From: Deltaproteobacteria bacterium
GTDB lineage: Bacteria; Desulfobacterota; Desulfobacteria; Desulfobacterales; UBA5852
Assembly (NCBI GenBank): GCA_020444045.1
Contig: JAHLLS010000023.1
Coordinates: 1-64,000 of the forward strand
Length of the DNA stretch: 64,000 nt
Direction: 5' to 3'
The position numbers and the translations under genes were made by a program. Positions 1 to 64,000 of this stretch are shown here, one piece after another (the first letter of the stretch is position 1; each line of letters opens with the position of its first letter). The notes below the pieces were generated by a model. It did not search any database. It worked only from the letters and a program-made list of their open reading frames with translations, and was not told the DNA's origin.

Positions 1-127
1 TCACACCGAACAAACGGCGCATCACCGCACTGTCTCCGACAATCCCCTCGATGTCCAGAGTTTCGGCGGTTGCGCTTGGTTTTTCCTTGGGGGGAGTTGC
101 TGATCCATCACTTGTCTGGTTGGCCAC
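1..127 (-). CDS. Sigma-54-dependent activator, N-terminal fragment (runs off window)
   Basis: Only the first 42 codons are in the window. The GTG start at 127 has a good ribosome site (AAGGAG about 7 bases upstream). After a short polar Pro/Lys-rich leader, residues about 24-42 read LDIEGIVGDSAVMRRLFGV, which matches the stretch just before the Walker A motif in sigma-54 AAA+ activators ('iiG.S.am..l...i'). With so short a leader it would lack a receiver domain, unlike the activator at 23710. Its own upstream region carries a -24/-12 sequence at 166-181. The family assignment rests on this short stretch only; the AAA+ core and HTH are outside the window. Confidence 0.6.
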   Translation of the reverse strand, partial: MANQTSDGSATPPKEKPSATAETLDIEGIVGDSAVMRRLFGV

Positions 128-590
128 AGGGGTCTCCTTGCATTTCCTTAGTCGGAATGGATCTTAACAATAAATGTGCCAAAAATGCAATTTGGAATAT
201 TATAGATGAGAAATGTAATAATTACAGAAGGATGAAAGGATATTCGAGTTTATATGAATTGCTGAAGGTTCCTCAGACACATAGACATTTCGCAATTTGC
301 CAATTGCGATCGTTTGTTAAGAGTGGGGATTTTTCCGGTAATGAAGCGATTCTTACGAAAGAATATGAACATCTTCAGGGATATTGGGGTGGGTCGGTCA
401 AATCCGATACAACCAAAAGGACGCATGAATTCGTTTCGCGAATTGCAAATCCAATTCGCAAAATACCAGATCCGGACAAAAACGTCCGATCGTTCCGCTG
501 ATCTCAAGTCATCGGCGCGCCGTGCACAGCGAGAACTTGTGAATCAACGGAACGAGCGGTGGACAGGCAGGTCAATCCACAACAGATGGT
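128..590. other. Intergenic region with two AT-centred palindromes
   Basis: No convincing gene. Apart from the -24/-12 sequence near 170, it holds two perfect inverted repeats: CGCAATT-N4-AATTGCG at 291-308 and GCGAATTG-N6-CAATTCGC at 438-459. They lie about 120 and 270 bp upstream of the -24 element, distances typical of activator-binding sites at sigma-54 promoters. They do not resemble the GTCAA-N4-TTGAC boxes found elsewhere in the window. Confidence 0.5.
166..181 (-). promoter_or_regulatory. Candidate sigma-54 promoter for the partial activator
   Basis: On the minus strand the sequence reads TGGCACA-N4-TTGTT, with the -24 GG and the -12 G exactly 12 bases apart; the -12 element has GT instead of GC. 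It lies about 40 bp upstream of the GTG start at 127, so the transcript leader would be short. It is weaker than the other sigma-54 promoters in the window. Confidence 0.45.
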
Positions 591-1337
591 CTAAAATGCC
601 GCTTTCGCGTCATCAATGGAGAAATGAATGGGAATATTGCCTGTTTCCTGGAAGTCCTTGAGTTCCTTGCCGAGCGTCGCGCCGGCAACGGTCAGAACCT
701 TGACGCCGGCCATCTGGCTGTTGTCAAGAATGGTGATGATCAGCTTGATCAGGGAAACATTGGTTTCCTTGATCTTGGTCAAATCCAGAATCATTTTTTT
801 GATGCCGCCGCTGGTCATTTCCTTCAACTTGGGTTTGAGCTGGGTTTCCACCTCGACAATGGTGGGACGCAAAATTTTCGCCGGTACGGCGAGCATTTGG
901 ATATCGCCATCGAGGGAGAAATATTTGCTTCCACCGCCTTCTTCGGTGGGGGCATCTGCTTTTTTCTCGGTGAGCGGCATGATGTTGGTCACGCGTTCGA
1001 TAAGCTGCTCGCCTTTGAACGGTTTGACCATATAGTCCTTGACACCCAGCTGGACGATTTTCATGACATTGTCCTTGCCGGCTTCAGCGGTCAGCATGAT
1101 GACCGGAATGGTTTTAAGGTCCGGCTCTTCCTTCATCTTGGCCAGCATTTCGGCCCCATTCATGACCGGCATGGTAATGTCGAGTATGATCAGGTCCGGC
1201 TTTTCCTTGGCGGCCAGCGCCAGCCCTTCGACGCCGTTTTCGCCTTCGACGATCTGGACGTCATAAGGGCGAAACGCCTTTTTTACAATCATGCGTATGG
1301 TCTTGCTGTCATCCACCGTCAGAATCTTTAATCCCAT
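591..1337 (-). CDS. CheY-like receiver fused to a STAS-like domain
   Basis: The 248-residue protein starts at ATG 1337, preceded by AGGAGG at ideal spacing; an in-frame upstream ATG at 1361 overlaps the previous gene and is less likely. Residues 1-125 are a complete receiver: acidic pair D9-D10, phosphoacceptor D53 in ILDITMP, and the KPF lysine near 107. Residues about 135-248 resemble a STAS / anti-sigma-antagonist fold (alternating strands and helices, 'KKMILDLTKI', 'AGVKVLTVAG'), but without the obvious phosphorylatable Ser of SpoIIAA. It is the last gene of the minus-strand operon, 20 bp after cheX. Role inferred: phosphorylation-controlled partner-switching output downstream of the operon's kinase or of CheA. 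Confidence 0.75.
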   Translation of the reverse strand: MGLKILTVDDSKTIRMIVKKAFRPYDVQIVEGENGVEGLALAAKEKPDLIILDITMPVMNGAEMLAKMKEEPDLKTIPVIMLTAEAGKDNVMKIVQLGVKDYMVKPFKGEQLIERVTNIMPLTEKKADAPTEEGGGSKYFSLDGDIQMLAVPAKILRPTIVEVETQLKPKLKEMTSGGIKKMILDLTKIKETNVSLIKLIITILDNSQMAGVKVLTVAGATLGKELKDFQETGNIPIHFSIDDAKAAF

Positions 1338-1357
1338 CGTTATCCTCCTGTCGCAGG

Positions 1358-1831
1358 TCATCCGCCATTCTTGATGAAGGCTTCAATCAGTGCGATGTGC
1401 TCCTGGTATTGAAAGTAAACCCGTTCGTTCACGGCCCAGCCTTTCGATTCGATGCAAAAATCCTTTCCCGAAGTGATGGATGGAATGGACAGTTCACAAG
1501 TGAAACCGGCGTCGCAAAGGCGCGATTTCAAATCGCCACCGATCATATTGCTTAATTCGCCAATCACATCGTGAACTTCTTCGTCACTGTCAATTTCATC
1601 CAGTTCCATGCCCAGCATGTTGGCTGTAATCTGCTGGGCGAAGGGATTCGTCACATGGATGTTGATCGTGCCGGAAATCTTGCCGGCCAGACTGACCGAT
1701 CCTACGATCCGGCTCGTATCACAGAGATCCTGTGATGCCTGTTCAGACAATTCCATGGACAGCATCGTATCGAACACTTCCTGGGTCGCTCCCCGAAGAA
1801 AAGTAGGCAGGTCAAAGGCAGCTAACTCCAT
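1358..1831 (-). CDS. cheX: CheX-type CheY-P phosphatase
   Basis: A 157-residue protein of the CheC/CheX/FliY phosphatase family, which dephosphorylates CheY-P. The single helix motif is visible at about residues 91-106 (GELSNMIGGDLKSRL), with the conserved Glu and Asn three residues apart. Only one such motif is present, as in CheX, and there is no FliN-like domain. It ends just before the receiver-STAS gene, and may act on that receiver or on the CheY-like protein at 4455. A second family member lies beside cheY at 59372. Confidence 0.8.
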   Translation of the reverse strand: MELAAFDLPTFLRGATQEVFDTMLSMELSEQASQDLCDTSRIVGSVSLAGKISGTINIHVTNPFAQQITANMLGMELDEIDSDEEVHDVIGELSNMIGGDLKSRLCDAGFTCELSIPSITSGKDFCIESKGWAVNERVYFQYQEHIALIEAFIKNGG

Positions 1832-1930
1832 CGTTACATATCCTCTCTCGTGATGTTACCCCGTTGGAATGTTCTGAACATCATATCGGTTAACAACGCG
1901 CAAACTTTAGCACTAAATACCGTCATCCTA

Positions 1931-3238
1931 TCAGGATTCGCTATGGGTTATGGGCAGGGCGACCAAAAAAACAGCACCACCATTTTCATGGGTTTCAAAT
2001 GTGAGGGTACCGCCCATGGAGGTGACCAGGGCGTAGCTGATAGCAAGGCTCAGTCCGGTCCCCTGGCCGATCTCCTTGGTGGTGAAAAAGGGATCGAAAA
2101 CCTTGTGGATGTTGGTTTTGGAAATACCGCCACCGCTGTCGGCAATGCGGATTGTGAGTCGCTTTTGGTCATCGGGTGCATCGGGGCCGGCGAGTTGTAT
2201 GCCGGCGCTGATCCGCAGGGTTCCGCCGTCCGGCATGGCATCATAGGCATTATCCAGAAGATGGGTCAGGACGGTTTTCAGGTCATCTTCGTGCGCTGCT
2301 ACCCAGGGCATTCCCTGATCACAGGCAAATTCTACGGTGACACGATCGTTCGCGCGACGGTTCGACACCGTGTCGACCATCTGCTGCAATAAATTAAAAA
2401 TATCGATGGGTCGGCTGCTTTTGGGTTTTTTCGCGGAGAAGCGTAACAGGCTGTTCACGATGGATGCGATACGGTCCGAGGCGGACTTCATGAGTGAAAG
2501 ATAGTCCGGCAGGGGGTCTTTGAGGCCCTGTTCCATCATCATCAGCTGCAGGTGGCCGGAAATAATATTCAAGGGATTCAATAGTTCATGAAAAGCGCCG
2601 GAGGTCAGGCGGCCGATGGAGGCAAATTTTTCGGCCTGGATGATACGGGTTTGAGCTTCCTGGAGGGATCGGTGCTCTTGTTTCAACTGGTCATAAAGCA
2701 GGGTGTTTTCCATCACCAGGGCGCACTGTTTGGATAAAATACCGAGCAGGCGCAACCGTTCATGGGTGACGGATTTTTCTTCAATCTTGGTGACGACCAT
2801 GGCCACGCCAAGGGTGCGGGAATGGGTCGCCAGGGGCAGCATCACGTGGCTGTGCGGGCTTTTGAAGACCAAAGACGGGATGACGGCCGGTTGACGGCGA
2901 TTGACGATCCAGGCAAAGGTGCCGCATTCGATCTGGGCGTCGATTTCGCGGCGACAGATGGCCTCACAAGCCGGTGGGACCCACTGGCTCAATTCAAAGG
3001 AATGGGTTTCTTGATCGACCATAAACAGGGCCATCGCCGCCGGGGTGATCTGGTGCTCGATTTCTTCCCGAAAGGCGTTCCAGATCTGGGGAATGCGGGA
3101 CGGTTTTTCGATGCGTTCCTGAAACAGGCTGAGGTTTTCGACCTTTTCCACGAATTCCAGGATGGCGTGTTCCGATAGGGGAGGGGCCTTTCGGTCCGTC
3201 GTTTCGGGAAATGCGGCTGTATGCGTGCGGGTTTCCAT
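1931..3238 (-). CDS. GAF-type sensor histidine kinase
   Basis: A 435-residue soluble kinase with no membrane segment. Residues about 35-190 look like a GAF-like sensory domain, followed by a coiled coil ('ENTLLYDQLKQEHRSLQEAQ'). The H-box GAFHELLNPLNIISG places the phosphoacceptor at H217. The HATPase part has the N box (LLDNAYDAMPDGG), G1 (DSGGGI) and G2 (GQGTGLSL). The start is taken as ATG 3238; GTG 3244 is also possible and ribosome signals are weak. It begins 14 bp after the HDOD gene stops. Its cognate receiver could be the single-domain regulator at the head of this operon (inference). Confidence 0.85.
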   Translation of the reverse strand: METRTHTAAFPETTDRKAPPLSEHAILEFVEKVENLSLFQERIEKPSRIPQIWNAFREEIEHQITPAAMALFMVDQETHSFELSQWVPPACEAICRREIDAQIECGTFAWIVNRRQPAVIPSLVFKSPHSHVMLPLATHSRTLGVAMVVTKIEEKSVTHERLRLLGILSKQCALVMENTLLYDQLKQEHRSLQEAQTRIIQAEKFASIGRLTSGAFHELLNPLNIISGHLQLMMMEQGLKDPLPDYLSLMKSASDRIASIVNSLLRFSAKKPKSSRPIDIFNLLQQMVDTVSNRRANDRVTVEFACDQGMPWVAAHEDDLKTVLTHLLDNAYDAMPDGGTLRISAGIQLAGPDAPDDQKRLTIRIADSGGGISKTNIHKVFDPFFTTKEIGQGTGLSLAISYALVTSMGGTLTFETHENGGAVFLVALPITHSES

Positions 3239-3251
3239 ATCCACGCTTCTT

Positions 3252-4124
3252 TCAGGCGGTCGCCGCGGTGACGATGGCTTCGGTAAAAGGGCTGATATCG
3301 TTGAAACCGGATTCCACCGCCGCCAGCATCGGGGCGATGTCGGTTTCATTGAGCTGCAGGAGGTCCCACGCGGCCGTATCGAGGGCTGGCATGCGCTGAT
3401 CGCCGCCGGAACCCAATTGCAGGGCACGGCAAAAAATATCCGCCAGGTGAACGACAGCGGCTTCTTTGGCATAAGCGCCGGCCTGATCCGGCGTGTGGTG
3501 ATACACAATGACGTCGGCAACCATACTTGGCAGGTTCCAACGCTCCGCCAGAAGACGGCCGATATCGGCATGGGTGTATTCCAGAAGCGCGGCCTCCGCT
3601 TCAAACAGCAGGATGTTCTTCTCGGCGGCCATCCGGCTGACCGCGGCATAGTCTTCCTGGGCATAGACCATCGAAACGATCTTCCCGATATCGTGCAGCA
3701 GGGCGCATACGAAGAGTTCCTCAATCTTGTCGTGACGAATCTGTTTACCGATGACTTTCGCCGCCACGGCACACCCCAGGGAGTGATCCCAGAGTTTTTC
3801 CCGTGCGACTTGCAACTCACTTTTACGATCGGAAAAGATGTCGAACACCGACGTGGTCAGCAGCAGGTGCCGGATGGCATCGAAGCCCAGCAGCACAATG
3901 GCGCGGGTAATGGTTGTGATGCGCTGGGGAAAACCGTAGAAAGACGAATTGACCAGCCGCAGCAGCCGTGCCGTGAGCACCTGGTCGTCCGTGATCACCT
4001 GGGCCAGGTCCCGCGCCGAAGAACGCGGGTTGTTGATCATCTCCGTGATGCGAAACACCGTCCGGGGCAGGGTGGGGAGATCGTCAATGCGACGGATCAT
4101 CGCTTTCAGTTTGGGATTCAGCAT
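3252..4124 (-). CDS. HDOD domain protein
   Basis: A 290-residue HDOD protein, a metal-independent relative of HD phosphohydrolases used as a signalling scaffold. Family features visible: 'DDLPTLPRTVFRITEMINNP' near the start, 'LLRLVNSSFYGFP', 'ALLHDIGKIV', 'EYTHADIGRLLAERWNLP' and 'YHHTPDQA'. The start at ATG 4124 lies 8 bp after the stop of the preceding small gene, suggesting translational coupling. A second HDOD gene sits among the chemotaxis genes at 58095, so HDOD proteins recur in both sensory operons here. Confidence 0.82.
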   Translation of the reverse strand: MLNPKLKAMIRRIDDLPTLPRTVFRITEMINNPRSSARDLAQVITDDQVLTARLLRLVNSSFYGFPQRITTITRAIVLLGFDAIRHLLLTTSVFDIFSDRKSELQVAREKLWDHSLGCAVAAKVIGKQIRHDKIEELFVCALLHDIGKIVSMVYAQEDYAAVSRMAAEKNILLFEAEAALLEYTHADIGRLLAERWNLPSMVADVIVYHHTPDQAGAYAKEAAVVHLADIFCRALQLGSGGDQRMPALDTAAWDLLQLNETDIAPMLAAVESGFNDISPFTEAIVTAATA

Positions 4125-4131
4125 TGCGGCA

Positions 4132-4455
4132 TCAGGCCGAGTGGGTGCGTTCATGAACGATCTCGGCCGCCACCCGGCAAATTTCGGCCATAATTGGATT
4201 TTCGATGGTATCGGCAAATTGTGACTGGAGTTCCTCTTGAACCGCGGCACTGTTGTCTGCCGGACCAGGCGTTTCGCTGTCTTCAGTTTCAGCCTGCGCG
4301 ATACAAACGGTCTCAACGCCCCACGATTTCAGCATCTGCAGGCTTTTTTCCGTCAGCGCGGTGCCCTTTTTCAGCAGCAGCATTTGCTGGGCATTGACGG
4401 CGTCCGTTGCCAGAGACATCCCGGCACAGGCTTCCTTTAACAGGATGCGACGCAT
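4132..4455 (-). CDS. Stand-alone small domain resembling the N-terminus of HD-GYP proteins
   Basis: A 107-residue protein. Residues 1-52 carry the pattern 'L..GM.LA.D..n..q.lLlkkGt.Lt...l..L..wGv..v.i', which is normally found at the N-terminus of HD-GYP and some HDOD proteins (DUF3391-like). Here the domain is encoded alone, followed by a polar Glu/Gln/Pro-rich tail. Its ATG overlaps the stop of the upstream receiver gene (ATGA), and its own stop is 8 bp before the HDOD start. Splitting from the HDOD partner or joint action with it is likely. The exact function is unknown. Confidence 0.7.
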   Translation of the reverse strand: MRRILLKEACAGMSLATDAVNAQQMLLLKKGTALTEKSLQMLKSWGVETVCIAQAETEDSETPGPADNSAAVQEELQSQFADTIENPIMAEICRVAAEIVHERTHSA

Positions 4456-4868
4456 CAGGCCGCCTCCGTAATATGCTGGTGGAGTTCCGCCAGGCGGTTT
4501 TTCAAATCCATCAATTCCATGGGTTTCTGGATGTAGCAGTAGGCGCCCATGTCCAGCGCTTCCTGTATGGTCTGGTCATCCCCGTAGGCGGAAAGCATGA
4601 TGACGCCGCAATCGGCTTTGCGGGACTTCATGCATTGCAGCACATCGATGCCCCGCATGCCGGGCATGCTGATATCCAGCAGCACCATGTCGGGCGGATT
4701 CGCATCGAAAAGGGCAATGGCGTCCTCCCCCGAGTTGACGGTCTCGACCTGATAGCCGATCTGCGTCAGAAAGACGGTCATCATGCTGCAGATCGTCGGT
4801 TCGTCATCCACCACCAGAATTTTGGCCTGATTTTCCAAAGTGCCCATCCTTTTATAAACAGTCGCCAA
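4455..4868 (-). CDS. Single-domain CheY-like response regulator
   Basis: A 137-residue receiver with acidic pair DD ('LVVDDEPTICSMM'), phosphoacceptor Asp in VLLDISMPGM, and the conserved Lys in YIQKPMEL. There is no output domain. The start is taken as TTG 4868, with GGAG 8 bases upstream; ATG 4847 is the alternative but lacks a good ribosome site. It is the first gene of the minus-strand sensory operon, 54 bp downstream of a sigma-28 promoter. It probably receives phosphate from the kinase at 1931. Confidence 0.85.
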   Translation of the reverse strand: MATVYKRMGTLENQAKILVVDDEPTICSMMTVFLTQIGYQVETVNSGEDAIALFDANPPDMVLLDISMPGMRGIDVLQCMKSRKADCGVIMLSAYGDDQTIQEALDMGAYCYIQKPMELMDLKNRLAELHQHITEAA

Positions 4869-4921
4869 TATAGGTGCTCCGCAGGCCGTGCCAGTCGATT
4901 GGGTTCACGACTCTTTTCCAT

Positions 4922-4948
4922 TTATCGGTCGGTTTGAGGAAATCTTTA
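4922..4948 (-). promoter_or_regulatory. Sigma-28 (FliA) promoter of the sensory operon
   Basis: The minus strand reads TAAAGATT-N11-ACCGATAA, an almost exact match to the FliA consensus TAAAGTTT-N11-GCCGATAA with the correct 15-bp TAAA to -10 spacing. It ends 54 bp before the start at 4868. It puts the 591-4868 operon in the late flagellar class. Confidence 0.85.
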
Positions 4949-5063
4949 GGAACAATCGGCGAATTTCGCATATTTATCCCATTTGAAATATTGGGTTTTT
5001 GGTGCGTCAAATCGCTTTGTCGCCAGTGACGTCATAAGGAAGATTGAAACAATACAATTTGTC

Positions 5064-5177
5064 ATGTCGTCATTCCGGACTTGATCCGGAATCCAGCGAG
5101 ATGTTTTTGGGGGTTATTTTGCCGTCATTAAGGGCCCCGGGTTAGTTTCCGAGGCAGGCTTTGATTCGGAATCCAGA
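5064..5177. repeat. REP-like dispersed repeat, two copies
   Basis: The first copy (about 5064-5096) has GTCATTCCGGAC followed by the mirror half ATCCGGAATCCAG. A second, decayed copy ends in TTCGGAATCCAG at about 5166-5177. A related unit lies at 7025-7090. This family of short palindromes ending in 'GGAATCCAG' is widespread between bacterial genes. Confidence 0.6.
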
Positions 5178-5317
5178 TATATTTTAGAAGGTTACTTTTT
5201 GTTGATGTCGGTCCAAAACAGAATACCCGCCCCTGATCCGGGCTCTGGCATGGCTGGCAACCCTATCAATCTGGTAGATGGGCGATCAATTATTTCCCTA
5301 AAATTAATTAATTCCCC

Positions 5318-5344
5318 TAAAGTCTTTCCCAGCCAGGTCGATAA
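5318..5344 (+). promoter_or_regulatory. Sigma-28 (FliA) promoter of flagellin
   Basis: TAAAGTCT-N11-GTCGATAA, one base from the FliA consensus in each half and with exact spacing. The transcript would start near 5351, giving a leader of about 80 nucleotides before the flagellin ATG. Confidence 0.88.
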
Positions 5345-5349
5345 AAGAA

Positions 5350-5405
5350 ATAACGGCGCCGTTATCAGAAGGATAACACCCACTTTCCCAGCGAGAAGCG
5401 CTGGG
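5350..5405 (+). promoter_or_regulatory. Flagellin mRNA leader with competing hairpins
   Basis: Three perfect inverted repeats follow the sigma-28 promoter: ATAACGGC directly joined to GCCGTTAT (5350-5365), GTTATC-N5-GATAAC (5361-5377), and CCCAGCG-N5-CGCTGGG (5387-5405). The first two share bases 5361-5365, so they cannot form together. The third ends 14 bases before the AAGGAG ribosome site. With flbT encoded nearby, this is a candidate site for post-transcriptional control of flagellin. Confidence 0.55.
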
Positions 5406-5433
5406 GAAAACCCTCTAGAAAGGAGTACGAAAA

Positions 5434-6249
5434 ATGGCTATGAACAACATCACATTGACCAGCGGCATGCGGAGCAACCTTTTCAGCCTTCAGCAGACCC
5501 AGACCATGATGGAGACCACCCAGACTCGTCTGAGCACGGGCAAGCGCGTCAATTCCGCGCTGGACGATCCCATCAATTTTTTTGCAGCCCAAGGACATAC
5601 CCAGCGGGCTAACGATCTGGCGATGCGCAAGGATGAAATGTCCGAAGCCATCCAGACCATCAAGGCGGCCGACAACGGTATTTCAGCGATCACCGACATG
5701 ATCGCCTCGGCCAAGTCTCTGGCCCAGTCCGCGATGGCCACCAACGACCTGTCTGAGCGCGAGACGCTTTCGGGTCAATACGACACGATGATGACGCAGA
5801 TTTCCGAGTTGCGGGGTGACTCCGGCTACAAAGGCACCAACCTGCTGGATGACACTCAGTCCATCACCGTGTCTTTTGATGAATCCGGGGAGTCGAGTCT
5901 GACTGTCGAAGGCAGGGATGGTACCGGTGGTTTGAGTGCTGAGACTGCTAACAACGCTTGGGCTGCGGATCTCGATATCACGACTGACATTGCGCTTCTG
6001 GATACCGCGCGTGACGAATTGCGGACATCGGCCAAGACCCTGTCCAACCAGTTGAGCACGATCACCACGCGCCAGGAGTTCACCTCGAAGATGATCAATA
6101 CCCTCGAGGATGGTGCGGCCACACTGGTCAACGCCGACTTGAACGAGGAAGGTGCCAACATGCTGATGCTTCAGACGCGACAGAGCCTGGGGACCACATC
6201 GTTGAGCCTGGCCTCACAAGCCGCTCAGTCTGTTATGAGACTGTTCTAA
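5434..6249 (+). CDS. fliC: Flagellin (filament subunit)
   Basis: A 271-residue flagellin, close in length to the short Caulobacter-type flagellins. The N-terminal D0/D1 signature is present ('RLSTGKRVNSALDDP', 'QTIKAADNGISAITDMI'), as are the C-terminal helices ending in SLASQAAQSVMRLF. The variable middle (about residues 140-180) is very short, so the filament has little surface domain. It is Ser/Thr-rich there, offering possible O-glycosylation sites. The start has AAGGAG at ideal distance. It is followed by an unknown gene and flbT-flaF, the dedicated flagellin regulators, and lies 2.4 kb from the end of the giant glycosyltransferase gene. Confidence 0.95.
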   Translation: MAMNNITLTSGMRSNLFSLQQTQTMMETTQTRLSTGKRVNSALDDPINFFAAQGHTQRANDLAMRKDEMSEAIQTIKAADNGISAITDMIASAKSLAQSAMATNDLSERETLSGQYDTMMTQISELRGDSGYKGTNLLDDTQSITVSFDESGESSLTVEGRDGTGGLSAETANNAWAADLDITTDIALLDTARDELRTSAKTLSNQLSTITTRQEFTSKMINTLEDGAATLVNADLNEEGANMLMLQTRQSLGTTSLSLASQAAQSVMRLF

Positions 6250-6289
6250 CAGCCAGTAGCTGATGTTCTTTTCAGCTCAGATGCATGCT

Positions 6290-6313
6290 CGGGGGAGGCA
6301 GAAGCCTTCCCCG
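6290..6313 (+). terminator. Hairpin after flagellin (attenuator or 3' stabiliser)
   Basis: A 10-bp stem CGGGGGAGGC / GCCTTCCCCG with one G-U pair and a 4-base loop, 41 bp after the flagellin stop. No U-tract follows (the next bases are A-rich), so it is more likely a partial terminator or an mRNA-stabilising end than a full stop. Confidence 0.5.
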
Positions 6314-6342
6314 GGTAAAAACAAAAACGAGGACATTGAGCC

Positions 6343-7017
6343 ATGATTACGTCAAAGATTGCTGCGAATCAGGCCTTTACGCAAGTCAACCGGATGCATA
6401 AAATCGATGACGCGTCGCGTCAGCACCACGGACGTGATGAGACTATAAAAACACCCAAGGGTGAAACAGTCGACGGCATTAAAGCGGAAATCAGCTCTTT
6501 TTCATTGAATCCTTCATATCAGTTCAATACCGAGTTCAATGCGGTGGTCAAAAGCATCCGCATCGCGGACAAGGCCATGAGTGAGATCGAAACCAATATC
6601 GAACAGATGGAATCGGAGGTGGAAATGTTTATAAAGCAGTATCCACCCTTTCCACCTGGCAGCGAAGATCGGGTTAACTATTTGAGCCGCTTTGCCATGT
6701 TGCGAAAACAGATCGACCAATTGACATTTCCGCCTGATGCTGGTGCCCAGCAGATTATAGGTCGTTCCTCCAACGGCAGCGCAGGCGATTGGGAAATTGA
6801 AATCAGTGGTAAGCAGATCGGAAGCACCATACGAAGACAGCCAGTGCATCCCGGTCAAGAGGGATTAGCGCTGCCAGAGATAAACGCACAATCGACCGAT
6901 GCACAAGTTGCGGATATGCAGAAAGCGCTGGGCCCCGCTCGCCAACAGGTTCGGCAAAGCCGTAATATGCTGGCGGAGGATGCCATCCGAGTGATCCGAT
7001 TGGCCGAAAATACATAA
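6343..7017 (+). CDS. Unknown flagellin-linked protein
   Basis: A 224-residue soluble protein that I do not recognise. The start has GAGG about 10 bases upstream. Residues about 60-130 form predicted long helices ('IADKAMSEIETNIEQME', 'FAMLRKQIDQLTFPPD') that look like the amphipathic D0/D1 helices of flagellin-type proteins. The N- and C-terminal parts are polar, and there is no signal peptide or membrane segment. It sits 93 bp after flagellin and before flbT. That suggests a filament-associated, chaperone or regulatory role, but this is inference from position and helical character only. Confidence 0.65.
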   Translation: MITSKIAANQAFTQVNRMHKIDDASRQHHGRDETIKTPKGETVDGIKAEISSFSLNPSYQFNTEFNAVVKSIRIADKAMSEIETNIEQMESEVEMFIKQYPPFPPGSEDRVNYLSRFAMLRKQIDQLTFPPDAGAQQIIGRSSNGSAGDWEIEISGKQIGSTIRRQPVHPGQEGLALPEINAQSTDAQVADMQKALGPARQQVRQSRNMLAEDAIRVIRLAENT

Positions 7018-7024
7018 TATCCTT

Positions 7025-7090
7025 CGTTTGTCCTTCCGGCGGAAGCCGGAATCCAGGAAAAGAGTAGATGCGGGATCAAGTCCGGCATAA
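7025..7090. repeat. REP-like dispersed repeat
   Basis: It contains the palindrome CTTCCGGCGGAAGCCGGAAT followed by CCAG, then a further half (GGGATCAAGTCCGGC) in the opposite sense. It is related to the unit at 5064-5096 and lies between the unknown gene and flbT. Confidence 0.55.
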
Positions 7091-7239
7091 CGCGGTTGTT
7101 TAGTTGCTAAAGTAATAAATCTGGGTAAAGGTATAGAGGTTGTCGGCAGTAAAGATCGTTTGACAGGACCAACGGTACTTTTTATATCATCGTTAGATTA
7201 TTCCCCGAGGGGGTACGACAACCTGCAAGGAGGCTGGTC

Positions 7240-7626
7240 ATGGCATTGAAACTGTCACTCAAACCCGGCGAAAAGATGATCATTGGCGGTGCGGTCGTCA
7301 AAAATGGCGATACCAAGGCGGAACTTTTCATTGAAAACCAGGTCACTCTTTTGCGTGAAAAGGATATTATGGGTGAAAGAGATGCCAAAACAGTTGCCCA
7401 AAAAATCTATTTCACCATTCAACTGATGTATATCGATCAAGAAAACCTGATTGATCATCACAATACCTACTGGAACCAGGTCAAGGAAATAATCCAGGCC
7501 GCCCCTTCGACAACACCCCTGGTGGACCAAATCAGTGAAAAAATTGTTGGAAACAACTATTACCAGGCTCTGAAACTTGCCCGCAAACTGATTGATTACG
7601 AGAAGGAGATCATGAGCCGTGTTTAA
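7240..7626 (+). CDS. flbT: Flagellin synthesis regulator FlbT
   Basis: A 128-residue protein matching FlbT along its length: 'MALKLSLKPGEKMIIGGAVVKNGD' at the start (spread over residues 1-24), 'LLREKDIM', 'IYFTIQLMYID' and 'YYQALKLARKLIDYE' at the end. In Caulobacter, FlbT represses flagellin translation and destabilises flagellin mRNA through its 5' leader. AAGGAGG precedes the ATG. Its stop overlaps the flaF start. The structured flagellin leader at 5350-5405 is its likely target here (inference). Confidence 0.92.
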   Translation: MALKLSLKPGEKMIIGGAVVKNGDTKAELFIENQVTLLREKDIMGERDAKTVAQKIYFTIQLMYIDQENLIDHHNTYWNQVKEIIQAAPSTTPLVDQISEKIVGNNYYQALKLARKLIDYEKEIMSRV

Positions 7627-8005
7627 TCATGCTTTGAATGCTTACAAGCAGGTAGATAAAAATACGATTTCCGGCCGTGAAACCGAAGCGCGCGTTTTGA
7701 CCGAAGCCGCGCTTAAGCTGAAAAAATGCCAGGAAAGCTGGGACAGTCCGAATAATGATGCCGAGCTTGACCAGGCGCTACGCTACAATCAGAAAATCTG
7801 GAGCCTTTTTCAGGGTGAACTTGAACGTGAAGACAATCCTTTGCCTGGTAAACTCAAGATTGACATCCTGCGATTGGCGGCCTTCATTGATAAACGCATA
7901 TTCGAAGTCATGGCCTTCCCGGCACCGGAAAAACTCAATATTATCATTAATATCAATCAGAACATCGCGGCTGGTCTGCGGGGATCACCCGGTCCAGGGG
8001 TATAA
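7619..8005 (+). CDS. flaF: Flagellin assembly/regulatory protein FlaF
   Basis: A 128-residue FlaF. 'ALNAYKQVDKNTISGRETEA' at residues 6-25 is the typical N-terminal motif, followed by helices with the family pattern and 'NQKIWSLFQGEL'. The GTG start at 7619 overlaps the end of flbT by 8 bp, so the pair is translationally coupled. In alphaproteobacteria FlaF is needed for flagellin synthesis and export and works opposite to FlbT. A hairpin terminator follows at 8033. Confidence 0.88.
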   Translation: MFNHALNAYKQVDKNTISGRETEARVLTEAALKLKKCQESWDSPNNDAELDQALRYNQKIWSLFQGELEREDNPLPGKLKIDILRLAAFIDKRIFEVMAFPAPEKLNIIININQNIAAGLRGSPGPGV

Positions 8006-8032
8006 AGCACACAGCCTTGAGCAATATTTTTC

Positions 8033-8079
8033 AAAAGGCGCCTTCCGTTTTAAGCAGAATTAGCGGGTGGCGCCTTTTT
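8033..8079 (+). terminator. Rho-independent terminator after flaF
   Basis: AAAAGGCGCC pairs with GGCGCCTTTTT, giving a strong 10-bp stem over a 26-base loop that ends in a run of five T. It closes the flagellin-flbT-flaF unit. Confidence 0.7.
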
Positions 8080-8617
8080 GGGTCTGTTTATTCGATTTTC
8101 GCAGTTCGTCACTGAGCTTGATACCGTTGCCCAAATGAGGCGGTAGCTTTTCTCAGAACTTGTCCGTCAACTCATTCGCCGGGGGGGACAATCTGGGCGT
8201 TGGACGTGCGGTTCAAGAATTGGCAATACTGATATTCTCTGCCGTATGCACCTACAGGGAGGTTGGAACCTGGCAGAAAGACCCGCGCAGTGGGAAACCA
8301 CAGGCGGTCTCGATCTGGAACAATATCTACTTTGGTAATCTTTTATAGAGCAGTTAACGCCAGGTACCACACATTCTTTGTTTCGTAGTTAATCGGAATA
8401 TAGCAGCAAAGCGCTGAAATACCTTATCTGGACAGTAGCAATCTACCGGATATCACGGAATTCCGGATCCGGCCGTCGGCCCCCGTCGCGCAATTTGCCT
8501 TAAACTATCCGATATTTGATCCATTCACGCTGCAAGCAGCGGGGAATTCAAATTTAAAAAAGACCATCTGGTGGGCGGTTAACGATGTGAAGTAGCCCTC
8601 TTATCTATATGATGGCT
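8080..8617. other. Non-coding region between flaF and the giant gene
   Basis: About 540 bp with convergent genes on either side. I see no gene, strong hairpin or promoter. The short open frames here have no ribosome sites or recognisable motifs. Confidence 0.6.
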
Positions 8618-11600
8618 TCAAGCTGCTTCCGTTTTTATTTGGTGGCCAAAGGCTTTTATTTTATCATTGCTACAGTCTAACATTTTCGACCCGACGATTA
8701 AGTTGCGGGATGATTCTGGCCAACCAGCGGCCCCAATGCTTTCCACCAAATTTTGGATGGAGTGAGGCAGATTGTCCCACACACTCTTTCCTTTGAGAGA
8801 TTGAAGTGTTTTTATGCCTTTTTCAATATTTCCACGGCACAATTGACTCGAACCAAGAAGAATGGTGGCAGAAATGAAGTTACGATCCTTGTTGGCAATT
8901 TGATTGAAGATTTTTTCAGCCTTCGCGAAGTTACCCAGATGAAGTTCACTCATCCCTAAATTGAGGTAGCCTTCTTTGAGATTGGGATCGATTTTGACGG
9001 CCTTGAGTGAAGCTTCCTTCGCCTCATGATATTGTTTCAGATTACCATAGCTGGATGCGAGACTGATATAGCCTCTGGCATTGTTTGGTTGAATCCCAAT
9101 CAAGCGCTTCCATAGCATAGTGGATTCTTCATGTTTACCTAATTTGGCGGCTTGGATAGCCATCTCACGTATGGCGATAGGATCATTTTGCGATAGCGAT
9201 AGTTTTTCCATTCCGATCTTATAATACTGTTCGTCTTTTTGGCGCTCGTTGTCTTCGTCCAATTTTCCGTAGTGATGTACATTAAAACGACAGGATTTTA
9301 TTTGAATGTTATTCGTAGCCAAAGACGGTCCTATGACTTCATGAACAGGGTACTCGAAACGAATGGCCCGGTTACTAGGGAAGAGGCGTACTTTCTCGCT
9401 TGGAATCCAGCCTGCACCGGCCTCTTCCTTTGGATATTGCTTAATATTAGGTTCCCACCCGACAATATTGTACTGGTTTGTGTAATTCCTTGTCATCACC
9501 ATAAAAGCGAGCCTGTTCGATTTTGATTTCCTTAAAAGCTTCAGAATTTTTTCATGGTCTTGGGTTGCGACAACCTCATCGGCATCCATGACGAGGATCC
9601 AGTCACCGGAAGCCTTTTCAAGGCTGTGGTTGCGAGCAGCCGCGAAATCATCATGCCATTCATAATCGAAAACTTGTGCCCCGAAGACCTCGGCAATATC
9701 GCGGGTGGCGTCGGTGGACCCGGTGTCCACGATGATTATTTCATCCACCACGGGCTTTAGGCTTGCCAGGCAGCGAGCCAGGTATTTTTCCTCATTTTTA
9801 ACGATCATGCAAAGGGATAGGGAAGGGTGCTTATCATTATTGAGGATCAATGGGCCCACTTTGGTGCGAACCGCTTTAGCGGCCCCCAAGAGCTGTGAAT
9901 CTGAACCAAAACGAACCAGGACGGTTTCGATTTGATCCAGAGCCACTTGGTAGTCTTCCAGTCGGATGAGGATATCGATCAATAGAAAGCGACCTTTACG
10001 AAAATCCGGATGGCGTGAGACGACCTCCTCAAACACCTTCCTGGCCCGTTCGTACTGCCCAGTTTCGCTAACCGCGAGGTGGTAGGAGGTGGCCACATTG
10101 GGGGCGGTGGGTGACAACTGGAACCCCGTTTCAAAGCACTGCAACGCTTTATCATGGGTTCCGTTTTCCCAATGAAGCGTTCCCATATTCGTCCACGGAT
10201 CGCCCCAATCGTGATCACATATAGACGCTTTTTGAAAAAACTGAGCCGCTTTTGAGCCGTGGCCATTTCGGTATGCGATGACGCCCTTTAAGTTCCAGGC
10301 ACGGGCGCATTCAGCGTCAACAGCTAGGGCTTGGTCGGCAAAAGCCGCGGCCTTTTCCAAATTACCCGAAGCTTCATAGCCAAGACCAACCAGCGCCAGC
10401 ATCCGGTCGGGTAGATCGGATCGGTTTTCCAACGTTCGCAGCTGGTCGGGAATGTCCATATCCTGACCGGATTGCAGCATTACATCGACTAAAAGCTCAT
10501 AAGCTGCCCAATGATTGGGATCATTCGCTAAATAATTATACAAAGAAGCCTGCGCAGATGAATAAGACTCCTTGAGATAATCAGCCAGGATAGGCCCAAT
10601 CTTATCACGAGTCGAGGGGGCATCTTCGGGGGAGGAGAATGAAGCCGGGTTTTTTATTTTAGATGCTGAACGGTTGTTTTTAATAAACTTTCTTTTACGT
10701 ATTTTCTTCTTGCCGTTATCAGCTATGTGCGACTTATATACTTCCTTATTGACAGACGTAAGGTTCTGACGATTGGGTCTATGACCGGATTCTACAACTC
10801 TCTCAAGTCTCGACACACAATGAATTAACTTTTGGGCATCATTATCGAAACCTGCGTGAGAAAGAGTGCTGGCCAACTCCTCAAAAGATAGATGGAGAGA
10901 ATTCCAGATGCTTAGAGACTTTAGCTTTTGAAGTGTTACAATGCCTTTGTATGAATCACCACAACAAATTTGAGCAGCTCCCAGCATAAATATCGCAGAA
11001 TAATAAGTCCCCCCCATTCCAACAAGCTTATCGAATATCCTACAGGCTTCTGGATAATTACCTAAAAAAAATTCACTTCTGCCTAAATTCAAATGTCCTT
11101 CTTTTGTTTCAGGTTCTAATTTTATGGCTTTTAAGGCATTCGATCTGGAAATTTTATGTTCGCCTATTTTGCAATATGCAGCAGAAAGGTTGATATATCC
11201 ACGAGTGTCAGTAGTTTGAAGCTTTGTAAAATGATGCCAAAGCTTGATGGCGTCTCGCTGCTCACCAATCAAACCCGCCTGTACGGCGAGTTCTTTAATG
11301 GCTTGGGGATCGTTTTTCATTTTATGAAACTTCTTTTTCCCAATCTTGTGATATTGTCTTCCCTTTCGGTTTACATTTTTGGTATCTAAAAGCCCATAAT
11401 GATGAACTGGTACATCACATTGTTTTATATTAAATCCATTATTTTCTAATGCTGGATCGACCAACTCATGTATAGGGTATCTAAACCGAACCTTAGATGA
11501 ATTTTTAAAAAGACGTGTTTTTGTACTTGGTATCCAGCCACAGCCGGCTTCGAAATCCGGATAGATTCCATCGTTAGCCTCCCAACCAATTCCGTTATAA

Positions 11601-14600
11601 TTATGGGAATAATTGCGTGTTGTGATCAGGTAGCCTACTTTAGCCTTTTGTGATTTCCGCATAAGGTCAAGGAGGTTGCTATGGTCGGATGCTGCGACAA
11701 CCTCATCGGCATCCATGACGAGGATCCAGTCACCGGAAGCCTTTTCAAGGCTGTGGTTGCGAGCAGCCGCGAAATCATCATGCCATTCATAATCGAAAAC
11801 TTGTGCCCCGAAGACCTCGGCAATATCGCGGGTGGCGTCGGTGGACCCGGTGTCCACGATGATTATTTCATCCACCACGGGCTTTAGGCTTGCCAGGCAG
11901 CGAGCCAGGTATTTTTCCTCATTTTTAACGATCATGCAAAGGGATAGGGAAGGGTGCTTATCATTATTGAGGATCAATGGGCCCACTTTGGTGCGAACCG
12001 CTTTAGCGGCCCCCAAGAGCTGTGAATCTGAACCAAAACGAACCAGGACGGTTTCGATTTGATCCAGAGCCACTTGGTAGTCTTCCAGTCGGATGAGGAT
12101 ATCGATCAATAGAAAGCGACCTTTACGAAAATCCGGATGGCGTGAGACGACCTCCTCAAACACCTTCCTGGCCCGTTCGTACTGCCCAGTTTCGCTAACC
12201 GCGAGGTGGTAGGAGGTGGCCACATTGGGGGCGGTGGGTGACAACTGGAACCCCGTTTCAAAGCACTGCAACGCTTTATCATGGGTTCCGTTTTCCCAAT
12301 GAAGCGTTCCCATATTCGTCCACGGATCGCCCCAATCGTGATCACATATAGACGCTTTTTGAAAAAACTGAGCCGCTTTTGAGCCGTGGCCATTTCGGTA
12401 TGCGATGACGCCCTTTAAGTTCCAGGCACGGGCGCATTCAGCGTCAACAGCTAGGGCTTGGTCGGCAAAAGCCGCGGCCTTTTCCAAATTACCCGAAGCT
12501 TCATAGCCAAGACCAACCAGCGCCAGCATCCGGTCGGGTAGATCGGATCGGTTTTCCAACGTTCGCAGCTGGTCGGGAATGTCCATATCCTGACCGGATT
12601 GCAGCATTACATCGACTAAAAGCTCATAAGCTGCCCAATGATTTGGGTGTTCTGTTAAAATCTGCTGCAAGGCTACCTGCGCCGATGTATGGTTTTCCTT
12701 TAGATAACCGCCCCATGCAGGCCATATTTTATCGTCAACTTTAGGGCCACAATGTAAAGGTGAGGGTGTTGCTCTTTTTTTGTTTTCTGGGGTCGTAAGA
12801 CTTTTTTCTTTGGACTTTTTTTGCTGCTTTTTTTTATCGATTGACCTTTTCGACTTCAAATACGTGGACTTATAGTCTCCAAGCGAGATGTTTTGAGAGT
12901 TTGGATTATATTTAGCTTCAACAACCTTTATAGGCTGGAAATCTGAAGGATAGAGAAACCGCAACTGATCAGGATCGCTAACGCCTCGGTTAACCATTTT
13001 CTGGTTGTGATCAATGGTTTTGATCTGGCTATCATTAGCTTGCGATGCTGCATTTTCTAAAAAACGTAAAGCATCCTCCTTAGCCTGACGATACTGAGCA
13101 ATCACCCCCATATTATTGAGTGCTTCAATATTTCCAGGATCCAGCTCAATCGCTTTGGCAAACAATCGCGTGGGGGAACCAAGAGCATGCACGGATAGAC
13201 CATCGACTTGATAAAGCCCCATTCCGAAACAGCCCGCCTCGGAATAGGCGCGTGACAGTAACTTACGGGATACATCGTGGTCATGACCTATCAACCGTGC
13301 GAACTTTTCAGGGATGAGATAAGCGTCATAGAGGGCAGCACATTCCTGCATCCCGATGTCTTTGTTGGCGCGCTCGACACTGGTTGGGTTTTCCAGGTAA
13401 AGTCCAACCGTTTTATCGATTTTAAGCGCTTTGAAGCCGGCGGCAGAAAAACGAAACATGAACTCTCGGTCGCCAAAAACCGTGTATGACCCATCGAATT
13501 TGCCGATTTTCTCAAAAACAGATCGACGCACAAAAGTGGCGTGGCTCGTTATTTGAAGATAGAAAAACAGACCCGGATGAAACTCCGGATATTCGAAAAG
13601 ACGTTTGGACTTGCCGGATTCGAACGTGTCGTTGGGAGTGCGGGTGACGACCCAGTTGCCGTACGTTGCGTCATAGTCGGGATGCGTGTCGAGTATGTCA
13701 GACATGATTTCCAGCGCATCCGGTGTAAACCGGTCATCCGTATTGGCATTCACAAAATAGGCCCCTCGGGCTATACTTATACCGCGGTTCCAGGCCGTAT
13801 ATACCGTCTCCCTTTCAGGTGTACGACAATAGGCGACATTCGGATACTGGCCTGCAAATTGTTCGACAATCCGTCGTTCGTTCTCCGGGGAATTTGAATC
13901 CACAACGATAACTTCCATCTCGTTGTTTTTAAAGAGCGTCTGATCCATAAGATTTTGCAGACGCCCTTCAATGAACCGTTCGGATTTGTAGGTGGAAACG
14001 ACCGCGCTGACACGGTAATGTGGGGCTGATTGCTTTGAAAATTCGATCGACACTCTTGGAATCCAGCGTTTCTTGAAAATTTCAATATCTTCAGACGTGT
14101 AAAAGTGTCTGGCCAACCGCGTATCGTAAAATTTATCCAGCAAGTCTTGGGGAACTTTAAACTGAGCTAAAAATTGTTTGTAAAGTTCATAGTACGGTTT
14201 TTCGTTACTCGCATTGGCATTGACCAATCGAAAATTGTCAATTCCCAGAAAATCCTTGAAAGCTTTCCCGGCACAGTCCGATAATTGCTCGATCCGCATG
14301 GCTAAAATATCGGCATATTTCGTTTGATAAATAGTGTATCCTCGCTTCTTGTCAAAGGGTGATGAAAAAATGTCGAACCCGAAAACATCCTTCAATTCTG
14401 TATCGAACCAATTACAGGCGTCGTCATCAGATTCATCAAATGTAGATAGGTAGTTACTTAAATAGTCGCCAATACGATTGCATTGTTGGCTTAACTCATT
14501 CATTTGAAAAACGTCAGGAAGAAGTACATTTAGATTTTGAAAAACGCATGAGATCTGCCGCGGCAATGGGTCCCTGACCAGCGTTATGACCTTCCATCTA

Positions 14601-16426
14601 GTGCTGTGACGATGGGTTTCTATATAGTTGCGGAATTCACGATAACGAATGAGGCGATCTGGTATTTCAGGAATGCCGCCTTCTTGACTACGCTCCTCTG
14701 CTTGCGTAATGCCGGACCATGAAAGACGATGAACATGTTGGTTGGGTATACCCATTTGATTCAGTGAATTCATTACACTGGTCGATCCCACCTTGCCCAT
14801 TTGGTAGATAATTACAGGAGTCGACGAGCGATTGTCATCAGTAGGATGGACAAAAGCGGCAGTTGACATCGGTATTGATGAAGAAACGGCAGCGGCAGGC
14901 TTATTGTTGAATGGATTCAATATCGCTGTTTTGGGATCTACTTCCAAAGGGGGTCTGTCTCCTCTTGCAAGGTTTATCAGTTGCAGCAATCCGATGGCTT
15001 CTTGATTACCTGGATGTATGCGAAGGATTTGATGGCAAAAATCCCGCGCGTCCTCCACTTGTTCGTTGGCAAGACTAAGGTGTGCGACCGACAGAAGGAC
15101 CTCCGTATCATGTGGGTCAATTTTAAGGAGCTTCACATAAATATTTAACGCTTCTTGGTCCTTTCGCATGGTAAAATATAGGTGGTCGGCAAGGTTTTTT
15201 TTAAAAACATTGTTGTCAGGATCCAATGCGGCCGCTTTGCGGTAGAATTCCAGCGCTTCTTTCATTCCATTTTGCCGATAGTGAAGTACACCTAAATCGT
15301 TGCAGGCCATGGCATTATCGGGGTGGGTTTTTATGAATGCAAAAAGTTTTCTGATAGCGATAGTGGGTTCGTCCTTGGAAAGTGATCTGACGAACTCCTC
15401 GTAGGAATCAACAGTATCGCGATGTCCTGGTAAAGTTACGGCAACTGATGCCGGAACTTCGTTAGAAATAGTTTGGTTTTTCTCGATAGGTAATTTGTTC
15501 TCAATAGACTTGAAACCAGCAACAATCTCGTGAAAATCATATCCCAGCCGATTGATCGTTTCCTGACCTATTGATTGGAGATACTCTTGTGCAAAATGAA
15601 GCAAACGAGGGTCAGACAGATTCGTCATCCATTTGTCTAAGAAATTCTTGACGGGTCGATTATGCTGGTGAATGGTCACAGGATCGCCGTAGCAACTCTT
15701 AGGTGCTGCATGAGATCCATAGTTGAGCATGCCATCGACATAATCAATTTTGATGAAATCGCATAGTTTTTGAATCGTCTCTGAAGGCGACCGGACAAGA
15801 TTTTCATAGCTGACGACTGAAACCTTTTCTTTAAGTGCATCGATTCCATCGAGAAGCAAATGAGGGCCTTCGATCATATCCCGATAGTTCGATGATCGAG
15901 TAAGGGTTGAAATGTCATTCGCGCACCATGTTTTGAAAACGGATGATAAAATTGCAATGGGATTGCGAAGGAGAATAATGAACCGGGCATCAGGAAAGGT
16001 GCGTTTTAGTTCTTGGATAATTCTGTAATAACGGGGCGTTTTATCTAAAAACAGTCGCTTGCCGGCCCGTTCAAGAAACCTTCGATAAAAGGTTAAACCG
16101 TACGAACGCGCTGCTTGATAATACAGATCATCACCCTCGGGGAAGTTGTTAACAAAATCCTTCAAGGCTCCAATGGCCAGGGGATGATCATATTTGGCAT
16201 GCAGATCACTTTCTTTGAGAGCATTTAAAGGATGCAACATCAACCAGGGTTCAGACGCCGTACAAATATCCTGATGGGTCGCCAAAATACGTTGGAGCAG
16301 CGTCGATCCAGAACGTGGGAGTGAAATCAAAAAAATAAGATTTTGACCGGTTATATGTTGAGTGGTGCCTGTGTCTTGAATTTGTTCTAAAATATCTGAT
16401 CCCGGAATTTCTTTGTGAGTCGCCAT
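8618..16426 (-). CDS. Giant multidomain sulfotransferase / TPR / glycosyltransferase-2 protein
   Basis: One uninterrupted 2602-residue frame. Domains in order: sulfotransferase-like 1 (about 28-235; PAPS 5' loop SLPRSGSTLLQRIL at 35, 3' motif RFIILLRNPIAILSS at 148); TPRs (about 355-490); sulfotransferase-like 2 (about 536-735; YQMGKVGSTS, LVRDPLPRQIS); glycosyltransferase-2 (about 804-1040; VVSTYKS, NANTDDR); TPRs and a Lys-rich linker (about 1090-1225); then two tandem modules of TPRs, a GT2 domain (CMIVKNEE, VDTGSTD, DADE) and more TPRs (about 1240-1948 and 1949-2602). The modules share a 951-bp identical stretch. There is no signal peptide or membrane segment, so it is probably cytoplasmic. 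Its DNA is visibly more AT-rich than the flagellar genes. A sigma-54 promoter and a FleQ-type box lie upstream. Role in flagellin glycosylation or sulfation is inferred. Confidence 0.85.
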   Translation of the reverse strand: MATHKEIPGSDILEQIQDTGTTQHITGQNLIFLISLPRSGSTLLQRILATHQDICTASEPWLMLHPLNALKESDLHAKYDHPLAIGALKDFVNNFPEGDDLYYQAARSYGLTFYRRFLERAGKRLFLDKTPRYYRIIQELKRTFPDARFIILLRNPIAILSSVFKTWCANDISTLTRSSNYRDMIEGPHLLLDGIDALKEKVSVVSYENLVRSPSETIQKLCDFIKIDYVDGMLNYGSHAAPKSCYGDPVTIHQHNRPVKNFLDKWMTNLSDPRLLHFAQEYLQSIGQETINRLGYDFHEIVAGFKSIENKLPIEKNQTISNEVPASVAVTLPGHRDTVDSYEEFVRSLSKDEPTIAIRKLFAFIKTHPDNAMACNDLGVLHYRQNGMKEALEFYRKAAALDPDNNVFKKNLADHLYFTMRKDQEALNIYVKLLKIDPHDTEVLLSVAHLSLANEQVEDARDFCHQILRIHPGNQEAIGLLQLINLARGDRPPLEVDPKTAILNPFNNKPAAAVSSSIPMSTAAFVHPTDDNRSSTPVIIYQMGKVGSTSVMNSLNQMGIPNQHVHRLSWSGITQAEERSQEGGIPEIPDRLIRYREFRNYIETHRHSTRWKVITLVRDPLPRQISCVFQNLNVLLPDVFQMNELSQQCNRIGDYLSNYLSTFDESDDDACNWFDTELKDVFGFDIFSSPFDKKRGYTIYQTKYADILAMRIEQLSDCAGKAFKDFLGIDNFRLVNANASNEKPYYELYKQFLAQFKVPQDLLDKFYDTRLARHFYTSEDIEIFKKRWIPRVSIEFSKQSAPHYRVSAVVSTYKSERFIEGRLQNLMDQTLFKNNEMEVIVVDSNSPENERRIVEQFAGQYPNVAYCRTPERETVYTAWNRGISIARGAYFVNANTDDRFTPDALEIMSDILDTHPDYDATYGNWVVTRTPNDTFESGKSKRLFEYPEFHPGLFFYLQITSHATFVRRSVFEKIGKFDGSYTVFGDREFMFRFSAAGFKALKIDKTVGLYLENPTSVERANKDIGMQECAALYDAYLIPEKFARLIGHDHDVSRKLLSRAYSEAGCFGMGLYQVDGLSVHALGSPTRLFAKAIELDPGNIEALNNMGVIAQYRQAKEDALRFLENAASQANDSQIKTIDHNQKMVNRGVSDPDQLRFLYPSDFQPIKVVEAKYNPNSQNISLGDYKSTYLKSKRSIDKKKQQKKSKEKSLTTPENKKRATPSPLHCGPKVDDKIWPAWGGYLKENHTSAQVALQQILTEHPNHWAAYELLVDVMLQSGQDMDIPDQLRTLENRSDLPDRMLALVGLGYEASGNLEKAAAFADQALAVDAECARAWNLKGVIAYRNGHGSKAAQFFQKASICDHDWGDPWTNMGTLHWENGTHDKALQCFETGFQLSPTAPNVATSYHLAVSETGQYERARKVFEEVVSRHPDFRKGRFLLIDILIRLEDYQVALDQIETVLVRFGSDSQLLGAAKAVRTKVGPLILNNDKHPSLSLCMIVKNEEKYLARCLASLKPVVDEIIIVDTGSTDATRDIAEVFGAQVFDYEWHDDFAAARNHSLEKASGDWILVMDADEVVAASDHSNLLDLMRKSQKAKVGYLITTRNYSHNYNGIGWEANDGIYPDFEAGCGWIPSTKTRLFKNSSKVRFRYPIHELVDPALENNGFNIKQCDVPVHHYGLLDTKNVNRKGRQYHKIGKKKFHKMKNDPQAIKELAVQAGLIGEQRDAIKLWHHFTKLQTTDTRGYINLSAAYCKIGEHKISRSNALKAIKLEPETKEGHLNLGRSEFFLGNYPEACRIFDKLVGMGGTYYSAIFMLGAAQICCGDSYKGIVTLQKLKSLSIWNSLHLSFEELASTLSHAGFDNDAQKLIHCVSRLERVVESGHRPNRQNLTSVNKEVYKSHIADNGKKKIRKRKFIKNNRSASKIKNPASFSSPEDAPSTRDKIGPILADYLKESYSSAQASLYNYLANDPNHWAAYELLVDVMLQSGQDMDIPDQLRTLENRSDLPDRMLALVGLGYEASGNLEKAAAFADQALAVDAECARAWNLKGVIAYRNGHGSKAAQFFQKASICDHDWGDPWTNMGTLHWENGTHDKALQCFETGFQLSPTAPNVATSYHLAVSETGQYERARKVFEEVVSRHPDFRKGRFLLIDILIRLEDYQVALDQIETVLVRFGSDSQLLGAAKAVRTKVGPLILNNDKHPSLSLCMIVKNEEKYLARCLASLKPVVDEIIIVDTGSTDATRDIAEVFGAQVFDYEWHDDFAAARNHSLEKASGDWILVMDADEVVATQDHEKILKLLRKSKSNRLAFMVMTRNYTNQYNIVGWEPNIKQYPKEEAGAGWIPSEKVRLFPSNRAIRFEYPVHEVIGPSLATNNIQIKSCRFNVHHYGKLDEDNERQKDEQYYKIGMEKLSLSQNDPIAIREMAIQAAKLGKHEESTMLWKRLIGIQPNNARGYISLASSYGNLKQYHEAKEASLKAVKIDPNLKEGYLNLGMSELHLGNFAKAEKIFNQIANKDRNFISATILLGSSQLCRGNIEKGIKTLQSLKGKSVWDNLPHSIQNLVESIGAAGWPESSRNLIVGSKMLDCSNDKIKAFGHQIKTEAA
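9566..10516 (-). repeat. 951-bp direct repeat, copy 1 (C-terminal module of the giant gene)
   Basis: Base-for-base identical, as far as I can compare by eye, to 11693-12643 (offset 2127 bp, exactly 709 codons). It encodes residues about 1971-2287: TPRs plus the first half of a GT2 domain. Identity stops abruptly at both ends. Confidence 0.92.
11693..12643 (-). repeat. 951-bp direct repeat, copy 2 (N-terminal module)
   Basis: Partner of 9566-10516, encoding residues about 1262-1578. The sequence downstream in each module (second half of the GT2 domain and the following TPRs) has diverged clearly at protein level, so the identity reflects recent conversion or a mosaic event rather than a simple recent duplication of the whole 709-codon module. 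Confidence 0.92.
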
Positions 16427-16583
16427 CGTTTAACGACACTCCATTTAGCTGTAAGGTTTGAAGATGTAGTGATAAGCAGTCGCATCGGCGCAGGAATGCG
16501 ATCTTAAACCAGGAAGAACGATTCGGAAATTGAGTTCTTTTATTTTGGCTATTCGAAGTTCATTTACCGATGCCTTCCGTTAA

Positions 16584-16599
16584 TGCAATTGGAATGCCA
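16584..16599 (-). promoter_or_regulatory. Sigma-54 promoter of the giant glycosyltransferase gene
   Basis: The minus strand reads TGGCATT-N4-TTGCA, a full consensus match with GG and GC 12 bases apart. The transcript would start near 16573, about 145 bases before the ATG at 16426. An activator box sits 114 bp further upstream. Confidence 0.8.
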
Positions 16600-16705
16600 A
16601 ACGTCCCAATCGATAAAATCTCAATAAAAACAGTTTCTAAGATTCATCTGGCATTTTGTAATTGGCTGTCAGAAGGCTTGTCGTTGAATTGAATTGGTGA
16701 AATTC

Positions 16706-16719
16706 GTCAAACTATTGAC
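16706..16719. promoter_or_regulatory. FleQ-type activator box upstream of the giant gene
   Basis: GTCAA-ACTA-TTGAC, a perfect palindrome of the FleQ consensus form. Its centre is about 114 bp upstream of the -24 element at 16598. The same box occurs upstream of fliL and flhA. Confidence 0.7.
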
Positions 16720-16851
16720 AAATGGAAGCATTACTTTTGCGCGTGCGGATAAGAGGGGGGCTGAGTAAAAAGGATTTGATGAACGCAGTCACATACAAAT
16801 GCAATTTATGTTACACTGAATTTGATACGATCCTGCCTCGCGACAACATGA

Positions 16852-16878
16852 TTAAGATTTATAGAAAAATGCCGATAA
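16852..16878 (+). promoter_or_regulatory. Candidate sigma-28 promoter upstream of the hybrid-kinase/PilZ group
   Basis: TTAAGATT-N11-GCCGATAA: a perfect -10, correct spacing, and one mismatch in the -35 (TTAA for TAAA). It faces the genes starting at 17053, with a leader of about 170 bases. Confidence 0.55.
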
Positions 16879-17052
16879 CAGTACTATCAGAAAAAACATA
16901 TTTAGGGTAAACGTTTGCGGCGATCACTACTGCTGCCTGAACAATGGATCGCCTAAAGAGGAATCGTCTTCACAGAGAACTGGCGTTGTCGGTTGAATCA
17001 ATCTTGATCAGAAATCTACGAACAGGACCGATCCAGTAATGGGAGAAACCAA

Positions 17053-17373
17053 TTGAAACGAATCAAAAGGAACGTAAGCCGGACACTCGATATCGCCACC
17101 GATAAGCTTAACGAAATTTCCCTCGGGGATATAGAAATCGAACAAGCCTTTCAGCATCGTATTTACATGGCATTGCACGAAATGACCCAACGGTGTGATA
17201 TCCATAGCGCGACGCCGGATCCAGAGGGTGGTCACTGTGGCATTCCCTGCACCGGATTCTGGGTGGCCGATACGCGGGAACTTGTTTTGTTCGCCTGGAG
17301 TCGTTACAAGACCAGGACCATTGTGGTACCCGCTGAGGAATGGTTTTTGCGTGAAGATATTACCGTGCATTAG
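17053..17373 (+). CDS. Hypothetical 106-residue protein
   Basis: The start is TTG 17053, with GGGAG 8 bases upstream. The protein has a basic N-terminus, a helical middle ('LNEISLGDIEIEQAFQHRIYMALHE' spread over residues 19-43) and two Cys in a GGHCGIPCTG segment that could bind metal. It ends with a short strand-rich tail. I do not recognise a family. It lies 26 bp before the hybrid kinase and is probably co-transcribed from the sigma-28-like promoter at 16852. A minus-strand frame overlaps it but has no ribosome site. Confidence 0.55.
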   Translation: MKRIKRNVSRTLDIATDKLNEISLGDIEIEQAFQHRIYMALHEMTQRCDIHSATPDPEGGHCGIPCTGFWVADTRELVLFAWSRYKTRTIVVPAEEWFLREDITVH

Positions 17374-17399
17374 ATTTATACGTTTACCGGGAAGGTATT

Positions 17400-18908
17400 A
17401 TGTCGGCCGAACAGCTTTACCGAAAGATTATTGACCGTATCGACGAGGGCGTCGTTGTTCTGGAAAACGGGACGATCACCAGGGTCAATGTAGCCATTGA
17501 AAAAATGGCGGGGATGGGGCGCGCTGAATTGATTCGGCTGCCGTTGTCCCAATTGCTCGACCCTGCTCCGCCATTACATTTCAAAACAGCTCCAGATGTA
17601 GCAACGGCTGTAGATGAAAAACCGTTGATGTACGAATCTTCATTGACCTTGGCCGAGGGCCAATCCCTTGCGGTGGCGGTATCCGCCCATGCCGTCAATG
17701 AAGGTGAGGGGAGTGTTGAATTTCTCATCGTGCGCGATATTGCCGAGCGGAAAAAAATGCAGCAGGACCTTTTGAAATCGCGCCAGTTGGAGTCCATTGC
17801 GGCCCTTTCAGGCGGCATTGCCCACGATTACAACAACTTGCTGACTGCCATTATGGGGAACATATCCCTGGCCTTGACCAGTATCCCGGAAGACGATCCC
17901 ATGTATGAATGGCTATCCCAGGCGCAAGAGGCCTCGCTGATTGCCAAGGAGCTGACCAACCGCTTGATCACCTTTTCTAAAGGGGGCGTGCCCCGTAAAG
18001 AAACGGTCAACATCGCCACTCTGATCGAAAGCGCGACGGAATTTGCGCTCAGCGGCTCCAATATCAGTGCCGAATTTACGATCCCCGCCGACCTGTGGTG
18101 TGCCGATGTCGATCGCACCCAGATCGGGCAGGCCTTTCATAACATGGTCATCAATGCCCGGGAGGCCATGCCGGACGGGGGCACCATTATCGTCACGGCC
18201 GGCAATGAAACCGCAATGCCTGATGGGGCTCTTCGGAAAGACGGCCGCTACGTGGTGGTTGCCATCAAGGACCACGGCAGCGGCATCCCGCCCGAGGCCC
18301 TGGGCAAGATATTCGATCCCTATTTTTCAACCAAAATGATGGGCGACCAGCGGGGGATGGGGTTGGGATTATCCATCGCCAATTCCATCATTGAAAAGCA
18401 TGAAGGGAAGATTGTCGTCCATGCCCCTCCGGGCGAGGGGGCGCTATTCCGCGTTTTCCTGCCGGCATCAGCCGCCAGCTGTGAATCGGCCGCCCCTCCG
18501 GAAAAGCACCATCGATCCACCAGGCCGTTCGGCACGGGCAAGATACTGGTGATGGACGACGAAGCCATGATCCGGAAACTGGCCGGCAATGTTCTGGGCA
18601 AGATGGGATTCGAAACGGCCTTTGCCTGCAACGGCGAGGAAGCCCTCGCCGCCTATGAAGCGGCCATGACCGCCGGCGAGCCTTTCAACCTTGTCATTCT
18701 CGACCTGACGGTAAAAGGCGGAATGGGGGGCAAGGAAACCATTCGGCAGCTGCGCCTTATGGACCCGGATGTCAAAGCCATCGTTTCGAGCGGCTATTCC
18801 AATGATCCCGGTGTCGTTCACTATACCGAGCACGGCTTCTGCGGCGTGGTGGCCAAACCCTATCGCATCGACGAAATACGCCAACAGCTTGAAGAAATTC
18901 TTGGTTGA
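17400..18908 (+). CDS. PAS hybrid sensor histidine kinase with C-terminal receiver
   Basis: A 502-residue soluble kinase. Residues 5-125 are a PAS domain ('IIDRIDEGVVVLENGTITRV' at the start, ending in DIAERKKMQ). The H-box is SGGIAHDYNNLLTAIMG with H142. The ATPase boxes follow (MVINAREAMPDGG, DHGSGIP, RGMGLGLSIA). A receiver occupies about 380-500 (LVMDDEAM, phospho-Asp in VILDLTVKGG, Lys in VVAKPYR). GGAAGG precedes the ATG. With no membrane segment it should sense a cytoplasmic signal. The adjacent single receiver at 19128 may be its onward partner (inference). Confidence 0.88.
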   Translation: MSAEQLYRKIIDRIDEGVVVLENGTITRVNVAIEKMAGMGRAELIRLPLSQLLDPAPPLHFKTAPDVATAVDEKPLMYESSLTLAEGQSLAVAVSAHAVNEGEGSVEFLIVRDIAERKKMQQDLLKSRQLESIAALSGGIAHDYNNLLTAIMGNISLALTSIPEDDPMYEWLSQAQEASLIAKELTNRLITFSKGGVPRKETVNIATLIESATEFALSGSNISAEFTIPADLWCADVDRTQIGQAFHNMVINAREAMPDGGTIIVTAGNETAMPDGALRKDGRYVVVAIKDHGSGIPPEALGKIFDPYFSTKMMGDQRGMGLGLSIANSIIEKHEGKIVVHAPPGEGALFRVFLPASAASCESAAPPEKHHRSTRPFGTGKILVMDDEAMIRKLAGNVLGKMGFETAFACNGEEALAAYEAAMTAGEPFNLVILDLTVKGGMGGKETIRQLRLMDPDVKAIVSSGYSNDPGVVHYTEHGFCGVVAKPYRIDEIRQQLEEILG

Positions 18909-19127
18909 GAAACGATTTTCGCCGCGTTGGCGTCCTCCATCGTTGTCAGGCCAACCCATCGTGCGGCCCCGCGGTCTTGTGGCACGGCTCGCTTGGCATC
19001 GACAGCCCGCGCAACAGCCCCGGATCCATTGACAAACCGCTAAAATTATAGTTAATCATTTAAGAAACGACAGCCTGCGGGCGATGCTACCTAGCCTTAT
19101 TAACCCGGTGACGGAAGGAGTTCCTGC

Positions 19128-19592
19128 ATGTCAGACGGACTTGATGTCATCATCGTCGATGATGACCCTTCTGTATGTCAGTTGATTACCGATACCGTTA
19201 CATCCTTCTACACCTGGGGCGAGGTCCGCTCTTTTACCAACGCGGATGAGGCCATTCTTTATTGTCTCAGCAGTCCGGTCGGTGTGGGCATCTTCATTGT
19301 CGATGTGTTTCTGGGGGGCAAGAGCGGGTTTTTCTTTCTCGACGCCGTCGAAAAGAAATATCCTTCGGCGCACAAGGACGCCATTGTCGTCACCGGAAAC
19401 GCCAGCGAGGACGTCGTGAATATGTGCATGGCATCCAATGTCTATTACCTGTTGGAAAAACCGATACGGCCTTTTGCCCTGCAATTTGCCGTGCGGGCCA
19501 TTGCCGAAAAGTATATCAGTTTCGCCAAGCTTTTAATTGAAGACCAGGAGTTCGCAAGCAGTGTTGCCAGCCTGGCGTGCTATTCAGATTGA
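19128..19592 (+). CDS. Receiver-domain protein
   Basis: A 154-residue protein with a receiver domain in residues 1-125: DDD acidic cluster ('VIIVDDDPSVCQ'), phospho-Asp in IFIVDVFLGGKSG, and Lys in LLEKPIRP. A short helical tail with no DNA-binding motif follows. GGAAGGAG precedes the ATG. It is followed 13 bp later by a PilZ protein, so it may feed kinase signals into motility control, but no direct evidence shows that. Confidence 0.82.
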   Translation: MSDGLDVIIVDDDPSVCQLITDTVTSFYTWGEVRSFTNADEAILYCLSSPVGVGIFIVDVFLGGKSGFFFLDAVEKKYPSAHKDAIVVTGNASEDVVNMCMASNVYYLLEKPIRPFALQFAVRAIAEKYISFAKLLIEDQEFASSVASLACYSD

Positions 19593-19605
19593 TTGCCGAC
19601 TGACC

Positions 19606-20337
19606 ATGGCTGACTACGGTAAACTCTCCAAAGAAAAAACACACCAGTTATTCCAATACCTGAAGGACCAACGGGTTCTGGTCAAGTTGGTTCTGAAGGG
19701 CACCGGTTTCGAAGCCGTCACCGTTATTACGGGGATTCGGTCCCAAGATACGCAGCCGCAATTCCAGATCGATTGCCCCGATGACTTCCAGATTGTCCTG
19801 AAGAGCAAGGACTGCGGCAACCTCTATTTTGAGTTCAACGGCCAGGACAAAGTCCTCTATACCTTTGAAATAGCCCCCAATCCCGAATGGCAGCGCGGTG
19901 AGGTTTGGATCCCCATACCGGATGAGGTTGACCGGATCCAGCGGCGGCGCAATTTCAGGCTCGAAGCCCCCATGGGCACCGATCTCATCCTTCGCCAGCT
20001 CGAACCGCCGCTCAAACTGGCGGTGCTCGATTTTAGCTTGGGGGGGTTGCTATGCGTGGTGGAATCCGCCCGGGAGAGAATCAAGAAAAACTTGATGCTG
20101 GCCCGCGGACGCAACTTGAAAAACCTCGAGTTGCTTTTCCGGGACCAGAATGTGACCACCAAGATCCGGATTGCCGAGGCCACCATTGTTCGTGTGGAAA
20201 CCAACGCGGTAACCGGCTATCGCCAGTATGCTTTTCAATTCAAGAACATGGATAAGGGGGAAGAAAAATCCCTCACCAAGGTTCTTTATCGCATGCAGCG
20301 CCAGCTGCTCCGGCAACGACTTCCTCTCAAAGATTGA
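19606..20337 (+). CDS. PilZ (YcgR-like) cyclic-di-GMP effector
   Basis: A 243-residue protein with a YcgR-type layout. The N-terminal region (about 1-115) resembles the YcgR-N beta-barrel, and is followed by a PilZ domain with the c-di-GMP motifs RRRNFRL at about 121 and DFSLGG at about 150. ATG 19606 is chosen because it matches the usual domain start, although its ribosome site is weak; the frame is open upstream, overlapping the receiver gene. YcgR proteins bind the flagellar motor and slow or bias it when c-di-GMP is high. A diguanylate cyclase lies nearby at 22106. Confidence 0.8.
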   Translation: MADYGKLSKEKTHQLFQYLKDQRVLVKLVLKGTGFEAVTVITGIRSQDTQPQFQIDCPDDFQIVLKSKDCGNLYFEFNGQDKVLYTFEIAPNPEWQRGEVWIPIPDEVDRIQRRRNFRLEAPMGTDLILRQLEPPLKLAVLDFSLGGLLCVVESARERIKKNLMLARGRNLKNLELLFRDQNVTTKIRIAEATIVRVETNAVTGYRQYAFQFKNMDKGEEKSLTKVLYRMQRQLLRQRLPLKD

Positions 20338-20340
20338 TAG

Positions 20341-20474
20341 TTTCGTAAGAAAGCCCGATCCGCCAATGGCGGATAAATATCGGCGTTACGCCTATCCCTC
20401 GTCATTGCGGCGCACCGTAAGTACGGCTCTTTCCTCGGGATTTGCAAGCCTTGATCTCGAGCTTTTTACGAAGC
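20341..20474. repeat. Palindromic repeat element, related to the element at 52358
   Basis: Between two convergent genes. Imperfect terminal inverted repeats (TTTCGTAAGAAAG / CTTTTTACGAAGC) enclose CGATCCGCC-N5-GGCGGATAAATA and, further in, CCTTGATCTC. The same internal blocks in the same order occur in the reverse complement of the element between flgI and flgJ, so both belong to one MITE-like family. Confidence 0.6.
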
Positions 20475-20574
20475 TGTCTGAAGCTGGACTTTTTGCGAGG
20501 CCAAGAAGATTGATGGCTCCGTGAAACTCCCTGCCACCATCGCTGCATCCCAGCCCCCCAACCGTCGATAGGCT

Positions 20575-21333
20575 TCAAACGCGCCGGACGGTTTCCGTAA
20601 GACCGGCGTAGTGCATCACTTTCTGGACGTAAGCTTGGGTTTCCCGATAGGGCGGGATGCCGCCGTAGCGGTTGACCGTGCCCGGACCGGCATTGTACGC
20701 CGCCAGAGCGGTTGCGACATCGCCGTCAAAGCGGTCCAGCATCTGCCGCAAATAGCGTGTTCCGCCATCGATATTCTGCTGGATGTCAAACGGATCGCTG
20801 ACACCGAGATCATTGGCTGTGGCGGGCATGAGTTGCATCAGCCCCTGAGCGCCGGCGTGGGACACGGCGCCCGGTTTGAAATTCGACTCGCAGCGGATGA
20901 CGCTTTGAATGAGATCGCTCGGGACGTTGTACCGTTCTGCAGCGCGTTCAATGGCCTGGTGGATGGTTTGGCTTACCGCGTCATCCGGCGCGCCCGGCAA
21001 GGGAGGGGATGCTTTTGTTGCCGCTGAGGCGGAAACCGTCTTTTCATCCGGCACGGACACCTCGGCTTTGTCCGGGATTTCCTGGGAAGACGCTCGATCG
21101 CCATCGCAAGGCGGCAGGGCCGCCGATGCGATGGCCCCGATCCGGCGGTTCATATAGTCCTGTATCGTGAGACCGGCTCTTTCGGTGTTTTGGGCCGCAG
21201 GCGGTTTGTTCAAAGCGCCTTCCAGGACCGATCGGAAAGAGGACGTTCCCGACGGCAGCGCCTGTTCTCTTTTGGATGGCCCCATCGCCGGGTTGAGATA
21301 GTCTTGAATTGTTTTATGGGTCGATCGAATCAT
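20575..21333 (-). CDS. Lytic transglycosylase (SLT domain), flagellar-associated
   Basis: A 252-residue protein. Residues about 1-120 are polar and low-complexity. Residues about 125-245 form an SLT lytic transglycosylase domain: catalytic Glu in IRCESNFKP, then [19 protein letters not shown], and [10 protein letters not shown]. No classical signal peptide is visible, so it may be exported by the flagellar apparatus. FlgJ at 52534 lacks its muramidase half, so this enzyme probably supplies the peptidoglycan cutting needed for rod growth. It is the second gene of a sigma-54 operon with the small gene at 21369. Confidence 0.83.
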
Positions 21334-21368
21334 CGTAAGTTGCCGTGTGAATTCCTTTCAGGGGATGA

Positions 21369-21824
21369 TCAGCAATAGATGCCGCTGCGAAAACGGCTGA
21401 TCTCCAGGGTGGCCGTCACCAGACCTTCGTTTATGATATCTTTAAGGGGTGAGTCGGCGGGCGTTTTTTCGGACACATCGGACAAATGCCGCTGCGCCCT
21501 CTCAAGGCGTCCGAGGACCGGCTCAAGATCCCGCAAGCTGCAAGCGGGGTCCGCGAGCCGCTGCTGATAGGCATCCAGGGAATCGACAAAGCGTTCCATG
21601 GCCTGCAGGTCGGTCTTGACCGGCAAGATCTCAATGGCGTTGGCGGTCAGGGGCGTGGGATTAATGGGGTGTGTCGAAGATGAGGGGGCCGCCACGTCCT
21701 TGGTTTGGTTTTGGAGCAGGTCATCGAAAACCTGCTGGAAACCGGTCGGATTTGGTCCGGAAGCCATTTTGGGCCGTTGGAGATTCCCTCCGGGTAATTG
21801 ATGGGAGTTGTCTATTTTCGTCAT
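21369..21824 (-). CDS. Small unknown protein, flagellar-regulated
   Basis: A 151-residue protein that I do not recognise. The start is ATG 21824, with GAGAGG upstream; the frame is open further up but that part overlaps the sigma-54 promoter at 21897-21912, which rules it out. The N-terminus is polar with a 'GFQQVFDDLLQNQ' helix, reminiscent of the export regions of FliK- or FlgJ-like substrates. The C-terminal half is helical. It lies 35 bp upstream of the lytic transglycosylase and may be its secretion partner or a rod accessory (inference). Confidence 0.7.
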   Translation of the reverse strand: MTKIDNSHQLPGGNLQRPKMASGPNPTGFQQVFDDLLQNQTKDVAAPSSSTHPINPTPLTANAIEILPVKTDLQAMERFVDSLDAYQQRLADPACSLRDLEPVLGRLERAQRHLSDVSEKTPADSPLKDIINEGLVTATLEISRFRSGIYC

Positions 21825-22105
21825 CGTCGCCTCTCTATGGATAATTGGCCTGTCATCGTCCGTAACGATGTCGTCGTCGATTTCAAACAAGAGAAAAGCA
21901 AACACTATGCCAGACAAGAAGGGTGCGAATCGGCAGTAATATCAATCAAAATTAAGGTTGCGATGGATGCGCCGGAGAAAATTTTGCCGGCTCAGATGCT
22001 GAAACGGCAAAATTTGCCCGTGCCGGGCGGCTGATATATCGAACACTGGCCATGGCTTGATCGAATGGATCGAGCGCCATGAAATGCTTTATGGCGCCTC
22101 GTGTT
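21825..22105. other. Promoter region and hairpin between two minus-strand units
   Basis: It holds the sigma-54 promoter of the lytic transglycosylase operon. Near 22074-22097 there is an inverted repeat GCGCCAT-N10-ATGGCGC just downstream of the diguanylate cyclase stop. It has no T-run and may be an mRNA end structure. Confidence 0.55.
21897..21912 (-). promoter_or_regulatory. Sigma-54 promoter of the lytic transglycosylase operon
   Basis: The minus strand reads TGGCATA-N4-TTGCT with exact GG/GC spacing. It lies 73 bp upstream of the ATG at 21824. No perfect FleQ-type box is visible upstream of it. Confidence 0.75.
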
Positions 22106-23191
22106 TCATGACGTCATGACACCGTTTTTACCGGCCTGCTTGGCTTTATAGAGAGCCTGATCGGCGCGCGCCAGCACGCTGGCGGCGGTGTCGCCTTTCT
22201 TATAGGCGGTGGCCCCGATGCTGACCGTCAGCGATAGAGGTGCCTGGCGGTCATCCGGGTCGAAGGTGAAGCGGGTCTTGTGAACGGTTTTACAGATCAG
22301 TTTGCCCTTCTTGGCCGCGTTGCGCCGTGAGGCGCCCGGCAGCACGATAACAAATTCCTCCCCGCCGTAGCGCGCCAGAAAATCGTCACTGCGCACCATT
22401 TGACCGAACGTTTCCGCCATCGCCAGAAGAACACGATCGCCCACCGGATGCCCATAGGTGTCATTGACGGCTTTGAAATCATCGATATCCAGGATCAGGA
22501 TCGCGAAATCCTGGCGATGCAGCAGGTTGCGTTCCATCAACGACTGCAGGTAGTCGTCAAAGGCCCGGCGGTTGTAGATACCGGTCAATCCGTCGCGTTG
22601 GGATTCTTCCTTGGCCATTTCCAGTTCCTGGCGCAAGCTATTCACCTGGCCCGACAGGCGCTGGATCCGGGCCTGTTCACCGACTTGCTTGTTGCGCACG
22701 GTTTCCCGAAGGGTTGCGACTTCTCTTTCAAGCGCCGCTTTAATTTTGCGGATGTCGTCGAGCCGGGTAATCTGTTCCATTTTTTCGCTTTGCTGCAGAA
22801 TTTTATGATGATAGGCATCGTTTTCAGAATCCACCGAAACCATGGCCCGGGTCAACAGATCGATAATATTGCGCAGTTCGGTTTCCCGTTCATCCAGATA
22901 GCGTTTCTGTTGGTCGATAAAGCCGGCGATAACCGGTTTTTGTTTCTCAAAATGGGGCAGAATGCGTTTGGATTTCTTCTGCGCGAAGAATTTTTCACTG
23001 AAGGCGTCCATAGACGCATAAAAACGATCGGTTTTCAGCTCGACAATGTCCAGAGCGAATTCTTTGACCAGGACCAACAGGGTACGAATAACAGTATCGT
23101 ATGCGTTTTCGCGGCTTTCACTCTCCTGAAGACGGCTGTTTAAATCCACCACGTTTTCGTCCTGGGTATTCCTGCGACGTTTCAATAGCAT
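22106..23191 (-). CDS. Diguanylate cyclase (GGDEF)
   Basis: A 361-residue protein that makes c-di-GMP. The start is ATG 23191, preceded by AGGAGG; the frame is open 39 codons further but has no ribosome site. Residues about 20-190 are helical, ending in a coiled coil ('ALEREVATLRETVRNKQ'). The GGDEF domain spans about 195-360, with 'DGLTGIYNRRAFDD', 'DIDDFKAVNDTYGH' and an intact GGEEF active site. Five residues before it is RSDD, a classic RxxD inhibitory site, so product feedback is expected. The PilZ protein at 19606 is a plausible receiver of its product. Confidence 0.9.
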   Translation of the reverse strand: MLLKRRRNTQDENVVDLNSRLQESESRENAYDTVIRTLLVLVKEFALDIVELKTDRFYASMDAFSEKFFAQKKSKRILPHFEKQKPVIAGFIDQQKRYLDERETELRNIIDLLTRAMVSVDSENDAYHHKILQQSEKMEQITRLDDIRKIKAALEREVATLRETVRNKQVGEQARIQRLSGQVNSLRQELEMAKEESQRDGLTGIYNRRAFDDYLQSLMERNLLHRQDFAILILDIDDFKAVNDTYGHPVGDRVLLAMAETFGQMVRSDDFLARYGGEEFVIVLPGASRRNAAKKGKLICKTVHKTRFTFDPDDRQAPLSLTVSIGATAYKKGDTAASVLARADQALYKAKQAGKNGVMTS

Positions 23192-23388
23192 CCTGTTAAA
23201 CCCCTCCTGATTATAAATGGCATCCGTCGATAGCCATGGCCAACGTTGTGGTGAAATCAACAGGAACGCAGCGGTCGATTTACTCCGCTGTGACATGTCC
23301 AGTCCCATGAAGAGTGCAGATGTATGGCGTTATCGTCCAATTCCCCATGAATCTTGAGGAAAATCATTGGGAGGGATGAACAACCGGC

Positions 23389-23402
23389 GTCAAAGAGATG
23401 AC
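23389..23402. promoter_or_regulatory. FleQ-type box upstream of the activator operon (one mismatch)
   Basis: GTCAA-AGAG-ATGAC, one base from the perfect palindrome. The centre is about 203 bp upstream of the -24 element at 23599. It suggests autoregulation of the activator. Confidence 0.5.
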
Positions 23403-23597
23403 GAAGGGCTCTATTTTTGACGAATACCCCACGATCAATCACGACCTCGATGTGGGAGCCACGCAAATCTTCGCCAATGTTTGTATCCATGTAACAATCT
23501 GCAAATACAACAAAAACGATCAAAATAACTGCCTGTGAGAGGTCATCGAAACCCGTCGATTCCGTCGACGACGTAACAGGGAAAACCCCAATGTCGG

Positions 23598-23613
23598 TGG
23601 CATATAGATTGCA
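23598..23613 (+). promoter_or_regulatory. Sigma-54 promoter of the activator-flgB-fliF-flgE operon
   Basis: TGGCATA-N4-TTGCA, a full match with GG/GC 12 bases apart. The transcript would start near 23624 and could run through flgE, since the genes to 35372 are tightly packed. Confidence 0.82.
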
Positions 23614-23709
23614 GATATGGTTTCCGTTCCGAACCCGTATTGCGTGTGAAATTGGATAACTAACTGGTATGAATACTAAATTAATTGGAACTCCGTTTCA
23701 TTGGACACT

Positions 23710-25119
23710 ATGAGCCAGCCCGCCATCGACATAGCGGCATGCCAACCGTTTGAATCTTCTCCCACGTCGATATTAGTGGTCGCACGGGAGGGGGCCACTG
23801 CGCCTGAAGTTATCCGTTGTTTACGGGCGCAGGGGCTATCGGTGGATCGGATCGATAGCGGGGAAACAGCGCTCCGTATGCTGGCCCATAAGCGGTATGC
23901 GCTCGCCATGATCGACAGCGACGTTGATGGAGAAACGGGGCTGCAGCTGCTGGATGAGATGCGGCGGCATTCAGCGGAGCTGCCGGTCGTTATAACGACG
24001 GCGGCCGCCTCGGTTAAACATGCGGTCACGGCCATGCAAAAAGGGGCGGCCGACTACCTCATGAAGCCTGTCCGTGCGGACGCACTGGAAACTTGTGTGC
24101 GGCGTCTCTTGTCCAACCAAAACGCGCCAACTTCCCCGGGTAACGGTGTTCCCGGAAGCAGCAAACCGTTTATTACCGGTAGTCCCGGCGTAAAAAAGAT
24201 GCTGGAATCCGCACGTGCCGTTGCAGGCAGCCAAGCCACGGTATTGATTACGGGGGAAAGCGGTACGGGCAAGGAAGTGCTGGCATCCTATATCCATCGA
24301 CATGCCGGTCGGGCCAATGCCCCCTATGTCGCCGTAAACTGTGCCGCGCTTCCCGAGACATTGATGGAAAGTGAATTGTTCGGCTACGAAAAGGGCGCTT
24401 TTACGGGAGCGATCCAGCGCAAGATCGGTAAGTTTGAACAAGCGGGCAACGGCACCCTCGTGCTGGACGAAATCAGTGAAATGCCCTTGCCCCTGCAGGC
24501 GAAGCTTCTGCGCGTGCTGCAGGAAAGGTGTATCGACCGGATAGGCGGCGACCGTCAAGTCCCTTTTACCGCTCAAGTGATCGCCATCAGCAACCGGGAT
24601 TTGGCGGACCAGGTCCGGAAGGGCCAACTGCGGGAAGATCTTTATTATCGCATCAATGTCGTCCCCCTGCATCTCCCCCCGCTGAGGGAACGGCGACAGG
24701 ACATTCCCCTTTTGATCGACCATTTTTTACAGCGTTACAGCGGATTGTATCAACGACAAGCGATCGGCATCGATACGGCCACGATGAACCATCTCGAGGC
24801 GTGTTTTTGGAAAGGCAATATCCGCGAGCTGGAAAATTATATCGAGCGTGCGGTTCTGATGGGGGCGCTGCCCCCCTTGCCTGGCCGCGAGGACACGGCG
24901 CAACCCGGCAAAACACCTGACGCAGCAACACTGGCGATTCGACCGGGACTTTCCGTAAAAGCCGTTGAAGAGGTCTTGATCAAGCAAACGCTTCACGAAG
25001 TCAACGATCACCGTGAACGGGCCGCCAAAATGCTGGGCATCAGCGTCCGCACCCTGCGCAACAAACTCAATGAATACCGGAATCGAACGGATTCCCGGAT
25101 GGAAAGGGAAGCCTCCTGA
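23710..25119 (+). CDS. FleQ/FlrC-like sigma-54 activator of flagellar genes
   Basis: A 469-residue activator (TTG 23701 is an alternative start). Residues about 20-135 form a receiver: D69 sits at the phosphoacceptor position and the KPV lysine is present, but the usual acidic pair is replaced by A-R, so phosphorylation is doubtful. The AAA+ core has Walker A GESGTGKE, GAFTGA for sigma-54 contact, the Walker B region LVLDEISEMP, and arginine-finger region RREDLYYR-like 'LREDLYYRINV'. A Fis-type HTH closes the protein ('RAAKMLGISVRTLRNKLNEY'). It heads the basal-body operon and its stop overlaps the flgB start (TGATG). FleQ-type boxes upstream of four sigma-54 promoters make it the likely master regulator. 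Confidence 0.88.
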   Translation: MSQPAIDIAACQPFESSPTSILVVAREGATAPEVIRCLRAQGLSVDRIDSGETALRMLAHKRYALAMIDSDVDGETGLQLLDEMRRHSAELPVVITTAAASVKHAVTAMQKGAADYLMKPVRADALETCVRRLLSNQNAPTSPGNGVPGSSKPFITGSPGVKKMLESARAVAGSQATVLITGESGTGKEVLASYIHRHAGRANAPYVAVNCAALPETLMESELFGYEKGAFTGAIQRKIGKFEQAGNGTLVLDEISEMPLPLQAKLLRVLQERCIDRIGGDRQVPFTAQVIAISNRDLADQVRKGQLREDLYYRINVVPLHLPPLRERRQDIPLLIDHFLQRYSGLYQRQAIGIDTATMNHLEACFWKGNIRELENYIERAVLMGALPPLPGREDTAQPGKTPDAATLAIRPGLSVKAVEEVLIKQTLHEVNDHRERAAKMLGISVRTLRNKLNEYRNRTDSRMEREAS

Positions 25120-25535
25120 TGAAAACGAATTTTATCTTCGATAAGACCATGACATCGCTGGAACGATCGTTGAATTTGCGTTCCATGAACCAGAAGCTGA
25201 TTGTTTCCAATATCGCCAACATGGATACGCCCCGGTACAAGGCCTTTAAAATGATGGTGGATGAAAATATGCAGGATACCGGGCAAGGCGGGCCGCAGTT
25301 GACCATGACCCGAACGCAGGCGGGTCATCTGAGCACGGCCGGCAAAAGCTTGGAATCGGGGCGTGTCGCGCGGGTGGAGAGCAACGACCTCTCCCTGCGG
25401 GGCGATGGCAATACGGTGGAGTTGGACACGGAAATGGCCAACCTGGCCGAAAACACGTTGAAGTACAATACCACCACGCGGATCATTTCCAATAAATTTA
25501 AACTGCTCAAAGACGTGATCAAAGGAGGGCAATAA
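25119..25535 (+). CDS. flgB: Flagellar proximal rod protein FlgB
   Basis: A 138-residue rod protein. The conserved N-terminal rod motif is present ('NQKLIVSNIANMDTPRYKA'), with the C-terminal helix 'LAENTLKYNTTTRIISNKFKLLKDVI'-type pattern spread over residues 108-134. FlgB forms the base of the rod above the MS ring and is exported by the flagellar type III apparatus without a signal peptide. The start overlaps the activator stop by one base; flgC follows after 2 bp. Confidence 0.95.
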   Translation: MKTNFIFDKTMTSLERSLNLRSMNQKLIVSNIANMDTPRYKAFKMMVDENMQDTGQGGPQLTMTRTQAGHLSTAGKSLESGRVARVESNDLSLRGDGNTVELDTEMANLAENTLKYNTTTRIISNKFKLLKDVIKGGQ

Positions 25536-25537
25536 TC

Positions 25538-25978
25538 ATGGGGTTTCTTGATGCTCTGCAGGCCAGCGCGTCCGGATTGTCAGCCCAGCGCGTCCGGATG
25601 AGGCTGATTGCCAACAACCTGGCCAACATGCATACGACGCGCACGCCCGAAGGCGGGCCCTACCAGCGGCGTGAACCTATTTTTGCGGCGGAATCACCGG
25701 ACAATGCAACCTTTCACGATATGCTCAAGGCACAGCAGGAGGGCGGTGTCGTGGAAGTTCGCACGGTGGACATCATCAAGGACGGCCGGGACCCAATCCG
25801 AAAATATGAACCGGACCACCCGGACGCCGACGAGAAGGGGTTTATTTCGCTGCCGAATATCAGCGTGACCGAGGAGATGGTCAACCTGGTGTCGGCGTCC
25901 CGCAGTTATGAAGCGAATGTTGCTGCGGTCAAAGCCACCAAGAACATGGTGCTGAAAGCACTTGAGATCGGGAGGTAA
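25538..25978 (+). CDS. flgC: Flagellar proximal rod protein FlgC
   Basis: A 146-residue FlgC with the N-terminal motif 'SGLSAQRVRMRLIANNLANM' and the C-terminal 'VNLVSASRSYEANVAAVKATK' pattern (residues about 116-137). It builds the proximal rod with FlgB and FlgF. GGAGG-like bases (AAAGGAGGGC, overlapping the flgB end) precede the ATG. It is tightly coupled to fliE, 3 bp downstream. Confidence 0.95.
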   Translation: MGFLDALQASASGLSAQRVRMRLIANNLANMHTTRTPEGGPYQRREPIFAAESPDNATFHDMLKAQQEGGVVEVRTVDIIKDGRDPIRKYEPDHPDADEKGFISLPNISVTEEMVNLVSASRSYEANVAAVKATKNMVLKALEIGR

Positions 25979-25981
25979 GCC

Positions 25982-26284
25982 ATGACCGATATAAATATCA
26001 ATGCGATTGCCGGCCAATTGCAGATGCCCCAGACCGGTGCGCCATCTCCAGCTGCTGATGCCGCGAAAGGTTTTGGAAACTTTCTCAAGGGCGCCGTCAG
26101 CGAGGTCAATCAGTTGCATTCCGAGGCCGATCAGGCCGTGGAGGCACTGACTGCCGGCCGCAGCCAGGATGTCCACAATACCATGATCGCGCTGCAAAAA
26201 GCCGATGTCTCGTTCCAGCTTCTCATGCAGATTCGAAACAAGGTCGTATCGGCCTATGAAACCGTCATGCGCATGCAGATCTAG
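25982..26284 (+). CDS. fliE: MS ring-rod junction protein FliE
   Basis: A 100-residue FliE. The C-terminal family signature is visible ('ALTAGRSQDVHNTMIALQKA', 'SFQLLMQIRNKVVSAYETVMRMQI' spread over residues 76-100). FliE links the MS ring to the proximal rod and is among the first rod substrates. GGGAGG precedes the ATG. Confidence 0.95.
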   Translation: MTDININAIAGQLQMPQTGAPSPAADAAKGFGNFLKGAVSEVNQLHSEADQAVEALTAGRSQDVHNTMIALQKADVSFQLLMQIRNKVVSAYETVMRMQI

Positions 26285-26307
26285 CCGCTTAATAGGGAGC
26301 GTTATCA

Positions 26308-27918
26308 ATGGATAAGTTTTTCGGACAACTCGGCACGGCCCTGGCCGGTATGACATTGCGAAAGAAGATCAGCCTCCTGGTCGTCATCGGATTGACGGTG
26401 GGTGGCTTGACTTACCTGGTCCAATGGAGCGGCCGTCCGGACTTCCAACGGTTGTATGCCGACTTGTCGATGGACGATGCCGGTCAGATCGTGGACGAAC
26501 TGAAAAGTCAAAAGGTGCCCTATCGGGTCACGGCAGGGGGCACGGGCATCGAAGTGCCGGCCGAAAAGGTCTATGAGCTGCGCATGGCCATGGCCTCCAA
26601 AGGCCTGCCGCAGGGGTCGGGGATCGGGTTCGAGGTCTTCGACAATGCCAAACTCGGCATGACCGAATTCATGCAAAACGTCAATTATCAGCGCGCCCTC
26701 CAGGGTGAATTGTCGCGCACCATCAATCAGATCGATGAAATCGAAAGCTCCCGGGTGCATATCGTCATGTCCGCCCAGACATTGTTTATCCAGGAGGAGA
26801 CGCCCGCCAGCGCCTCGGTCGTCTTGAAGCTCAGGCCGGGAAAACGACTCGGGCAGGGGCAAATTCAGGGCATCATTCATTTGGTATCGTCGAGTATTTC
26901 GGGGCTGCAAACCGAGAATGTCACCGTGGTGGACAATCGCGGCAAACTGCTTGCCGGAAAAGAAGACGACGCTTCCGCAGCCGCCATGAGCACCGATCAG
27001 TTCATGTATCAGCGGAAAATGGAAACCAATCTCGAGAGCCGCATCAAGACGATGCTGGAGGAAGTTCTGGGCCCCAACAAGGCCATCGTCCGCGTATCCT
27101 GCGACCTGGATTTCATGCGCCACGAACAGACCGAAGAAATGTATCTGCCGGACAATCAAGTTGTCCGCAGCGAACAGATCCATGACGAATCTACCAGCAG
27201 CGCCCGCAATACCGCCATGGGGATCCCCGGGGTCGGATCGAATGTCAAGCCGAACAGTACGGGTATCGATAGCGCCAATCCAGGTATGTCCACCAATCAG
27301 AACGAAGCGATGTTTCACAAGCAGGACCAGACGAAGAATTATGAAATCGGGAAGGTCGTCAGCCGCAAGGTCATGCCTTCCGGAACCATGCGCCGGGTGT
27401 CAGCGGCCGTGATCGTGGACGGCAATTACGAGATGATTCCGAAAAAAAAGGGCAAGACGGAATGGCAATACACCCCCCGCAGTCCCGAAGAAATGGCCCA
27501 GTTCGAAAAAATCGTCAAAAGCGCCATCAACTTTGACACCAACCGCGGCGACAAAGTGGAGATTGAGAACATCCCCTTTGAAACGGCCAAACTGGACAGC
27601 GCCGACGATATGGAACCGTCCGGCAGTTGGCTGGACACCCTCCGCCAGTTCAAATTCGTCTTCGAATATTTACTGCTGGCCCTTTTTGTCATCTTCAGCT
27701 TTCTTTTCCTGGTCCGCCCGGTGGTTCGCTGGCTGACGTCGGAACCGGCAGGAGGAGGGGAAATCATTCGGCAACTGCCCAAAACCGTCAGCGAACTGGA
27801 ACGCGAATATTCCCAGAGCACCCAGCGCCTGCCCTTCAGGGACCAGGTTCGGCAAATGATAGCGAACGACAATCAAAATTCTGTCGGCGTCATGAAACAA
27901 TGGATCAAGGAACAGTAA
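26308..27918 (+). CDS. fliF: MS ring protein FliF
   Basis: A 536-residue inner-membrane ring protein of normal length. The first transmembrane segment lies at about 21-40 ('ISLLVVIGLTVGGLTYLV') and the second at about 450-470 ('EYLLLALFVIFSFLFLV'). Between them are the ring-building motifs (YRVTAGGTGIEVPAEKVYELR region, 'RIKTMLEEVLGPNKAIVRVS'). The C-terminal tail binds FliG ('PFRDQVRQMIANDNQNSVGVMKQWIKE' spread over 509-535). GGGAGCG precedes the ATG. Confidence 0.96.
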   Translation: MDKFFGQLGTALAGMTLRKKISLLVVIGLTVGGLTYLVQWSGRPDFQRLYADLSMDDAGQIVDELKSQKVPYRVTAGGTGIEVPAEKVYELRMAMASKGLPQGSGIGFEVFDNAKLGMTEFMQNVNYQRALQGELSRTINQIDEIESSRVHIVMSAQTLFIQEETPASASVVLKLRPGKRLGQGQIQGIIHLVSSSISGLQTENVTVVDNRGKLLAGKEDDASAAAMSTDQFMYQRKMETNLESRIKTMLEEVLGPNKAIVRVSCDLDFMRHEQTEEMYLPDNQVVRSEQIHDESTSSARNTAMGIPGVGSNVKPNSTGIDSANPGMSTNQNEAMFHKQDQTKNYEIGKVVSRKVMPSGTMRRVSAAVIVDGNYEMIPKKKGKTEWQYTPRSPEEMAQFEKIVKSAINFDTNRGDKVEIENIPFETAKLDSADDMEPSGSWLDTLRQFKFVFEYLLLALFVIFSFLFLVRPVVRWLTSEPAGGGEIIRQLPKTVSELEREYSQSTQRLPFRDQVRQMIANDNQNSVGVMKQWIKEQ

Positions 27919-27950
27919 TTTCAACCGACCAAACGATGTGAGTTGCTGAT

Positions 27951-28925
27951 ATGGATGCGCGAAATCTCCCAGGTTCACTGAAAACTGCGATTCTGGTCCG
28001 GTCCCTGGGCCCGGACACATCTCAAATCATCATGAACAGTCTGTCGGACGATGAAAAAAAAGCCGTTGCGGCCCAGATGGACCAGTTAGGCAATGTCTCT
28101 CCGGATCTGGTCGAAAAAATTGCCGAGGAATTTTTTGAAAACCTCAAGCGCCAAAACCAATTGCCCGGTGGCGCCGTATCCGGAGCGTCGCCCGCGAATG
28201 GCAAACAACCGGACAAGACGAAGTCCGGCGGTTCCAATCTTGCGGCGATCACCAAACTCGATCCGGAACGGTTGTTCAAACTGGTGGAAAACGAGCACCC
28301 CCAAACCATTGCCATTATTCTCGTGCATGCCAAGACCGAAACCGCCAGCGACGTCATGTCGCGACTGCCGGATGAGGTTAAAACCGACGTGGCCCTCCGA
28401 ATTGCCAAGCTCACCAAAGTAAACAGCGGCATGGTGGACGAGATCAACCGGGTGATCGAAAGCATTCTCAGCAATAAGGAAAGTTCCGAAACCCATGACA
28501 CGGGTGGCGTCGATCGGCTGGCCGAAATCCTCAACCTGGCCGACGAAATGTCCAGTGAATTGATCATGGGGGAAATCGAGGAACAGGATCCCGAACTGGC
28601 CGCCCAGATCAAACAGAAGATGTTCGTCTTTGAAGACATCGTGCTGGTGGATGACAAGGGCTTTCAGAAACTGCTGCGAAAAGTGGAGACGTCCGAATTG
28701 GCGGTGGCCCTCAAGGCTGCCTCGGATGAGGTCAAAGAAAAGGTCTTCCACAATATGTCGGCGCGCGCCGGTGACATGCTGCGTGAGGAAATCGCGGATA
28801 TGGGGCCGGTACGCATGAACGATGTATCCGCCGCGCAACAGAAAATTACCGGATTGATCCAGGATATGGAATTCAAGGGCGAATTGATCATCAGCGGTCG
28901 TCGAGGCGAGGCGCTCGTTGCGTAA
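27951..28925 (+). CDS. fliG: Motor switch protein FliG
   Basis: A 324-residue FliG, slightly short of the usual 330-345. The N domain binds FliF. The middle domain has the EHPQ motif at about residue 114 ('NEHPQTIAIIL') that binds FliM. The C-terminal torque helix carries the charged residues expected ('LVDDKGFQKLLRKVETSELA', 'MSARAGDMLREEI'). The ribosome site is weak, suggesting coupling to fliF. Its stop overlaps the fliH start by 8 bp. Confidence 0.96.
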   Translation: MDARNLPGSLKTAILVRSLGPDTSQIIMNSLSDDEKKAVAAQMDQLGNVSPDLVEKIAEEFFENLKRQNQLPGGAVSGASPANGKQPDKTKSGGSNLAAITKLDPERLFKLVENEHPQTIAIILVHAKTETASDVMSRLPDEVKTDVALRIAKLTKVNSGMVDEINRVIESILSNKESSETHDTGGVDRLAEILNLADEMSSELIMGEIEEQDPELAAQIKQKMFVFEDIVLVDDKGFQKLLRKVETSELAVALKAASDEVKEKVFHNMSARAGDMLREEIADMGPVRMNDVSAAQQKITGLIQDMEFKGELIISGRRGEALVA

Positions 28926-29643
28926 AATCATCAAAAGCTCGAATACAGAGCAGGTCAATACGTTCCGGCTGCATTATTTCCCCAACATTCCGGTACCGGA
29001 TGCGGGGTGCAGCGGCGCATCGGCCCGCTTCGCCGGGGATACCGCCGGAAAAGCCGACGGGCAAGGCCGTCCGTCTGTTGCGCCGTCGTCTTCCGCCGAC
29101 CATGACCCATCGGTGCAGCGGGCGGAGATGGAACGCCAGGCCTATGAACAGGGATTTGCCAAGGGCGAGCAGGATGGCCGATTAGCGGCCCAGCAGCAAG
29201 CGGCACCGCTCCTGACCGCGATGGAAACAACCTTGGCCGAGCTCGATGGTGTGCGTCAGAAAATCCGACGGCACCTGGAGCAGGAAGTGGTGGAACTGGC
29301 CCTGCATGTCGCCCGTAAAGTGGTTCGCCATGAACTGACAGTTTCCAAAGATACGATTGTGTGCGTGGTGCAGGAAGCCATGACCCAATTGGATGACCCC
29401 GGAAAAATCTCCATTCGCCTCAACCCGGATGATTTGAAAAAAATTCGCGCGGCCGGTGAAACGCTATCTTCCGTGATGGATCATCTGGACACGATCCATT
29501 TTGAGGAAGACACCGGCATCGATTGCGGCGGCTGCTACATCCAAACCGAATACGGTGAAATCGATGCCCGCATCGAGGAACAGCTCCGCACCGTCGAAGA
29601 AGCCTTTCGGGCTGAAATGCGGAACACGAATGCGCAACCATAG
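28918..29643 (+). CDS. fliH: Flagellar export ATPase regulator FliH
   Basis: A 241-residue FliH, the stator of the FliI ATPase. It has a polar Ser/Pro-rich N-terminus, then an AYEQGFAKGEQDG-type glycine-spaced helix (residues about 68-80), a coiled coil, and the C-terminal domain ('VVELALHVARKVVRHEL', 'ISIRLNPDDLKKI', 'GGCYIQTEYGEIDARIEEQL'). The start is TTG 28918, overlapping fliG, with GAGG upstream; no downstream ATG gives a normal FliH. fliI follows after 11 bp. Confidence 0.92.
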   Translation: MRKIIKSSNTEQVNTFRLHYFPNIPVPDAGCSGASARFAGDTAGKADGQGRPSVAPSSSADHDPSVQRAEMERQAYEQGFAKGEQDGRLAAQQQAAPLLTAMETTLAELDGVRQKIRRHLEQEVVELALHVARKVVRHELTVSKDTIVCVVQEAMTQLDDPGKISIRLNPDDLKKIRAAGETLSSVMDHLDTIHFEEDTGIDCGGCYIQTEYGEIDARIEEQLRTVEEAFRAEMRNTNAQP

Positions 29644-29654
29644 AGAAGCCTGAA

Positions 29655-30974
29655 ATGGAACCTTTTATTAATCTGGATCGATTCCACACCTGTCTTGAAA
29701 ACTGCCGTCCCATGCAAGTGCACGGTAAAGTCAGTCGCGTGGTGGGGTTCATGGTGGAGTCCGTCGGGCCCGAGTGCCGCATGGGGACGGTCTGCGATAT
29801 TTACGATAAGGACGGCAGTCGCAAGTTCCCGGCCGAGGTCATGGGATTCAAGGACAATCGGGTCCTGTTGATGCCGCTGGAGGAAATCCAGGGCATTGGC
29901 CCCGGGAGTCGTGTGGTGGCACGTCAAACCCAGGCATATGTCCCGGTTGGCAATCATTTGCTGGGAAGGATCATTGACGGCATCGGAAATCCTATCGATG
30001 GCAAAGGCCCCATCCATTCCAAAGTGCAATACCCGATCTATGCCACACCGATAAACCCCCTGAAAAGACGCCGCATCAGTGAACCGCTGGACTTGGGCAT
30101 CCGGGCCATCAATGGGTTGCTCACCGTTGGCTGCGGTCAGCGGATGGGCATATTTGCCGGATCCGGTGTCGGAAAAAGCGTGTTGCTGGGAATGATCGCC
30201 AAAAAAACCGATGCGGACGTCAACGTGATTGCGCTCATTGGCGAGCGTGGCCGTGAGCTCAATGATTTCATCGAAAAACAGTTGGGTGAAGACGGCTTGC
30301 AGCGATCCGTCATCGTGGTTGCCACATCGGACCACCTGCCCTTGATTCGGATGCGGGGCGCTTTCATTGCCACGGCCGTAGCGGAATATTTCCGAGACCA
30401 GGGACTCAAGGTCAATTTGATGATGGACTCCGTGACCCGTTTTGCCATGGCCCAGCGCGAGATCGGACTCGCCCTGGGGGAACCGCCGACCACCAAAGGC
30501 TATACCCCTTCCGTATTCACCCTGTTGCCCAAACTCTTAGAGCGGGCCGGCACATCCGCCACACGCGGTTCGATAACCGGTCTGTATACGGTTCTGGTGG
30601 AAGGGGATGACACCAACGAGCCGATTGCGGATGCCATTCGATCCATTCTGGACGGCCACATCGTGCTGACGCGGGAGCTGGCCATGCAGGGTCATTATCC
30701 GGCGATCGACGTATCCCGCAGCATCAGCCGCGTCATGGATGACATTGTCGAAGAACGCCATCGCGACTGTGCCCGTAAACTCAAATCCGTGCTGGCAACC
30801 TATCGCAAAGCCGAAGACCTGATCAATATCGGGGCCTATGCCGCCGGCAGCAATCCGGATATCGATTACGCCATCCGGATGGTGAAACCGATCAATGCCT
30901 ACTTGCGTCAGGATGTGGAACCGACGGTTTCGTTTCTCGACAGCGAAGCTGAATTGACGGCCTTGTTTCATTAA
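29655..30974 (+). CDS. fliI: Flagellar type III export ATPase FliI
   Basis: A 439-residue ATPase that unfolds and delivers export substrates at the base of the flagellum. Visible: Walker A GIFAGSGVGKSVLLGM at about 165, GERGRELNDFIE, Walker B region 'VNLMMDSVTRFAMAQREIG', and 'GEPPTTKGYTPSVFTLLPKL'. Its length is normal for FliI, and the flagellar context excludes F1 or T3SS ATPases. It is preceded by GAGAAG and followed by fliJ. Confidence 0.96.
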   Translation: MEPFINLDRFHTCLENCRPMQVHGKVSRVVGFMVESVGPECRMGTVCDIYDKDGSRKFPAEVMGFKDNRVLLMPLEEIQGIGPGSRVVARQTQAYVPVGNHLLGRIIDGIGNPIDGKGPIHSKVQYPIYATPINPLKRRRISEPLDLGIRAINGLLTVGCGQRMGIFAGSGVGKSVLLGMIAKKTDADVNVIALIGERGRELNDFIEKQLGEDGLQRSVIVVATSDHLPLIRMRGAFIATAVAEYFRDQGLKVNLMMDSVTRFAMAQREIGLALGEPPTTKGYTPSVFTLLPKLLERAGTSATRGSITGLYTVLVEGDDTNEPIADAIRSILDGHIVLTRELAMQGHYPAIDVSRSISRVMDDIVEERHRDCARKLKSVLATYRKAEDLINIGAYAAGSNPDIDYAIRMVKPINAYLRQDVEPTVSFLDSEAELTALFH

Positions 30975-30988
30975 GGGGAGTGGGTGAG

Positions 30989-31429
30989 GTGGCGCGACCG
31001 TTTAAACTGGAAGCCGTATTGACGCACCGTCAACATCAGGAAGAATCGGCGCGTAAGGTTTTTGCCGATGCGGCCCGGGAATTGAGCCGTGCACGGCAAG
31101 TCCTGACGGATATGGAAAAGGTCCGTGCCCAATACAGGCGAGCCATGAGGTTAAAACAGGATAACAATGGTTCCGCCATGGAATTTATCCTCTATACGCG
31201 CTATCTGGCACGACTGGCTTCGGAAATCAATGAACAGCAGCATACCATCGAGACGCTGGCCGCAAACAAGGAAGAGAAGCGTATGGTGCTTATGACAGCG
31301 TTAAAAGATCGCAAGGTGATCGAGAAATTAAAGGAGCGCTATCTCGCGGATGAGGAAAAAAAGGAGCGCGATATGGAACAGAAATTAGTCAATGACGTGG
31401 CCATCAGCCGATTTCAGAGGAAACAATGA
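30989..31429 (+). CDS. fliJ: Flagellar export chaperone FliJ
   Basis: A 146-residue, almost fully helical, highly charged protein with the FliJ start 'FKLEAVLTHRQHQEE' and long coiled coils. GTG 30989 is preferred because AAGGGGAG lies 8 bases upstream; GTG 30980 is too close to that site. FliJ sits inside the FliI hexamer and shuttles chaperones to FlhA. The stop overlaps the next small frame (ATGA). Confidence 0.88.
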   Translation: MARPFKLEAVLTHRQHQEESARKVFADAARELSRARQVLTDMEKVRAQYRRAMRLKQDNNGSAMEFILYTRYLARLASEINEQQHTIETLAANKEEKRMVLMTALKDRKVIEKLKERYLADEEKKERDMEQKLVNDVAISRFQRKQ

Positions 31430-31701
31430 ACGGGGAGAGGAAGATCGGCAAAATCTGCCGGCGGTCTGGTAAAATCTACCTTCACTCGTGGAAGAAAAAG
31501 CCGGAACCGGAGATGCCGACCCTGCTGCCAACCAGGCACGCTGATGCGGCGAAGCCCCCGATCGATGCGGGTATAGACCGACACGGCATGGCCCTTATCG
31601 GCGCCGACCGCGCGTCAGATGACAACCGGCATTGTGGCACAGAAAATGCTTCTCTCTTGAACCGATTGCAACTCATCACAAAGGACCAGGGACCATGTTG
31701 A
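31426..31701 (+). CDS. Possible small protein between fliJ and fliK
   Basis: A 91-residue frame with AGAGGA 5 bases before its ATG, an ATGA overlap with fliJ and a 7-bp overlap with the fliK start, so translational coupling at both ends is plausible. The product is basic and polar ('RKIGKICRRSGKIYLHSWKK'), and matches nothing I recognise. Many related clusters have a motE-like gene at this place, but no such coiled coil is visible here. It could be a leader that only couples translation into fliK. Confidence 0.35.
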   Translation: MNGERKIGKICRRSGKIYLHSWKKKPEPEMPTLLPTRHADAAKPPIDAGIDRHGMALIGADRASDDNRHCGTENASLLNRLQLITKDQGPC

Positions 31702-33278
31702 ATGCTATGCCATTGCCGATCGGACCAGCGGAGATTCCGAACGGACCCGTCAAAGCGGAAAAGAGCCAGAAAGCGTCTCACAGCGGTGGCGCCGAAGGGA
31801 ATAGCACCAGTTTCGCTTCCACCCTTGAAGCGGTGAATAAGATGTCACAATCCATGCGACGTGAGAGTCCGCAGCGTGTTGACGAACCCGCCGTTTCCTC
31901 CGTGTCGTCAAAAGAAGATGACGTTGAGGCTCGCAAAGAAGAGCAGGCGACTTCGACTGATGCGGCGATCGACTCCTTGACGCCATCCCAGGCCGTGTCA
32001 GCCCCCCTTGCTGATTCTGAATTAGTTGACGGAAGCCTTGCAGGAGAAAGTATCTCCGTACCGAGCGAATCGGCGACGGAAGCGGATCGCATAGGCGGGA
32101 CGGTGACATCCCGGGAACAACCGATTGTTCCCCCGCAAGCCCAATCAGGCAAACTACCGCAAAGCATCGCACAACACCGCGCCGCTGTCGCGCAGGAAGA
32201 AACCCACGTGGCGCAGAATGGCGACGAGATAATCCCGGATACGGAAGAACAGCAGCAACCAAAGACGAACGCCATAAAAATAGTCGCCGGTACTAACGAT
32301 GAGCCATCATCGGAGATCGGTAAACCGGCATCAAAAGATGCGGGAGAGCTAAACGCTCAGAACGCCCGTGCAATCGAGGCGGCACCATACCGAAAGATTG
32401 GTAAAGAAGGTATTCCTCAAACCAATGACGCCGCAGCGGAAAAAAAAGCCGCGATTGAGGTGCCCCTTGATAACGTCGATCCTGATGCAGGAGAACTTGC
32501 GCTGAACGAAAAAGGAAACCTCAGCCAACGTCTCAAGGACATGGGCAGCGACCATCGCAAAACCGAAATGGCGGCATCCTTGCAAGGCCGATCGAAAGCC
32601 GAGCCTGAAGAAATCCAGAACAGTCCCATCCAGGGCACCGATGACGCCGCCGCACGACCAAAACCGTGGGGGGATGCCGTGCGTGAAACGCCGGCTCCAT
32701 TGATGAACGATGAGACCGGTCCCCAAACCGGGCGCCAGGGGGCTTTCGACCCGGCGGTTTCTTTTTCGCCTGCCGCCACCGGCAGCAAGCTTGCCATGGC
32801 GACCGGGAATACACCTGCCGCAGCCAGCCCTTCCGCCGATGTTTTTCACCAGGAGAATTTCAACCAGTTGGTGGAGCGGGCCCTGATAACGGTGCGGGGG
32901 GAGCAGTCCGAAGCCCGGATCGCCCTGAAACCGGACCAACTCGGGCATGTTCAGATGAAGATCGTGACGGAAAACAATCTCGTGACCATCCGCATCATGA
33001 CGGAATCGCCGGTGGCACGCGACCTGATCGATGCCAATGCACACCACTTGAAAACAGAGCTTCAGCAGCAGGGCCTGAACGTCGAATCCATCCAGGTTTC
33101 CGTGTCGGATGACCAACACGATGCAGACCGCGGCGCTCGACAGCGAGAGGCTTTTCTGCGCCAAATGGCCGCCACGGGGCAACGACCGGTGGAGGAAGAA
33201 CGTGATCGCGGACATTACGGTGCCTCACAACCCAAACCCGGTCGGTCAGGCGCCACCGGCATTGACTATTTTGCCTGA
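31695..33278 (+). CDS. fliK: Hook-length control protein FliK
   Basis: A 527-residue FliK. The first about 390 residues are low-complexity, Glu/Ala/Ser/Pro-rich and disordered, as expected of the molecular-ruler part. The C-terminal Flg_hook domain (about 395-490) is clear: 'SEARIALKPDQLGHVQMKIV' followed by 'ANAHHLKTELQQQGLNVESI'. It switches export from hook to filament substrates through FlhB. The start is ATG 31695 with AGGGA upstream. Confidence 0.9.
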   Translation: MLNAMPLPIGPAEIPNGPVKAEKSQKASHSGGAEGNSTSFASTLEAVNKMSQSMRRESPQRVDEPAVSSVSSKEDDVEARKEEQATSTDAAIDSLTPSQAVSAPLADSELVDGSLAGESISVPSESATEADRIGGTVTSREQPIVPPQAQSGKLPQSIAQHRAAVAQEETHVAQNGDEIIPDTEEQQQPKTNAIKIVAGTNDEPSSEIGKPASKDAGELNAQNARAIEAAPYRKIGKEGIPQTNDAAAEKKAAIEVPLDNVDPDAGELALNEKGNLSQRLKDMGSDHRKTEMAASLQGRSKAEPEEIQNSPIQGTDDAAARPKPWGDAVRETPAPLMNDETGPQTGRQGAFDPAVSFSPAATGSKLAMATGNTPAAASPSADVFHQENFNQLVERALITVRGEQSEARIALKPDQLGHVQMKIVTENNLVTIRIMTESPVARDLIDANAHHLKTELQQQGLNVESIQVSVSDDQHDADRGARQREAFLRQMAATGQRPVEEERDRGHYGASQPKPGRSGATGIDYFA

Positions 33279-33362
33279 GGGCAGATTCGGTCCCGACATT
33301 AACGCCGAAGGGTGTAAATCCCAGAAGTTTTACGGACCGGAAAAAGCAGGGAGAGCGATACC

Positions 33363-34043
33363 ATGACAATCGCAGGTGTGACAGATACCAACAGCTATCG
33401 TGCGGATGGAACCGCCAAGGCCGGGGATGAGCTCGATAAGAACGATTTCCTGAACCTGCTGGTGACCCAACTCCAATATCAGGACCCGCTGAATCCGATG
33501 GACAGCGCTGATTTTACGGCCCAGCTGGCCCAGTTCAGTTCACTGGAGCAGCTCACCAACATGAGTGACCAACTCAAAGAACTAACGCTGACCCAGAACA
33601 CCCTCAATAATTCGCAGGCCGTAGGCTACATCGGACGAACCGTGCTTTCCAACGGTAACGCCACACAGATTTCCGACGGTAACGCGGCCCCGCTGCAGGT
33701 GTCGCTGGACGCCCCGGCCGCCGAGGTTTTCGTCAGCATTTACGATACCACCGGCGCGTTGCGTACGACGTTTAGTGCTGATGGCATGGCGGCCGGCCGC
33801 GGCGCAATTGAATGGGCCGGGACCGATATGGACAATAACCCGCTCCCGGATGGGAATTACCGGTTCGAAGTGGCGGCCATCGACGGGGCTGGCGAGGAAG
33901 TCGGGGCATCACCCCTGAGCAGTGGCCGCGTGAGCGGGGTAGCCTTCAACAATGGCGAATCCGCCCTGGTCGTCAACGGACAACCGATTCGGCTGGACGA
34001 TGTAATTGAAGTGATTCAGGACGGGGCCGCCGAAGCATCTTAA
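33363..34043 (+). CDS. flgD: Hook-capping protein FlgD
   Basis: A 226-residue FlgD. The N-terminal capping motif is intact ('LDKNDFLNLLVTQLQYQDPL', 'MDSADFTAQLAQFSSLEQL'), followed by the Ig/FlgD-like beta domain ('IYDTTGALRTTFSADGMAAG'). It caps the growing hook and is later replaced by FlgK. GGGAGAG precedes the ATG. It is separated from fliK by 84 bp without a promoter that I can see. Confidence 0.94.
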   Translation: MTIAGVTDTNSYRADGTAKAGDELDKNDFLNLLVTQLQYQDPLNPMDSADFTAQLAQFSSLEQLTNMSDQLKELTLTQNTLNNSQAVGYIGRTVLSNGNATQISDGNAAPLQVSLDAPAAEVFVSIYDTTGALRTTFSADGMAAGRGAIEWAGTDMDNNPLPDGNYRFEVAAIDGAGEEVGASPLSSGRVSGVAFNNGESALVVNGQPIRLDDVIEVIQDGAAEAS

Positions 34044-34142
34044 ACAGGATGACGGGTAGGATTCACGGCCTGCCCGGATCCTTTGGCACCCCATAACGAT
34101 TCGAATTTAATGATGATTGACTAACCATATTAGGAGGAACTC

Positions 34143-35372
34143 ATGATTGGTTCATTATTCGCAGGAATTTCAGGGCTGAATGCCAACTCGACCGCGATGA
34201 CGGTCATTGGCGACAATATTGCCAATGTGAACACGACGGCGTTTAAATCCAACCGGGCGTCCTTTGCCAATGTGTTGAGCCAAAGTTTAGGCGGTGGCGG
34301 CGGCAACGATATCGGCCGTGGTGTCGATTTCTGGGGGACCACACCGGTCTGGAGCCAGGGATCGCTTGAAAACACCAGTGCGCCGATGGACATGGCCATC
34401 AATGGTCGTGGTTTTTTCCAGGTCGTGGATGAAACCGGGTCCAATTTTTACACCCGGGCGGGAGAGTTTTCCTTCAACCGCGATGGCGATCTCGAGAATC
34501 CGGACGGCCTCGTTTTACAGGGCTACAGTGTCCAGTCGGTGGCGCCGGACGGCAGCATGACTCTGGGATCGATTGCCAACATCCAGATCCCCACGGAAAG
34601 CACGACTCCGCCTTCGGCGAGCACGCAATTTACGGTTGACGTCAACCTGGATTCGGCCGCGGCGATCAATGATACCTATTCCACGACCATGACCGTGTAT
34701 GATTCCCTGGGAAACGACATTCCCATGAGCCTGGACTTCGTTAAAACCGGCAACAATGCCTGGACCTGGCAGGCCACCTCGCCACTGGCCTCCGCCATCA
34801 CGCCGGCAGGACCTACGGCGATAACGTTTGATGCCACGACCGGTGCCCTGAATGGTGGTGCCGATCCGGTCATCAATATGACCCTTACCAACGGCGCCAC
34901 CATGCCGGCCATTACCTGGGACCTGTATGACGCCACCAACGCTACCAATGGTGACCTGAACCAATACGCGGCACCTTCCACCACGACCTTCCAGACCCAG
35001 GACGGCTATCCGGCCGGCATGCTGCGAAGCGTTTCGGTGGATGAAGCCGGCGTCATCACCGGGTCCTACTCCAACGGTCAGTTGGTGCCGCTTTTCCAGG
35101 TGGCCCTGGTGGATTTTCCCTCCTATTATGGTCTTACCAAAATGGGGAACAACCTATACAGTTCTTCGCTGGAATCCGGTGACGCCATGCCGGGAATGCC
35201 TGGCAGCGGACGATTGGGGAGCATCAGCCCCAGCGCCATTGAGATGTCCAACGTTGACCTGGCACAGGAATTTGTCAAAATGATTACCACCCAACGCGCC
35301 TTCCAGGCCAATTCACGGGTGATTACGACCAGTGATGAAATCCTCAATGAACTGATCAATATTAAGCGCTAA
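34143..35372 (+). CDS. flgE: Hook protein FlgE
   Basis: A 409-residue hook subunit. The N-terminus has 'GISGLNANSTAMTVIGDNIA' and 'NVNTTAFKSNRASF'; a GRGFFQV motif and the C-terminal 'VKMITTQRAFQANSRVITT' helix complete the rod/hook pattern. The middle carries the variable D1/D2 domain, rich in Thr and Ala. AGGAGG lies just before the ATG. It is the last gene of the activator-led operon. Confidence 0.96.
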   Translation: MIGSLFAGISGLNANSTAMTVIGDNIANVNTTAFKSNRASFANVLSQSLGGGGGNDIGRGVDFWGTTPVWSQGSLENTSAPMDMAINGRGFFQVVDETGSNFYTRAGEFSFNRDGDLENPDGLVLQGYSVQSVAPDGSMTLGSIANIQIPTESTTPPSASTQFTVDVNLDSAAAINDTYSTTMTVYDSLGNDIPMSLDFVKTGNNAWTWQATSPLASAITPAGPTAITFDATTGALNGGADPVINMTLTNGATMPAITWDLYDATNATNGDLNQYAAPSTTTFQTQDGYPAGMLRSVSVDEAGVITGSYSNGQLVPLFQVALVDFPSYYGLTKMGNNLYSSSLESGDAMPGMPGSGRLGSISPSAIEMSNVDLAQEFVKMITTQRAFQANSRVITTSDEILNELINIKR

Positions 35373-35454
35373 GCATCATGATTCCCCGCTGATCGGGAAG
35401 GCCGGGTCGTTCGTTCGGCCGTCCTGCGCGAGCGGCCGCCCGTCAAGTCATTAT

Positions 35455-35468
35455 GTCAATGGCTTGAC
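35455..35468. promoter_or_regulatory. FleQ-type activator box upstream of fliL
   Basis: GTCAA-TGGC-TTGAC, a perfect palindrome centred about 193 bp upstream of the -24 element at 35654. It is embedded in a larger 35-bp inverted repeat. Confidence 0.7.
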
Positions 35469-35652
35469 GGGCGTCAATCCCCCGCTCCAATCTTCCATTC
35501 CCTGTTTTTCGTCCGATCGGATCCGAACCTCCGCAATCGTGTTTGTGCGCCTGCTTCAATTACGTAATTGTCGAGTGAAAACAGCCGCGTATTTCATCAT
35601 AGCATCGCATGACGATCGCTCTTCGCTGTCGATTGTCGTGGTGAAATGCCCA

Positions 35653-35668
35653 TGGCACACTATTTGCT
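35653..35668 (+). promoter_or_regulatory. Sigma-54 promoter of the fliL-flhB operon
   Basis: TGGCACA-N4-TTGCT, the best consensus match in the window, with GG/GC 12 bases apart. The leader to the fliL ATG at 35831 would be about 150 bases. Confidence 0.88.
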
Positions 35669-35830
35669 CAATCTTGGAGCGGATAATGGGACGTCATTTA
35701 GGAGATGTACAGCCGCGCATTTGACAGCAGTGAGTTCCGGCCTCTTTCAGCCGCGGGGCATGACGGATACCGGGCGGAAGCGATAAACGAACCGGCGCGT
35801 GGAAAAAGTTTTGCGGAAAGGGAAGACCCA

Positions 35831-36295
35831 ATGAATAAAAAAGCCATCATTATTATCGCCGGGATCATGCTGGTTTTTATGGCACTTGTGGGCGGCGGTT
35901 TTTACATGATGTGGGTGAAAATTGTCAGCCTCATGCCACCCGAAGAAGTCATTGAAGAAGTCGTTGAAGACGAGGATGAGGAAGCGGTTGTGATTGGGGA
36001 AATGTTTCCGCTTGACCCGTTTGTGGTGAATTTGGCGGACGGCAACGGCAAACGATATCTTCGCGCGACCGTGCAGTTGGAGCTTGCACCGGAACAGGCC
36101 GCGGCAACCTTTGAGCAGCGGCTGCCCCAGATCCGGGATGTGGTCTTGACGATACTTTCCACCAAACAATTCGAGGATATTCGCACCGCGGACGGCAAAA
36201 TGAGTTTGCGGACGGAAATCATCACCCGGCTGAATGAGCTGCTCAACAACGAAAGTGTTGCCAATATTTATTTTACGGACTTTGTTATCCAATAG
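35831..36295 (+). CDS. fliL: Flagellar basal-body-associated protein FliL
   Basis: A 154-residue single-pass membrane protein that supports stators. It starts at ATG 35831 behind GGAAAGGGAAG; longer upstream readings have no support. The transmembrane helix is at about 5-27 ('IIIIAGIMLVFMALVGGGFY'), followed by an acidic linker (EEVVEDEDEE) and the periplasmic FliL domain ('VVNLADGNGKRYLRATVQLE', 'VANIYFTDFVIQ'). It is the first gene of the sigma-54 fliL-flhB operon. Confidence 0.93.
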   Translation: MNKKAIIIIAGIMLVFMALVGGGFYMMWVKIVSLMPPEEVIEEVVEDEDEEAVVIGEMFPLDPFVVNLADGNGKRYLRATVQLELAPEQAAATFEQRLPQIRDVVLTILSTKQFEDIRTADGKMSLRTEIITRLNELLNNESVANIYFTDFVIQ

Positions 36296-36310
36296 CAGGG
36301 CGCAACCATC

Positions 36311-37297
36311 ATGGCAGACAACGTACTTTCACAAGACGAAATCGATGCCCTGTTGTCCGCAATGGACAGCGGCGAAGTGGACCTGACGGCCAAGGACGAA
36401 CCGCCCGAAGCGAAGGCCGAGGCCTATGACATCACCTCGCAGAACATTATGCTGCGGGACCAGTTTTCAGCACTCGAAGAGGTTTACGATAAATTTTCCG
36501 GGCTCCTTCAAAGTTCGTTGACCGGACTTCTTCAGCAATCCTTCGAAGTCCAGTTCGTTTCGACTGAAATGGTCAAATACGGCGATTTTATCCAGGCCTT
36601 CTCCAACCCCACCAGTTTCAATATTTTCACCATGGACCCGTTGGTCGGTTCGGCGCTGCTGGCGATTGAACCGGGGCTTGTGTTTTCGATGATCGACTGC
36701 ATGTTCGGCGGCAAAGGAGCCCCGCTCAAACAGGGGCGTGAATTCAGCCCGATCGAAATCGGCATGCTGCAACGCTTGAGCCGTGAATTGCTGGGTGATT
36801 TCGAACGCGCCTGGCAAACGGTGTTTTCTATTAAAATTGTCAGTAAAAAAACGGAAACCAAACCGGAGTTTGTCCATCTGGTCAGTCCGGACGAGCTGAT
36901 GATCGTGATCGTGTTCTCCATCAAAGGCGAAGAATTCTCCGGCAATTTCCACCTTTGTATCTCCTACCGGATGCTGGAGCCGATCAAAGACAAGTTGTCA
37001 TCGCGTTATTTGCGCGCCAAAGATTCCGAAGCCACTTTCAGCGACCGTATCCAGAAAACCCTGGAGGAAACCAATGTCAACCTGATTGCGGAACTGGGCT
37101 ATACCTCCCATACCTTCGGCGATCTTATCGCGCTGCAGATCGACGACATCTTTACGTTAAACACCGGTCCGCATGATCCCATCACCGTCAAAATCGAGAG
37201 TGAACCCAAATATCGGGGATATCCTGGCATTATCAACGGAAATCGCGCTGTTGAAATCGTCGACATCATATCGCCAGAGGAGGCCGCTGCGGAATAA
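36311..37297 (+). CDS. fliM: Motor switch protein FliM
   Basis: A 328-residue C-ring protein of normal length. The N-terminal CheY-P docking motif is present (LSQDEIDALLSAM), followed by the CheC-like middle domain with 'DPLVGSALLAIEPGLVFSMI' and 'RELLGDFERAW', and the C-terminal FliN-like domain ending 'YRGYPGIINGNRAVEIVDII'. It receives the chemotaxis signal from CheY-P (58981). fliN follows after 2 bp. Confidence 0.96.
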   Translation: MADNVLSQDEIDALLSAMDSGEVDLTAKDEPPEAKAEAYDITSQNIMLRDQFSALEEVYDKFSGLLQSSLTGLLQQSFEVQFVSTEMVKYGDFIQAFSNPTSFNIFTMDPLVGSALLAIEPGLVFSMIDCMFGGKGAPLKQGREFSPIEIGMLQRLSRELLGDFERAWQTVFSIKIVSKKTETKPEFVHLVSPDELMIVIVFSIKGEEFSGNFHLCISYRMLEPIKDKLSSRYLRAKDSEATFSDRIQKTLEETNVNLIAELGYTSHTFGDLIALQIDDIFTLNTGPHDPITVKIESEPKYRGYPGIINGNRAVEIVDIISPEEAAAE

Positions 37298-37299
37298 TC

Positions 37300-37689
37300 A
37301 TGAATCCAACCCGAGATCATAAAAATGTGACGCTGAAAGAAGTGACCGCAGAAGGGCACGGCGCTTCCGCCAACAAAGACAAAGGATACCAGTTCTCAGC
37401 GCTGAACAGCGGGGAAGCGCCCGCCAAAAACAAAAACCTGAACTTCATCCTCGATATCCCCCTGGAAGTGACGGTTCAGTTGGGCCGGACCCGCATGCTG
37501 GTCAATGATTTACTCAAGTTGGGGCAGGGGTCGGTGATCGAGCTTGAAAAAATGGCGGGCGAAACCCTGGAAATTCTGGCCAACCAACGACTGGTCGCCC
37601 GGGGCGAAGTCGTGGTGATCAATGAAAAATTCGGGATTCGCGTGACCGAAATCATCAGCCCCATGGAACGTGTGGAGAAATTGAAATGA
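37300..37689 (+). CDS. fliN: Motor switch protein FliN
   Basis: A 129-residue FliN with a polar N-terminal stretch of about 45 residues and the SpoA domain: 'FILDIPLEVTVQLGRTRMLV', 'LLKLGQGSVIELEKMAGETL' and 'GEVVVINEKFGIRVTEII'. It forms the bottom of the C ring and docks FliH. There is no CheC domain, so it is not FliY. The stop overlaps fliO (ATGATG). Confidence 0.95.
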   Translation: MNPTRDHKNVTLKEVTAEGHGASANKDKGYQFSALNSGEAPAKNKNLNFILDIPLEVTVQLGRTRMLVNDLLKLGQGSVIELEKMAGETLEILANQRLVARGEVVVINEKFGIRVTEIISPMERVEKLK

Positions 37690-38081
37690 TGACGCCTGAA
37701 TTGGTCACCGCCGCGATGAAAATGATCGGCGTTCTAGTCCTCATCGTGGGCGGTTTGCTGGCGTTCAATGCGTATTCCAAACGGTTTTTTAAAAACGGTC
37801 TCGGTGCGGCCGGTCATAAAGCAGTTCATGTCTTAGAGAATACGCCGCTCGGGCTTAAAAAGTCGATCGCGCTGGTCAAGGTTCCCGGCGCCGTGCTGGT
37901 GTTGGGCGTTACCCACGATCGCATATCCCTGCTGAATCGCATCGACGAACCGACGTTTGAGGCATCGATTGAAACTTCTTCTGCCGACCGCAGCCCGTCT
38001 TTCAAAGAGCACTTGCGCCGGTTATCGGGCGGTCTGCAGCGGAAAGCCGTCGACGCTGATTTGGCAGGTGGTTTCGAATGA
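37686..38081 (+). CDS. fliO: Flagellar export protein FliO
   Basis: A 131-residue protein with one transmembrane helix at about 10-28 ('MKMIGVLVLIVGGLLAFNAY') and a cytoplasmic domain with the FliO pattern ('HVLENTPLGLKKSIALVKVP', 'GAVLVLGVTHDRISLLNRI'). FliO assists assembly of the FliP pore. It overlaps fliN by 4 bp at its start and fliP by 4 bp at its end. ATG 37689 is an equal alternative start. Confidence 0.88.
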   Translation: MMTPELVTAAMKMIGVLVLIVGGLLAFNAYSKRFFKNGLGAAGHKAVHVLENTPLGLKKSIALVKVPGAVLVLGVTHDRISLLNRIDEPTFEASIETSSADRSPSFKEHLRRLSGGLQRKAVDADLAGGFE

Positions 38082-38860
38082 AACCTATGGCGCCCAATCG
38101 CATGCGAAGGATCGCCTGCACGGCCATCCTGGCCATTGGTCTTGTTCTGTCGATCGCCGGTGTCGGTCATGCGGCCGATATCCCGGCCGCATCGCTTTTC
38201 AGTATTCAGATGCCCGACGGCGACAATCCCGCCCAAACATCCGTGGTTTTGCAAATCTTCCTGCTGCTGACCGTGCTTTCGCTGGCCCCGGCCATTTTAA
38301 TCATGCTGACCTCGTTTACCCGCATGGCCATCGTCCTATCGGTCCTGCGGCAGGCGATCGGCACCCAATCCATGCCGCCCAACCAGGTGATTATCGGACT
38401 GGCGCTGTTTCTGACGTTTTTCGTCATGTCCCCGGTCTGGCAGAAAGTGCACCAGGCGGCGCTCACCCCCTACCTGGAAAACCAGATTTCGCAGGAAGAG
38501 GCGCTGACCCGTGCGATGGCGCCGGTGCGGGAGTTCATGTTCAAACAGACGCGGGAAAAAGATCTTGCCATGTTGATGGACATTGCCAAAGCACCGCGCC
38601 CCAACGGTCTGGACGATGTGCCGACCACCGTGCTGATTCCGTCATTTATCATCAGTGAGCTCAAAACCGCTTTTCAGATGGCCTTCATGCTGTACGTCCC
38701 TTTTTTGATCATCGATATGGTGGTGGCTTCGGTGCTCCTGTCCATGGGCATGATGATGCTGCCGCCGGTCATGATTTCCCTGCCTTTTAAACTGATGCTG
38801 TTTGTGCTGGCGGACGGGTGGCATCTGATCGTCGGGTCCCTGGTAAAAGGGTTCGGTTGA
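38078..38860 (+). CDS. fliP: Flagellar export gate protein FliP
   Basis: A 260-residue FliP. It starts with a cleavable signal peptide ending in GVGHAADIP, then the family motifs 'LLTVLSLAPAILIMLTSFTR', 'MAIVLSVLRQAIGTQSMPPN' and 'FMLYVPFLIIDMVVASVLLS' with four transmembrane helices. It forms the core of the export channel with FliQ and FliR. Confidence 0.96.
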   Translation: MKPMAPNRMRRIACTAILAIGLVLSIAGVGHAADIPAASLFSIQMPDGDNPAQTSVVLQIFLLLTVLSLAPAILIMLTSFTRMAIVLSVLRQAIGTQSMPPNQVIIGLALFLTFFVMSPVWQKVHQAALTPYLENQISQEEALTRAMAPVREFMFKQTREKDLAMLMDIAKAPRPNGLDDVPTTVLIPSFIISELKTAFQMAFMLYVPFLIIDMVVASVLLSMGMMMLPPVMISLPFKLMLFVLADGWHLIVGSLVKGFG

Positions 38861-38875
38861 TACGGAGATAACGTC

Positions 38876-39145
38876 ATGACCCCTGAATTCGTTACCGGCT
38901 TTTTCCTGGAAGCCATCAAAATAACCATTATGCTGGCGGCACCCATGTTACTGGCCGGGCTTGTGGTGGGTTTGATGATCAGTGTTTTTCAAGCGGCAAC
39001 ACAGATCAATGAAATGACCATGACCTTCATCCCCAAAATGCTGGCCGTGGCCGTGGCGCTGCTGATATCGTTCCCGTGGATGCTGCAGGTGCTCATCGAT
39101 TTCATGCAGAATCTCATTATCGGGCTTCCGCAGACGATCCGGTGA
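38876..39145 (+). CDS. fliQ: Flagellar export gate protein FliQ
   Basis: An 89-residue protein with two hydrophobic helices (about 15-38 and 50-75). Family motifs 'LLAGLVVGLMISVFQAATQI' and 'NEMTMTFIPKMLAVAVAL' are present. It wraps around the FliP/FliR pore. GGAG precedes the ATG. Confidence 0.95.
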   Translation: MTPEFVTGFFLEAIKITIMLAAPMLLAGLVVGLMISVFQAATQINEMTMTFIPKMLAVAVALLISFPWMLQVLIDFMQNLIIGLPQTIR

Positions 39146-39167
39146 TCCCGATGCTTCGTGACGCGCT

Positions 39168-39950
39168 ATGATTTCGCTTCAGGTTTCATACCCGCAGGTG
39201 CAACTGTTCCTTCTGGTATTCCTCCGTGTCACCGTCATACTGATGAGCCTGCCGATCTTCAGCGGCAACAATGTGCCGAATATGTTCAAAGCCGGTCTGT
39301 CCCTGGCGGTGGCCCTTACCCTTTTCCCGGTGATCGATTTGACCGTCCTGCCCGCCATGACCGGATGGATCTTCATGACCCTGGGCGTCATCAGCGAAGT
39401 GTTGCTGGGATTGGGAATTGGTCTGGCCATTCGGCTGATCATGGCGGGAATCCAGATGGCCGGCCAGGTGTCCGGCTTCCAGATGGGGTTGGCGATCGCC
39501 AACATCATGGATCCGGCCACCAGCATGCAGACACCCATTCTGGCCCAAGCGTTCAACCTGATGGCCATGCTGATCTTTCTGGCCATCGATGCGCACCATT
39601 GGTTTTTTCGGGCCATGGTGGACAGCTTTGCCATCATACCACCGTTCCAGTTCGTGCTGTCGGCCTCGTTTGTCGGCTACCTGATGCAAACGGCCGGCAC
39701 CATGTTTGTCATTGCCCTCAAAATCGGTGCGCCGGTGATCGTGGTGCTGATCCTGACCAGCGTTTCGTTCGGTCTTATGGCACGCACCGTGCCCCAGATG
39801 AACATCTTTATTGTGGCGATGCCGTTGAAAATCGTTGTGGGACTTCTGTTCGTGGTTTTCAGTCTGCCGTACCTGCAACCGTATTTGCGGGAACTGTTCG
39901 ACGGATTCGGTGTCGGGTTGGTCCCATTGCTCAGATTGATGGGATCTTAA
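39168..39950 (+). CDS. fliR: Flagellar export gate protein FliR
   Basis: A 260-residue, strongly hydrophobic protein with about six membrane helices. Recognisable parts are 'MSLPIFSGNNVPNMFKAGLS', 'GLAIRLIMAGIQMAGQVSGF' and 'VPQMNIFIVAMPLKIVVGLL'. It completes the FliPQR gate. flhB follows after 9 bp. Confidence 0.95.
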   Translation: MISLQVSYPQVQLFLLVFLRVTVILMSLPIFSGNNVPNMFKAGLSLAVALTLFPVIDLTVLPAMTGWIFMTLGVISEVLLGLGIGLAIRLIMAGIQMAGQVSGFQMGLAIANIMDPATSMQTPILAQAFNLMAMLIFLAIDAHHWFFRAMVDSFAIIPPFQFVLSASFVGYLMQTAGTMFVIALKIGAPVIVVLILTSVSFGLMARTVPQMNIFIVAMPLKIVVGLLFVVFSLPYLQPYLRELFDGFGVGLVPLLRLMGS

Positions 39951-39959
39951 GGAGCGGGC

Positions 39960-41036
39960 ATGGCGCAAGACAACGGCATGGACCGTACCGAGAAACCGAC
40001 GGCCAAAAAACTCGAAGACGCCCGCAAAAAAGGGCAGGTGGCCCAGAGCCGCGAGATCCCGTCCGCCATGATCCTGATGACGTCCCTGGCCGTTTTTTAT
40101 TTCGGCGGTCAGGCCATGGCCCAGCAACTGGCCGATCTCATGCGCGTCAGTTTCCGCAACCTGGGAGGCGGATGGATTCAGAACGCCGGATCAGTTCACC
40201 TTATGGTGGGGTGGCTGTTCAATGAGACCCTGTCCATCCTGATGCCCATGATGCTCGCCCTGCTGGTGATCGGGATCATTGCCAACGTGGCCCAATTCGG
40301 TTTCAATCTCAAAGAGGACCTGCTGGCGCCCGATTTAAAAAAACTGAATCCCATCAGCGGCATCAAACGTCTGGTATCGCTCAAATCGCTGGTGGAACTG
40401 GTCAAATCCATTTTCAAGATCGGATTTGTCGGTCTGATTGCCTATTTAATTTTGCGGGGGGAGCTTGTCTCCATCCCGTCCTTGATTCACATGGAGGTGA
40501 TCGATACGGCGGCCTACATGGGTGAGGTCGCCTTCAAAATCGCCTTTTTTGTGTGCCTGGGACTCATCGTTCTGGCCACGGCCGATTTCGCCTATCAGCG
40601 CTGGCAGCACCAGAAAGATCTCATGATGACCAAGCAGGAGATCAAGGAAGAGCGCAAACAGAGCGACGGCGATCCCCAGGTCAAATCCCGCATTCGCAGC
40701 ATGCAGATGGAAATGGCGCAGCGGCGCATGATGGAGGCGATTCCATCCGCGGATGTGGTCATCACCAACCCGACCCATTTTGCCATTGCCATCAAGTTTG
40801 ACGCCAAGCAAATGGCCGCTCCCCAGGTGGTGGCCAAAGGCGCCGACTACATTGCCCTGCGCATCCGTGAAATTGCCGAGGAACATAACGTGCCACGGGT
40901 TGAAAACAAGCCGCTGGCCCGGGCCCTTTTTCGTTCCGCTGAAATCGGCGATTTCATCCCCGAGGAACTCTACCGGGCCGTGGCGGAAGTGCTGGCCTAC
41001 GTCTACCGCCTCAAGGGCATCCGTCACCCGGGATAG
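39960..41036 (+). CDS. flhB: Flagellar export switch protein FlhB
   Basis: A 358-residue FlhB. It starts with the family motif 'DRTEKPTAKKLEDARKKGQV' and has four transmembrane helices up to about 215. The autocleavage site NPTH is at residues 270-273 within VVITNPTHFAIAI, so substrate-specificity switching is intact. GGAGCGGGC precedes the ATG. It is the last gene of the fliL operon. Confidence 0.96.
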   Translation: MAQDNGMDRTEKPTAKKLEDARKKGQVAQSREIPSAMILMTSLAVFYFGGQAMAQQLADLMRVSFRNLGGGWIQNAGSVHLMVGWLFNETLSILMPMMLALLVIGIIANVAQFGFNLKEDLLAPDLKKLNPISGIKRLVSLKSLVELVKSIFKIGFVGLIAYLILRGELVSIPSLIHMEVIDTAAYMGEVAFKIAFFVCLGLIVLATADFAYQRWQHQKDLMMTKQEIKEERKQSDGDPQVKSRIRSMQMEMAQRRMMEAIPSADVVITNPTHFAIAIKFDAKQMAAPQVVAKGADYIALRIREIAEEHNVPRVENKPLARALFRSAEIGDFIPEELYRAVAEVLAYVYRLKGIRHPG

Positions 41037-41188
41037 CGATTTCCACCCGCCGACCTTCGTCTGTTTCAATCATGACGTGGTTATGTCGCAGTCCACCACC
41101 TTTGGTGGATGACGCTGCTTGGTTCTGCAATCCCAGGGCGATTAAATCTTTGCCGTTACCGTTCTCACGAAGCGAAAAAGAACCGTCC

Positions 41189-41202
41189 GTCAAAACCTTG
41201 AC
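41189..41202. promoter_or_regulatory. FleQ-type activator box upstream of flhA
   Basis: GTCAA-AACC-TTGAC, a perfect palindrome centred about 142 bp upstream of the -24 element at 41338. Confidence 0.7.
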
Positions 41203-41336
41203 AGGAATCGTATGGTTGATGGCGTTGATTACAATGAATGCATTAGCAACGGTCAAAGCGGTATTCCATTGAAATCGCATTGATATTGCGGGGTATTTAG
41301 AGCGGTCGCGAAATACAATTATCGGGGTCCTTCATT

Positions 41337-41352
41337 AGGCATGAATCCTGCA
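41337..41352 (+). promoter_or_regulatory. Sigma-54 promoter of the flhA-flhF-flhG-fliA operon
   Basis: AGGCATG-N4-CTGCA with GG and GC 12 bases apart; one mismatch in the first position of each element. The transcript would start near 41363, about 66 bases before the flhA ATG. It places fliA (sigma-28) under sigma-54 control. Confidence 0.75.
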
Positions 41353-41428
41353 AAATGGTTCGCTTCAAATAGATCGTTTCAAGATGACACGTGCGGATTA
41401 ACCTCAGTCTTTAAAAAACGGAAATCGA

Positions 41429-43531
41429 ATGGAATACGCTGATCAGCAAAAGCTTCCCGGGCAGCTCGAAGCTTTGACCAACAACTCGGATATTCTCATG
41501 GCAGCCCTTGTCGTGGGGATCCTGGTTTTCATGATCCTTCCGCTGCCGGCCTTTATTTTGGATCTCCTGCTGAGCTTCAACATTACTTTTTCCATCGTTA
41601 TTTTGCTGGTGGGGATGTACATCGTCCATCCGCTGCAACTGTCCTCCTTCCCGACCATCTTGCTGCTGGCAACCCTGTTCCGACTGTCGCTCAACATTGC
41701 CTCGACCCGCATCATTCTGCTGAGCGGCGTGGAGGGCACCAGTGCGGCCGGTAAGGTGATTCAGGCCTTCGGCAGCTTTGTGGTGGGAGGGAACTATCTG
41801 GTCGGCATTATCGTTTTTCTGATTCTGGTGATCATCAATTTCATGGTCATCACCAAGGGCGCCGGCCGCATTGCCGAAGTCGCCGCCCGGTTCACCCTGG
41901 ATGCCATGCCGGGCAAGCAGATGAGCATCGATGCGGATCTGAACGCCGGTATGATCACCGAAGACGAAGCCCGCAAACGCCGTGAGGACATCGCCCAGGA
42001 AGCCGAGTATTACGGCGCCATGGATGGTGCCAACAAGTTCGTCCGCGGCGATGCCATTGCCGGCATCATTATCACCCTGATCAATATATTAGGCGGGTTG
42101 ACCATCGGGGTCCTCCAGAATGGCATGAACTTTGGGGACGCCGCTCAGAATTATACCCTGCTGACCGTGGGTGACGGCCTGGTTTCGCAAATTCCGGCGC
42201 TGATCGTATCCACGGCCGCCGGTATCATTGTCAGCCGCGCCGGTTCGAAATCCAGCCTTGGCCGCGACATTACTTCACAGGTTCTATTTCAGCATCGCGC
42301 CATCGGCATCGCCGCGGCTGTACTGCTGGGTTTTGCCATGATCCCCGGATTGCCGACGCTGCCCTTCATGACCCTGGCAGCCACCGCCGCGACAGTTGCT
42401 TATGTGGTGTACAAGGCCGGCAAAGCCGACACGGACGCGCAGGAAGCGGTGGATCTTTTGCCGGAAGGCGACCGCCCGGTCGAGAATCTGGAAGATCTTC
42501 AACCCCTCGATATCTTGTCTCTGGAAGTGGGCTACGGCCTGATACCCCTGGTGGATGTGGATCAGAGCGGTGAACTGTTGACCCGCATCAAATCCATTCG
42601 CCAGCAGGCGGCGGAAGAGATCGGGTTGATCGTGCCCCCGGTTCACATCCAGGACAACATGCAACTGCAACCGGGTGAGTACCGTATTCTGCTCAAAGGC
42701 AATGAAATCACACGCGGCGAGTTGACTCTGAATCATTATCTCGCCATGAACCCGGGCGATGCCGTGGGTCAGATCGACGGCATCCCGACCCATGAGCCCA
42801 CCTACGGGCTTCCCGCCGTATGGATCAAGGAAGAACATCGTGAAAAGGCCATCGCCGACGGACACACGGTGGTCGATCTGGCCACGGTGATGACCACCCA
42901 TATTTCCGATGTCATCACCCGCCACGCCTATGAGCTCGTGGGACGGCAGGAAGTCCAGCGCATGCTGGATCATTTTAAACAGACCTACCCGAAGGTGGTT
43001 GAAGAACTCATTCCCAACCAGTTACCCTTGGGCGGCGTGGTCAAGGTGCTTCAGAACCTGCTGAAAGAGCAGGTTTCGATTCGCGATCTGTTGGCGATTC
43101 TGGAAACACTGGCCGACTGGACGCCCATGACCAAAGACCTGGACATCCTGACGGAATATGTCCGGCAAGCGCTGGCACGATCGATCGTGAAACCCTATGT
43201 GGGCGCCGACGGTTCGCTGGCGGCGGTAACCCTCGATCAGGGTGTGGAGGTGTCCATTTCAGAGGCAATCCAACGAACCGATCACGGCAGCTTCCTGGCC
43301 ATGGATCCCCGGGCCGTTGAGAAGATTGTGCAGGCTATGGCCAAGCACATCGAAGCGTTTGCCGCCCTCAACAGCCAACCGGTGGTGTTGTGCTCGGCAC
43401 AAATTCGACCGCATTTCAAACGCCTGATCGATCGAATGGTTCCCAACCTGGCAGTGCTTTCCTACGATGAAGTCATGAACAATGCGCAGGTTCAAATGAT
43501 CGGTTCGGTGGAGGTTAACCATGCAGATTAA
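41429..43531 (+). CDS. flhA: Flagellar export gate protein FlhA
   Basis: A 700-residue FlhA of standard length. The N-terminal half holds about eight transmembrane helices and the conserved FHIPEP region ('TKGAGRIAEVAARFTLDAMP', 'GKQMSIDADLNAGMI'). The cytoplasmic half is the ring that docks chaperones. GGAAA precedes the ATG. It overlaps flhF by 11 bp. Confidence 0.96.
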   Translation: MEYADQQKLPGQLEALTNNSDILMAALVVGILVFMILPLPAFILDLLLSFNITFSIVILLVGMYIVHPLQLSSFPTILLLATLFRLSLNIASTRIILLSGVEGTSAAGKVIQAFGSFVVGGNYLVGIIVFLILVIINFMVITKGAGRIAEVAARFTLDAMPGKQMSIDADLNAGMITEDEARKRREDIAQEAEYYGAMDGANKFVRGDAIAGIIITLINILGGLTIGVLQNGMNFGDAAQNYTLLTVGDGLVSQIPALIVSTAAGIIVSRAGSKSSLGRDITSQVLFQHRAIGIAAAVLLGFAMIPGLPTLPFMTLAATAATVAYVVYKAGKADTDAQEAVDLLPEGDRPVENLEDLQPLDILSLEVGYGLIPLVDVDQSGELLTRIKSIRQQAAEEIGLIVPPVHIQDNMQLQPGEYRILLKGNEITRGELTLNHYLAMNPGDAVGQIDGIPTHEPTYGLPAVWIKEEHREKAIADGHTVVDLATVMTTHISDVITRHAYELVGRQEVQRMLDHFKQTYPKVVEELIPNQLPLGGVVKVLQNLLKEQVSIRDLLAILETLADWTPMTKDLDILTEYVRQALARSIVKPYVGADGSLAAVTLDQGVEVSISEAIQRTDHGSFLAMDPRAVEKIVQAMAKHIEAFAALNSQPVVLCSAQIRPHFKRLIDRMVPNLAVLSYDEVMNNAQVQMIGSVEVNHAD

Positions 43532-44906
43532 ACGGTTTGAAGCCAAGAACATGACCGAGGCCCTGCGCCAGATCAAACGCGAACTGGGACCTGAGGCGGT
43601 GATCTTATCCGCGAAAGATCGTCGCCGCGAGAACCGCCTATTGGGGATTTCCCGCAAAATTGGCGTTGAAGTGACCGCCGCCATCGATGAGGAATACGCC
43701 GACATGCCGGCCCGTCGGCCAACCCAACAGTCATCCCAGGCGGCGGGCCAAACCGGCGCGCTTTCCGCCGCGATGATGGCTTCCGGTAAGCAACATCCGG
43801 GAATTTTCCATAAAATTAACGATATCGTTCGATTGAAAGGGCAGACCAGCCATAAAGAATCCTCTCGGCCAAGCGATTCCTCACCGTCGCCGTCGTCCAT
43901 CGATACACGGACGCGCCGTCCTCATCCCGAAGACCCGCTTCGCGCATCGGTCGCCGATACGCGCCAAGATCCCAATGACCATTCAATGGGCCGCTATCTG
44001 GCAAAAACCGGTCTTACCGCGGGAACGCTGGCATTAGACGATAAGGTTCCAACGGTCATCGCGCTGGTCGGCAATGCCGGTGTTGGCAAAACAACGACCA
44101 TCGCCAAGCTGGCGGCACAGTTCCAATTGACCCGCAACGTTTCGGTGGGATTGCTGTCGTTGGATCGCTTCCGGATCGGCGGGCAGGAACAGCTCCAATG
44201 CTATGCCGATAGTATGCAGCTTCCTCTGGAAACCCCTGCCAATGAAAAAGAACTGCTGCAATCAATGGCGAGGCTGAAGGGGTGTCGCGTCATCCTGGTG
44301 GATACACCGGCCGTTAACCCGGTTGATCCGAATGGCTTGTCGCGGATCCAAACCGCTATCAAGCCGCTGGGACCGGTAAAATACCTCATGGTCCTGAGTG
44401 CCGAAAGCCGTGAGGAAGATCTGCAGGACACGGCCAGGCGCTATGCGACCTTGACGCCCGCCGGTATCATTATCAGCAAAACGGATTTGACCCGCTCCTA
44501 CCGGGATATGGTGAATTTTCTGTGCCGACATCGTTGGCCGGTCTATTTTTTCAGCAATGGTCATCGGGTACCGATGGATTTGACGCGCGCCACCGTCGAA
44601 CGGCTGGCCGCCCGGTTTTTAATGGACGGGACATCCAAGACGGGTGGCGGAAACGGTCCGGCCAGCATGGCAGATCATCGTTTGACCGCAACCGTTTCCG
44701 ACGGACAGGTTTACCTGGCCAACAAGAATTCCGATATTTTCCATCGACCGGAATGTAAATGGATTCGTCTGATCAACAAGACCAATATTGTCGAATTCAC
44801 GTCATTTGCCGAAGCATTGAACAACCGTTTTAAACCATGCCGGTATTGCAACCCCCAACATCTTTCAATTACCCGCATGCTGTCGGAGGAAGGTGTCGCC
44901 CTATAG
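43521..44906 (+). CDS. flhF: FlhF SRP-type GTPase with C-terminal Ada-like zinc module
   Basis: A 461-residue protein. The FlhF N-terminus is clear (MQIKRFEAKNMTEALRQI), followed by a disordered linker (about 70-155) and the NG GTPase: G1 GNAGVGKTTT, 'LDRFRIGGQEQL', 'LVDTPAVNP' and SKTDLT. It fixes the polar site of flagellar assembly. Unusually, residues about 395-455 add a module with 'VYLANKNSDIFHRPECKWI' and FKPCRYCNP, the pattern of the metal-binding domain of Ada-type proteins (HRPxC plus CxxC). The fusion frame is continuous with no sign of error. Confidence 0.93.
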   Translation: MQIKRFEAKNMTEALRQIKRELGPEAVILSAKDRRRENRLLGISRKIGVEVTAAIDEEYADMPARRPTQQSSQAAGQTGALSAAMMASGKQHPGIFHKINDIVRLKGQTSHKESSRPSDSSPSPSSIDTRTRRPHPEDPLRASVADTRQDPNDHSMGRYLAKTGLTAGTLALDDKVPTVIALVGNAGVGKTTTIAKLAAQFQLTRNVSVGLLSLDRFRIGGQEQLQCYADSMQLPLETPANEKELLQSMARLKGCRVILVDTPAVNPVDPNGLSRIQTAIKPLGPVKYLMVLSAESREEDLQDTARRYATLTPAGIIISKTDLTRSYRDMVNFLCRHRWPVYFFSNGHRVPMDLTRATVERLAARFLMDGTSKTGGGNGPASMADHRLTATVSDGQVYLANKNSDIFHRPECKWIRLINKTNIVEFTSFAEALNNRFKPCRYCNPQHLSITRMLSEEGVAL

Positions 44907-44940
44907 CCGGGCGCTGATCTATTTTCCGTATACGAAGGAT

Positions 44941-45861
44941 ATGACGACGATGGTGACCAACGATAAAGTAATTTCCCTGAATACCCGCCAGCCTTTCCAT
45001 CCCGGCCTGAGAGAACAACCCGTGCGCTCAGTGAAACGGCACGCGGCGCGCATTATTTCGATCACCAGCGGAAAGGGGGGAGTGGGAAAAACCAATATCG
45101 TCGCCAATCTGGGTTACCAATTGAGCCGTGACGGAAAACGGGTTTTGATTCTCGATGCCGATCTCGGATTGGGGAATTTGGATATTCTGTTGGGGTTGGC
45201 GCCCCGTTATAACCTGTCGCATGTTTTGCTCGGTGAAAAGCGGATTAGTGAGATCATCGTCGAAGGGCCGGGTCAGCTCCGCATTCTGCCTGCGTCTTCC
45301 GGCATTCAAGAGTTGACCCATCTTTCGCGTGATCAGAAAATGAGCATGCTCTACGAATTGGATCAACTCCTGGACACGGTGGATATTCTGCTCATCGACT
45401 CGGCTGCCGGCATATCCGCCAATGTGTTGGATTTCAGCGTGTCGGCCCAGGAGATCATGGTCGTGGTGACACCCGAACCCACATCCATTACCGATGCCTA
45501 TGCCTTGATGAAGGTTTTGTCGACCAAATATGCGGAAAAGACTTGCCGGCTGATCGTCAACCAGGTCGCGAGTGAACAGGAGGGGCGGGAAATATTTCGT
45601 CAGCTCAACCTGGTCGCCCAGAAATTTTTGGCCATCCGTATGGAGTACTTCGGATGCATTGCCCAAGACGAAAACCTGATACGTTGCGTCAAACAGCAGC
45701 GCATTCTCAGCCAAGCCCATCCCGATTCGGCCGCAACACACGGTTTTCGTAATCTGGCCCGACGGACCAAAGCGCTGCCCGTCATCCATGCGCCCCAGGG
45801 CGACTCCCATCTTTTCTGGGGCCATATTTTTGCGGATGGCGTTGTTTCAAGCAAGTCGTAA
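44941..45861 (+). CDS. flhG: Flagellar number regulator FlhG (MinD-like ATPase, FleN)
   Basis: A 306-residue (from ATG 44941) MinD/ParA ATPase. The deviant Walker A is SGKGGVGKTNIVANLG, Walker A' is 'LILDADLGLGNLDILLG', and Walker B is ILLIDSAAGIS. It limits flagellar number and, in Pseudomonas, binds and restrains FleQ, which fits the FleQ-like activator here. The frame is open up to GTG 44893 within flhF; ATG 44950 is also possible. It stops 48 bp before fliA. Confidence 0.92.
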   Translation: MTTMVTNDKVISLNTRQPFHPGLREQPVRSVKRHAARIISITSGKGGVGKTNIVANLGYQLSRDGKRVLILDADLGLGNLDILLGLAPRYNLSHVLLGEKRISEIIVEGPGQLRILPASSGIQELTHLSRDQKMSMLYELDQLLDTVDILLIDSAAGISANVLDFSVSAQEIMVVVTPEPTSITDAYALMKVLSTKYAEKTCRLIVNQVASEQEGREIFRQLNLVAQKFLAIRMEYFGCIAQDENLIRCVKQQRILSQAHPDSAATHGFRNLARRTKALPVIHAPQGDSHLFWGHIFADGVVSSKS

Positions 45862-45909
45862 ACCAACGTGACATCGATGGAATCCACCCATAGACCCAAA
45901 GGTGCCCTT

Positions 45910-46665
45910 ATGAAAGCGTTAAACCATCAGTCCCATTATGCTGAAAATGAACGCCCGGAAACCCGGGAGCAATTGATGATGGAATATCTTCCCCACGTCA
46001 AGCGGATTGTCAATCGAATGGCCATCCATCTGCCGTCTACGGTTGACATCGAAGATCTCTACAATGTGGGGGTCATCGGCTTGATTCAGGCGATCGATCG
46101 CTACGACGTGAGTCGCGAGAACAAATTTCTGACCTACGCGACCCATCGCATCCGGGGCGCGGTTCTCTCCGAGTTGCGGTCCCGGGACTTCCTGTCACGG
46201 TCCAATCGACGCAAAATCAGAGAGATGGACCATGCCTACGCCATGCTGGAACAGCAGTTGGGCCGTGACGCCGAAGACCACGAGGTTGCCAAGGTTTTGC
46301 AGGTCGATCTGGATCAATTCGATGCCATCAAAAAACTGTCCACGATCTCCTTTATCAGTTTCGAGGAAATGGGGTATTCGGACGCCAATGACAAGGGCCG
46401 ACTCCTCAAATTTGTTACCGAAGATGACATGGACGCATTGGCCATGGCCAACCTGAATGAGTTGAAACAGGCCATGGCGACTGCAATCGATCAATTGCCG
46501 GAAAAGGAAAAAATGGTTCTCTCTCTCTATTATTTCGATGAGCTCAATATGAAAGAAACCGGCCAAGTTCTTAACATCACCGAGTCCCGGGTCTCCCAGA
46601 TCCATTCCCAGGCGATTGTTAGGCTGCGCAACAAGCTGCGGCGCGCCAACATTATCGAGCATTAG
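45910..46665 (+). CDS. fliA: Flagellar sigma factor FliA (sigma-28)
   Basis: A 251-residue sigma-70-family factor. Region 2 ('NVGVIGLIQAIDRYDVSREN', 'FLTYATHRIRGAVLSELRSRD'), region 3 and region 4 ('QLPEKEKMVLSLYYFDELNM', 'ITESRVSQIHSQAIVRLRNK') are all present and typical of FliA. ATG 45910 is chosen with AAAGGTG upstream; the frame is open to 45868. Its targets here are the sigma-28 promoters at 4922, 5318, 52902 and probably 16852. Its antagonist FlgM is at 53055. Confidence 0.95.
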   Translation: MKALNHQSHYAENERPETREQLMMEYLPHVKRIVNRMAIHLPSTVDIEDLYNVGVIGLIQAIDRYDVSRENKFLTYATHRIRGAVLSELRSRDFLSRSNRRKIREMDHAYAMLEQQLGRDAEDHEVAKVLQVDLDQFDAIKKLSTISFISFEEMGYSDANDKGRLLKFVTEDDMDALAMANLNELKQAMATAIDQLPEKEKMVLSLYYFDELNMKETGQVLNITESRVSQIHSQAIVRLRNKLRRANIIEH

Positions 46666-46740
46666 TAACGTCGCCGGGAATAGAAAACATGAAAAAGAGT
46701 TCTGCCGGGAGATCCCTGCCGCGATGGGAGGTGACGCATC

Positions 46741-46998
46741 ATGGTAGACAGCATTCGCCAAGCAGGCCGCATCGGCGTGGTTATGCCGACCGGTCTATCG
46801 CGACCGGTGGAGCGCCGCCGGCATCCACGCAAAGATCCACATGACGATCAGAACAGCGAATCACGCCCGACGGAAGAAGAGGAACAGTTGGAGGCGTTTG
46901 ACGGAGAACCTCTCCCCGCGGATGACAGCGAATCGACCATGTCACCTGACCAACAGCACCAAGGACAAACCGGGCGGCGGATCAATGTGCGGATCTGA
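46741..46998 (+). CDS. Small hypothetical protein after fliA
   Basis: An 85-residue hydrophilic protein with GGGAGGTG upstream of its ATG. It has an N-terminal segment 'IGVVMPTGLSRPVERRRHPRK', an acidic Gln/Glu-rich middle and a short C-terminus RRINVRI. I do not recognise a family. It lies between fliA and the DUF2802 gene in the same direction, with no promoter in between, and is probably part of the flhA operon. Confidence 0.6.
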   Translation: MVDSIRQAGRIGVVMPTGLSRPVERRRHPRKDPHDDQNSESRPTEEEEQLEAFDGEPLPADDSESTMSPDQQHQGQTGRRINVRI

Positions 46999-47031
46999 TT
47001 CCGGCCGGAACCCAGAAAACGGAGTTTTCCC

Positions 47032-47535
47032 ATGCACTTCCTGATGCAGTTGACCGAAGCAGCTACCCTGTTGGATGCCCTGGCCATTGTCAGCAGCTTG
47101 CTGATTCTTCTTTTTCTCATGCGAAACCGCCGTCAATACGGTTCCCTGGTGATTGACGGAGACCACATCAAGACCATGTCCGGTTTTTCCGATGAAGTTT
47201 CGTTGCAGATGATGTCCCAGCAGTCCGTTATGGCTTACGCCAATCTCAAACGGTCTTTGACGCAGGAATTCGAGTCTCTCTGGATGATAGGAGACAGCGC
47301 GCCACTCCCCGGGAATCCGACCGACGGCGCCGATTCCCCGGGCCACAGGCTCCCATCGACCGGGCAAAGGAGTTCGCTGCATCGCTGCCAGCGGTATCGA
47401 CAAGCGGAGAAAATGCTTGCTGACGGTGCCGATGTGCCACAAATTGCCGAGCATTGTGGAATCGGAGATGGCGAAATGGAATTATTGCTGGGACTCCAAG
47501 AACTGGCCAAAGGAAGAAAAAAGGGCCACGCCTGA
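47032..47535 (+). CDS. DUF2802 family membrane-anchored protein
   Basis: A 167-residue protein with an N-terminal membrane anchor (about residues 12-32, 'TLLDALAIVSSLLILLFLM') and a C-terminal DUF2802 helix-turn-helix-like motif (AEKMLADGADVPQIAEHCG, then EMELLLGLQ). The middle is low-complexity. DUF2802 genes are frequent at the end of flagellar or chemotaxis operons in gamma- and deltaproteobacteria; their function is not established. It is the last gene before the flgF promoter. Confidence 0.75.
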   Translation: MHFLMQLTEAATLLDALAIVSSLLILLFLMRNRRQYGSLVIDGDHIKTMSGFSDEVSLQMMSQQSVMAYANLKRSLTQEFESLWMIGDSAPLPGNPTDGADSPGHRLPSTGQRSSLHRCQRYRQAEKMLADGADVPQIAEHCGIGDGEMELLLGLQELAKGRKKGHA

Positions 47536-47871
47536 AGCGTTTTCACAGATGACGACGCCGGCATGAGAGGGTCAAAAGCGTCTATCGAACTCGGCCCGCG
47601 CGATCGATGGATGGCCATGTCCGCCGAATGACGCGCATAGACCCGCAGCGTGTTGCATACCGGCCGTCGTATCGGGCAGTTCCTGCCATCACCGGCGGAA
47701 AAAAATGCCGCCTTTCCGATCGGCCCTCCTTTTAATGTTATGCTTCCCGCGCGCTTCAGGCCTGATGGTTGCGATGTCAAGGGCTTCATCAATAGATGGT
47801 CCGGATCTTGCTTATCTACTCATCAGAAATAGACCGAATTGTGATGACGCTATGCGACAAGAGGAGTCAAT
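47536..47871. other. Regulatory region upstream of flgF
   Basis: No gene in about 335 bp. It contains the sigma-54 promoter at 47797-47812. Only half-sites of the FleQ-type box are visible (GTCAA at 47571 and at 47776, the latter followed by an imperfect second half). Confidence 0.65.
47797..47812 (+). promoter_or_regulatory. Sigma-54 promoter of the flgF-flgJ operon
   Basis: TGGTCCG-N4-TTGCT with GG and GC 12 bases apart. The transcript would start near 47823, about 50 bases before the flgF ATG. Confidence 0.75.
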
Positions 47872-48624
47872 ATGAGTGGATCGATATACATGGCAACCTC
47901 GGGGGCCGAAGCCCAACGGATTCGGTTGCAGATATTATCCAATAATCTCGCCAACATCAATACAACCGGGTTTAAAGAGGATCGCGCGGTTTTTCGCATG
48001 CCGGACGAGGGGTTGAACCCTGATGCGGATCCGGACGAAACGTCAGGCGTTTCCGCATCGACGTACACCGACGCCATTCCCTTGACGACCCACACGGATT
48101 ATTCGCGTGGTCCGCTCCAGCACACCGACAATCCGTTGGATGCCGCCATCGACGGGGAAGGGTTTTTCAGCGTTCAGACGGACCAGGGCATTCGCTATAC
48201 CCGCAACGGCGCATTTACGATTAACCCGGACGGCAATCTGTCGACCCATGACGGCGATCCGATTCTGGGTGAAGGCGGTGAAATCGCCATCGATGGCACG
48301 GACGTTCGTTTCGACGGTTCGGGGAATGTCATTGTTGACGGCGCTGTCACGGACAAGCTTCGCATTGTGAAGATTACCGAGCCGACGGCGCTCAAAAAGA
48401 TTGGAAAAACGCTTTTTCAACTGGATGAAAACAAAGGGGCCGAGGAACCCCTGGAATATGGGGGCGTGCAGCAAGGATTTCTGGAAGGCTCTAACGTCAA
48501 CGCCGTCAAAGTTATGACGGAATTGATCGAGGTGCAGCGCGGTTATGAATCCTATCAAAAAATGATTCAGACCATGGGTGAAATGGCATCGCGCGTGATC
48601 AGCGGTGTCGGCACGACGGAATAA
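47872..48624 (+). CDS. flgF: Rod protein FlgF
   Basis: A 250-residue proximal rod protein. The N-terminal 'QRIRLQILSNNLANINTTGF' motif, DGEGFFSVQ and the C-terminal 'NAVKVMTELIEVQRGYESYQ' helix define the family, and its pairing with flgG directly downstream gives the FlgF assignment. AAGAGGAG precedes the ATG. Confidence 0.93.
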   Translation: MSGSIYMATSGAEAQRIRLQILSNNLANINTTGFKEDRAVFRMPDEGLNPDADPDETSGVSASTYTDAIPLTTHTDYSRGPLQHTDNPLDAAIDGEGFFSVQTDQGIRYTRNGAFTINPDGNLSTHDGDPILGEGGEIAIDGTDVRFDGSGNVIVDGAVTDKLRIVKITEPTALKKIGKTLFQLDENKGAEEPLEYGGVQQGFLEGSNVNAVKVMTELIEVQRGYESYQKMIQTMGEMASRVISGVGTTE

Positions 48625-48651
48625 AGCCCTTTTGCAACCAAGGAGAACGAA

Positions 48652-49440
48652 ATGATTCGCAGTTTATGGACCGCAGCGTCCGGAATGAAATCACAGTCGC
48701 TTAATATCGATGTCATCTCCAACAACCTGGCCAATGTGAATACCACCGGTTTTAAATCCAGTCGGGCGGATTTTCAGGATCTTCTCTATGAGACCCTGCG
48801 TCAGGCCGGAACGTCGTCCTCCGAAAACAGTGATGTGCCCACCGGTATTCAGGTCGGTCACGGCAGTCGACCGGTTGCCAGTCACAAGATATTTACACAG
48901 GGCGATTTCCAGCAGACCAAAAACGAGTTGGATATCGCCATTGAAGGCGAAGGCTTTTTCCAAATTCTTCAACCGAATGGCGAAACCGCCTATTCGCGCG
49001 ACGGCGCCTTTAAGATGGATCGCGACGGTCGGATGGTGACGTCCGATGGGTTTGTCATGGAACCGGAAATCACCATTCCCAGCGACAGCATCTCGCTTTC
49101 CATCGGGCTTGACGGCACCGTTTCGGTCCTGCAGGCCGGGAGCAACACCCCCACCGAGATCGGGACGATCACCGTGGCACGCTTTGTCAATCCGGCGGGT
49201 CTGCACAGCATCGGGCGCAATCTCTACCTGCCGACCAATGCTTCCGGCGATGCCATCGTCGGAACCGCCGGGGAAGACGGATTGGGAACCTTGGCGCAGG
49301 GTTTTCTGGAAATGTCCAACGTCAGTGTGGTGGACGAGATGGTGAAAATGATCACGGCCCAACGCGCCTATGAGATCAACAGCAAAACCATTCAAGCAGC
49401 GGACGACATGCTACAGCAGGCCAATAATGTCAAACGATAG
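48652..49440 (+). CDS. flgG: Distal rod protein FlgG
   Basis: A 262-residue protein, exactly the canonical FlgG length. It starts [15 protein letters not shown] and has '[20 protein letters not shown]', '[20 protein letters not shown]' (the FlgG-specific loop) and the C-terminal '[20 protein letters not shown]' helix. It forms the distal rod crossing the P and L rings. AAGGAG precedes the ATG. Confidence 0.97.
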
Positions 49441-49446
49441 GAGCGG

Positions 49447-50463
49447 GTGAGAAGGGTGGCGAAAACAACGCGATTCAGTGGGCGGCAGACAGGTAGCGCG
49501 CTCCTAACATTCTTGATGACAGGGGTGCTGTTGCTGGGTTGGGGTAGCGCCGGTTTGGGGGCAGCGCCGATCGTGGTAACAATTCCGGAAACGGTTGCCA
49601 TCGACGATGCCGATGTGGTTTTGGGGCATCTGGCCGAGGTAACCGGCGCGGATCAGCACCTGACGCAGCAATTGCAGACCATAAAAATCGGGCGCGCCCC
49701 TGTGGTCGGGCATTCACGCACCATCAGCCGTGACTACCTGCTTCTACGGTTGCGTCAAGCCGGTTATGATCCCGCCTTGATGACCATCGATGTGCCGGAG
49801 AAAATAACCTTGTCGCGCCGCGCCGTAAAGCTATCGGCTGAAGATATGGAGATGATGGTACGGGCCCACATCGCTGCCCATCCACCGTTTACCGGTGCCG
49901 AAATGACGATTACGGCGGTTCGTATTCCCGGTGATATCCTGCTGCCGACGGGTGATATCCAGCATGAAATTCACTATCTGCAACAGAGCCGACCATCCGG
50001 CACCCTGCCGCTAAACATTTTCTTCAGTAAAAATGGGAACCAGGTCAAACGTCTGACCGCAACGGCGACGGTCACGTTGATGAAAGAAGTGCCCGTAACC
50101 CGGCGGCCCATTGCGCGCTATGAATTGATTCAAGCGGAAGATCTTATGATACAGACCATGGACGTCGCCGATCTTCCGGCCAATACGGTCTTCGATTTTG
50201 AGGAGATTAACGGTCAGCGTGCCCGCCGCACTATCGGCCCCCGGACGGTGCTGCGGAAAGATCAACTGGAATACCCGCCGGCGGTGCAGAGGGGCGACCG
50301 GGTCATCATTATTGCGGCATCCGGTGGGTTGCGCATCACGACCCTCGGAGAAGTTCAACATACCGGAAAAGTCGGCGAACGCATCAAAGTGCTGAACTTG
50401 GATTCCAATAAAACGCTTTTTGCCCGTGTGATCGATAGCCGAACCGTCCAGGTGGAATTTTAG
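49447..50463 (+). CDS. flgA: P-ring assembly chaperone FlgA
   Basis: A 338-residue periplasmic protein with a signal peptide (hydrophobic stretch about 18-38, cleavage after GLGAAP-like residues). The C-terminal SAF domain of FlgA is clear ('VPVTRRPIARYELIQAEDLM', 'GPRTVLRKDQLEYPPAVQRG', 'VGERIKVLNLDSNKTLFARV'). It is longer than enteric FlgA because of the extra N-terminal domain (about 45-190). Start GTG 49447 with GGAG upstream; GTG 49456 is possible. Confidence 0.9.
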   Translation: MRRVAKTTRFSGRQTGSALLTFLMTGVLLLGWGSAGLGAAPIVVTIPETVAIDDADVVLGHLAEVTGADQHLTQQLQTIKIGRAPVVGHSRTISRDYLLLRLRQAGYDPALMTIDVPEKITLSRRAVKLSAEDMEMMVRAHIAAHPPFTGAEMTITAVRIPGDILLPTGDIQHEIHYLQQSRPSGTLPLNIFFSKNGNQVKRLTATATVTLMKEVPVTRRPIARYELIQAEDLMIQTMDVADLPANTVFDFEEINGQRARRTIGPRTVLRKDQLEYPPAVQRGDRVIIIAASGGLRITTLGEVQHTGKVGERIKVLNLDSNKTLFARVIDSRTVQVEF

Positions 50464-50473
50464 AAAGGATCTC

Positions 50474-51184
50474 ATGATGACGCAAATGGTACTTCGTCCG
50501 TGGATGGTGACCGTCGGCATAAGTGTGACGGCGGCTTTTTTACTTGTGGGCTGTGCGGCCCCTTACGGGGGCGCCATGGTCAGTGAGAATCCGGTAACGG
50601 TGGCGCCACCGCCGCCCATGCCGGTGCAACAAACCCAGGCTGACAACATGTCGCTCTGGTCCGATAATGTCGGCTTCGGTGATTTGTTCAGTGATCCCAA
50701 AGCCCGTCGCGCCGGAGACGTGATCACGATCAAGGTCGCCGAAGCATCGAGCGCCTCCAATAGCGCCGACACCTCAACGGATCGTGAATCTTCCCTCAGT
50801 GCCGGCATCAGCGAACTCTTCGGTGTCAAAACCAATACGCTGCAGAACCTTTCCGTCAGCGGAGAGATCGAAAGCGGATTCGAAGGCTCCGGCAGCACCT
50901 CGCGCAGCGGCAGACTGGATGCCTACATCACCGCCCGCGTGGTGGAGGTGCTGCCCAACCGCAACCTGAAGATTGTCGGTTCCCGTGAAATCATGGTCAA
51001 TAATGAGAAACAGATCATGACGATCTACGGCGTCGTGCGGCCGCGGGATATTTCCGAAGACAATATCGTTCTGTCCAATTACATTGCGGATGCCCGTATC
51101 GCCTACAGTGGTGCCGGTATCGTGGACGACCGGCAGCGTCCGGGCTGGATCGCCAATGCCCTGAACACGGTTTGGCCGTTTTAA
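50474..51184 (+). CDS. flgH: L-ring lipoprotein FlgH
   Basis: A 236-residue outer-membrane lipoprotein. The lipobox is LLVGC with the lipidated Cys at residue 27. Family motifs follow: 'SLWSDNVGFGDLFSDPKARR', 'AGDVITIKVAEASSASNSAD' and 'NRNLKIVGSREIMVNNEKQI'. Its presence implies a Gram-negative envelope. GAAAGGA precedes the ATG. Confidence 0.96.
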   Translation: MMTQMVLRPWMVTVGISVTAAFLLVGCAAPYGGAMVSENPVTVAPPPPMPVQQTQADNMSLWSDNVGFGDLFSDPKARRAGDVITIKVAEASSASNSADTSTDRESSLSAGISELFGVKTNTLQNLSVSGEIESGFEGSGSTSRSGRLDAYITARVVEVLPNRNLKIVGSREIMVNNEKQIMTIYGVVRPRDISEDNIVLSNYIADARIAYSGAGIVDDRQRPGWIANALNTVWPF

Positions 51185-51215
51185 TGGTCTAAGACATTTG
51201 ACGCGGTAGAGGCTT

Positions 51216-52355
51216 ATGATGGATGTAAGATACCCTTCTCAATGGAAAATCAGTATCCTGGCAATGATCTGCCTTGGGATTCTGCTGGTGGCTGTCGGTT
51301 CAGACGCAGCCCATGCGGCGCGCATCAAGGATATTGCCAATATCCGCGGGGTTCGCCAAAACCAGCTTTTCGGTTATGGCCTGGTGGTGGGTCTTGATGG
51401 ATCGGGCGATGGCAATAAATCCGTGTTTACGGTGCAATCGCTTTCCAGCATGCTGGAAAAGATGGGAGTCACCATCGATCCCGATGACGTGAAAGTCAAA
51501 AATGTAGCGGCCGTGATGATTACCGCAGATTTGCCGCCCTTCGCCCGCACCGGCAGCCGGATCGACGTATTGGTCAATTCCATCGGCGATGCGAAAAACC
51601 TGCAGGGGGGGACCCTGTTGCTGACCCCTCTGAAGGGCGCGGACGGCAAGGTGTACGCCGTGGCCCAGGGACCCGTCAGCACGGGCGGGTTTTCCTACGG
51701 CAAGGGCACCGGCACCGGGGTTCAGAAAAACTTCCCCACCGTCGCGAACATTGTCGGCGGCGCTTTGATCGAACGTGAAATTGCCAACAACTTCAACGAA
51801 CGCGAACTGCTGACATTGGCGCTGCATGCCCCGGATTTCACAACGGCAACCCGGATGGCCCAGGCCATCAACGCCGCTTTTGGCGACGTCCTGGCACACG
51901 CTCCCGATGCGGGAACCATCGAGGTAAAAGTGCCTGATCTGTACCGGGGCCGCAGCGTGGAACTGGTGGCGTTGATCGAGAACATCGGTGTTACCCCGGA
52001 TATCGTGTCCAAGATCATTATCAACGAGCGCACGGGGACCGTCATCATGGGCGAAAACGTGCGTATCGCTACGATCGCCATTGCCCACGGCAACCTGAGC
52101 ATTCAGGTCAACCGACAGGATAATGTGTCACAGCCGTTGCCATTTTCGCGCGGAGGGCAGACCGTCGTGACGTCGGATCGCGACATGGTCGTCCAGGAAG
52201 GCCGCAATCCGCTGTTCCTCGTGGAGTCTGGCGTCAGTATCGGGGAGGTTGTGCGGGCATTGAATGCGCTTGGGGTGTCCCCCCGCGATTTGATCGCCAT
52301 TTTTCAGGCGCTGAAGGCGGCTGGTGCGCTTCAGGCCGAACTGCAAATCATATAA
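51216..52355 (+). CDS. flgI: P-ring protein FlgI
   Basis: A 379-residue periplasmic ring protein with a signal peptide (about 1-32, cleaved near DAAHAARIKD). The conserved N-terminus 'RIKDIANIRGVRQNQLFGYG' and the motifs 'LVVGLDGSGDGNKS' and 'GGTLLLTPLKGADGKVYAVA' are present. It ends three bases before an inserted repeat element. Confidence 0.97.
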   Translation: MMDVRYPSQWKISILAMICLGILLVAVGSDAAHAARIKDIANIRGVRQNQLFGYGLVVGLDGSGDGNKSVFTVQSLSSMLEKMGVTIDPDDVKVKNVAAVMITADLPPFARTGSRIDVLVNSIGDAKNLQGGTLLLTPLKGADGKVYAVAQGPVSTGGFSYGKGTGTGVQKNFPTVANIVGGALIEREIANNFNERELLTLALHAPDFTTATRMAQAINAAFGDVLAHAPDAGTIEVKVPDLYRGRSVELVALIENIGVTPDIVSKIIINERTGTVIMGENVRIATIAIAHGNLSIQVNRQDNVSQPLPFSRGGQTVVTSDRDMVVQEGRNPLFLVESGVSIGEVVRALNALGVSPRDLIAIFQALKAAGALQAELQII

Positions 52356-52357
52356 CG

Positions 52358-52519
52358 AGTACCCATCCAGAAATCGGCAAATTTGGTTGAGATCAAGGCG
52401 CGCGAAAAATTTGACCGCAGGCATATAGTTGATATTCTGAGGATTCAATTTTTCGCGCAACGCCGCTATTTATCCGCCTTCGGCGGATCGGGCAAATTGG
52501 TCATTTATAGATGGGTACT
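52358..52519. repeat. MITE-like inverted-repeat element between flgI and flgJ
   Basis: About 162 bp bounded by perfect 10-bp inverted ends (AGTACCCATC / GATGGGTACT) that extend imperfectly to about 28 bp, flanked on both sides by AACG, which looks like a 4-bp target duplication. Inner parts form a second fold (GCGCGAAAAATT / AATTTTTCGCGC) and a small stem ATCCGCC-N3-GGCGGAT. There is no coding capacity. A relative lies at 20341-20474. Confidence 0.75.
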
Positions 52520-52533
52520 AACGAGGTGAAACG

Positions 52534-52893
52534 ATGGATGACATCTTGCGTGCTTTGCCATCGGCGGGAATGATCAACGGAAGGGCAAGCGGCAGCCCGG
52601 CGACCGGGCCAAATGCAGTGGCCGCATCAAAAGAACGTGACCGTTTAGAAAAGGCGTGTGGCGATTTTGAGGCCATCTTTGTGCAACAGCTTTTCAAAAC
52701 CATGCGGGCCAGCGTGCCGGAGTCGGAGTTGTTCAACGGCGGCCGCGCTGAGGAAATTTATACTTCGATGCTCGATCAGCAGGTTGCCGAAAACATGGCT
52801 CATGGTCAGAGCGGCATTGGTTTGGCCAATCAAATGCGAGACAAATTGGCGCGCCATGCCAGCACAGAACCCGTCATCAAAAAACGGTATTGA
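52534..52893 (+). CDS. flgJ: Rod-capping protein FlgJ, rod domain only
   Basis: A 119-residue protein equal to the N-terminal rod-binding domain of FlgJ ('LEKACGDFEAIFVQQLFKTM', 'YTSMLDQQVAENMAHGQSGI', 'GLANQM'). The C-terminal muramidase domain of enteric FlgJ is absent; the SLT lytic transglycosylase at 20575 probably provides that activity. GAGG precedes the ATG. Confidence 0.92.
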   Translation: MDDILRALPSAGMINGRASGSPATGPNAVAASKERDRLEKACGDFEAIFVQQLFKTMRASVPESELFNGGRAEEIYTSMLDQQVAENMAHGQSGIGLANQMRDKLARHASTEPVIKKRY

Positions 52894-52901
52894 TAAATAC
52901 C

Positions 52902-52929
52902 TAAAGCTCCAGCGGAGGGTGACCGATAA
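52902..52929 (+). promoter_or_regulatory. Probable sigma-28 promoter of flgM-flgN and the chemotaxis genes
   Basis: TAAAGC at 52902 and ACCGATAA at 52922-52929 match the FliA elements, but the spacer from TAAA is 16 bp instead of 15. The flgM start is 125 bp downstream. A promoter with sub-optimal spacing would be weaker, suited to an anti-sigma gene. Confidence 0.6.
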
Positions 52930-53054
52930 TCACCTTGCGGATATAGATGCTTCCGATGACGGCGGTGAACGTCATTTGCGGAAGATGCCGCCGATCAGAA
53001 CCCTTAGTCGCCGGATCCATTGACTTTTTAGGGATCCACAGCTGGAGGCCATGT

Positions 53055-53369
53055 ATGAAAATCAACGACAGCAGTGTCCACATCAATTTTGAGGCCTATG
53101 CCCAGAGATCCAAAGATGCCCCTGGCGCCCAGGAGCAATCATCGGTTGTGTCCGGTGACAGCGCGCCGGTGGATAAAGTGGTCCTCTCCCCCAAGGCCCG
53201 GGAAATCCAGGAGGCCCGACAACTGCTGGATGAATTACCGGATGTTAACGAGCCCAAGGTGGCGAACATACGCCTCCAGATCGACAAGGGCGTCTATAAA
53301 ATCGACGGCAATCAAATCGCAGAGCGTATGATGCGGGATATGGCGCTCAACAATGATTTTTTTAATTAA
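53055..53369 (+). CDS. flgM: Anti-sigma-28 factor FlgM
   Basis: A 104-residue FlgM. It starts at ATG 53055 with GGAGG 6 bases upstream; longer readings are not supported. The C-terminal FliA-binding region is typical ('DKVVLSPKAREIQEARQLLD', 'ANIRLQIDKGVYKIDGNQIA'). It holds FliA inactive until it is exported through the finished hook-basal body. Confidence 0.93.
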   Translation: MKINDSSVHINFEAYAQRSKDAPGAQEQSSVVSGDSAPVDKVVLSPKAREIQEARQLLDELPDVNEPKVANIRLQIDKGVYKIDGNQIAERMMRDMALNNDFFN

Positions 53370-53413
53370 AGGTCAAAGCGGTTTGCGATGCTCCGATTTG
53401 CACGGAGAATGGA

Positions 53414-53914
53414 ATGGAAACCTTGCTGAAGTCTCTCAACGAATGCATTGACCGACAACTGAATCTCTATCGCAAACTGTTGAATCTTTTCCTTACCGAA
53501 CGACATGCCATTCTTGCGTCCGAACTCGAAGAACTCAACGCGGTCGTCATGGACAAAGAAGGCCTTCTCCAAAAAATTCGTAAGGAAGAACTTAAACGGC
53601 GGCAAGTCTGCGATGACATCGCCGACCGGCTTGGAATGGCCTCAGAACCCCTGACCATCACCCGATTAAGCGAGAAGATAGACGCGCCATACGTTTCGGA
53701 GACGACCCGACGCGGGAAACAACTGCAAGCGTTGATCGATGAGATTCAAGTCGAATCCGAACGAAATCGCTCGCTTTGTCTCCAGGCGCTTCAGTTTGTG
53801 AATGGTTCCATCAAGCTTCTGACAACCCTCTCGCATCCGAACCAGGTTTACCACGCCTCCGGCCGCTTCCAAAGTGAGGGCCGAATTGGCCGGATGCTAT
53901 CGGGTGCGGTATGA
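53414..53914 (+). CDS. flgN: FlgK/FlgL export chaperone FlgN
   Basis: A 166-residue all-helical protein with the FlgN pattern ('LYRKLLNLFLTERHAILASE', 'LNAVVMDKEGLLQKIRKEEL'). It protects the hook-filament junction proteins FlgK and FlgL, whose genes are 7 kb downstream in the same unit. It follows flgM by 44 bp. Confidence 0.88.
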   Translation: METLLKSLNECIDRQLNLYRKLLNLFLTERHAILASELEELNAVVMDKEGLLQKIRKEELKRRQVCDDIADRLGMASEPLTITRLSEKIDAPYVSETTRRGKQLQALIDEIQVESERNRSLCLQALQFVNGSIKLLTTLSHPNQVYHASGRFQSEGRIGRMLSGAV

Positions 53915-53963
53915 ATTCAGCGCTATTTTCTTACACCTCAGACATAGATTCGGGCCGATAATC

Positions 53964-56747
53964 ATGACCAAAACAGGATCCAAAGTCATTCCGCAGTTGG
54001 ACCAATTTGTTGAAAATCTTGACAGTCTCAGTCTGAATGATCGCGAGGCCTGGAGTGGCTTCGCCAAGCAACTGGCGATGGTGGAGGCGGAGATACCCAA
54101 GCAGATGAAGCCATTGCTGGTGTTGCTGGAACAGTGCCGAAGGGGGATTGAGGCCATCGCCCAGAAATCGCTAAGCGATTATCTGGCGATCATCGACGGC
54201 ATTGCGGATGGCTTTGCGGCGGCCGTGCATTATTTGGAAAATGGTCCTGATCGCAAGACGACCGTTCAGCAGGCGGTCGATACCCTCGAAGGCCTGTTGA
54301 ACGGCGTCGGGGTGATGGAGGAGACGGAACACCAGCCTCGGAATGATTCGGTGACGTCCGATGCCCCGGTTACCTTAGACGACCTCGCGGCCATGCTCGT
54401 TCAGATCGATGGCGACGACCGCATGGAATGGCAGGCCGTCCATGAGGCCTTGGAGCGCATCAGCGCCGGAGATGACCACCCGGAGGCGGTTCAAACGCAG
54501 CTGCGGGATGCCCGGACCCGGTTGTCAGAAATGTTGGAAAACGGCCACCCTTTCACGGAAGCGTTTGCCGAAGGGTTCGGACAAAGCCTTCAATCCGCGA
54601 TGGATCTTTTAATCGATGGAACCAAGTTTGAGACGGCGGCGATGACGCCACAGACGGAGCCGGGCAGCGAATTGCATGAGACGATGAACGCGGCAGCGGA
54701 GCCTGCAGTCGTTTCGGAAACGCCCGCCGACGAGAGTGATGCGACAGATTCCACCATCGCCGATGAAAAGCCGTGTGACACCGAAATGACCGACGCCATT
54801 GATGTCTCGGGGGAGGATGCGGCGGATTGTATGCCGGAGGATCCGGACTTTGAATTGATCGGTGAGTTTATCGAAGAGGGCAGCGATCTGATTGCGCAAG
54901 CCGAAGAGGCCCTGCTCAAACTCGAAACCGATCCAGACGACATGGATGCGGTCGGCATGGTTTTCAGGGCCTTTCATACGATCAAGGGAACGTCGGCTTT
55001 TCTCGAACTGGCTATTATTGCCGACATGGGGCACCATGCCGAAAGTCTTTTGAGTCGGGTACGGGACCGCGAAATTCGCTACACGGGCGGGTACGCCGAC
55101 TTGTCTCTGCGCGCACTGGACATGCTCAAGGCGCTCATCGAAAGTGTTCAGGAAGCGCTCGGCGGCGGCCCCCTCATTAAACCGGCGGGATACAACGAAC
55201 TCCTGAAAATATTAGCTGCGCCGGAAGCGGCAGGCATTTCCGAGGACAGCAATGATGTTCCGGCGCCCCGGGTCGGCGACCTGCTTGTCGCCCAGGGAAA
55301 AGTAACCCGTGAAGATGTCGAATCGGCGGTTACCTCCCCCCGGGTCGGCGACATCCTGGTGGCGCAAGGCACGGCGACCCGCGAGCAGATCGAAGAGGCT
55401 GCCCGGGAAGACGGTGCGGACCCCATCGGCGTAAAAATGGTTCGGACGCAGCAGGCCTCGACAAAGGATGTCGGGCAGGCCCTCAGGGCCCAGCAGCGCA
55501 TCAAGAATCCACAGAATGTCGTGGACAGTTCAGTGCGGGTCAGTACCAGCCGCCTAGATCGTCTGATCGACATGGTTGGGGAGCTGGTGATCGCGCACTC
55601 CATGGTGGCCCAGGACGATATCGTGATCAACGGCAACAACCATGATCTGATCAAGAAAATAAGCCATACGACCAAAATTGTGCGCGAGCTCCAAGATATG
55701 AGCATGTCACTTCGGATGGTGCCGCTCAAAGCGACGTTCAGCAAAATGACGCGTCTGGTGCGGGATGTGGCACGCAAGACCGGGAAACAAGTTCACCTGA
55801 TTACCGAGGGGGAAGAAACGGAAATCGATCGCAACCTTGTGGACGTCATCAACGATCCCCTGGTTCACATGATTCGCAATGCGGTCGATCACGGCATCGA
55901 GTCTCCCGAGATTCGCCAGGAGAAGGGCAAAAACGAGACAGGACAGGTCAAATTGGCAGCCTACCATTCAGCCGGCAACGTGGTCGTGGAAATTCAAGAC
56001 GACGGCAAAGGCCTCGATCGGGACGTCATCCTGACGAAAGCGATTCAAAATGGGTTGATCAGTGACGGAGCGGCACTGAGCGACCGGGAAATTTTCAATC
56101 TGGTCTTCGAGCCGGGCTTCTCCACGGCCACGGAAGTAACGGACGTGTCGGGGCGCGGTGTGGGCATGGATGTTGTTCGTAAAAATATCGAATCCCTTCG
56201 CGGTCAGGTCGAGATCCATTCGGTCAAAGGGGTCGGCAGCACCTTTAAGATGGGACTGCCGCTGACGCTGGCCATCATCGACGGCATGGTGGTGCGGGTC
56301 GGGGAAGAAACCTACGTCATCCCAACCGTTTCCATTATCAAATCGATTAAACCGGAGCCGGAAGATGTTTCAACGGTTTACGGTCGCGGTGAAATGATAT
56401 CGGTGCAAGGCAAACTCATTCCTTTGGTCCGGCTGGTGGATCTTTACGGCCTGGGGGGAGAGGACGTGGACGACGACCACATGCTGGTGGTTATCGTTGA
56501 AGACGAGCATCACAAGGCCGGCCTGGTGATTCACGAATTGATTGGCCGACAGCAGGTCGTGATCAAAACCCTGGGTGAAACCATGCGCCATATCCCGGGC
56601 ATTTCCGGCAGTGCCATCATGCCGAACGGTCGCGTCGGCCTGATTCTGGATGTGGGGAGCCTGATGCGCTATGCCAGCCGTGACGGCCATGACGGGTCCA
56701 AGGACAAAAGGCAGATTGAATTGCCGCCGCTGCAAGCCGTCGCATAA
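53964..56747 (+). CDS. cheA: Chemotaxis histidine kinase CheA, enlarged
   Basis: A 927-residue CheA, much longer than the usual 650-700. Residues 1-290 are a helical and acidic extension of unknown role. The Hpt domain spans about 293-400, with phosphoacceptor H338 in AFHTIKGTSAF. Residues about 434-490 hold two similar helical repeats (PRVGDLLVAQGKVTRED and PRVGDILVAQGTATREQ). Then come P3 ('VSTSRLDRLIDMVGELVIAH'), the ATPase ('DPLVHMIRNAVDHGIESPE', DDGKGLD, GRGVGMDVV) and the CheW-like P5 domain. No P2 CheY-binding domain is obvious. ATG 53964 is chosen; its ribosome site is weak. Confidence 0.93.
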   Translation: MTKTGSKVIPQLDQFVENLDSLSLNDREAWSGFAKQLAMVEAEIPKQMKPLLVLLEQCRRGIEAIAQKSLSDYLAIIDGIADGFAAAVHYLENGPDRKTTVQQAVDTLEGLLNGVGVMEETEHQPRNDSVTSDAPVTLDDLAAMLVQIDGDDRMEWQAVHEALERISAGDDHPEAVQTQLRDARTRLSEMLENGHPFTEAFAEGFGQSLQSAMDLLIDGTKFETAAMTPQTEPGSELHETMNAAAEPAVVSETPADESDATDSTIADEKPCDTEMTDAIDVSGEDAADCMPEDPDFELIGEFIEEGSDLIAQAEEALLKLETDPDDMDAVGMVFRAFHTIKGTSAFLELAIIADMGHHAESLLSRVRDREIRYTGGYADLSLRALDMLKALIESVQEALGGGPLIKPAGYNELLKILAAPEAAGISEDSNDVPAPRVGDLLVAQGKVTREDVESAVTSPRVGDILVAQGTATREQIEEAAREDGADPIGVKMVRTQQASTKDVGQALRAQQRIKNPQNVVDSSVRVSTSRLDRLIDMVGELVIAHSMVAQDDIVINGNNHDLIKKISHTTKIVRELQDMSMSLRMVPLKATFSKMTRLVRDVARKTGKQVHLITEGEETEIDRNLVDVINDPLVHMIRNAVDHGIESPEIRQEKGKNETGQVKLAAYHSAGNVVVEIQDDGKGLDRDVILTKAIQNGLISDGAALSDREIFNLVFEPGFSTATEVTDVSGRGVGMDVVRKNIESLRGQVEIHSVKGVGSTFKMGLPLTLAIIDGMVVRVGEETYVIPTVSIIKSIKPEPEDVSTVYGRGEMISVQGKLIPLVRLVDLYGLGGEDVDDDHMLVVIVEDEHHKAGLVIHELIGRQQVVIKTLGETMRHIPGISGSAIMPNGRVGLILDVGSLMRYASRDGHDGSKDKRQIELPPLQAVA

Positions 56748-56780
56748 GGTTGCCTTGTCTGAAACGGAGAGAACAGAACC

Positions 56781-57599
56781 ATGACATTATTGACGGCCGA
56801 GCTCGATCGAAGTCAATTCCAGGAAATCAGCCGGATCATCTATGACCAGTGCGGCATTAGCCTGAAATCCGGAAAAGAAGCACTGGTTCGCGCCCGTCTT
56901 CTGAAGCGCCTCCGGGCATTGCAGATTCGCAACGTGAAAGAATACATGGATTTGATCAGGAGCGATAAGGGGCGGTATGAGATCGACACATTGATCGATG
57001 TCATGACGACCAATAAAACCAGCTTCTTTCGCGAGTCGGCCCATTTTGATTATCTGACCGAGGGGATCCTGCCCGCCTTTACTCACAGTCGTTTGCGGTT
57101 CTGGAGTGCCGCCTGCTCTTCGGGAGAGGAACCGTATACGCTGGCCATGGTGCTGCGTGAAGCGATTCCAGCGATCGATCAAAAGGATGTTCTGATTCTG
57201 TCTACCGATATTTCCAACCAGATGCTCGAAACCGCAAGGAAGGGCATCTATTCCAAAGAGCGTTTGGCCGGCATCCCGCAGGCCTATGTCCAAAAATATT
57301 TTAAGCGTTGTGCGGATGGCAGTGAACAACGCTATTGCGTGGGTTCGGATTTGCGCAAACTGGTGCGGCTGGCCCCGTTGAATCTGATGCAGGCGTGGCC
57401 CATGAAAGGCCCCTTCAATGTCATTTTCTGCCGGAATGTCATGATCTATTTCGACCGACCGACCCAGCAGCGACTGGTGAACCGGTTCTGGGACTTGCTG
57501 GAAACCGGCGGCTATCTGTTTGTCGGACATTCCGAAGGCTTGTCGGGAATTCGCCATGATTTTAAATATATGAAGCCTGCAATCTACAAGAAGCGCTAG
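56781..57599 (+). CDS. cheR: Chemoreceptor methyltransferase CheR
   Basis: A 272-residue SAM-dependent methyltransferase. The N-terminal helical domain is followed by the catalytic fold with 'TTNKTSFFRESAHFDYLTEG', the SAM motif FWSAACSSGEEPYTLAMV and 'FNVIFCRNVMIYFDRPTQQR'. It methylates glutamates on receptors. No pentapeptide-binding tail or TPR extension is present. GGAGAG precedes the ATG. Confidence 0.95.
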   Translation: MTLLTAELDRSQFQEISRIIYDQCGISLKSGKEALVRARLLKRLRALQIRNVKEYMDLIRSDKGRYEIDTLIDVMTTNKTSFFRESAHFDYLTEGILPAFTHSRLRFWSAACSSGEEPYTLAMVLREAIPAIDQKDVLILSTDISNQMLETARKGIYSKERLAGIPQAYVQKYFKRCADGSEQRYCVGSDLRKLVRLAPLNLMQAWPMKGPFNVIFCRNVMIYFDRPTQQRLVNRFWDLLETGGYLFVGHSEGLSGIRHDFKYMKPAIYKKR

Positions 57600-57624
57600 T
57601 ACGAATAGTGTTTGGATGGCCTAA

Positions 57625-58098
57625 ATGAAACACGTCGTTGTCGTAGCCGATATGAAACTGGGAAAAAAGGGTGATATCCTAGTGACCCATGCTTTGGGCA
57701 GCTGCCTCGGGCTGATGGTCTATGATCCCCAGGCCCAGGTGGGGGGGCTGTTGCACGCCATGCTGCCGCTTTCGAAAATCAATTCTGAAAAGGCGGCCAG
57801 TAATCCCTACATGTTCGTCGATATCGGTGTGCCGAAACTGTTCAAGGAAATTTACCGCATCGGCGGGGAAAAAAGTCGCCTGATCGTCAAAGCGGCTGGT
57901 TGCGGCCAGCCACTAGGTAAAAATGAGATTTTCAAGATCGGAGAACGTAATTTCACCATTTTAAAGAAGCTGCTCTGGAAGAACAATGTGCTGCTGGACG
58001 CCGACGATGTCGGCGGACCGTCCGGCCGCACGGTTCATTTTGATGTCACCACGGGCGAGGTCAAAATTTCCAGCAACGGGTCAGTGAGTCTGCTATGA
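57625..58098 (+). CDS. cheD: Chemoreceptor deamidase CheD
   Basis: A 157-residue CheD. The catalytic Cys lies in THALGSCLGLMVYDP and the His in GGLLHAMLPLS; 'VKAAGCGQP' and 'GGPSGRTVHFDVTTGEV' complete the family pattern. It deamidates receptor glutamines and partners with CheC/CheX phosphatases, one of which is encoded at 59372. It overlaps the HDOD gene by 4 bp. Confidence 0.93.
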   Translation: MKHVVVVADMKLGKKGDILVTHALGSCLGLMVYDPQAQVGGLLHAMLPLSKINSEKAASNPYMFVDIGVPKLFKEIYRIGGEKSRLIVKAAGCGQPLGKNEIFKIGERNFTILKKLLWKNNVLLDADDVGGPSGRTVHFDVTTGEVKISSNGSVSLL

Positions 58099-58946
58099 AA
58101 TCTGATTATTTGGATAAAATCATGTCCAAGATCGATGCCTTTCCGAGCATCCCCGGATCTGCTGTCAAATTATTGGCATTGTTGGATAATAGCGAGACAC
58201 CAGTAGGAGAAATCGAAGAGGTTTTACGCGTCGATCCGGGTTTGACGGCCAATGTGCTCAAGCTGACCAATTCGGCCTATGTCGGTCTGCCGACCAAGGT
58301 CGGATCCATCAAGCGGGCCGTCATGCTCCTGGGAATGAACAAGATAAAACAGCTCGTCATGACATCTTGTGTCGGCGGCGTGATGGACGGGCCGATTCCT
58401 GGTTACGACCTGCCTTCCGGTGAACTCTGGCGGCATTCCATCGCAGTTTCCGTTGCGGCCGAGGGGCTTAGCCGCGAGTTAAAGCTGACCGGAACCGACG
58501 ATATTTTTACGGCGGCATTGCTGCATGATGTGGGTAAGCTCATTTTAGGGCAGTTTGTCCAGGAAGACCTTGCCGCGATCGACGCGGCCGCGGGAACCGA
58601 TGTGTCGTTTGAAATTGCCGAAAAACAGGTGCTCGGCACCGATCACGCTGAAATCGGTGCGCGGATTCTTTCCCACTGGTCGCTTCCGGACGATCTTGTC
58701 CATGCCGTGCAATGGCATCATGACCCGGATGCCGCGGCGGAATCCAAGCGCACCACGGACATCGTCCATGTAGCCAACGTGCTTTGTTTAATGATGGGGA
58801 TCGGGGTGGGGCGGGAGGGGCTGCAGTACGAACCGTCACCGACCGTTACCCATCGATTAGGACTCAAACCGTTTCATCTGGAGCATGTGGCGAGCCAGAC
58901 CCTGCAGTTGGCCGAAGAATTGTCCGACGTATTCGCAGCGGATTAA
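58095..58946 (+). CDS. HDOD domain protein in the chemotaxis cluster
   Basis: A 283-residue HDOD protein: 'KIDAFPSIPGSAVKLLALLD', 'LKLTNSAYVGLPTKVGSIKR', 'AALLHDVGKLILGQFV', 'LGTDHAEIGARILSHWSLPD' and 'QWHHDPDAA'. Several HD-type residues (H-D, H-H) are retained. It is translationally coupled to cheD (ATGA overlap) and precedes cheY. A chemotaxis scaffold or signalling role is likely, but not established. Confidence 0.85.
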   Translation: MKSDYLDKIMSKIDAFPSIPGSAVKLLALLDNSETPVGEIEEVLRVDPGLTANVLKLTNSAYVGLPTKVGSIKRAVMLLGMNKIKQLVMTSCVGGVMDGPIPGYDLPSGELWRHSIAVSVAAEGLSRELKLTGTDDIFTAALLHDVGKLILGQFVQEDLAAIDAAAGTDVSFEIAEKQVLGTDHAEIGARILSHWSLPDDLVHAVQWHHDPDAAAESKRTTDIVHVANVLCLMMGIGVGREGLQYEPSPTVTHRLGLKPFHLEHVASQTLQLAEELSDVFAAD

Positions 58947-58980
58947 CCGTGTAACGGAAAACGTGTAACGAGGTACTGAT

Positions 58981-59391
58981 ATGCCACTCAATGTTTTAAT
59001 CGTCGATGACAGCAGCGTCATGAGGGCGATGATCATCAAAACCATCCGAATGAGCGGTCTGGATCTAGGCGACGTCTATCAGGCCGGCAATGGTAAAGAA
59101 GGGCTGAGTGCCGCCCGGGAAAACTGGGTTGATCTGGTTGTGGCCGACATCAACATGCCGGTCATGAACGGCGAAGAAATGATTGACCAGATGAAAGCGG
59201 ACCCTGAGTTGTCGGCGCTGCCCACGATTGTGATTTCGACCGAAGGCAGTGCGACACGCATTCAGCGGCTTGAAAAAAAAGGGGTCACGTTTATTCACAA
59301 ACCGTTTACGCCTGAGATTATCAGAGACGCCATCCAGGACCTCACGGGGATTACGGGCATAGGAGACAGCAATGAATCAGGAGCATTCTGA
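58981..59391 (+). CDS. cheY: Chemotaxis response regulator CheY
   Basis: A 136-residue single receiver with acidic pair 'IVDDSSVMRAMI', phosphoacceptor Asp in VVADINMPVMNGEEM, switch Ser/Thr ('VISTEGS') and Lys in IHKPFTPE. CheY-P should bind the FliM N-terminus (36311). It overlaps the cheX-like gene by 20 bp, so the CheY-P phosphatase is made with it. Confidence 0.93.
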   Translation: MPLNVLIVDDSSVMRAMIIKTIRMSGLDLGDVYQAGNGKEGLSAARENWVDLVVADINMPVMNGEEMIDQMKADPELSALPTIVISTEGSATRIQRLEKKGVTFIHKPFTPEIIRDAIQDLTGITGIGDSNESGAF

Positions 59392-59848
59392 CCTATTGAT
59401 GGAAATCGCCGCTCAAACGCTGGAACAACTGGCCTTTATTTTCAGTTTTCCGGACGACACGGACCCTGACGCCATCTGGGAAGAAGCGGCGACCGGTTGC
59501 CATGTCGAATTCAGTGGGCCATCGCAGGGGGAACTATTGCTGCTCATATCCAATGCCGCCATGCCCGAACTCACGTCCAATATGCTCGGTATGGACGAAG
59601 ACGAGGTACCGCCGGAAGACCAGCAGCACGATGCCTTGCGTGAGGCTCTCAACGTTATCTGCGGCAATCTGCTGCCCCGTATCGGCGGCACCGAGGCGGT
59701 TTACGATATCCGGCCCCCGAAGATTCTGGACGCCGGTGCTGCGCGCTCGCTGTTGGACCAAATCAAGACCGGTCCCCGGGAATATGCATCCGCCCTCTTG
59801 AGTCTGGATGATGGCGGCTGTCAGCTGTATATGCGTTTGGATACGTGA
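59372..59848 (+). CDS. cheX: CheX/CheC-type phosphatase paired with cheY
   Basis: A 158-residue protein with one phosphatase helix of the CheC/CheX family (EALNVICGNLLPRI at about 90-103, with Glu and Asn three residues apart) and a preceding 'ELLLLISNAAMPELTSNMLG' strand-helix unit like that of the minus-strand CheX at 1358. It overlaps cheY. No cheZ is present, so this is the probable CheY-P phosphatase. The match to the family is recognisable but more distant than for the gene at 1358. Confidence 0.75.
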   Translation: MNQEHSDLLMEIAAQTLEQLAFIFSFPDDTDPDAIWEEAATGCHVEFSGPSQGELLLLISNAAMPELTSNMLGMDEDEVPPEDQQHDALREALNVICGNLLPRIGGTEAVYDIRPPKILDAGAARSLLDQIKTGPREYASALLSLDDGGCQLYMRLDT

Positions 59849-59892
59849 TGACGAACCGAACCGATGATTTATAAAGGCCACAGAGAAGAACA

Positions 59893-60945
59893 ATGATCAA
59901 GGTGCTGATTGTAGATGATTCCGCCGTTGTGCGTAAAATTTTGAGTGACGAACTGTCGCGATATGAAGATATCGATATCGTGGGCACGGCCGTCGATCCC
60001 TATGTCGCGCGGGATAAGATCGTTAAGTTGAAACCGGACGTCATTACGCTGGATCTGGAAATGCCCCGCATGGATGGGTTGTCGTTTCTGTCAAAACTCA
60101 TGAAACATTACCCACTGCCGGTGATCGTCCTGAGTTCCCTCACGCCGCGCAACAGCGAAACCGCCATTAAAGCACTCGATCTGGGTGCAGTGGATGTCTT
60201 CTGTAAAGCCGGATCGGCATATTCCACCCAGGATGTATCCCGCCAACTGGTGCAGGCCATCCGTGCGGCCGCCAAGGCACGCATCAGTGCTCTGCCGGCT
60301 GCCGTCGATGCGGGGTCCCGGGAGAAAGTGACCCTCTCAAGCGGTCTTTTGACCAAGACCACCCATCAGGTGATCGCCATCGGTGCGTCCACCGGCGGCA
60401 CCAAGGCCATTGAAGCGGTTCTCAGCGCCATGCCGGCCGGATCGCCCGGGACGATCATTGTGCAGCACATGCCGGAGACCTTCACCAAGACGTTTGCCGA
60501 ACGGCTCAACAGTCTTTGCCCGATGGAAGTCCGCGAAGCACGGGATAAGGACCATGTGGTCCCCGGCCTGGCGTTGATTGCCCCCGGCAACCGTCACATG
60601 GTGCTTCACCGCAGCGGCGGAAACTATCTGGTTCATATCAAAGGCGGCCCGCGGGTCCATTACCAAAGGCCCAGTGTGGATGTCATGTTCCATTCGGTCG
60701 CCAAACATGCCGGTCGTAATGCGGTGGGCGTCATTTTAACGGGGATGGGGGCGGATGGCGCCAAGGGCATGCTGGCCATGCAGCAAAGCGGCGCCTACAA
60801 TATGGCCCAGGACGAACAGAGTTGTGTTGTCTTCGGTATGCCCAAAGAGGCCATCAAATTGGGGGGGGTCGATGAGATCCTGCCGCTGGCCAAGATACCC
60901 AAAGCGATTTTCACGGCATTGTCGCGCAATGGGAATGCATCGTAA
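59893..60945 (+). CDS. cheB: Chemoreceptor methylesterase CheB
   Basis: A 350-residue protein with an N-terminal receiver ('VLIVDDSAVVRKILSDEL', phospho-Asp in ITLDLEMPRMDG) and a C-terminal esterase domain with the Ser-His-Asp triad visible in IGASTGGTKAIEAVL, IIVQHMPETFTKTFAERL and LTGMGADGAKGM. It removes receptor methyl groups added by CheR. It lies 45 bp after the cheX-like gene. Confidence 0.95.
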   Translation: MIKVLIVDDSAVVRKILSDELSRYEDIDIVGTAVDPYVARDKIVKLKPDVITLDLEMPRMDGLSFLSKLMKHYPLPVIVLSSLTPRNSETAIKALDLGAVDVFCKAGSAYSTQDVSRQLVQAIRAAAKARISALPAAVDAGSREKVTLSSGLLTKTTHQVIAIGASTGGTKAIEAVLSAMPAGSPGTIIVQHMPETFTKTFAERLNSLCPMEVREARDKDHVVPGLALIAPGNRHMVLHRSGGNYLVHIKGGPRVHYQRPSVDVMFHSVAKHAGRNAVGVILTGMGADGAKGMLAMQQSGAYNMAQDEQSCVVFGMPKEAIKLGGVDEILPLAKIPKAIFTALSRNGNAS

Positions 60946-60967
60946 TCCAGACCAAAGGTGGTGAACC

Positions 60968-62377
60968 ATGCCAGACATTTACGGAATACTGAGCACGGCA
61001 ACCCGATCCCTGTTGACGCAGCAGAAAGCCATCGATGTGACGGGACAGAATATCGCCAACGTGAACACGCCCGGCTATTCACGGCAACGGGTTGTCATGG
61101 AGCCCAGCGCACCGATTAATTTTCAACCGGGCCAGATGGGTACCGGTGTGAAGGCGGCGGAAATCCAACGCATCTATGATGGCTTTATCGGCGGCCAGAT
61201 CAATGGCGAAAATGCCAAGCTGGGCCAATGGGAAGCCACGGAAAGCGGACTGGAACGGATCGAACTGATTTTCAACGAGAGTTCCGGTGTCGGACTGGAG
61301 CAGGCCATGGGGGAATTCTGGTCCGCCTGGCAGGATTTGGTCAACAATCCTTCCGGTTACCCGGAGCGTACGGCGCTTCTTTCCCGCAGCGAAACCCTGG
61401 CGCGCACGTTCAATACCATGTCCGAAAACTTGCAGCAGATCCAATTGGATTATGATCGGACGATTGCCGGTACGCTGGATGAAATCAATGGCCTGTCCCG
61501 TCAGATTGTCGACTTGAACGATAAAATCAGCCAGGTGGAAATTGCCGGTCAGAATTCCAATGACTACCGGGATCAGCGGGAACAACTGCTCAAAGAACTG
61601 TCTGGTCTGATCGAGACGAACACCTATGAGAACGATCAGGGCCAGGTCACGGTGCTGACCGGCGGCGGCCATCCTTTGGTGCAAAGCCCGCATGCCTATA
61701 CCCTGTCAACCGTTACCAATGCCAACGGCCTGCAGGACGTGGTCTGGATGGATCGGAGCGGCACCGCGGTTGACATAACGGCCAGTATCGGGGGCGGGGA
61801 GTTGAAAGGCTGGCTGGATGTTCGCGATGGGTATGCCCAGGACTATCTGGATCAACTGGACGCCCTGGCCGGATCCATCATGACTGAAGTCAACGCGATC
61901 CACCAGAGCGGTTTTGGTATGACCATCGATCCGGTCACCGGATCCCCTGTAACCGGTCAGGATTTCTTTGCGGGCACCACGGCGGCCACCATGACGGTGG
62001 ACGCGGCCATTGTATTGGATGTGAATCGCATTGCCGCCGCTGCGACGGCCGCAACCGTGCCGGGGGATAACCGCAATGCCGTGGCCATGGCCAATCTGCA
62101 GGGTGCACTGACCATGAACGGTGCAAGCACGACCTTCGATAATTACTACAGTGCCTTGGCCAGCGGGGTCGGCAACGATGTCCGCAATGCCTCCGCCAAT
62201 CATGAATATGAAGATGCCATGGTGACCCATCTTGAAAACTATCGGGAATCGGTGTCGGGGGTGTCCCTGGACGAAGAGATGATCAATCTGGTAAAATTTC
62301 AACATGCCTATGAAGCCGCGGCCAAGCTCATCACCACGGTTGACGATATGCTTAATACGGTACTGAATATGGTCTAA
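60968..62377 (+). CDS. flgK: Hook-filament junction protein FlgK (HAP1)
   Basis: A 469-residue FlgK, at the short end of the family. The N-terminal 'KAIDVTGQNIANVNTPGYSR' motif, the 'NSNDYRDQREQLLKELSGLI' region and the C-terminal 'EEMINLVKFQHAYEAAAKLI' helix are present. AAAGGTGGTG precedes the ATG. Its export depends on FlgN (53414). Confidence 0.95.
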   Translation: MPDIYGILSTATRSLLTQQKAIDVTGQNIANVNTPGYSRQRVVMEPSAPINFQPGQMGTGVKAAEIQRIYDGFIGGQINGENAKLGQWEATESGLERIELIFNESSGVGLEQAMGEFWSAWQDLVNNPSGYPERTALLSRSETLARTFNTMSENLQQIQLDYDRTIAGTLDEINGLSRQIVDLNDKISQVEIAGQNSNDYRDQREQLLKELSGLIETNTYENDQGQVTVLTGGGHPLVQSPHAYTLSTVTNANGLQDVVWMDRSGTAVDITASIGGGELKGWLDVRDGYAQDYLDQLDALAGSIMTEVNAIHQSGFGMTIDPVTGSPVTGQDFFAGTTAATMTVDAAIVLDVNRIAAAATAATVPGDNRNAVAMANLQGALTMNGASTTFDNYYSALASGVGNDVRNASANHEYEDAMVTHLENYRESVSGVSLDEEMINLVKFQHAYEAAAKLITTVDDMLNTVLNMV

Positions 62378-62454
62378 CCCCTCGGGATTGCCGTGGACGA
62401 CAATCCCAAGGGATATGCGGCGGAAGAACCGCCGCTTATTGAAGGAGGAACCCC

Positions 62455-63324
62455 ATGCGCGTCACAAACAGCATGATGACGGCCACGGTAAAACGCAACC
62501 TGTTTCGCCAGGCCGAGCAGCTGGCCAACAAACAGGAGACCATGGCTTCGGGCAAGCGCATCAACCGGCCTTCCGATGACCCATTAGGCTATGGCAAAGT
62601 TTTGGATTATCGCAAAACACTGACCTCGCTCGGCCAGTATGACCGCAATATCCAGAATGCCAAAAACCGGACCGAGTTTATTGAAACGACCCTGGAGGGC
62701 GTTGAAGAACTGATGGTGGATGCCAAGAATTGGGCCGTCAACCAGTTTGCATCAGCATCCATGGACCGTGAGGCGGCCATCACCAGTGTCCAGAATATTC
62801 GCGAACAGATGGTCCAAATGAGCAACTCGAAAATGGGCAATGTCTATGTCTTTGCAGGCTTCCAAACCTTGACGCCGCCGTTTGCATCGAATGGCACCTA
62901 CAATGGTGACAACGGGTACTATAGCGTCATGACCGCCGACAATATGGAGATGCAGGTCGAAGCGGACGGAAGCCGCATCTTTCAGGGTGCGGAAGATGTT
63001 TTCGATGCGCTCGACCAGTTGATCGTCGGTTTGCAAACCGACGATGTGGCCCTGATTCACGACCAGATCGACCGCTTCGAGCAGGCTCAGGATCAGGTTC
63101 AGATGGTGCGGGCCGAAAGCGGGGCCAAATATCAGCAACTTCAGCTCGTGGAGCAGCAGACAGCCAAATTGAAGCTCACGTTCGAAGAGATGATGGACAG
63201 CACGGAAAAGGCCAATATCGAAGAGACGGTCATCGATTTTAACAACCAGGAACTGGCCTATGAACTGGCCTTGAATGCCGCAGCTAAAATTATTCAACCC
63301 ACCTTGATGGATTTCTTGCGATGA
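62455..63324 (+). CDS. flgL: Hook-filament junction protein FlgL (HAP3)
   Basis: A 289-residue FlgL: N-terminal 'LANKQETMASGKRINRPSDD' (flagellin-like) and a C-terminal helix 'NNQELAYELALNAAAKIIQP'. The middle is short. GAAGGAGG precedes the ATG. It overlaps the next gene by 4 bp. Confidence 0.94.
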   Translation: MRVTNSMMTATVKRNLFRQAEQLANKQETMASGKRINRPSDDPLGYGKVLDYRKTLTSLGQYDRNIQNAKNRTEFIETTLEGVEELMVDAKNWAVNQFASASMDREAAITSVQNIREQMVQMSNSKMGNVYVFAGFQTLTPPFASNGTYNGDNGYYSVMTADNMEMQVEADGSRIFQGAEDVFDALDQLIVGLQTDDVALIHDQIDRFEQAQDQVQMVRAESGAKYQQLQLVEQQTAKLKLTFEEMMDSTEKANIEETVIDFNNQELAYELALNAAAKIIQPTLMDFLR

Positions 63325-63794
63325 GCCGGACGAACCGAATGATAACGGCGGTGATGATCTGCATCTTGATCATTTTCATCGGCCATCACGAGATTTCGGC
63401 AATGTCCTCCACGGCGTTGGTGGCGCTGAAACAGGCCGGCTACAGCGACCAGGTGATCCAGGCCGTGGCGCGGGAGAAAGTGATCGAAACCGCCGCCTTC
63501 ACGGTGGAGGAACTGATTGCGCTCAAGGAAGCCGGAATGACGGATCAAACCGTGGAAATCCTGGTGACGGAGCGATCCTTCATGCGTCAGGCGAAGCCCA
63601 TTATCTACGGTCGTGCGGTCAAGCCCGTGAGCATGTCCTCGGTTCAGGATCTCATCGAATTGAAGCAGTCCGGTATGAGTGACGATGTCATCCAGGCCAT
63701 TGTGGTCGCGTCGTCCCAACGCCGTGGGGAAGACTATGATCGGGCCTGGGAAATGTTGAACAGCATGGGGCTGGAAGTCAAGATCCAGCCGTGA
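63321..63794 (+). CDS. Secreted protein with three helical repeats
   Basis: A 157-residue protein with an N-terminal signal segment (about 6-27, 'MITAVMICILIIFIGHHEISA'). It then carries three copies of a pattern 'L.ALK.AG.sDqvIqav...' beginning at about residues 32, 63 and 110 (LVALKQAGYSDQVIQAV, LIALKEAGMTDQTVEIL, LIELKQSGMSDDVIQAI). I know no function for it. The ATGA overlap with flgL suggests co-expression and a periplasmic or surface role linked to the filament junction (inference). Confidence 0.75.
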   Translation: MSRTNRMITAVMICILIIFIGHHEISAMSSTALVALKQAGYSDQVIQAVAREKVIETAAFTVEELIALKEAGMTDQTVEILVTERSFMRQAKPIIYGRAVKPVSMSSVQDLIELKQSGMSDDVIQAIVVASSQRRGEDYDRAWEMLNSMGLEVKIQP

Positions 63795-64000
63795 TGCGAA
63801 ATCCCCGGGCCGCCGTCACCGCCCTCCGCAAAGGGGCCTGTGCAGCACCCAACGTGATGCCCATGCGTTTAACCAAACCGCTCAAACATGTCCGCCCCCA
63901 ATGCAGGGGATGCCGCCACTACTATGTCACCTGGGAGTCCCGGCATCCGCACGGCTGTCGGGCGATGGGATTCAAGAGTCAACGCACCCCCTGTCTGGAA
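63794..64000 (+). CDS. Small zinc-ribbon-like protein, 5' part (runs off window)
   Basis: The frame starts at ATG 63794, overlapping the previous stop by one base (TGATG), and is open for 69 codons to the window end. After a basic leader it has CRGCRHYYVTWESRHPHGC followed by RAMGFKSQRTP. This is the pattern of a widespread family of small Cys-rich proteins (C-x2-C, then YYVTW, then GC-x3-GFKS), which databases often label uracil-DNA glycosylase without proof. Metal binding is likely; the function is unknown. Confidence 0.7.
   Translation, partial: MRNPRAAVTALRKGACAAPNVMPMRLTKPLKHVRPQCRGCRHYYVTWESRHPHGCRAMGFKSQRTPCLE

Follow-up and report, generated by a model that had tools for sequence, protein, structure and literature searches.

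We identified, in a 64,000-nucleotide stretch of Desulfobacterales DNA (hereafter the window), a gene for a 2602-residue protein that probably functions as a cytosolic, one-polypeptide line for flagellin glycosylation, acting before export and sulfating the glycan through its ST1 domain and perhaps through a second domain, NKWYS. That flagellin is the target of this giant protein is well supported by the genomic context. The protein is a variant of the TPR-fused flagellin glycosyltransferases already known: it contains a glycosyltransferase (GT) with an intact catalytic motif fused to TPRs, and its gene lies with flagellin in the flagellar regulon.

Domain organization of the giant protein

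The giant coding sequence spans positions 8618–16426 on the minus strand, in agreement with the single 2602-residue frame of the preliminary description, and no hydrophobic (transmembrane) segment was found in its product. The domain order is sulfotransferase, TPR, NKWYS, GT2, and TPR, followed by two TPR-GT2-TPR modules, all encoded on the minus strand. The protein begins with ST1 (res. 31–229; 15740–16336), a TPR block (res. 374–472; 15011–15307), and NKWYS (res. 538–777; 14096–14815). These are followed by GT2a, which carries an NTDD motif (res. 807–974; 13505–14008) and has 37–44% identical copies in five other flagellar lines, and by a further TPR block (res. 1087–1132; 13031–13168). Module 2 comprises a TPR block (res. 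1308–1432; 12131–12505), GT2b with a DADE motif (11477–11944), and a second TPR block (res. 1743–1805; 11012–11200). Module 3, the C-terminal module, repeats this arrangement with a TPR block (res. 2017–2141; 10004–10378), GT2c with DADE (res. 2204–2358; 9353–9817), and the C-terminal TPR block (res. 2452–2516; 8879–9073). Domain scans thus recovered the three GT2 domains and interspersed TPR blocks described earlier; all GTs of the protein are GT2, and no Maf or FlmG-type GT domain was found.

The best solved GT relative of the C-terminal module is GmaR (E 1e-41; 7e-34 in a second search), and the DxDE, HE, and other columns are invariant across 16 sequences. Structure prediction of the individual domains, proposed in the preliminary description, was successful for the C-terminal module, whose confident model (pLDDT 89) has the peptide glycosyltransferases SunS and ThuS as its top Foldseek matches, and failed for NKWYS, where a single-sequence AlphaFold model was unusable (pLDDT 36).

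Sulfotransferase-type domains

ST1 belongs to Pfam Sulfotransfer_3 (E 2e-31); it matches the structures of human tyrosine sulfotransferase and of CurM, and both PRSGST and LRNP..S are intact in it. Alignment to CurM and tyrosine sulfotransferases reveals the signature of PAPS-dependent enzymes, namely the 5'-phosphosulfate loop PRSGST and the 3'-phosphate motif LRNPIAILSS. CurM and the olefin synthase sulfotransferases, which among proteins of solved structure match the ST1 sequence best, likewise reside within a mega-enzyme, although one that is a polyketide line and makes no glycan.

Of the two sulfotransferase-like domains originally proposed, ST1 is thus confirmed, while the domain containing MGKVGSTS is a member of Pfam NKWYS (PF10364, E 6e-27), a family labeled 'putative capsular polysaccharide synthesis'. 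This domain also contains VRDPLPRQIS; its homologues retain a loop of the form G.VGS.. together with an RDP..R.IS-like motif, and motifs resembling GKVGSTS and VRDP.R.IS are kept in most of six NKWYS members. NKWYS may have a sulfotransferase fold, but since a profile-profile comparison links it only weakly to sulfotransferases (E 0.0012, probability 20%), we grade it as sulfotransferase-like. A viral scan found no NKWYS relatives, and a PHROGs search with NKWYS and hyp224, a protein from the flagellin locus, returned no match.

Sulfotransferase domains occur in five of the ~26 lines surveyed (G000, G001, G005, G035, and G154). APS kinase was found in G000 and in all four other sulfotransferase-bearing lines; this enzyme is part of general metabolism and occurs also in lines that have no sulfotransferase. 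Considering the PAPS motifs of ST1, APS kinase, and the recurrent sulfotransferases, sulfation of the flagellin glycan by the giant protein is plausible.

We regard as rather unlikely, though a serious competitor, a flagellin-glycosylation line whose sulfotransferase-like domains are relics or serve another acceptor, leaving the glycan free of sulfate. Such a line would fit the optional nature of the sulfotransferase, which was not seen in most lines surveyed, as well as the weak link and failed model of NKWYS. Against it, ST1 keeps both PAPS-binding motifs in register with the active CurM and tyrosine sulfotransferases, and the sulfotransferase of the G005 line is 50% identical to ST1, which argues that ST1 is maintained.

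The flagellin slot and its conservation

The giant gene lies beside flagellin, as had been noted, with three small genes in between. The flagellin gene (5434–6249, plus strand) encodes the proposed 271-aa substrate and is followed on the same strand by hyp224 (6343–7017), whose 224-aa product has no known function and whose place between flagellin and flbT is conserved across the family, then by flbT (7240–7626) and the flagellin chaperone gene flaF (7619–8005), which is convergent with the giant gene. A Ser/Thr-rich flagellin center, also claimed, was an overstatement: the Ser/Thr content is 25% there versus 21–26% elsewhere.

The flaF-flbT-flagellin group lies at most 6.3 kb downstream in 27 of 42 in-group module loci, always convergent, versus none of 42 weaker GT2 relatives. 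The other 15 in-group loci have no adjacent flaF, and several sit at contig ends; in G021, flaF is found at the end of another contig, compatible with a contig break. Across 291 Desulfobacterales genomes, FlaF is present in 29 of the 31 that bear the module versus 17 of the 260 that do not (Fisher p ~1e-25, uncorrected for phylogeny), and flaF adjacency and orientation hold from Desulfobacterota to Nitrospirota. A plasmid search found only conservation of the flhA type.

Promoter architecture and regulation

A predicted sigma-54 promoter, TGGCATTCCAATTGCA (16584–16599, minus strand), precedes the giant gene and matches TGGCACG-N4-TTGCW at 10 of 12 positions, short of the full consensus first reported. 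The perfect palindromic box GTCAA-N4-TTGAC, a putative enhancer-binding-protein site, was confirmed at 16706–16719, with a start-to-start spacing to the promoter of ~120 bp instead of 114 bp. Identical perfect boxes lie upstream of fliL (35455–35468) and flhA (41189–41202), so the signature described as common to the three genes holds for the box, but the sigma-54 promoter of flhA is weak (9/12).

Sigma-54 sites at one mismatch occur in the window at chance density (10 observed, 10.2 expected), and we rejected the site as stand-alone evidence, retaining it for its pairing with the box and its conservation. Perfect boxes number only eight in 5.7 Mb (three for a reversed control pattern), and three of the eight fall within the window, one each ahead of fliL, flhA, and the giant gene. 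The pair of box and promoter recurs at the same position before the giant gene in G002, G001, and G033, which represent two congeners and a further family of Desulfobacterales; none arose in 8000 random sequences for each. A weaker pair is found at the Nitrospirota locus L061, a level reached by 4 of 8000 random sequences.

At the sequence level, the giant gene therefore has the signature of a sigma-54-dependent middle-class flagellar gene, a -24/-12 promoter with an activator site. The likely reader of the box is a response-regulator sigma-54 activator encoded at 23701–25119 (plus strand; Pfam Response_reg, Sigma54_activat, and HTH_8). Flagellin is preceded by a sigma-28-like site, TAAA-N15-GTCGATAA (5318–5344, plus strand).

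Exchange of cargo domains among relatives

Flagellin glycans are usually built by many separate genes. Orthologous slots in relatives encode proteins of up to 3614 aa in which the C-terminal module is constant and the cargo is swapped; the giant protein is thus one member of a giant, domain-swapped family in the flagellin slot and not unique. In G154, the glycan line is split into three genes, indicating that fusion is dispensable. Cargo domains across the lines include GT1/GT4, WbsX, RgpF, glycerophosphotransferase, and FkbM.

Because such cargo is typical of polysaccharide clusters, and in G002 a paralogue of ST1 belongs to a polysaccharide-like cluster (L026), one may ask if the giant protein makes or decorates a surface polysaccharide (capsule or O-antigen), its proximity to flagellin reflecting shared regulation or an insertion hotspot. 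We consider this improbable, as the C-terminal module resembles the protein-modifying enzymes GmaR and SunS, flaF adjacency and orientation recur in both phyla, and the promoter/box pair is conserved.

An exact internal repeat

Modules 2 and 3 share an exact 951-bp direct repeat, absent from the preliminary description, with copies at 11693–12643 and 9566–10516 (minus strand). The copies are offset by 2127 nt, or 709 codons, and are in frame, while their flanks are ~40% identical, so that conversion between the copies is to be expected, as are gains and losses of modules; from the sequence, the repeat should allow one module to be added or removed in frame. The exactness of the repeat could instead betray an assembly artifact in the tandem modules or the gene length, or mask a miscounted number of copies, and the G002 assembly does break within the orthologous region, with contamination of G000 at 6.2%. 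An artifact is nonetheless quite improbable: relatives have intact, equally giant open frames without such repeats, and unique inter-repeat sequence joins the repeat ends on both sides, forcing at least two copies unless that sequence is circular.

Comparison with known systems

GmaR of Listeria monocytogenes is a TPR-bearing GT2 that serves as flagellin O-GlcNAc transferase and antirepressor (PMC9638930). It shares with the C-terminal module a homologous GT2 and the order GT2 then TPR, and acts on flagellin, the proposed substrate of the module, yet has 637 aa, one GT, and an antirepressor domain, with neither a sulfotransferase nor additional GTs. A chiefly regulatory module modeled on the GmaR link between flagellin glycosylation and anti-repression (PMC9638930), with glycosylation secondary, is very hard to credit, given that the GmaR antirepressor domain follows the TPR and has no counterpart in Pfam/NCBIfam scans of the giant protein, whose many enzyme domains point to chemistry.

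Recognition of flagellin by TPR-type domains has precedents in FlmG (PMC7591256) and Maf-1 (PMC13317340). Caulobacter FlmG is a cytoplasmic fusion of a flagellin-binding TPR to a GT in a FlaF/FlbT-type system, made before FlaF (PMC7591256), but it has a different GT domain, transfers pseudaminic acid, carries its TPR at the N-terminus, and is not a multi-enzyme fusion. The glycocin S-glycosyltransferases SunS and ThuS combine GT2 with a helical domain and act on peptides; they are small, 16–19% identical to the module, and devoted to bacteriocin S-glycosylation. Clostridium flagellar glycosylation islands, including that for the C. difficile type B glycan, place TPR-GT2 flagellin transferases beside flagellin and build, over several steps, a glycan that bears methyl groups and the sulfonate of taurine (PMC13317340, PMC5207245); there, however, the genes are separate, the sulfonate belongs to taurine, and no sulfotransferase is reported. 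Halobacterium archaellins are sulfated (Wieland 1985, as relayed in PMC2952790) and, in that secondary account, offer a swimming-filament protein with a sulfated glycan that differs in being archaeal, N-linked, and assembled on a lipid carrier.

A model for flagellin modification

In the favored one-polypeptide line, sigma-54 RNA polymerase would read the giant gene alongside middle flagellar genes, and flagellin would depend on its sigma-28-like promoter; from this difference, we infer that the enzyme is made before its substrate. By analogy with FlmG, Maf-1, and GmaR, the TPR blocks may dock flagellin. The GmaR-like C-terminal GT2 would place the first sugar on Ser/Thr. The neighboring module might add a second sugar or serve other sites, and GT2a would extend the chain. 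Through ST1, and perhaps NKWYS, PAPS would donate sulfate to the glycan or, with lower probability, directly to flagellin. The conserved C-terminal module would be the substrate-facing end, and the exchangeable N-terminal cargo would give species-specific decoration. The earlier proposal of a one-polypeptide flagellin-modifying line in the flagellar regulon gains strength from synteny, FlaF co-occurrence, the promoter/box pair, and the GmaR-type module; its sulfation step is plausible.

The novelty first attached to a sulfated flagellin glycan made by a fused enzyme has to be qualified, because sulfur-bearing flagellin and archaellin glycans have precedents and the giant protein is one of a family. 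Literature searches on flagellin sulfotransferases in flagellar glycosylation and on multidomain flagellin GTs in Deltaproteobacteria, in which subscription journals were little covered, yielded nothing relevant. If ST1 is active, this would be, to our knowledge and in the literature searched, the first sulfated bacterial flagellin glycan made by a sulfotransferase.

More speculatively, one 2602-aa protein may assemble a sulfated flagellin glycan wholly in the cytosol, with its TPR-GT2 modules forming a recombining, expandable array of 709-codon in-frame units in which module gain, loss, and conversion can switch glycan length or composition; the flagellin slot across Desulfobacterota and Nitrospirota could be a site where cassettes for custom glycan lines are housed. 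The exact internal repeat provides a direct handle on whether such lines vary by recombination. The family as a whole retains a protein-modifying end and exchanges the remainder, like tools on a common handle. Giant proteins in which the targeting GT comes joined to exchangeable glycosyl-, methyl-, and sulfotransferase domains would amount to a modular line for protein glycosylation found in nature, of use for learning how glycan synthesis is kept in order and for glycoengineering.

Domain architecture of the giant protein

The giant gene consists of 2602 codons in a single open frame (window positions 8618–16426, minus strand), as the preliminary description had it, and the encoded protein contains no transmembrane-like segment. 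From the N to the C terminus, it comprises a sulfotransferase domain (ST1), a TPR block, an NKWYS domain, a first GT2 domain (GT2a), another TPR block, and two TPR-GT2(DADE)-TPR modules (carrying GT2b and GT2c), which recovers the order of NTDD, DADE, and DADE GT2 domains and TPR blocks described initially. ST1 (res. 31–229) is a Sulfotransfer_3 domain that retains both PAPS-binding motifs and is nearest, among solved proteins, to CurM and olefin-synthase sulfotransferases, followed by protein-tyrosine sulfotransferases. The NKWYS domain (res. 538–777) precedes GT2a (res. 807–974), which bears the NTDD motif. Two sulfotransferase-like domains had been proposed; ST1 stands, and the NKWYS domain has motifs of ST1's kind, mostly kept in five further family members, but its profile similarity to sulfotransferases is weak.

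The best glycosyltransferase match of the C-terminal module profile among solved structures is GmaR (E = 1e-41), also retrieved by a single-sequence search (E = 7e-34). GmaR puts N-acetylglucosamine on Listeria flagellin, and its TPR domain is a proposed flagellin binder (PMC9638930). A confident structure model of the module (pLDDT 89) matches SunS and ThuS, glycosyltransferases whose substrates are peptides. These matches favor a C-terminal module that modifies proteins over one that makes polysaccharides.

A conserved slot beside flagellin with variable cargo

The C-terminal module was used as a query against wider public genomes and the order, and contigs shared between both searches (Desulfobacterales names) were merged, yielding 42 distinct in-group loci with a best segment of at least 279 bits; weaker GT2 relatives reach about 200 bits or less. 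At 27 of the 42 in-group loci, flaF lies within 6.3 kb past the module gene and converges on it, tail to tail, from the opposite strand, accompanied by flbT and flagellin wherever the contig extends far enough. The flaF neighborhood occurs at none of 42 weaker relatives. Four of the 15 exceptions have less than 2.5 kb of contig DNA remaining, and one, in genome G021, sits on a contig that stops 173 bp past the gene, while flaF is found close to where a different contig ends. Across the order (n = 291), FlaF is found in 29 of 31 module-bearing versus 17 of 260 module-free genomes, uncorrected for common descent. A 224-residue protein encoded between flagellin and flbT (6343–7017, plus strand), possibly a flagellin-cluster factor, has no match in Pfam, NCBIfam, or PHROG; it is kept in the genus and family (46–73% identity) and weakly at loci L058, L064, and L065.

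The invariant portion of these fused lines is the C-terminal TPR-GT2-TPR module, frequently with GT2a ahead, and the remaining cargo is swapped between orthologous slots. Examples, not exhaustive and minimal since contig ends cut some lines, are three GT2 domains (congener G002), GT2-GT2-ST (G005), FkbM methyltransferase-ST-GT2 (congener G001), methyltransferase-GT1-B12/radical SAM-three GT2 (G021), methyltransferases-GT9-GT2 (G013), WbsX-GT2-GT4 (L059/G130), methyltransferase-GT2-GT4 (L058, 3377 residues), radical SAM-GT2-GT4-GT9 (G058, 3614 residues), and glycerophosphotransferase-methyltransferase-GT2-GT4 (G168). Among the roughly 26 lines surveyed, those of five genomes include sulfotransferase domains (the source genome G000, G001, G005, G035, and G154). 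In G154, the line is divided over three neighboring genes, 20 kb from flaF-flbT-flagellin: a giant ST-WbsX-GT2-GT4-GT9 gene (L150:3267–9740), GT2a-TPR (L150:10080–12674), and a GmaR-like GT2-TPR (L150:12433–14196). Further giant ORFs with sulfotransferase domains, of about 3,100 residues, exist in the order (L168, L169, and G040:C1:621588–622232).

An internal repeat in the giant gene

The two DADE GT2 modules share 951 identical bases (9566–10516 and 11693–12643), flanked by regions of just 37% and 42% protein identity. The copies form an in-frame direct repeat offset by 2127 nt, exactly 709 codons, with a GC content of 52.7% versus 40–43% in the flanking module parts; no third copy was found in the source genome. 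The match at all synonymous sites and the abrupt ends are the signature left when gene conversion has recently acted on modules that had diverged. Misassembly could hardly have produced the pair, since the unique stretch separating the copies has to connect to repeat sequence on either side; the true copy number could exceed the assembled count. The G002 assembly, from the same genus, is broken inside the matching region. Recombination between the copies would gain or lose exactly one module, in frame. Separately, two G002 flagellin genes adjoining the giant gene (L025:3548–4363 and 4615–5430) share 98.7% identity across 844 bp, which suggests that they were duplicated or converted recently.

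Promoter elements and proposed timing of expression

Perfect GTCAA-N4-TTGAC palindromes number eight in 5.7 Mb, three of them within the window, ahead of the giant gene, fliL, and flhA, confirming the box reported before each. The sigma-54 site of the giant gene (16584–16599) lies 120 bp past the palindrome, start to start, and not 114 bp as first stated. In G002 the pair again precedes the giant gene (spacing 123), as it does in G001 (122, with one further ORF intervening), in G033 of another family (86, box with one mismatch), and, weaker, at the Nitrospirota locus L061 (96). None of 8000 random sequences contained the pair in tests for the source locus, G002, G001, and G033; an L061-type pair arose in four of 8000. 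The obvious candidate reader of the box is a sigma-54 activator that also has a response-regulator domain (23701–25119). The region before the activator gene (23309–23700) contains a near-perfect box and a sigma-54 site, hinting at autoregulation.

Flagellin is preceded by a sigma-28-like rather than a sigma-54 site, so the giant enzyme would be made ahead of its substrate, in line with Caulobacter, where FlmG accumulates before FlaF (PMC7591256).

Precedents and proposed mechanism

TPR-fused flagellin glycosyltransferases are already known, namely FlmG (PMC7591256), GmaR (PMC9638930), and Maf-1 and GT2-TPR proteins of Clostridium islands (PMC13317340). Sulfur on filament glycans also has precedent: Halobacterium archaellins are sulfated (PMC2952790), and the C. 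difficile type B flagellin glycan is capped with taurine (PMC5207245). A literature search, mostly outside subscription journals, found no flagellin glycan line whose several enzymes are joined in a single polypeptide, no sulfotransferase in a bacterial flagellin system, and no account of a giant-gene slot beside flaF-flbT-flagellin.

Of the mechanism we propose, the sequence shows the domains, the synteny, the promoter pair, the repeat, and APS kinase, which is encoded in the source genome and in those of the other four sulfotransferase-bearing lines. The substrate of the giant enzyme is probably flagellin, and the chances that its glycan is sulfated are about even. Flagellin would dock onto the TPR blocks, and GT2c would attach the first sugar; GT2b would add another sugar or modify other sites, and GT2a would extend the chain. 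ST1, and perhaps the NKWYS domain, would add sulfate, and the product would pass to FlaF for export.
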